Virus record (IMG/VR): IMGVR_UViG_3300005647_000079
Span: 1-20,827 of that record
Strand: one strand, 5' to 3'
DNA length: 20,827 nucleotides
Source: a virus
Shown piece by piece: positions 1-20,827 of the stretch. Numbering within the stretch: the first letter of the stretch is position 1; the number at the start of each line of letters is the position of its first letter. The notes below the pieces were generated by a model, which did not search any database, was not told where the DNA came from, and saw only the letters and a list, made by a program, of their open reading frames with translations. The position numbers and the translations under genes were made by a program.

Positions 1-1
1 A

Positions 2-532
2 TTCATTCAATCTTCAACTTCTAGATTGTTACATCGGCGCGAGCATTCTTCTGGTGGAACGGATACCGATATTAGCATGTATAATTCTCGTGTAGATGTT
101 AATAAAGAAATGCGTGGTGTTGCTACCACGTCTAGTTCTAATGCCTTAGCATTCACTACAAAAGGATACGTTGATGGTGATCGAGATTTGAAAGCAACCG
201 ATGCAGGTGGTATTGAATTTTCTGGCGGTTCTGAAATCACGGCTGGAACGACTAACGTTGAAATTAAAATTGGAAGCGTAGTATGTGCGCAGTTCCAGAA
301 TACAGGGACAGACAATTTACTAACAATTTTCGGTGGAACTTCCGAAGCTGGTAGAATCCGCATACAAGAACAAACCACAAATGGAAGCAACTTTATCGAG
401 TTAAGACCACCATCAGCCCTTTCTGGAAATGCGTTTTACGTACTGCCAGCAACTATGGGTACAGTGGGGCAAGTTTTATCTTTGACAGCAGTTTCTGGAG
501 TTACTGGAACGTGTGGTTGGGTGAATCCTTAA
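2..532 (+). CDS. C-terminal part of a phage virion structural protein (tail fibre-like), 5' end outside window
   Basis: The frame is open from the first bases of the window, so the true start lies upstream; a TTG at 26 is only an internal codon. The visible 176 residues are rich in Gly, Thr, Ser and Asn, with short beta-type segments and no charged helical region. They end in a GQVLSLTAVSG...GTCGWVNP tail, a C-terminal style often seen in phage tail-fibre and other particle proteins that display repeated beta structure. The gene converges on a minus-strand gene whose stop is 23 bp away. Because terminase and portal lie at the other end of this window, this is probably the last gene of the structural module of a circularly permuted map. 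The precise role is unknown; structural assignment is by composition and context only. Confidence 0.6.
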   Translation, partial: FIQSSTSRLLHRREHSSGGTDTDISMYNSRVDVNKEMRGVATTSSSNALAFTTKGYVDGDRDLKATDAGGIEFSGGSEITAGTTNVEIKIGSVVCAQFQNTGTDNLLTIFGGTSEAGRIRIQEQTTNGSNFIELRPPSALSGNAFYVLPATMGTVGQVLSLTAVSGVTGTCGWVNP

Positions 533-554
533 TTAATATGAAAATTGACTTTAA

Positions 555-956
555 TTACTTAGCGTAAATTATTTTATAATCCGAAAATGAATTTGTTTCA
601 CTTGTGCATCGTGCGCGAAGCATATCAGCATCAACTTCGAGTTCTTTTGCAGCAATAGTAACGGTTTCATATCGCTTGCCTTTGATTTCAACATAGTCAA
701 CAACTCGTTTTTTATTGCGGTTGTGATTGGCTCTTTGTGGTGGTCGTTTTTGTTTGAATCCTTTATCGGCTAATAATAATTGAGTCCACTTATCAATATA
801 GGTGATTGCATCTTTCTTATTTGAAAATTCTGAAAGCACCTCTATCGTACATTTTTGAGAGTGATCGAAATCTGAAACCACTTTCTGTATATCTTCTGTC
901 ATGGAGATATTTAAAATATCGCCTGAAAAAGAACGTACTATATAAACGCGAATCAT
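555..956 (-). CDS. Small protein with C-terminal IENR1/NUMOD-like DNA-binding module
   Basis: This 133-residue protein starts at the ATG at 956, eight bases after an AAGGTG Shine-Dalgarno site, and overlaps the stop of the upstream HNH gene by ATGA, so the two are translationally coupled. Residues 86-131 (DYVEIKGKRYETVTIAAKEL, then a helix with MLRARC, ending FSDYKIIYAK) resemble the short repeat found at the C-terminus of many phage homing endonucleases: a hydrophobic strand, an AAKEL helix, a basic recognition helix and a final aromatic strand. A basic linker rich in Arg, Asn and Lys (about 68-84) precedes it. No GIY-YIG, HNH or LAGLIDADG catalytic motif is visible in residues 1-65, so it may be only the DNA-binding remnant or accessory partner of a homing endonuclease. 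Family assignment is by eye. Confidence 0.55.
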   Translation of the reverse strand: MIRVYIVRSFSGDILNISMTEDIQKVVSDFDHSQKCTIEVLSEFSNKKDAITYIDKWTQLLLADKGFKQKRPPQRANHNRNKKRVVDYVEIKGKRYETVTIAAKELEVDADMLRARCTSETNSFSDYKIIYAK

Positions 957-1735
957 GATTGCACCTTGTTAGCGCCACGAATTAAATCGTGGGTGTGCTC
1001 TGTAAATATTTTATCGGCTCTAATCTTCTGTGTATATGTGATTCCAATGCCGTGTTTCTTTGCCAGTATTTTAATTACTCCATCATCTACATAAACTGCC
1101 TTTATACTAGCGATCTTTTCAGGAGTTTGATGTTTATCTTTCATCTCCATATTCTGTTTATGTGTGCCTTGAAAAATATGAAACGGTGAAACGCATTTTC
1201 TATGAAGTCCATTATTTTCACATTCTTCAATGTGGCATATCACGTTATCAGTTTTGATTGAGTCGGGGTAGAACGTTTCATATGAAAAACGAATTGCAGA
1301 CATCATCCTACCTGTGTAGGAAGTAGGTTCGAAACCTTTTGCGGTGTGACTGTTGCCATTGGAAGGTCTGATGGTTGGGTTCTCTAGCCCAGCATAAAGC
1401 GGATATGAATAATTTCTATTTTGAGTATATGCACCTTTCCATTGCCAACATTCTGTTTTTATATCACCTTCAGGGAATTTAATTTTATCTAAGAATCGTC
1501 TGATTCTCATGTTCGATACATTCTTTGAATTAATTATTTCAGGGAAATCTGGATGATAGACATCTGTTATCAGGTTTGCTGCCAGCGTTAAGTCTTTTGT
1601 TACTTTCAGGTGACACTGGTTATTGCGGATACTACCGATTGTGTGGTGATTAATACCAGTGATATTAGATATCTCTTTATTAGTTCCGCAAAATTCGTAT
1701 ATAAATTTTATGAGTTCAGGATTATTCTTCAGCAT
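953..1735 (-). CDS. HNH-endonuclease-like protein with flanking helix-turn-helix segments
   Basis: This 260-residue protein has the phage HNH layout: CWQWKG at 96-101, a SAIRFSYE helix near 146-153, then C167-H168, C172, C181 and H186 (CHIEEC...CVSPFHIFQGT) followed by a THKQNM helix. The four cysteines fit the zinc-bound core of the family in which the usual block reads C-H-x-C...C-V-N-P-x-H-L. The usual Asn of CVNP is Ser here (residue 183), so catalysis may be weakened. Residues 19-37 (NKEISNITGINHHTIGSIRN) look like an N-terminal helix-turn-helix, and 205-243 like the C-terminal one common in homing HNH enzymes. No convincing SD precedes the ATG. Probable role: DNA nicking or cleavage in homing, or packaging-linked nicking; unproven. 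Confidence 0.75.
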   Translation of the reverse strand: MLKNNPELIKFIYEFCGTNKEISNITGINHHTIGSIRNNQCHLKVTKDLTLAANLITDVYHPDFPEIINSKNVSNMRIRRFLDKIKFPEGDIKTECWQWKGAYTQNRNYSYPLYAGLENPTIRPSNGNSHTAKGFEPTSYTGRMMSAIRFSYETFYPDSIKTDNVICHIEECENNGLHRKCVSPFHIFQGTHKQNMEMKDKHQTPEKIASIKAVYVDDGVIKILAKKHGIGITYTQKIRADKIFTEHTHDLIRGANKVQS

Positions 1736-1765
1736 ATACGTATATATGATGAAAAAAAGTTAACG

Positions 1766-2107
1766 TTATTTGCGTGATAAACTACGTAAGGATTGAACTT
1801 TTATTCTTGTGATGCCCTGATTGTTTTTACGTGCCAAATTAATTTGGTGGGCAAAATGTGAAGGATTAACACACTCAAAATCTGAACACTTTCGTGTGAT
1901 TGTTCCCGTTTTCGCAACGTTCCGCCGAAAAAACCACAGCAGAAACACATGTGGTTTTAAATAGTACTCACCAACTTTCACAGTTCTAGGGCCACTCCAT
2001 CTCCAGCAATCATCATCATCATCTGATTTCACAAGATGTTTTCGAATGTAATTATTCAACTCGATTTCTAATTGAGTGTTTTGGGCGATGATAATTCTTC
2101 TTTGCAT
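1766..2107 (-). CDS. Small HNH-like protein with altered first catalytic position
   Basis: The 113-residue product carries CWRWSG (34-39), a hydrophobic helix around HVFLLWFF (53-60) and the zinc-type HNH block TRKCSDFECVNPSHF (71-85). The CVNPSH part is canonical, with Asn81 and His84 present. The residue that is normally the first catalytic His (as in C-H-H-C blocks) is replaced by Arg72. The acidic run SDDDDDD before CWRW is unusual. The protein lacks the DNA-binding extensions of its downstream neighbour, which it resembles in core layout, so the two may be diverged relatives. Genes run in the same direction 30 bp apart. It could be an inactive DNA-binding derivative or a nuclease using a different first residue. 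No strong SD is visible before the ATG at 2107. Confidence 0.6.
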   Translation of the reverse strand: MQRRIIIAQNTQLEIELNNYIRKHLVKSDDDDDCWRWSGPRTVKVGEYYLKPHVFLLWFFRRNVAKTGTITRKCSDFECVNPSHFAHQINLARKNNQGITRIKVQSLRSLSRK

Positions 2108-2176
2108 GTCTATATTTACACTTAAAACATGCTCGTGTCAGAGTGATAACTACTGATATCGAAACAGGATATCAAT

Positions 2177-2329
2177 ATGAGTTTTCAGAAAGCAGGCTAC
2201 CCAAAATCAAAACATAAAGCACAGCGCAATCACGGCATTAAAGCTCGTATAAAAGGTCGCGAGCGGTCGCCGATGTACCAGCCTTTCTATCGGTATCTGA
2301 AGGAAGCAGATAAGAAGGTTGCAAAGTAA
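2177..2329 (+). CDS. Small basic hypothetical protein directly upstream of the RuvC-like gene
   Basis: A 50-residue open frame begins at ATG 2177 and ends with TAA at 2327-2329, immediately followed by the GTG start of the resolvase gene with no spacer. An AGGAT stretch lies about 8 bases upstream of the ATG (GGATATCAATATG), a plausible ribosome site. The product is strongly basic (many Lys and Arg, with several His) with the pattern MSFQKAGYPKSKHKAQRNHG and no acidic domain, which suggests nucleic-acid contact. The tight junction with the next gene suggests co-translation. Family not recognised. Its small size leaves some doubt, but junction, start and composition favour a real gene. Confidence 0.6.
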   Translation: MSFQKAGYPKSKHKAQRNHGIKARIKGRERSPMYQPFYRYLKEADKKVAK

Positions 2330-2806
2330 GTGCTGCTGTCTATCGATCAAAGTATTAGCTGTACGGGAATTACTATCTTTTCAGATGGTGAATTAATATT
2401 TTTTGAATGCATTAAAACTGATAAGGAAACAGGTTCGAATGTATTTCGAATTAACCTGATTGCAAATCGAATATTGGAGCTGTATGAACAATACAAATGC
2501 AACAGCGTTGTATGTGAAGGTCTTGCATATGGCAGTGTGGGGGATGCAACTCGAAATCTAGCAGCATTGCTTGGAGTTATCGAAGATCGTATGTTTGAAT
2601 TAGGTGTTGATACCATTCCGAAGATGACACCCACATCAGTAAAAAAACATGCTGGTGGTGGTAAATTTTCGAAGAAAGAAATGTTTAATGCTTTGCCTGA
2701 TGATATTCAAAAATTGTTCTTGGCAAAACATGCTCGAACTTCTGGAAGTTATGATCTAGCTGATTCGTATTGGATAGGGCAGTTGTTTATATCTCAAGCA
2801 TCGTGA
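2330..2806 (+). CDS. RuvC-like Holliday-junction resolvase
   Basis: The 158-residue product has the RNase H-fold layout of RuvC endonucleases. The first strand is LLSIDQSISCTGI with Asp6, the second acidic site is VVCEGLAYGS with Glu63, and the C-terminal site is YDLADSYWIGQ with Asp142 and Asp145. These four acidic residues match the metal-binding D-E-D-D set of RuvC. The basic KKHAGGGKFSKK segment (105-116) sits where RuvC enzymes place their substrate-binding helix. The length is close to bacterial RuvC. In phages these enzymes cut branched DNA arising in replication and recombination so that it can be packaged. The start is GTG immediately after the stop of the 50-residue gene. The 3' end overlaps the convergent membrane-protein gene by 20 bp. 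Confidence 0.88.
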   Translation: MLLSIDQSISCTGITIFSDGELIFFECIKTDKETGSNVFRINLIANRILELYEQYKCNSVVCEGLAYGSVGDATRNLAALLGVIEDRMFELGVDTIPKMTPTSVKKHAGGGKFSKKEMFNALPDDIQKLFLAKHARTSGSYDLADSYWIGQLFISQAS

Positions 2807-3131
2807 TTTCACCAGTGCATTCGTTTAAAAGTTTTATTTCGTTCGTATACTTTATAAACGCCCAACGTGATCGTCCATTGATTGGGTGGTAATAATTAGG
2901 TTTTATTTCTGGCCTGTTGCCAACAAAGGTGAACGTTCCATTCTCCACACTATAGTTTGCACAATCAGGAATTTCTTGGAAGTCGATAATCACAACGCTA
3001 TCGTTATATTTTAGAATTTCAATAGGTGGTGTCAAACCTGAAAGTAAAAACCACGAGCATATCATTACCACAATTGAATATCCGATGATCAATTTATCAG
3101 AATTGATTTTTTGGAACATCAAATGGACCAT
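2787..3131 (-). CDS. Small single-pass membrane protein, distant relative of the two upstream proteins
   Basis: This 114-residue protein has one predicted transmembrane segment at about 14-32 (LIIGYSIVVMICSWFLLSG), a short N-terminal basic region, and an 80-residue C-terminal domain expected outside the cytoplasm. The domain contains a Pro-Asp-Cys site (C57) and a second Cys (C105), in the same order and similar spacing as Asp-Cys69 and Cys141 of the two larger upstream neighbours, suggesting a shortened, diverged third copy that could form the same disulfide. The start ATG at 3131 overlaps the end of the upstream gene by 35 bp; a second in-frame ATG lies four codons later and cannot be excluded. 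Function unknown; context is the operon behind the holin-like gene. Confidence 0.65.
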   Translation of the reverse strand: MVHLMFQKINSDKLIIGYSIVVMICSWFLLSGLTPPIEILKYNDSVVIIDFQEIPDCANYSVENGTFTFVGNRPEIKPNYYHPINGRSRWAFIKYTNEIKLLNECTGEITMLEI

Positions 3132-3633
3132 ATATCGAAAATATTAAGTCACCAGATTTAATATGTTGAGTTCCAACTTCATCGTCATCTCGTTCAATTA
3201 AATAATCACCACATACGTGTTGTGAGATTACTCGAACCTCAGTCACTGTTTTACCTTGCAGTTCTGGTGTTTCGCCCCAATCCCATTGCCAGAATTTCAT
3301 ATCTGTTCTAAAGAATGATCGTGGGTCAGATGAAACTTTTGGCACTCGCACGAAATTGAAATCTGCAAGGTATAATCGGCTGTCGGCTGTTTTAACGTAT
3401 CCCACTGGACTGTTAAATATAAAGCCACAATCGCGTATTTTTATGCCTGATGCTGAGTAAGTTATTGATGTAGCTGTTTGTTCAACAACTTTAACTTTAA
3501 CTCTTATAATAGCAGGAAACTTACTAACCATATATACAGCTAGAAGCATAACCACGGTCACTGCAATAACCGCTTTCCACGAATTTTTATTAAAGCCAGC
3601 ACGTTTTGCAGCTCTTGTATGGACGTTTGACAT
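3097..3633 (-). CDS. Membrane-anchored protein, paralogue B of a two-cysteine family
   Basis: The 178-residue product begins MSNVHTRAAKRAGFNK, has a transmembrane segment at about 19-37 (WKAVIAVTVVMLLAVYMVS), and then an extracytoplasmic domain of about 140 residues. I chose the ATG at 3633 rather than an upstream TTG at 3669 because the first 16 residues then align without gaps to the neighbouring paralogue (MDNKNRSAANRAGFNK). With this start the conserved GIKIRDC places Cys69, and a later Cys141, at identical positions in both proteins. Other shared blocks are SP.G.V (75-80), WQWDW/WRWDW (115-119) and the terminal GDL.FS..GPF. Domain function is unknown. Location after a holin suggests a part in lysis, superinfection exclusion or envelope modification, but no known family is recognised. 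Confidence 0.75.
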   Translation of the reverse strand: MSNVHTRAAKRAGFNKNSWKAVIAVTVVMLLAVYMVSKFPAIIRVKVKVVEQTATSITYSASGIKIRDCGFIFNSPVGYVKTADSRLYLADFNFVRVPKVSSDPRSFFRTDMKFWQWDWGETPELQGKTVTEVRVISQHVCGDYLIERDDDEVGTQHIKSGDLIFSIYGPFDVPKNQF

Positions 3634-3640
3634 AATTTGA

Positions 3641-4168
3641 TTACTTTCGCTGGACTCTAAATGGACCAATCACAGAAAATCGTAAATCACCAGTAATTGA
3701 GTGCCCACCAATTTCATCATCGACAGCCACCACGGAATTTGTACCACACACATTTTGTGATAATAATAATACTTCGTATGCTAATTTATCTTTCATCTCT
3801 GGATTATTGCTCCAATCCCAACGCCATACACCAAAGTGTGTTCTAAAAGGTGATCTATCTCTTGAACGATTAACGGATATATCTGGATATCCAAAGTCTG
3901 TAATTTTTCTTATGCCGTATTCAGTTCTTACGAATCCAGTTGGACTGCTTGGAACATAGGCACAATCTCGAATTTTAATTCCAGACACAGCAAGAGAAAC
4001 TGATGTGTCAGTCAATTCAACTATTTCCGCTTTTTGCCAGATGATGATTGGCAATTTGCTCGAAAAATATGTTACTGCCCACAATAAACATAACCCTACG
4101 ATTATTGACTTCCATATATTTTTATTAAAACCAGCGCGGTTTGCTGCTGATCTATTCTTGTTATCCAC
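3641..4168 (-). CDS. Membrane-anchored protein, paralogue A of a two-cysteine family
   Basis: This 175-residue protein is a tandem paralogue of the next gene downstream. It starts at a GTG (4168), giving MDNKNRSAANRAGFNK, which aligns gap-free with paralogue B. A transmembrane segment spans about 20-37. The outer domain holds GIKIRDC (Cys69), SPTGFV, a tryptophan-rich VWRWDW block and Cys141, ending GDLRFSVIGPF. Two cysteines at matching positions in both copies suggest one disulfide in an oxidising compartment, hence a Gram-negative periplasm. The gene starts one base after the stop of the upstream 59-residue gene, so the group is one operon. No lipobox is present, so it is not a typical outer-membrane spanin; function unknown. 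Confidence 0.78.
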   Translation of the reverse strand: MDNKNRSAANRAGFNKNIWKSIIVGLCLLWAVTYFSSKLPIIIWQKAEIVELTDTSVSLAVSGIKIRDCAYVPSSPTGFVRTEYGIRKITDFGYPDISVNRSRDRSPFRTHFGVWRWDWSNNPEMKDKLAYEVLLLSQNVCGTNSVVAVDDEIGGHSITGDLRFSVIGPFRVQRK

Positions 4169-4169
4169 T

Positions 4170-4349
4170 TTAATGGAACAGGCCGAACGTATGAAGGATT
4201 GCTGAAATGCTAAAACTCACCACTGAACACAAAAAAATCATCTTCCACAAATGTTTATTGAAACCTGCTTTTTGCGCAGCCATTGCGTGCTCGTGAATAA
4301 TTTGTTCGAGACTTTTTTCATCATCAATCTGTTGTTGGTTATTGCTCAT
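4170..4349 (-). CDS. 59-residue single-pass membrane protein sharing the AGFNK N-terminal motif
   Basis: Start chosen at ATG 4349 because a GGAG Shine-Dalgarno lies six bases upstream; a longer reading from 4391 lacks such support. The start overlaps the end of the holin-like gene by 11 bp. The product has a polar, glutamine-rich and acidic N-terminus, then HAMAAQKAGFNKHLWKM, and ends with one transmembrane segment (about 36-56). The AA.KAGFNK..WK block directly before the membrane segment is the same as in the two larger downstream proteins, so this looks like a stand-alone version of their N-terminal anchor without the outer domain. Such anchor-only copies could act as antagonist or assembly partner; this is inference. 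Confidence 0.72.
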   Translation of the reverse strand: MSNNQQQIDDEKSLEQIIHEHAMAAQKAGFNKHLWKMIFLCSVVSFSISAILHTFGLFH

Positions 4350-4758
4350 TGTTTGCTCCAAAATCTTTAGGAGGTTGGTCTGGTTGAACACTCCAATCGT
4401 CTACCTCTTGTTTGTGTTGTGTTGGTTGTTGTTCTGGTGTTTTTGTCTCAGAAGTCTTTTTTCTTAGCATATCCATAAGTATGTCGAATAAAGTGGCCAT
4501 CCCGTTGACCCCTAAAAACGAGCCCATCCCACTGAGGCCCACAAGCACTGGATAGCTATCAATAAATTGGTGCGCTAGCAAAAAGAATACTGTTCCCGAA
4601 AACATACTGGATAAAAAATCATAAGCAATTTCGAGTTTGCTTACCTTGCGACCATCACCATTAGCATTATCGATCATTGATTTTAGGACTTTAATTAAGC
4701 TGCCACCAAAGACAACAAGGCCAAAACCTGCGTTAGCGAAAATGTATTCTAAAATCAT
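4339..4758 (-). CDS. Holin-like membrane protein (LydA-type phage holin)
   Basis: The 139-residue product has hydrophobic segments at about 5-24, 48-66 and 68-92, with the middle loop SMIDNANGDGRKVSKLEIAY and the stretch SGMGSFLGVNGMATLFDILM. This order (first helix, basic loop with RK.S, then two close helices with small-residue packing) fits LydA-type phage holins. A hydrophilic, Gln- and Pro-rich tail (98-139) is likely cytoplasmic. Holins open the inner membrane at the end of infection. An AAAGG Shine-Dalgarno precedes the ATG at 4758. It leads an operon of small membrane proteins, but no endolysin lies in this window. Family assignment is by hydropathy and pattern. Confidence 0.68.
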   Translation of the reverse strand: MILEYIFANAGFGLVVFGGSLIKVLKSMIDNANGDGRKVSKLEIAYDFLSSMFSGTVFFLLAHQFIDSYPVLVGLSGMGSFLGVNGMATLFDILMDMLRKKTSETKTPEQQPTQHKQEVDDWSVQPDQPPKDFGANNEQ

Positions 4759-4872
4759 GAATCAGCCTTTAATTAATTATGTATAGAGTATTTAGTCGCT
4801 AGGGTGCGCCAGAACAGGACACGATTAGAGGCTTCACTAATTGTAAAAAGAGGGGAAGTGGTGATTAAAACA

Positions 4873-4917
4873 GTTGGTGACTGGCCTACGGCCAGGAACT
4901 GGCGTTCCTGACCCAAC
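4873..4917 (-). terminator. Branched double hairpin, possible terminator of the upstream hypothetical operon
   Basis: Just after the stop of the minus-strand gene ending at 4921 there are two adjacent perfect hairpins, CTGGCC-TAC-GGCCAG (4881-4895) and CAGGAAC-TGGC-GTTCCTG (4893-4910, sharing three bases with the first), enclosed by an outer GTTGG/CCAAC pairing (4873-4877 with 4913-4917). Read on the minus strand the structure is followed by TGTTTTAATC, a weak T-tract. It is GC-rich against an AT-rich background. It may be an intrinsic terminator or a three-way-junction RNA element. Confidence 0.45.
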
Positions 4918-4920
4918 GAT

Positions 4921-5301
4921 TTAAGACTGTCTATAGGTTCGTGAGCGGACAGTGCAGATCGTGTCCACGGTCAGTCCGTCGATATCAGCATCCGTGTGGT
5001 CTTGCCAGTACCACATCACCTTTGGGTTGTATCTTAGGTGATCGACTGCTGGATACTTGTCTGTTATCACCGGCACATGTTCCACGGTCGCGCAATCTAT
5101 CCATGCTGATCTGTTCTTATCTCCACCATTGAAAATCACTCTGGACGCTGCCTTGTTGTTATATAGATGGCAGTCGGTCATTATCAGGCTTTCATCGATT
5201 GGGTTTGAGTAGTATCGTTCACCCGTAACGGTATTCGTGATTTCCCACCATTCTTTGTAGTCGCCATTTTGGAGATTAAATCGCACTGTAAACTTTTTCA
5301 T
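4921..5301 (-). CDS. Hypothetical protein, aromatic-rich, GC-richer gene
   Basis: The 126-residue product starts at ATG 5301 after a clear AGAGGATAATAAA ribosome site. It has no signal peptide or membrane segment. The sequence has a beta-rich appearance with many aromatic residues (YKEWWEITNT, VMWYWQDHTD), a NGGDKNRSAWIDC block and two further Cys residues. No known family is recognised. Together with the upstream gene it has a visibly higher GC content and different codon choice (many CC- and CG-ending codons) than the rest of the window, suggesting separate ancestry. A perfect 8-bp stem hairpin lies between it and the upstream gene. Confidence 0.6.
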   Translation of the reverse strand: MKKFTVRFNLQNGDYKEWWEITNTVTGERYYSNPIDESLIMTDCHLYNNKAASRVIFNGGDKNRSAWIDCATVEHVPVITDKYPAVDHLRYNPKVMWYWQDHTDADIDGLTVDTICTVRSRTYRQS

Positions 5302-5314
5302 TTTATTATCCTCT

Positions 5315-5335
5315 GGCTGGGATAATCTCCCAGCC
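5315..5335 (-). promoter_or_regulatory. Perfect hairpin immediately upstream of a Shine-Dalgarno site
   Basis: GGCTGGGA (5315-5322) and TCCCAGCC (5328-5335) form a perfect 8-bp stem with a 5-nt loop. On the minus strand it ends directly before AGAGG, the ribosome site of the gene starting at 5301. No T-tract follows, so it is less like a terminator than an RNA-stability or translation-control element in the two-gene transcript. Confidence 0.5.
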
Positions 5336-5352
5336 GTGGTTGGTTATAGTTA

Positions 5353-5802
5353 TTAGCCCAGATACGGTTGCATCAGGCTACGAAATTCTTCTGGATCCAT
5401 GCAGTGGCGAGCATGGTCAAGCAGTTCATCCATTGGCATCAGCTCGGACAGATCAGGCATATCAATCTGCTCAACACTGTTATCACTGGCGACCAGATAG
5501 GCCAGTAGGTATTCACCGTCATATCCTTCTCTGATGATGACCATGACAGCGTTATCAGCCGTCGATGGGCCAGTCCACGAGTAGTGGAGTTCTATGCTTG
5601 GGTCGTCGATGGGATTACCATCATCATCAAGTAGTGCCTTAATTGGGTTGGTGAACGAATTCAGGGTATACACGCCACGTTCGTTTATTAAACGACCGAA
5701 TAGGTCTTTCGTTACAGGGTCATGGATGCATTGCTTTGCGTATCCAAAGGTGCGGGTGAGCGCTGTCATGTTGTCTGGTGGTACGATTTTAAGGTTACTC
5801 AT
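5353..5802 (-). CDS. Hypothetical acidic protein
   Basis: Start placed at ATG 5802, which has an AGGA site eight bases upstream; an upstream TTG at 5823 has no such site. The 149-residue product is acidic, soluble and has no membrane segment. The C-terminal part is strongly acidic and helical (DMPDLSELMPMDELLDHARH, then CMDPEEFRSLM). The middle has beta-like segments (YDGEYLLAYLVAS). No family is recognised. The gene faces the divergent control region in front of the integrase, so its promoter lies there and it may be expressed from the opposite side of the same switch. Higher GC than the surrounding genes (for example 33 of 60 bases at 5401-5460). Confidence 0.6.
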   Translation of the reverse strand: MSNLKIVPPDNMTALTRTFGYAKQCIHDPVTKDLFGRLINERGVYTLNSFTNPIKALLDDDGNPIDDPSIELHYSWTGPSTADNAVMVIIREGYDGEYLLAYLVASDNSVEQIDMPDLSELMPMDELLDHARHCMDPEEFRSLMQPYLG

Positions 5803-5906
5803 AATATATATCCTGCTGGTCAATCCAGCGTTGTAATAGCGAAGTTGCTATGGGATGCATATTAGAGATAATACATTATGGATGTTGTGAGATTGAACAC
5901 AGAATG

Positions 5907-5930
5907 CATTCCATAATGCATTATGGAATG
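5907..5930. repeat. Perfect 24-bp palindrome, candidate operator
   Basis: CATTCCATAATG followed by its exact reverse complement gives a 24-bp uninterrupted palindrome centred on an ATGCAT core. A near half-site, ACATTATGGATG, lies at 5873-5884, about 34 bp upstream. Symmetric sites of this size with a neighbouring degenerate half-site between divergent genes are typical of dimeric repressor operators. No repressor gene is recognised in the window. Confidence 0.6.
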
Positions 5931-6044
5931 ATTTTAGATCAATTATGTGCGGGTGCACACAGATCTACATACTCATTGAATAGAGTATTAAAATTGTGGG
6001 TCAGTTACGTTCCTCTGACCTTTAATTTGCTAGACCAGAAAGAG

Positions 6045-6080
6045 GCCAGCATAGGAGCATTCGAAAACTCCTACACTGGC
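6045..6080. repeat. Imperfect inverted repeat (13-bp arms)
   Basis: GCCAGCATAGGAG (6045-6057) pairs with CTCCTACACTGGC (6068-6080) except for two central A-C mismatches, with a 10-nt loop. No T-tract follows. Could be an RNA hairpin or a protein-binding site. Confidence 0.5.
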
Positions 6081-6104
6081 ATTTCCTTTAACATCATGAG
6101 TATT

Positions 6105-6169
6105 AGTCGCTGGTACTGAACCTGAGAAATAACTAGACAATTAAGTTAATTTATCCAGTACCTGCGACT
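6105..6169. repeat. Inverted repeat with 14-bp arms, one mismatch
   Basis: AGTCGCTGGTACTG (6105-6118) and CAGTACCTGCGACT (6156-6169) are inverted copies differing at one position, separated by 37 bp of AT-rich DNA. Arms of this size and separation upstream of an integrase gene could be recombinase or excision-factor sites, or part of an attachment region; this is inference from position. Confidence 0.5.
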
Positions 6170-6640
6170 GAGAAAGATTCTGATCCTTTTGAAAAATTAA
6201 TTCTGGTAATGGGCCGCATTTTTAAAATCACAAACTGCCCACCTCACTGCACAGATTTTCTAAAAAATTTCATGGAATTGTCTGAAAATTGACCATTTCA
6301 GTGGGTTTGAGAAGGTTGAAACTGATACTATTGATTAAATTCTGAGCAAAGTACCAACCGCATATGCCGTTTCTGGTGTGCTACCTTGAACCAGCCGTCG
6401 AAAAAGGCCACTATTTGTCTTATTTTTCAATGGCTTATAAACTTCTGCACATCAAATCTGCTTCTCTGTTTGCATTAATTAAATCATATAATTCATTAAA
6501 ACGGCTCTATAATGGGCCTAATATGATTGAATACTGCACAGATAACTGCTTCATTTGTGATCAATTGCTCAGATTTTGCTGAACCTATTTTGTAATATAA
6601 CGCATATTGCATTTAAGCATTAATTACTGGAGAATTGACC

Positions 6641-7876
6641 ATGAGTACCGATATTAATATTAAAGATCTTCGAAAAACCTATGATTCAGCCATAACCCAT
6701 AAAAAAGGCACGAAAAACCTATGGTGTCGGTTTAGCTCTAAGGGATTAAAGGTTGATTGTAGTACAAAGACGGACAATTGGGATGAAGCACAGGAATTTG
6801 TGCTGCTAAAACGTCAGGAGATTGCAGATCAACACGTTCATGGCAAAAAGAACATTGTTACCTTTGATGAAGCATGGCAATTATATGTGGATACGTTTGC
6901 AGCTAACTGGTCAGCGTCAAAATCCACAGAGAAAAACGATAGAAACATGTTTGACAGGATGACAGGTCAGATGGTGATTAGATCAACGATTCCGACCGTT
7001 AAAGAGCTGGCAGTTGACCCAACACTGGTTCCTACATATTGGACGCCAATGAGTGTTGATTGTTTATCGAAAGTGGATTCAGTTGTCTTACAAAACTTGC
7101 ATTCAACTCGGATTAAAGAGGGTGCATCACGTAGCCAGTCAAAAGCTGAAATTGATTTCATTAAAAGGCTAATTAAATGTATGCATCGATACAAAAAGAA
7201 GGTTCCAGCAATGGATACATTGGTTGTCACTATCAAAGCGGTCAAGAATAATCGTCGCAGGATGGTCACGGCTGCTGAAATTTTAGAAATTGTGTCATAC
7301 ATGAATGAAGATGATGCTGATTACATACTGGCGTTGGCTTTCTCAGGTAGTCGATCAATGGAAATGGCAAAAGCTAAGTGGTCTAGTGTTGAAATGGATG
7401 CCAACAACAATCTACTGTCAATTTGGTTGTATAACGAGAAAACTGATGAAATTTACTCAAAACCATTGGTTGATGAAAGTGGCAATCTATTGTTATTCGG
7501 TGAATTGCTGACAAAACGCTTTAAAAACCGTGAAAAACAGTTCGATTGGATATTTCCTATGCAGACAAAACCTGAAAAACATCGTAACCAGAGTACTGAT
7601 TTTTGGCACAAGGCGATATCCAACACGACAATTAATGACCCTGAAACAGTTGCATTAATTAAAAATAACGGTGAAAAGCTGGTTCCACATCACTTGAGGC
7701 ACTTTGCAGGCCAGCAGTTGGCTTCTCAGGGACTTTCACAGTACGTTATACAAAGGCATTTGAACCATGCCGATGGACGAACAGCCGCTATGTACATGGA
7801 TCAGGTGGAGAATCCAGTGGCAAAGCAGACAATGAGCAACATCGATAGTTTATTTAAAAATGAAGGTAAATCGTAA
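6641..7876 (+). CDS. int: Tyrosine recombinase, phage integrase
   Basis: The 411-residue product carries the tyrosine-recombinase active site in order: Arg238 in AFSGSRSMEMAKAKW, Lys267 in YNEKTDEIYSKPL, His350-x-x-Arg353 in PHHLRHFAGQQLASQG, His376 in LNHADGRTA and the nucleophile Tyr385 in AMYMDQ. An N-terminal region (about 70-190) fits the SAM-like core-binding domain, preceded by an arm-type domain. The enzyme integrates and excises the element by site-specific recombination. ATG 6641 was chosen over a TTG at 6635 because TGGAGAA lies at the proper distance upstream. The stop overlaps the start of the next gene (TAATG). Two features differ from the commonest consensus: SG.R rather than TG.R in box I, and NHAD in place of GHSS. 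Confidence 0.93.
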   Translation: MSTDINIKDLRKTYDSAITHKKGTKNLWCRFSSKGLKVDCSTKTDNWDEAQEFVLLKRQEIADQHVHGKKNIVTFDEAWQLYVDTFAANWSASKSTEKNDRNMFDRMTGQMVIRSTIPTVKELAVDPTLVPTYWTPMSVDCLSKVDSVVLQNLHSTRIKEGASRSQSKAEIDFIKRLIKCMHRYKKKVPAMDTLVVTIKAVKNNRRRMVTAAEILEIVSYMNEDDADYILALAFSGSRSMEMAKAKWSSVEMDANNNLLSIWLYNEKTDEIYSKPLVDESGNLLLFGELLTKRFKNREKQFDWIFPMQTKPEKHRNQSTDFWHKAISNTTINDPETVALIKNNGEKLVPHHLRHFAGQQLASQGLSQYVIQRHLNHADGRTAAMYMDQVENPVAKQTMSNIDSLFKNEGKS

Positions 7877-8280
7877 TGAAAAAAGGTGACGTAATAACAT
7901 TAAAAAGTGGTCGTGATTTTGAACTGCCATTTAAGCCGGTCAAGGCGTCGGGTCAAGGTGCTGGAAGGACGTGGAAGGGCGTCACAGATGATCACTGGCG
8001 TTCTTTATATGATGCACTGGCTGACTATAAGAGTGTCGAACGTAACGAGGTGTGTAAGCACTACGGTTGTTCATATCAGAAACTTTTGAAGATGTTTCAA
8101 AGTTCAGTTCCAGTTAAATCTGTGGCTGGTTCGACGCCACTTGCGAGGATTGATGTCATAAATTCTAAAATATCCAAACATGAGAATGCAATTGCAGAAC
8201 TGCGAGCGGAGCTGTCAGGCTTGAAAGAGGATGCAAAGCAGGAATTAATGTTGCAAATGGCGGAGTTAGATAAGTTATAA
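7876..8280 (+). CDS. Hypothetical protein with possible helix-turn-helix and C-terminal coiled coil, co-translated with integrase
   Basis: The 134-residue protein starts one base inside the integrase stop (TAATG), so translation is coupled. Residues 50-73 (YKSVERNEVCKHYGCSYQKLLKMF) read like a small helix-turn-helix of the kind in which a short turn (HYGCS) precedes a recognition helix. Residues 88-134 form a long amphipathic helix with heptad spacing (INSKISKHENAIAELRAELSG...), a likely coiled-coil dimerisation segment. The N-terminal segment is basic and Gly-rich. A role as DNA-binding partner of the integrase (directionality factor or regulator) is plausible from position but not shown. 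No named family is recognised. Confidence 0.7.
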   Translation: MKKGDVITLKSGRDFELPFKPVKASGQGAGRTWKGVTDDHWRSLYDALADYKSVERNEVCKHYGCSYQKLLKMFQSSVPVKSVAGSTPLARIDVINSKISKHENAIAELRAELSGLKEDAKQELMLQMAELDKL

Positions 8281-8287
8281 AAGAATG

Positions 8288-8337
8288 GCCCGACCAGTCT
8301 ACGCAGGCGTCATCTGACGAACGGTGGAGGGTCGGGC
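8288..8337 (+). ncRNA. Long-range stem-loop with internal hairpin after the integrase operon
   Basis: GCCCGACC (8288-8295) pairs perfectly with GGTCGGGC (8330-8337). The 34-nt interior contains CGTC-ATCT-GACG, a second hairpin, and a GGTGGAG segment. It begins 7 nt after the stop of the coiled-coil gene and precedes a normal terminator, so it would form the 3' end of the integrase transcript. GC content is well above the surroundings. A folded 3'-UTR RNA or regulatory small RNA is possible; no known RNA family is recognised. Confidence 0.4.
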
Positions 8338-8384
8338 TATTCAGTACACCTTAGATGAATGTAAACGTATTTAGTGTCAAAGAT

Positions 8385-8410
8385 AAAGCCGGTGCAATGC
8401 CGGTTTTTTT
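8385..8410 (+). terminator. Rho-independent terminator of the integrase operon
   Basis: AAAGCCGG (8385-8392) pairs with CCGGTTTT (8400-8407) through one G-U pair, around a 7-nt loop, and the T-tract continues to 8410 (seven T in a row). This is a standard intrinsic terminator that isolates the integrase transcript from the replication operon. Confidence 0.85.
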
Positions 8411-8482
8411 ATGCGCGATGTATACATGTCCTATTTAATATTTTAATTATAGTACTTGCTGTAATTAATCTGCGGCGAACCT

Positions 8483-8510
8483 CTCAAATCTGAGCATCAA
8501 ATTATATAAT
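8483..8510 (+). promoter_or_regulatory. Candidate promoter for the early operon
   Basis: A perfect TATAAT -10 box lies at 8505-8510, about 80 bp before the first gene of the operon. The best -35 at 16-bp spacing (CTCAAA) is poor, so activity would need an activator or a phage sigma factor. Low certainty. Confidence 0.3.
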
Positions 8511-8587
8511 CATATCAATGTGGTGGATTAATTATATATTATGCGATAGGCTTTTCGCTCAACTTAATTAATTACAGAAAATTATAT

Positions 8588-8782
8588 ATGAAAGACAATT
8601 ATTTTTATACAGAAGAAAACGTGGTTGGCTTTAAGTCCACCATCGACCAGATAAAAGCCGCACGACTAGCGGAAGAAAATCCAAGCATCGAAGAATTGAC
8701 AGAAGAAAGGCAGATCACGAATAGAGATGTTGCGCGTCGTGAAGTTGCGTGTGGTAGTAACGCCGATCATTTTAAAGTGTAA
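8588..8782 (+). CDS. Small hypothetical protein, first gene of the early operon
   Basis: This 64-residue frame begins at ATG 8588, with only a weak ribosome site (ACAGAAAATTATAT). The product is soluble and charged, with an acidic middle (EENPSIEELTEERQ) and a basic ARRE segment. No motif is recognised. It is followed 9 bp later by another gene on the same strand and lies downstream of a strong terminator and a candidate promoter, the position of a first early gene. The weak start leaves doubt. Confidence 0.5.
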   Translation: MKDNYFYTEENVVGFKSTIDQIKAARLAEENPSIEELTEERQITNRDVARREVACGSNADHFKV

Positions 8783-8791
8783 ATAGAAGTC

Positions 8792-9163
8792 ATGCCAATC
8801 TCTATAGAACAATTTCAAGACTTTCTAGAATCCCAGACTGATGATCTAGCAAAATGTATTGCTTATGATCTGCTTTATGAGAATTATGATAACGGTATGT
8901 TATTACTTGTTGAATTTTTTGAAAGTGTTCCAATGCAGCTTCAAAAACACATTTTAATGTATTTTCAAATAATAGAAAATGATCTTGAGTGGCCTAATAT
9001 AAATGTGGTAGCAAATAAGCTAGTTCCATATGTTGATACTGATGTGATTGAGGAAGTGTTTTTTCGATTTCAATGGCAAAATCCCAAATTTAACAAGTGG
9101 ATTTTGAAGTTTTTTTATTATTTCCATTATGAATCTGATATTGAAACAATGGTGAAGATATGA
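8792..9163 (+). CDS. Hypothetical acidic, aromatic-rich protein
   Basis: The 123-residue product starts at ATG 8792 after GAAG and ends in ATGA, overlapping the next start. It is acidic and rich in Phe, Tyr and Leu (YFQIIENDLEW, FFRFQWQNPKF, FFYYFHYES), with helix-like spacing of hydrophobic residues. No transmembrane segment is convincing and no family is recognised. Acidic early phage proteins of this size sometimes inhibit host enzymes or mimic DNA, but nothing here proves it. Operon position suggests early expression before replication. Confidence 0.6.
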   Translation: MPISIEQFQDFLESQTDDLAKCIAYDLLYENYDNGMLLLVEFFESVPMQLQKHILMYFQIIENDLEWPNINVVANKLVPYVDTDVIEEVFFRFQWQNPKFNKWILKFFYYFHYESDIETMVKI

Positions 9164-9339
9164 CTAATCCTGATATTCAAAAACTTATTGACGCCAAGTT
9201 TAAGAGATGGTGTGAGAGTGCACTGATGTTAAGTTTAAAAGAGAACAGTCCAAAATCATTTAAATCACTTAAACCAAAACTCAAGCGGTTTATAGAGAAA
9301 GAGTTTGGTGTGAAGGATAAGTCTGACAATGACAGTTAG
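9160..9339 (+). CDS. Small basic hypothetical protein (59 residues)
   Basis: The start ATG (9160) overlaps the preceding stop as ATGA, and the 3' end overlaps the next gene by 11 bp, so the frame is embedded in a translationally coupled chain and is very likely expressed. The product begins MTNPDIQKLIDAKFKRWCES, is rich in Lys and Ser with a helical N-terminal half and a SFKSLKPKLKRF middle, and is basic between two acidic neighbours. Opposite charge to the flanking proteins could mean complex formation. Not a recognised family. Confidence 0.65.
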   Translation: MTNPDIQKLIDAKFKRWCESALMLSLKENSPKSFKSLKPKLKRFIEKEFGVKDKSDNDS

Positions 9340-9748
9340 TATCGATGATTTAAAACGAACCTTGACGTATTGGTACGAACAAGATTTTTTCGATTGTCGA
9401 ATTGTTATTGATCGTTTTAATGCTGAAATTGCAATTTTAGAAGAAACTGATTACGAAACACTGCATCGATTTTTTACTGAAGTTGATTCTATCGTTCAAT
9501 ATCATTTTTTATGTGCCGGTGAGATTTTTTGGATGCATGATAATGATGGAGAATTTGTTGATAACTTTACTTTTGATACTTCTGTGGAGTATGAACGCAT
9601 ATACGACTATTTTACTGGTGATCAAGTTGATGACCTTAGTTGTTTTTTTGATATTCCAACGAATTATAACAAGAGGGAAAGTACTACTAGAGCTTTAGTG
9701 CATTATTTCTATTTTAATAGCATTGCAGATGAATTGGAGAAGCTATGA
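9329..9748 (+). CDS. Hypothetical strongly acidic protein
   Basis: This 139-residue protein is rich in Asp, Glu and aromatic residues (DSIVQYHFLCAGEIFWMHDN, then DGEFVDNFTF). It starts MTVSIDDL, similar in form to MPISIEQF of the gene two places upstream, and ends ADELEKL. No Lys-rich stretch, membrane segment or catalytic motif is visible. High negative charge with spread aromatics would fit a DNA-mimic or inhibitor protein, a speculation. ATG 9329 overlaps the small basic gene and its stop overlaps the next start (ATGA). Confidence 0.6.
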   Translation: MTVSIDDLKRTLTYWYEQDFFDCRIVIDRFNAEIAILEETDYETLHRFFTEVDSIVQYHFLCAGEIFWMHDNDGEFVDNFTFDTSVEYERIYDYFTGDQVDDLSCFFDIPTNYNKRESTTRALVHYFYFNSIADELEKL

Positions 9749-10155
9749 CTGATAAACACAATGATTATGAATTTAACAAAAAACAAAACGACGCCTATTG
9801 GAAAGAGCAGGTTAAAAAAGATTTTCCTTCAAAACAGCACTGTAGATGCAGAAAATGCCTTTACTGTACTGATGGTGGTCGAATCTATCAAGCGTTGAGA
9901 AAGTTTTACCTAACTAATGCTGAAATGTTTATTCGTACCGATGATGAATTTACTTCTAGATTGGAAACTGATCAGGAAGTTACTGATCGTATAAATCGAA
10001 TTAAGAACCGTGAAGGCTTAGATATGGACGCATTAAAACGCAAACGTTCTATATTGCGGCCAGAGATTGAACAATTTTGGAAGGACAAAGACAAACTTGT
10101 TTTTGAATTATACGATGATTTTAATAAACGAAAAGCGGCTAACGCTAATCAATAA
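9745..10155 (+). CDS. Hypothetical protein with a four-cysteine cluster
   Basis: The 136-residue product contains QHCRCRKCLYC at 31-41, a C-x-C-x2-C-x2-C cluster compact enough to bind one zinc ion or a metal cluster, followed by TDGGRIYQALRKF. The rest is helical and highly charged, with a basic helix around LDMDALKRKRSILRPEIEQF and an acidic C-terminal helix. A nucleic-acid-binding role in replication is plausible since the gene lies in the chain leading to the primase/helicase. Not a recognised family. ATGA overlap with the previous stop. Confidence 0.62.
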   Translation: MTDKHNDYEFNKKQNDAYWKEQVKKDFPSKQHCRCRKCLYCTDGGRIYQALRKFYLTNAEMFIRTDDEFTSRLETDQEVTDRINRIKNREGLDMDALKRKRSILRPEIEQFWKDKDKLVFELYDDFNKRKAANANQ

Positions 10156-10169
10156 AGAGGAATTATAAG

Positions 10170-10622
10170 ATGCATAAATTACGTGGATATACTCCAATCG
10201 TGTTTGATAAGACACATGTAGATTATGACAAATTTTCATTTAACCAAAAACTCAGTGAAGGTTCTGATGAAGTGGTTGATGATGTATGGAACAAATTGAT
10301 TTCTGATCTTGATCATATTTCTAAGCAATGTAGTGAAGTGCAAAACGATCTTTTACAAAAAGAATATTTTGAATCACTGTTGCAACAGCGTGAAACACTG
10401 ATTGGAAAGATAAAGGCGTGTGAACGTGAATGGAATAAACGACGTAAAAAGTTAGAGCAAGCATTTAAAGATGCGTTTCCTAATGAAAAAGAAATGGTTA
10501 AAAAAGCATGGGTTGATTATATGGAGAATGGTGAGGTTGTCAGACGTTTAGTTAATAACCCTGCATATGAAAGACAGCGCAACAAAGATGATCCAGATAG
10601 CTCTTTCTTGGTGAGCAAATGA
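10170..10622 (+). CDS. Hypothetical coiled-coil protein upstream of the primase/helicase
   Basis: The 150-residue product has an AGAGGAATTATAAG ribosome site before ATG 10170. Residues 38-98 form long charged helices with heptad character (VWNKLISDLDHISKQCSEVQ, then LLQQRETLIGKIKACEREWN), followed by a basic RRKKLEQAFKDAF segment. The stop overlaps the start of the primase/helicase gene by four bases, so the two are made together. It may be a loader or accessory factor, but no family is recognised and no ATP-binding motif is present. Confidence 0.65.
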   Translation: MHKLRGYTPIVFDKTHVDYDKFSFNQKLSEGSDEVVDDVWNKLISDLDHISKQCSEVQNDLLQKEYFESLLQQRETLIGKIKACEREWNKRRKKLEQAFKDAFPNEKEMVKKAWVDYMENGEVVRRLVNNPAYERQRNKDDPDSSFLVSK

Positions 10623-13600
10623 GTGAACCTTTCGACCCGTATACTGATTCGTTTGAGTTTGCAACGTTTGTTAGTTACTGGGGTAATAATCCTAATTTTG
10701 TAAAGATGACGTGGAATGGACTCCAAAGTTATTTTCGTAATCCTAAACACACTGATATTGATGCGTTTGATAAAACCATTGAACAAATTTACGCTCGCAA
10801 AAAAGAAATTTCCAGAAAGTATAAACGCTATATATCTGGTGCTTCTTATTACACACTGACTGATAGAAAACTATTAGATAACTTAGGTGGAAACAAAACG
10901 TTCCGATGTAATCCTAATGTTGCAAGAATGAACATGTTGATTCTTGACTATGATCGTGAAAGCAACCCAGAGAAGTTCTTTAAAAAGTTCAGAGATTTAA
11001 AAATCAAATGTATTATCTATCCAAGTGTTGGAAATGGTTATACAACTTTCACTGAAAAACATGCTGATGCTTGGAACAAAGATTTTAATGCAGGAAAAAT
11101 ATCTACCAAGTTCGATAGACAATTATTAAACAGAACTATCTACAAATACAGAGTTGTTATTCCATTTGCTGAATCTATTGGTGTGGATGAATGGAATCAA
11201 AAGAAAGACCATGCAAAGATTATCTTTGGAGATATAGATACTTCGTGTTTAACTGATTCGCAATCTCAAGGTCTACCATTAACCTGTGATTATGACCCGT
11301 ATCCGTATAAGAAGCATCTTAGAATTATGGACGCTAAGGATGCATCGTTCTTAGATATAAAATCATGGCCTGTTGTCACTGAACTTAGAACTAACCAGAA
11401 GGGAAAGAACTACACTTCATCAGGTAAAGGTTTCCACAACACTAGAACCTTCTATCCAGACACAACACTTGAAGATGAAAATGAAAATCCATTTAGTGTT
11501 GATAGTATTGCCAATGGTGTTGACATGCAGATTAAAATTATGTGTCCTGCAAAAATACACCTTGAAGATGGAAATCCAAACAAGCGCAGACAAACGGCTT
11601 TCCTACATATAGATAGCTACGATCACACGTCTAATGCATATGATGCTGCAAACTATAACTGTCTAGTTAATACATGCGAGGCGCACACGTCAGTTCGAAT
11701 GACCATGCCAGCCTTATATGAAGAACGTTTATATGATATCGATTTTAATAAGTGCAAAAAATCAGCACTCAAAGACACTGATGGTTACGATACGGATGAT
11801 ATTTATTTTGGATTAACCTTCCCAGATGGAACCCTGCTTAGTGTTTTAACAGTCGAAGAAATGTCTGAAAGATTTAAAAAGATGAAGTTCTTCGATAAAA
11901 ATTATTATTACATTAAGCAATGTGTTGAAAAGGCATTGCACAAACAAAAATTAATCGATGCCAAAGAAGATGCAATCTTTGATGTTGAATATGATTCTGA
12001 ATTTGTTAGAAAACCACCAATCGTGCACAGTGTTAATAGATTGGATATCAAACAAAATCCAATGATCAGAAAGTTAAAGAACGCAGTCTTTAAAAATATG
12101 ATCAATGCTAAACAGTTTGTTCACACTGACAGAGTATTACTAACTGATGAAGAAGGTACTGGCAAATCATCTTTCGCGTTATACGTGGCCGGTAGAATGA
12201 AAGTCAATTCTGTGTTTGCTTGTGCGAGTTGGGTGCAAGCTCATGAACAATTCAAATCATTTAAAAAAACAGCAAAGGAATGTGATGTTGACGTTGATAT
12301 AGTCATGCATATATCAGAAGATCAAATGATCAGGGACAGATGCCCAAAATATAATCCCAAGTATTCAAAGGCAAAGCCGTTCGAGTCAGGCGAAATAGAT
12401 CGTGGACGTAAATTAGAAGCGATTAAAAAACATTTGTCTCATGATGAAGCCAATGAATTATTAAGAGAGTGTGAGGATGCGTACAAAAAACAAAGTGATG
12501 ATTTCAAAGAATTGAAAGCCAATAGTGACAGCATCATTGTTATTACTACACACGCAATGATTGCTGGCATTAATGCGCAGATAAGATCACTTGACCCACA
12601 ATCACCCACTGAATTAACTAAGAACAAACAAAAGGTCAAGATCACCTTTAAAGATAAGACCAATCCGTTTATTGACTTTCTTATTTGGATTGATGATGCC
12701 AAAAGAGATATGTTTGAAAATTATATGCCAGTGTCTGTTGCCAAAGAGAAACGAATTAAAGATTCATCACCACAATATGATACTTACAATGGAATGTTGT
12801 ATTACGAAGATCCAGAAACCGATCTTGAAGAAAATGACATTGTTTTCGAGAGATTTAATAATAAGCATTACTTCGAGCGCAGACAATCACAGGTCTATGG
12901 TGAGTTCTTAAAAGCCAATATGCTCATATTCACGACCACTGAGTTTATGTGCAGCGAATTAATTAAAAGAACATACCCAACAATAAAAGCACCCAAGCTG
13001 ATTGACGATGTAAGACTCTCTGCTGGGCGTTCTCATTTGATGGGCACTGACATGGTGAGTGCTGATAACGATGGAATTATACCCATTATAGTGGACAGAT
13101 TGAATGCATCCATACCTGATGTAAAAGATCAGTACACTTTAATCGGAAATGGGTTTGGTTCTACAGACAATCTATCCAATTCCAAAGGCCAAAATTCATA
13201 CATGGGAAAGAATTTAATTATCGAGGTTTCACAACCACATCCAAGTGTAGTGGCTCGATATCGATCACTTGAATTCAATGGTGTCATGAGCACAACGATG
13301 GTCAAGCTAGTGTTACTGTTGGATGATATGCATCAGGCCATTGGACGAAATGGTGGACATAGATACCGAGGAAATACACACCAGATTGTGTTAGTACCTA
13401 ATGGGAAAATGTTGGGTGATATAGTAGATTATTCGAGATATTATTTTAATTCTGTTGATAACATGGATGCGGATTCTATACCATCATTTGATACAGATCG
13501 ACAGGAAGATATGGGTCTGTTTAATGATGTTGTGGCCCAAGTCAAGAACGACATTTACAACAAATCGTTCTTAGATGATATTAAAAGTCATATTGAAAAG

Positions 13601-13807
13601 TCGGCTGATCATTATAAAAAAGATCAGTTTTTATATCGACTAGAGAAGTTTTTTAATGCAAGGATTGATGAATTAATGACTGATCTTGATCGAGTGGAAG
13701 TCAATTATAAAATTAAAAAGGAACGAACCAGAGCTGAAAAACGGATTAAAAAACGGATTAAAAACTGTCATGATATAACGCATTCGATAAGAAAAATGGT
13801 CACTTAA
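10619..13807 (+). CDS. Replication protein: AEP-like primase fused to an SF2-like helicase
   Basis: A 1062-residue protein. N-terminal part: MLILDYD (106-112) is the hhhDhD motif of archaeo-eukaryotic-type (AEP) primase/polymerase folds, followed by CIIYPSVGNGYTT (131-143), RVVIPFAES (178-186) and DIDTSCLTDSQSQGLP (205-220), the order seen in phage and plasmid AEP-like primases. A possible zinc site follows: Cys309-Pro...His314 and Cys348...Cys353. The C-terminal part has a Walker A variant DEEGTGKSS (510-518), a Walker B-like LIWIDDA (688-694) and QAIGRNGGHRYRG (906-918), a match to helicase motif VI. It would prime and unwind phage DNA. It ends in double stops TAA TAG. Walker A lacks the usual first Gly, and DDA replaces DEx. 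Confidence 0.8.
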   Translation: MSEPFDPYTDSFEFATFVSYWGNNPNFVKMTWNGLQSYFRNPKHTDIDAFDKTIEQIYARKKEISRKYKRYISGASYYTLTDRKLLDNLGGNKTFRCNPNVARMNMLILDYDRESNPEKFFKKFRDLKIKCIIYPSVGNGYTTFTEKHADAWNKDFNAGKISTKFDRQLLNRTIYKYRVVIPFAESIGVDEWNQKKDHAKIIFGDIDTSCLTDSQSQGLPLTCDYDPYPYKKHLRIMDAKDASFLDIKSWPVVTELRTNQKGKNYTSSGKGFHNTRTFYPDTTLEDENENPFSVDSIANGVDMQIKIMCPAKIHLEDGNPNKRRQTAFLHIDSYDHTSNAYDAANYNCLVNTCEAHTSVRMTMPALYEERLYDIDFNKCKKSALKDTDGYDTDDIYFGLTFPDGTLLSVLTVEEMSERFKKMKFFDKNYYYIKQCVEKALHKQKLIDAKEDAIFDVEYDSEFVRKPPIVHSVNRLDIKQNPMIRKLKNAVFKNMINAKQFVHTDRVLLTDEEGTGKSSFALYVAGRMKVNSVFACASWVQAHEQFKSFKKTAKECDVDVDIVMHISEDQMIRDRCPKYNPKYSKAKPFESGEIDRGRKLEAIKKHLSHDEANELLRECEDAYKKQSDDFKELKANSDSIIVITTHAMIAGINAQIRSLDPQSPTELTKNKQKVKITFKDKTNPFIDFLIWIDDAKRDMFENYMPVSVAKEKRIKDSSPQYDTYNGMLYYEDPETDLEENDIVFERFNNKHYFERRQSQVYGEFLKANMLIFTTTEFMCSELIKRTYPTIKAPKLIDDVRLSAGRSHLMGTDMVSADNDGIIPIIVDRLNASIPDVKDQYTLIGNGFGSTDNLSNSKGQNSYMGKNLIIEVSQPHPSVVARYRSLEFNGVMSTTMVKLVLLLDDMHQAIGRNGGHRYRGNTHQIVLVPNGKMLGDIVDYSRYYFNSVDNMDADSIPSFDTDRQEDMGLFNDVVAQVKNDIYNKSFLDDIKSHIEKSADHYKKDQFLYRLEKFFNARIDELMTDLDRVEVNYKIKKERTRAEKRIKKRIKNCHDITHSIRKMVT

Positions 13808-13823
13808 TAGGGCTGATTTTGAA

Positions 13824-13867
13824 GGCAAAAATCGAGAATTAACGAAATTTCTGCCCTCGATTCTGCC
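13824..13867 (+). repeat. Imperfect hairpin downstream of the primase/helicase stop
   Basis: GGCAAAAATCGAG (13824-13836) and CTCGATTCTGCC (13856-13867) are inverted copies with a 1-nt bulge and one mismatch around a 19-nt loop, 16 bp after the stop codon. No T-tract follows, so it is a transcript-end structure or weak terminator at best. Confidence 0.45.
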
Positions 13868-14091
13868 GCACTAAAACACTGAGAGGTATATAAACAAAGG
13901 GAAATAGCGAAAAGCTGGTTTCTGGGCGTAACATATATATATATAAGACTTCATTTTTTCATCTTCACCTTTGTCAGTTGTTATATCTCGGTATATCTCA
14001 GTTATTGATTTGTTCGTTTACAACTGCTCATGCATTTATCAGTACTTCCATAGCTTGGCAAATTAATTATTATAATTAATCCATCAAACAG

Positions 14092-14120
14092 TGGTAATTA
14101 AATATCACACGTTTTATAAT
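14092..14120 (+). promoter_or_regulatory. Candidate sigma70-like promoter
   Basis: TGGTAA at 14092-14097 and a perfect TATAAT at 14115-14120 are separated by exactly 17 bp. The predicted start of transcription, near 14127, lies just before the gene beginning at 14146. The -35 matches consensus at three of six positions. Confidence 0.45.
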
Positions 14121-14145
14121 ACAGCTTCACTTGAACGAGATTGTT

Positions 14146-14334
14146 ATGCCACGTAAAAAGAAATTCCTCCAAGACCCATCTGCAATATCTCTGTTCCAGA
14201 AAACCATCCAATCAATCTCCGATGAAAAATCCAACATCGAAGCACAGCAACTCGAACTTCGTAAATTAAAATTAAAACAGCGCGACAAAGAGAATGATCT
14301 ATGGATGTCGTTTCGAAGGATGCAACAAATCTGA
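14146..14334 (+). CDS. Small basic helical protein
   Basis: The 62-residue frame starts at ATG 14146; a TTG 15 bases upstream is possible but would sit almost on the predicted transcript start. The product MPRKKKFLQDPSAISLFQKT is basic at its N-terminus and continues as one long charged helix (IEAQQLELRKLKLKQRDKEN), a probable coiled coil. Its ribosome site is weak (GAACGAG). Function unknown. It leads a five-to-six-gene operon of very small proteins. Confidence 0.55.
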   Translation: MPRKKKFLQDPSAISLFQKTIQSISDEKSNIEAQQLELRKLKLKQRDKENDLWMSFRRMQQI

Positions 14335-14391
14335 CCAACAACGTGGTTGAATTTGAGCACTAAGTAATAATAACAATAGAGGATTTTAAAT

Positions 14392-14886
14392 ATGATTTTA
14401 TATACGTTGTTGGTTATCAGTTGTGTGTTGTCATTTGTTTATTGGTGTCACCTTCGGTGTTGGATTAATGTTGAAATTAATCCTGAACTAGAGGAAGCGA
14501 ACCCAATACATATTTTTAGAAATGCAGCAGATGAATTGCACTTGGAAGCTATGATGTACGGATTTACAAATAAATTAGTTGAAAAGCTAGAGCCTGATGT
14601 TAAACACTCAGAAACAATGTTGACTCATCGCTTGGAGACTGTGTTAACTCTAAAAGAAAATGGCACATCACAGAATTCATTTTCAATTCAAGTCAAAGGT
14701 ATCTTGCAGTCTAAGCACGAGGATGGCAGCTTGAAACTTGAGAATGTCACTGGTGATTATAACCATGAGACAGAGCTGTTGGAGATATCAAGTAGAGTTC
14801 CCATGAGCACTGAGGATATTGCAAAGATTGATATGATCGATCAAAACTGGATTGTTGGCCCAGTAGTTTATAAAGATAGTGCTTGA
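14392..14886 (+). CDS. Membrane-anchored hypothetical protein
   Basis: This 164-residue protein has an N-terminal transmembrane segment (about 2-20, ILYTLLVISCVLSFVYWCH) that may also act as an uncleaved signal anchor, followed by a soluble, mostly acidic domain with helical (IFRNAADELHLEAMMYGFTN) and beta-like segments. An AGAGGA ribosome site precedes the ATG. No enzymatic motif is seen. Being membrane anchored and early in a small-gene operon, it could be a superinfection-exclusion or host-envelope factor; this is inference from topology only. Confidence 0.65.
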   Translation: MILYTLLVISCVLSFVYWCHLRCWINVEINPELEEANPIHIFRNAADELHLEAMMYGFTNKLVEKLEPDVKHSETMLTHRLETVLTLKENGTSQNSFSIQVKGILQSKHEDGSLKLENVTGDYNHETELLEISSRVPMSTEDIAKIDMIDQNWIVGPVVYKDSA

Positions 14887-14896
14887 GGATTAATAA

Positions 14897-15103
14897 ATGC
14901 CACGTAATCCACCACCACCAAATAAAATATCTGCTTCTGATCTGACCAAATACAGACGGATCAAACAAAGAGGTGACACCGATGGTGATTCGTTCTTCAA
15001 GAAAGTACGGAACAAACGATTCATGCAAAGGATGAACGAAATACTGAACAGAGAGAAAATTAACGAATTAAAAAATGCACTCAATGCAATGGACAAACTA
15101 TGA
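14897..15103 (+). CDS. Small basic hypothetical protein with proline run
   Basis: The 68-residue product begins MPRNPPPPNKISASDLTKYR and continues with a strongly basic helix region (FFKKVRNKRFMQRMNEILNR). A GAGG site lies upstream of ATG 14897, and the stop overlaps the next start as ATGA. High positive charge suggests nucleic-acid binding. No family recognised. Confidence 0.62.
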   Translation: MPRNPPPPNKISASDLTKYRRIKQRGDTDGDSFFKKVRNKRFMQRMNEILNREKINELKNALNAMDKL

Positions 15104-15324
15104 CAGATGAAATATTAAAAGCAATACTACTACGAGCTATATGCAATTCACTTGAAGATGGAATGAAGATCATTCTTTCAGAGGATGGAAAACCGACGAT
15201 CTGTTATAGGCGTGAAGGATTTGAATCAATCAAACGACTGGTCAAGAATTCAGATTCAATTATCGAGGCCATTAACAAAGTTGAATCAATGGCAGAAGAA
15301 CCAGTCTATGGAGAGGTGTCATGA
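15100..15324 (+). CDS. Small hypothetical protein
   Basis: A 74-residue acidic protein, coupled on both sides by ATGA overlaps. It begins MTDEILKAILLRAICNSLED, then a short strand region IILSEDGKPTICYRREGFES, then a helix IKRLVKNSDSIIEAINKVES. This helix-strand-helix outline is compact and could be a full small domain. No motif recognised; expression is supported by the overlaps and sensible composition. Confidence 0.6.
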   Translation: MTDEILKAILLRAICNSLEDGMKIILSEDGKPTICYRREGFESIKRLVKNSDSIIEAINKVESMAEEPVYGEVS

Positions 15325-15494
15325 CATTACCAGCAATACTATTCGTAGTTGGTGTATTAGTTGGATACGGTAAAGTAGATTACCTAGCGATTACTATAAT
15401 AGTTGTAGTGCTATTGCTGATGATTTTATTTCATACCGATCCGAGTGCACTCGAAACCATCTCATGTTCTGTTAAAGAACTAACTACCACATGA
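15321..15494 (+). CDS. 57-residue membrane protein with two hydrophobic segments
   Basis: This short gene links two ATGA overlaps (start inside the stop at 15322-15324, stop overlapping the start at 15491). The product has hydrophobic stretches at about 3-16 (LPAILFVVGVLVGY) and 21-37 (YLAITIIVVVLLLMILF), joined by a short GKVD turn, and a polar C-terminal tail with one Cys. It is probably a hairpin-type inner-membrane protein. Two-helix proteins of this size include small holins and superinfection-exclusion proteins, but sequence alone does not decide. Confidence 0.65.
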   Translation: MTLPAILFVVGVLVGYGKVDYLAITIIVVVLLLMILFHTDPSALETISCSVKELTTT

Positions 15495-15676
15495 CTAAAA
15501 ATAAAACTTACGTACTTGGACAGGACGAACCAATCGAATGTGAGGACTCCATCGAATGTAGTGACCTACACGACCCCAACATCGAGGAAATAGCTGAACG
15601 GATAGGCAAACAGATTGAGCGAGAAAACAATGAAACCGCTGCCAAACAAACAATTAAAGAACTAGATGATATCTAA
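15491..15676 (+). CDS. Small acidic hypothetical protein
   Basis: A 61-residue acidic product starting at ATG 15491 within the previous stop. It has two cysteines in an ECEDSIECSDLHD stretch and a C-terminal charged helix (IEEIAERIGKQIERENNETA). The last coupled gene of its operon; no family recognised. A longer gap without clear genes follows. Confidence 0.58.
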   Translation: MTKNKTYVLGQDEPIECEDSIECSDLHDPNIEEIAERIGKQIERENNETAAKQTIKELDDI

Positions 15677-15745
15677 TTTCATCACCACGATGCGAGGCTG
15701 ATCCACCATTCAACGATCACACCATCAGATGTACAATCACACCAG

Positions 15746-15889
15746 ATGAGCGTACAGGAGCTTAAAGAGCAGCACAGAGAACATGAACTCCATCCGAAAT
15801 TTAATTACAGCACAAAAACAATCAACATTTTATATCGTGATTGGTTCTGTGGATCACTTCAACGTAATCAAATCCATAATTTAATATAA
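15746..15889 (+). CDS. Possible small gene (47 residues), weak support
   Basis: An open frame from ATG 15746 to TAA 15887-15889 encodes a polar protein starting MSVQELKEQHREHELHPKFN and containing ILYRDWF. Amino-acid composition is protein-like (charged helix, then mixed segment), but there is no SD and no overlap with other genes. Listed only as a candidate. Confidence 0.25.
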   Translation: MSVQELKEQHREHELHPKFNYSTKTINILYRDWFCGSLQRNQIHNLI

Positions 15890-15898
15890 TATCTGTAC

Positions 15899-15942
15899 TG
15901 TATGTGGAGACAAGCGCCAAGAAGGAAGTGTGGGCGCATACA
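15899..15942 (+). ncRNA. Foldable segment after a -10-like box
   Basis: TGTAT (15899-15903) pairs with ATACA (15938-15942), and GCGCC (15914-15918) with GGCGC (15933-15937), contiguous on the 3' side and separated by a 10-nt bulge on the 5' side. It begins nine bases after a TATAAT. Could be the 5' part of a small RNA; weak evidence. Confidence 0.25.
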
Positions 15943-16265
15943 TTAGGCTGGGCTTTCAGAGTCGCATGATTAATTATAACATAAAATCAAGCATCATAAT
16001 TAATTAACAGTTATGACATGATGGATTATATCACCACTGCCCACCTCTTAACCGACTTCACATAATCAATTATTAATTATTCTTCAATAGAATCAATCAC
16101 ATACGACATTATTATTGATTTTATCCATTAATTCTACCGATTGCCGGTTATTACAGATGATGGATTGATGACTGGTGGGATCGAATCGCGTGATAGAGTT
16201 ATCATTATTCGATGTGATTCAACAATTAAATCATAATACATTACAAAATGCAAGTACTATCGTAG

Positions 16266-16462
16266 GTATGATCTAGATTGTAGTTGTTTTTATACCACAT
16301 TAACTGGTATACATTGGGATGTAATCGACAATCGGATGGAGTTAACAAAATCAATTAAAATTGTAGACGGATATACATTGTGATCGAGTTAACAAATCAA
16401 GCATTTAGTTAATGATCAGAAATGTAGACTGGTTCCTTGCAATTCCATATGTATGATCTAGA
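16266..16462. repeat. Direct-repeat cluster in the pre-terminase region
   Basis: GTATGATCTAGA occurs exactly at 16266-16277 and 16451-16462. Between them, TATACATTG occurs at 16308-16316 and 16372-16380, and GAGTTAACAAA at 16339-16349 and 16386-16396, as if a 40-50 bp block had been duplicated with a deletion in the second copy. A related AGTTAACGAAAA lies at 16579-16590. Repeats of this kind can be iterons or regulator-binding sites. Confidence 0.55.
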
Positions 16463-16812
16463 AATTTTCAGAATTATCTTACCGTTTTGGCTAGGGGTTC
16501 ACAAAAAACATTTGAGAAATGCTGATTGGTTCTCATTTTTAGCGGACTTTCATCGCAAAAATTTAAAAAATGTGACCTAGTTAACGAAAATCGCGCCATC
16601 TCTGTAAACGAACCAACCAGTATCTCAATAACAATTTAATCATACTTTAATCGTACCAAATCACGCCACGCAACCGTAATACATTATCCAGTACTGTTTA
16701 ATAATACTTTTATACCGTAATTGGTTCGATACTAGACCACTGTACATCCATACAGTACCAAACCCGTCAATACATCTACTTACCATTGATCATATCTTTA
16801 TTAAATAAGGGT

Positions 16813-17385
16813 ATGAACCAATTAAAACACAAATCATCACCAATCATCGTCCATGCCCCTGTTGCACGAGCCAAACGGTACAAAACAAATCTATTCATCG
16901 AACATCTATCCACGATAGGCATCAGTGCTGAATTGATTCCTGTGCCGTTCTCTATGCATGTCAACGCCTATGTGAAAGAACACGGTTGTTCATACCATGA
17001 AGCACGATATCAGATGATCAACACCAGCCTGAACAAATTAAATGTTGATGTGATTATTGTGGATATCAAGTACATCAAGGAAATGATACATCGCAACCCG
17101 CAATTAATTAACGATAACACCATTCAAACAATGGCTGATGATTGGGAAGCATCGTTCAAGGTCACAGCTACTGAAGTTGATCATGCCAGAAATATTATCG
17201 AGAAACGCAAGCTATCACCTCAACGCAAGAGTGAACTACTCAAACCAATGAGAGAGCATCTGCACGAATTAATTACCACTGATGAACAAAAAGCATTTAA
17301 TGCAAAAACATTCAGAGACAGGTTAAACACATTAAACAAAATCCATGACCATGAAATGTTAATGGTGGAGTTAGTAGGCATATGA
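16813..17385 (+). CDS. Hypothetical protein, first gene of the packaging module
   Basis: The 190-residue reading starts at ATG 16813; AAGGG lies only two bases upstream, closer than usual, and a TTG at 16786 has no ribosome site, so the start is uncertain. The product is basic to neutral with an alpha/beta beginning (SPIIVHAPVARAKRYKTNLF, then VDVIIVDIKYIKEM) and a long charged helical C-terminus (IIEKRKLSPQRKSELLKPMR onward). The stop overlaps the TerS candidate start (ATGA), so it is co-expressed with the packaging genes. No recognised family; a DNA-recognition or capsid-completion role would fit its place. Confidence 0.65.
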   Translation: MNQLKHKSSPIIVHAPVARAKRYKTNLFIEHLSTIGISAELIPVPFSMHVNAYVKEHGCSYHEARYQMINTSLNKLNVDVIIVDIKYIKEMIHRNPQLINDNTIQTMADDWEASFKVTATEVDHARNIIEKRKLSPQRKSELLKPMREHLHELITTDEQKAFNAKTFRDRLNTLNKIHDHEMLMVELVGI

Positions 17386-17792
17386 GCAAAGATATTAAAA
17401 CAACCAAAAAGAAAGCCGCCAATTCTGGAGCACAACGCCAAGAAAAAGTCTTGCTGGATATCGTCGAGAAATCAGTTGCCCGAATGGAAGCCTACTCAGA
17501 GCTTGAGTCACCGCTAACGTTCCTATTAAAGCTCTATAACGATCCTAACACAGACCCAAAACTGGCTGAAAAAGCCGCCAATGATCTATTGCCATACATG
17601 CACAATCGAAAGGCCAAACGCATTGAATCTGAAGTGACAACCACAACCAACGTCAACGTTAAAGTCACCCATGAAAGAGCACTAGAGTCTCTGGATGAAT
17701 TACTGGATATGAAACCACTGGATGATCTATCGAAAGAAATCAATAAAAACAAGAATGAAGCCTTAGACGGTGAATTCATCGAGAAAGAATAA
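17382..17792 (+). CDS. Terminase small-subunit candidate
   Basis: The 136-residue product has an N-terminal basic segment, then SPLTFLLKLYNDPNTDPKLA (43-62) and KAANDLLPYMHNRKAK (64-79). The pattern SPL.FLL...NDP..D..L...AA...LPYMH.R is characteristic of a group of phage terminase small subunits encoded just before TerL. These proteins form rings that recognise the packaging start and stimulate the large subunit. The C-terminal half is acidic and variable (ALESLDELLDMKPLDDLSKE). TAATG overlap with TerL and ATGA with the previous gene indicate translational coupling. Family by motif and synteny. Confidence 0.75.
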   Translation: MSKDIKTTKKKAANSGAQRQEKVLLDIVEKSVARMEAYSELESPLTFLLKLYNDPNTDPKLAEKAANDLLPYMHNRKAKRIESEVTTTTNVNVKVTHERALESLDELLDMKPLDDLSKEINKNKNEALDGEFIEKE

Positions 17793-19285
17793 TGCAGAGA
17801 AAAGAACAATTTAATTCAGCACAGTCATACCTTGAAAGTCCGATTGACTTCGATATCCCTGATATTGAACCATTCCTTACTAAGATTAAAGAGTTTATTA
17901 ATTTTGATGAAGATATAGAAGCATCTGTTGCTGAACAATTAAAAGTACATACTGAAAGGCACAAGATATGGAAAGTCATTCCTGATGATATAAAACTTGA
18001 GCTTGGATATAACGTCCGCTTCATTGGCAGACGTAAACAGCAAATATTAAAACCTGATGAAAACCCTGTAGTGATCTACAGCGCAGGCAGGGGATTCGGG
18101 GCTGGTGGCCTTTCATTTAACTAACATTATCTGAAAGGCCACCAGCCATTAAATGGAAAAACATTTTGTTTAGCTCAATACGCTAAAGAATTCGCAGAAA
18201 CACATGCAGGATGCAAAATTAGCATCTGCGGACAAACCGCCTCAGACAATAGAAACACGATCATGCGCGGTAAGTCGGGAATTATTGCGCTATCACATCC
18301 AGCAAGAAAGCCTATCTATAACCCAAGTACTAAGACAGCCGTGTATGCAAATGGCTCGCAGATAACAACGTTCACTGGAGAACAACCCGATGGTATAGCA
18401 GGTTCAGAAGCACAGTTAATTCTAATTGATGAATTATTTTTGATGCCATACCAAAGAGAAGTCTATGACCAGTTGCAATTTACGCTTCGATTAGGTGGTG
18501 ATGATGAACAGCAAGTTGTAATTGCATCCACGCCACGTCCGAGTGAACTAGCAAAAGAACTGTTGCAAGATTCTGATGATGTCACTGTTGTCACTGGTAG
18601 TTCAGGTGAGAACACCGCATTAACCAAAGGCTACATGAAGCGATTGCAGAAACGTTATGGTAATACTCGTCTAGGTCGCCAAGAAATGAATGCAGAACTT
18701 CTGCTTGATAATCCTGACAGTCTGTTTGAAAGTGAATCCATTGAAAAGAACAGAGTGACAAAACAATTCTTTAAATCAATATTTCATGAAGTTGAAAGAA
18801 TTGTTATTGCAGTTGACCCATCGACCACCAATAACAAATCATCTGATCTATGTGGAATTTGTGTTGCAGCCAAAGTCGAAGATAGAGCATACGTTCTTGA
18901 AGATTTAAGTATTAAGGAATTGCCAGAACGATGGGCTGCTATCGTTGCAGATGCATACAACAGACATGGTGCATCAGCTTGCATCGCCGAGGTCAATCAA
19001 GGTGGAGACATGGTGGAGTTAGTGCTTAGACAACAAGACACCAACATGAACATTCAAAAGATACATGCACGAATTGGAAAGTACACACGAGCAGAACCAG
19101 TCTCAAATTTATACAGTCGTAATTTAATCTCACATGTGGGTGTGCATGAAAAACTCGAAGAAGAAATGGTCACATGGTCACCAAAATTAGGTCGGAACCA
19201 AAAGAGTCCTGACAGAATGGATGCATTAGTTTATGCAGTGAGCGCATTGTTAATCTCTAACCAGAAGAAAGCATGGGTTGCTTGA
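17792..19285 (+). CDS. terL: Terminase large subunit (DNA-packaging ATPase/nuclease), interrupted at the P-loop by a 57-nt in-frame insert
   Basis: One frame runs from ATG 17792 to TGA 19285 except for a TAA at 18122-18124. The N-terminal part ends IYSAGRGFG (Gly103); the downstream part resumes KTFCLAQYAKEF, so removing 19 codons (104-122) gives the P-loop AGRGFGKT and a 478-residue protein, a normal TerL length. Downstream landmarks are intact: GKSGIIALSHP, Walker B QLILIDELF (acidic pair near 18428-18433), ASTPRP coupling motif, and the nuclease acidic residues Asp (18815, IAVDPST), Glu (18989, ACIAEVN) and Asp (19220, SPDRMDALVYA). It pumps DNA into the prohead and cuts it. No reinitiation start after the TAA would include the P-loop Lys. 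A decaying pseudogene is possible, but no other lesion is seen. Confidence 0.9.
18098..18157 (+). other. Candidate ribosomal-bypass or removable element inside terL
   Basis: The 57 bases 18101-18157 lie between Gly103 (GGG, 18098-18100) and Lys (AAA, 18158). They contain a stop in frame and end with GGA (18155-18157), which could serve as a landing codon for the same glycyl-tRNA (anticodon UCC reads both GGG and GGA). The last base of the GGG codon is the first base of a perfect 16-bp hairpin. GGG is the only such Gly codon in the terL frame outside the insert. Phage T4 gene 60 has a 50-nt gap between matching GGA codons with a hairpin and a stop; this arrangement is analogous but of unrelated sequence. 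Splicing, excision or mere gene disruption are alternatives. Confidence 0.55.
18100..18147 (+). repeat. Perfect 16-bp hairpin with TAA stop in the loop
   Basis: GGCTGGTGGCCTTTCA (18100-18115) and its exact reverse complement (18132-18147) flank a 16-nt loop (TTTAACTAACATTATC) containing the in-frame TAA at 18122-18124. Ten of 16 stem positions are G or C, well above the gene's composition. No T-tract follows. A 16-bp perfect stem by chance in coding sequence is very unlikely. Confidence 0.95.
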
Positions 19286-19316
19286 TCATTAACTTCAGCA
19301 AAGTATTGAATAAATA

Positions 19317-19339
19317 ACCTATATCCATCCTATATAGGT
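19317..19339 (+). promoter_or_regulatory. Hairpin that hides the portal ribosome site
   Basis: ACCTATAT (19317-19324) and ATATAGGT (19332-19339) form a perfect 8-bp stem with a 7-nt loop. The 3' arm contains the AGG that is the only Shine-Dalgarno element before the portal ATG at 19346. Pairing would reduce portal translation until the structure melts or is opened by a ribosome leaving terL. Confidence 0.5.
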
Positions 19340-19345
19340 AATTAA

Positions 19346-20827
19346 ATGGCTTACTCCCAACATAAATCAGGCATTCTATTACCTGACAGTTTTAAATCCA
19401 GTTCAAATGAAACGGCATTCAGCAGACAATACTCTGAATTTATTCTGTCTAACGATTCAGAGCACATTCATTCCCGTTCATATCGAAAATTAGCAACAGA
19501 GGCTTTTGAGAAAAATGCTGTTGCATCATCTTGCATTGATTTGGTTGCATCGAGCATTGGTGATCTTCACTGGATAATTAAAGACCGGCGTACTGGAGAA
19601 CGTATCGAGGATTCAGACCTAGAAATGTTGTTACAACGTCCGTGTGTAAACATGTCTAAAAGTGAGTTTTTCTATACTGCAACTTTATATCGCCTTATAT
19701 CTGGAAACATATTCATCAGAAAGATCGAATTAAACAATGGCAAAATTAAAGAATTAGAATTATTGAATCCTGCAATGATTGATATTGTCGAGAATGGAAA
19801 TCGACTACCAGAACTGTATCGTTACACACCATCAAACAATGGCACTAACACAAGACAAATAGAATTCCCTGTTGATCAAATCAGCGGAGATTCTGATGTA
19901 TTACATATCAAAAATGCTAGTGCAATGGATTGTCATTGGGGTACTAGTCCGTTATCACGTTGTTCAAGCGAAATTGCATTATTAAATGCGGGTCAAACTC
20001 ACAATACAAATCTGTTAAAGAATGGGGCGCGACCTTCAGCAATATGGAGTTTTAAAAACGAAATTGATAAAGATCAGCAAGACGAAATGCGAGACACAAT
20101 TAATAGTCGCTATTCAGGCCCACATAATTCAGGCCAGAACATTCTATCGAGTGAAGTAGATGTAAAGCCACTGTCTGTTAATGCCAGAGAGATGGATTAC
20201 TTGGAAACCAAAAAAGAGTTGACCAAAATCATCTGTGCAACATTAGGTGTTCCAAGTCAACTAATCTCGAATTCTGAGGCGAGCACGTTCAGCAACATCG
20301 AAGAATTAAAATTACATTTCTATGAATCGACTGTTATGAATGCAGCATCAACATTGGCTACCGAATTAAATTACTGGCTTGCACCAAGATTTGACCCTAA
20401 CTTTGAAATCTGCATTGATGAAGATCAGATTCTTGCACTACAACCACGAAGGGATCAACTAGCAGAACGGTATTCACTTTCTGAAGTTCTAACGACTAAT
20501 GAAAAACGAGACCGGTTGGGATTGCCACCTATTGAGGAAGTTGAAGAAGAAGTTGAAACGGTAGAAGAAGATGCTGTTGAACCAGTCGTTCCTACAGTAG
20601 AAGAAGATGATGCAGGTGATGATGATTCAAAGTCGGCAGTTAATGACCTAATTGCAGATGCAATTGAATCAGAAGCTGAATTCGTTACGATCAATGGTGT
20701 TGAGTATGACATTGTTGTTGTTGACAATGACAAAGAAGTTGAAGAAGTTGAAGAAGTTGAAGAAGTTGAAGAAGTTGAAGAAGTTGAAGAAGTTGAAGAA
20801 GTTGAAGAAGTTGAAGAAGTTGAAGAA
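19346..20827 (+). CDS. HK97-family portal protein, 3' end outside window
   Basis: The first 494 residues are visible. HK97-type portal landmarks are present: LISGNIFIRK (117-126), HWGTSPLS (197-204), LLKNGARPSAIW (223-234), then LGVPSQLI (300-307) with STFSNIEELKLHFYES (313-328), and LTTNEKRDRLGLPP (382-395). Portals form the 12-subunit ring through which DNA enters and leaves the capsid and on which terminase docks. After residue 396, where many family members end, there is an acidic extension with a small segment (SAVNDLIADAIESEAEFVTI, then GVEYDIVVVD) and a run of VEE repeats to the window edge. The ATG follows AGG at 7-base spacing. It lies 60 bp after terL, the usual order. Confidence 0.93.
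   Translation, partial: MAYSQHKSGILLPDSFKSSSNETAFSRQYSEFILSNDSEHIHSRSYRKLATEAFEKNAVASSCIDLVASSIGDLHWIIKDRRTGERIEDSDLEMLLQRPCVNMSKSEFFYTATLYRLISGNIFIRKIELNNGKIKELELLNPAMIDIVENGNRLPELYRYTPSNNGTNTRQIEFPVDQISGDSDVLHIKNASAMDCHWGTSPLSRCSSEIALLNAGQTHNTNLLKNGARPSAIWSFKNEIDKDQQDEMRDTINSRYSGPHNSGQNILSSEVDVKPLSVNAREMDYLETKKELTKIICATLGVPSQLISNSEASTFSNIEELKLHFYESTVMNAASTLATELNYWLAPRFDPNFEICIDEDQILALQPRRDQLAERYSLSEVLTTNEKRDRLGLPPIEEVEEEVETVEEDAVEPVVPTVEEDDAGDDDSKSAVNDLIADAIESEAEFVTINGVEYDIVVVDNDKEVEEVEEVEEVEEVEEVEEVEEVEEVEEVEE
20735..20827 (+). repeat. 9-nt tandem repeat encoding (EVE)n in the portal tail
   Basis: GAAGTTGAA is repeated without error ten times and into an eleventh copy at the window edge (93 bases). 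It keeps the frame and encodes alternating Glu-Val-Glu. Exact nucleotide identity means recent expansion or slippage, and the window ending here may reflect an assembly break at the repeat. Confidence 0.9.

Follow-up and report, generated by a model that had tools for sequence, protein, structure and literature searches.

The interrupted terminase gene

How might a phage make its terminase large subunit (TerL) when the gene for it carries a stop codon within the Walker A motif? This question is raised by the stretch of viral DNA analyzed here (the window), which is the entire IMG/VR record IMGVR_UViG_3300005647_000079 at its full length of 20,827 bases. The record is most likely a fragment of a temperate phage (integrase at positions 6635-7876). 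Translated in a single frame, the whole TerL region (17792-19285, plus strand) reads ...IYSAGRGFG, then AGGLSFN, a TAA stop codon at 18122-18124, HYLKGHQPLN, and finally GKTFCLAQYA.... The first part of the gene (codons 1-103; 17792-18100) ends with GRGFG, and its frame stays open until the TAA; the next stop of the same frame is at 19283-19285. Among approximately 25 predicted genes of the window, the stop codons are TAA (13) or TGA (12), and none is TAG. The second part of terL (18155-19285), which runs from GKTF to the stop, carries the remainder of the ATPase domain and the nuclease domain, as indicated by PF03237, PF17289, and alignments, and the region after the TAA matches the Pfam families Terminase_6N (E 1.6e-14) and Terminase_6C (E 1.3e-15). 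Upstream is the gene for the terminase small subunit (TerS; 17382-17792, plus strand; phrog_641, E 3.4e-10), and downstream is a portal protein gene (19346-20827, plus strand; PF04860, E 4.6e-61) that is still open at the contig end. At 20730-20827 the portal gene enters a repeat coding for VEEVEEVEE, where the contig ends, and this repeat is the probable cause of the assembly break.

The original prediction, made from sequence alone, held that TerL is split in its P-loop by an in-frame insert with a TAA, that deleting 19 codons gives GRGFGKT, and that TerS and portal genes flank the locus. All of these claims held on translation, alignment, and family matching. The insert is exactly 57 nt (19 codons) and falls inside the Walker A motif, between GRGFG and KT. 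The prediction had also proposed a check against homologues, and alignment with six relatives (34-38% identity) shows a precise gap of exactly 19 residues, with an uninterrupted GRG[FS]GK[TS] in six of six. A second intact terL had been named among the findings that could refute the prediction. No second terminase was found within the 20.8-kb record, although this record is a fragment and another terL elsewhere cannot be excluded.

Uninterrupted motifs are also the rule among the TerL loci drawn from IMG/VR, where the P-loop pattern was matched in 74 of 80. Two of the six others (L093 and L094) carry a P-loop that is intact but deviates slightly in sequence, one (L110) has GRGWGKN, and two (L082 and L104) begin downstream of the motif. 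The last (L065) has lost one base in its P-loop (2488-2504), probably by assembly or sequencing error. The closest relatives lacking an insert are only about 40% identical, and a near-identical empty site was not among the sequences compared.

The insert is a long hairpin

The original prediction missed the hairpin nature of the insert. On the plus strand, a left arm (18100-18115) and a right arm (18132-18147) form 16 perfect pairs around a 16-nt loop that holds the TAA, which is the eighth codon past the proposed take-off codon. An unpaired 7-nt linker, ATTAAAT (18148-18154), leads from the hairpin to the proposed landing codon. The predicted folding energy is -32.3 kcal/mol for the hairpin alone and -33.7 kcal/mol for the whole gap segment, and the 121 nt around the insert fold 6.4 standard deviations below dinucleotide shuffles. 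This hairpin is by a wide margin the best inverted repeat of the window. In 1.08 Mb of viral and related DNA, only about nine sites have a perfect stem of at least 14 bp with a loop of at most 20 nt.

Database searches did not assign the element to a known class. No Rfam family was matched in the window, searches for tRNA genes and of plasmid DNA and solved structures gave nothing, and blastn of this insert, or of the second insert described below, against phages returned chance matches only.

A second phage with the same design

A pattern scan of IMG/VR looked for AGRGF/Y-G, a gap of 41-71 nt, and then G-K-T, with landing codons limited to GGN. When the lysine codon was AAA, every TerL match proved to be an intact motif followed by a later chance GKT. 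When the lysine codon was AAG, there were 37 matches, and one of these is a truly interrupted TerL, located in IMGVR_UViG_3300033153_012176 (5054 bases; hereafter L132). The remaining IMG/VR matches had an intact P-loop or were unrelated DNA, and a clade-specific scan recovered L132 again and no further case.

The first part of the L132 TerL resembles its counterpart in the window and has the same AGRGFG end. It closes with ...FIGRPKQQLPDGEWDYLLALAGRGFG, followed by GGPLFAH and a TAA that is again codon 8, and the second part begins GKTFMGSH.... The insert has the same junction (GGG/GGA) and an 18-bp hairpin of different sequence (-31.5 kcal/mol). The design seen in the window, with its exact placement, hairpin, and matched glycine codons, is present in a second phage. 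The L132 gap, however, is 55 nt rather than 57, and so is out of frame, and a TAA in the second frame lies directly 5′ of the landing GGA.

The L132 TerL is the closest found to the window TerL (42% identity over 376 residues; 298 bits, versus 281 for the next). Its portal is 32% identical to that of the window, and its TerS is similar as well. These similarities make it likely that the packaging modules of the two phages are akin. In a TerL tree, the placement of the two sequences is unresolved, and a sister grouping is not rejected (p-AU 0.573). Upstream of the L132 TerS gene, at 4860-4930 on the minus strand, are tandem direct repeats, (CAGTCAAGATG)n.

This second case bears on two other explanations. 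One is that the insert is a sequencing or assembly artefact. In its favor, the data are metagenome assemblies, and the one-base error noted above in L065 affects the same motif. However, two contigs from different records carry different hairpins at the same codon junction, and an artefact is all but excluded. The other explanation is recent inactivation, in which the insertion of a hairpin destroyed terL in a phage genome that is defective or represents a minority. The stop does truncate the frame, and the record, which includes an integrase, is only part of a genome. Against this, a diverged second phage has an insert of this kind at an identical codon junction, both frames are otherwise intact and conserved, and the insert sits exactly where skipping it restores the protein. 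We consider inactivation unlikely. Because both parts of TerL are open with conserved motifs at 42% identity, the product is probably made, although this is an inference. The original prediction argued against decay of the gene and for a mechanism by which the insert is bypassed or removed, and this claim is strongly supported by L132 and by the intact, diverged coding sequence on both sides of the insert.

Matched glycine codons and upstream structure

The proposed take-off codon is GGG (18098-18100, plus strand), which is the rarest glycine codon of the window phage (13 of 230), and the proposed landing codon is GGA (18155-18157, plus strand), after which decoding would resume at AAA, the Walker A lysine codon. 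By established decoding rules, GGG and GGA can both be read by one tRNA-Gly(UCC). Skipping from GGG to GGA yields AGRGFGKTF. When all pairs of matched codons that rejoin the frame were compared, only GGG to GGA restored the family P-loop in both phages. Between the two codons there are 54 nt in the window and 52 nt in L132, and inclusion of the landing codon gives the 57 and 55 nt stated above. The hairpin begins within GGG in each case, at the third base in the window and at the second base in L132. The codon that follows take-off is a sense codon in both phages (GCT in the window, GGC in L132).

Just upstream of the take-off codon, a candidate 5′ stem-loop (18064-18092, plus strand) has CCCTGT and GCAGGG as its outer strands, with an alternative inner hairpin at 18066-18081. 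The segment 18055-18097 folds at -14.3 kcal/mol, and outside the insert no 43-nt windows of TerL are more stable than those at this place. Relative to a null of synonymous codons the stem-loop gives p 0.0025 (rank 2 of 226), a test that was chosen post hoc. The corresponding structure of L132 is moderate, ranking 37 of 1229 in stability within the gene. A candidate 3′ stem-loop in the window is no better than chance (p 0.43).

The KKYK peptide is absent from both phages, and no Shine-Dalgarno-like motif precedes the landing codon in either the window linker or the L132 stretch ending CTTTTAA. Approximately 20 residues upstream of take-off, the two insert-bearing TerLs have FIGRxKQQ in common, at a position where the six aligned relatives mostly have a FWARPxQL-like sequence. 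It is conceivable that this peptide acts in the exit tunnel, but such a role is speculation for which there are no data.

Translational bypassing as the proposed mechanism

We propose that the insert is a coding gap skipped by ribosomes through programmed translational bypassing like that of T4 gene 60. This reading is likely, with a probability of roughly 0.76, and no RNA, ribosome-profiling, or protein data exist to support it. A ribosome would translate TerL up to GGG, where it would be stalled by the hairpin beginning at the codon's third base. The peptidyl-tRNA-Gly would then release the mRNA, the ribosome would cross the 54-nt gap, and the tRNA would re-pair with GGA so that decoding resumes at the Walker A lysine and gives an uninterrupted AGRGFGKT. 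Take-off, sliding, and landing are all inferred, as are the efficiency of the process, any regulatory role, and the production of a joined protein from an unspliced mRNA. Ribosomes on the T4 gap have 99% per-nucleotide processivity and can slide up to approximately 56 nt (PMC11194080). A possible objection is that a stem of 16-18 bp is far stronger than that of T4 and could simply block ribosomes.

Other translational routes were considered and rejected. Readthrough of the TAA would place 19 extra residues inside the Walker A motif of the window protein, and it cannot work at all in L132, whose two parts lie in different frames. Because the L132 gap is out of frame and a TAA lies directly before GGA, the second frame can be entered only at GGA or later, which rules out both readthrough and frameshifting inside the gap as routes to TerL. 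Re-initiation to give two polypeptides cannot rescue TerL, since the first in-frame ATG, GTG, or TTG after the stop is at 18263, beyond the Walker A lysine. The ATG at 18153 is out of frame and meets a stop after six codons. A jump that leaves from the AAC preceding the stop and lands on an AAT is feasible in the window, but there is no equivalent in L132.

The insert could instead be removed from the RNA, with the hairpin being a tiny intron that is cut from the mRNA by an unknown splicing or cleavage-ligation system encoded by host or phage. Loss of 57 nt in the window or 55 nt in L132 would restore TerL equally well, and introns in phage terL genes exist, as in Shewanella phage KASIA. However, the insert is much too small for a group I or group II intron, and these are rejected as candidates at 57 nt and without an Rfam match. 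Also, apart from the glycine codons, the insert ends of the two phages have nothing in common, and no bulge-helix-bulge pairing between exon and insert is present in the predicted fold. An intein is likewise rejected, as there are only 19 codons, one of them a stop, and no open splicing domain. RNA-level removal is in our view unlikely.

Comparison with known systems

The likeness of the two inserts to the T4 gene 60 gap is considerable. In each case the coding sequence of a phage gene is broken between two glycine codons (GGA/GGA in T4, GGG/GGA here) by about 50 nt that do not code, a stop codon lies inside the gap, a stem-loop begins at the take-off codon, and a stable stem-loop is located upstream of take-off (in the window; moderate in L132). 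There are also clear differences. By the same definition the T4 gap is 50 nt, versus 57 and 55 nt here, and the gene is terL, with the Walker A motif as the site. The stop is next to the take-off codon in T4 but is the eighth codon here, and the short take-off hairpin of T4 is replaced by one of 16-18 bp and approximately -32 kcal/mol. Moreover, the take-off and landing codons are identical in T4 but not here, the KKYK peptide and the Shine-Dalgarno-like motif are both missing, and the window insert leaves the frame unchanged. We do not claim strict membership in the T4 gene 60 class because the adjacent stop, KKYK, and the Shine-Dalgarno-like motif were sought and not met. Nevertheless, it is probable that the element works in a similar manner, although expression data are lacking.

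Bypassing has also been proposed for the terminase gene of Streptomyces phage Hau3, a candidate described as dependent on a UUA codon and a preceding KGWG (PMC5009743). Unlike the present case, Hau3 is not discussed as skipping an inactivating insert, and there is no TTA among the first-frame codons around the GGG take-off. The byp elements of Magnusiomyces capitatus mitochondria, which occupy 81 positions in one mitochondrial genome (PMC5009743), are similar in being short inserts that ribosomes skip and that would otherwise leave genes nonfunctional. They differ from the elements described here, which occur once per record, in phages, and with a long perfect hairpin. The introns and inteins of phage terL genes are likewise insertions in a conserved region of terL, as in the HNH-bearing case of KASIA (MZ568826.1; L163), whose terL is annotated in three joined pieces that overlap an HNH gene and which serves as an ordinary intron-bearing contrast. 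The window insert, in contrast, is far too short to self-splice, has no endonuclease or splicing domain, and contains a stop. The literature searched, with most subscription journals outside its scope, yielded no description of hairpin inserts in the P-loops of terminases.

For decades, T4 gene 60 was the sole well-established natural bypass in bacteria and phages, and counterparts were long presumed to exist (PMC5009743). The same review knew of no natural occurrence of in-frame stop-hopping, of which the window would be a case if bypassing is true. If so, an essential gene would offer two small, testable examples in the two phages. Because their hairpins differ, and only one of the two gaps preserves the frame, the general requirements of take-off and landing could be told apart from the particulars of T4. 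Gene finders may reject genes of this kind as defective, and searching for conserved motifs that a hairpin interrupts could be a way to find more.

Origin of the inserts

When the 16 stem pairs of the two inserts are compared in order, seven are the same, two are changed on one side, and seven are changed on both sides. RNAalifold applied to a plain MAFFT alignment of the two inserts likewise gives 16 pairs, seven of them changed on both sides with pairing kept. Beyond the hairpin design, the similarity of the insert sequences is not significant (p 0.16), and thus common descent with compensatory change cannot be distinguished from two separate insertions. The hairpin is the feature common to both inserts under either origin.

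The original prediction also entertained a tiny mobile element at this site, and this idea has not been shown. No further copies of the hairpin arms are present in the window record or in IMG/VR or GTDB contigs. Because the packaging genes look related, inheritance is just as plausible as mobility.

A related possibility is a palindromic DNA element that is mobile or can be excised, so that some genome copies carry it, others have lost it, and TerL is made only from the empty copies. The palindrome is flanked by a GG direct repeat, and slipped-strand deletion of such palindromes is known. However, other arm copies are lacking in IMG/VR and GTDB contigs, the inserts of the two phages are unlike in both sequence and length, and precise excision would have a direct repeat of only 2-3 bp to act on. 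DNA-level excision therefore seems very unlikely, and translational bypassing is likely the better fit than either this explanation or splicing.

A bolder reading of the bypassing proposal can be stated as one joint claim. Bypass elements in the Walker A loops of phage terminases would form a family that goes back to an ancestor shared by the window phage and L132 and has persisted since then, its hairpin maintained by compensatory change. Take-off from a sense codon would be driven by the long hairpin rather than by a stop and an arrest peptide, and the element would possibly set the timing or amount of the packaging motor. Taken as a whole, this claim is one that we would lean slightly against at present.

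Other features of the window

Several other regions of the window merit brief mention. Upstream of the packaging genes, approximately 1.1 kb of AT-rich sequence (15680-16780) without a plausible gene or an Rfam match lies between a small ORF and the ORF at 16786-17385. A 1062-aa ORF (10619-13807) has a GTGKSS motif and is unmatched in Pfam, PHROGs, and the phage collection. An HNH endonuclease-like ORF (953-1735, minus strand; phrog_1872) lies 16 kb from terL; bypassing in T4 is linked to the HNH gene mobA. Finally, three adjacent small ORFs (3097-4391, minus strand) have RAGFNKN/H.WK-type starts followed by a hydrophobic stretch and probably represent a tandem family of membrane proteins, which is adjoined by a holin-like ORF (4339-4758).
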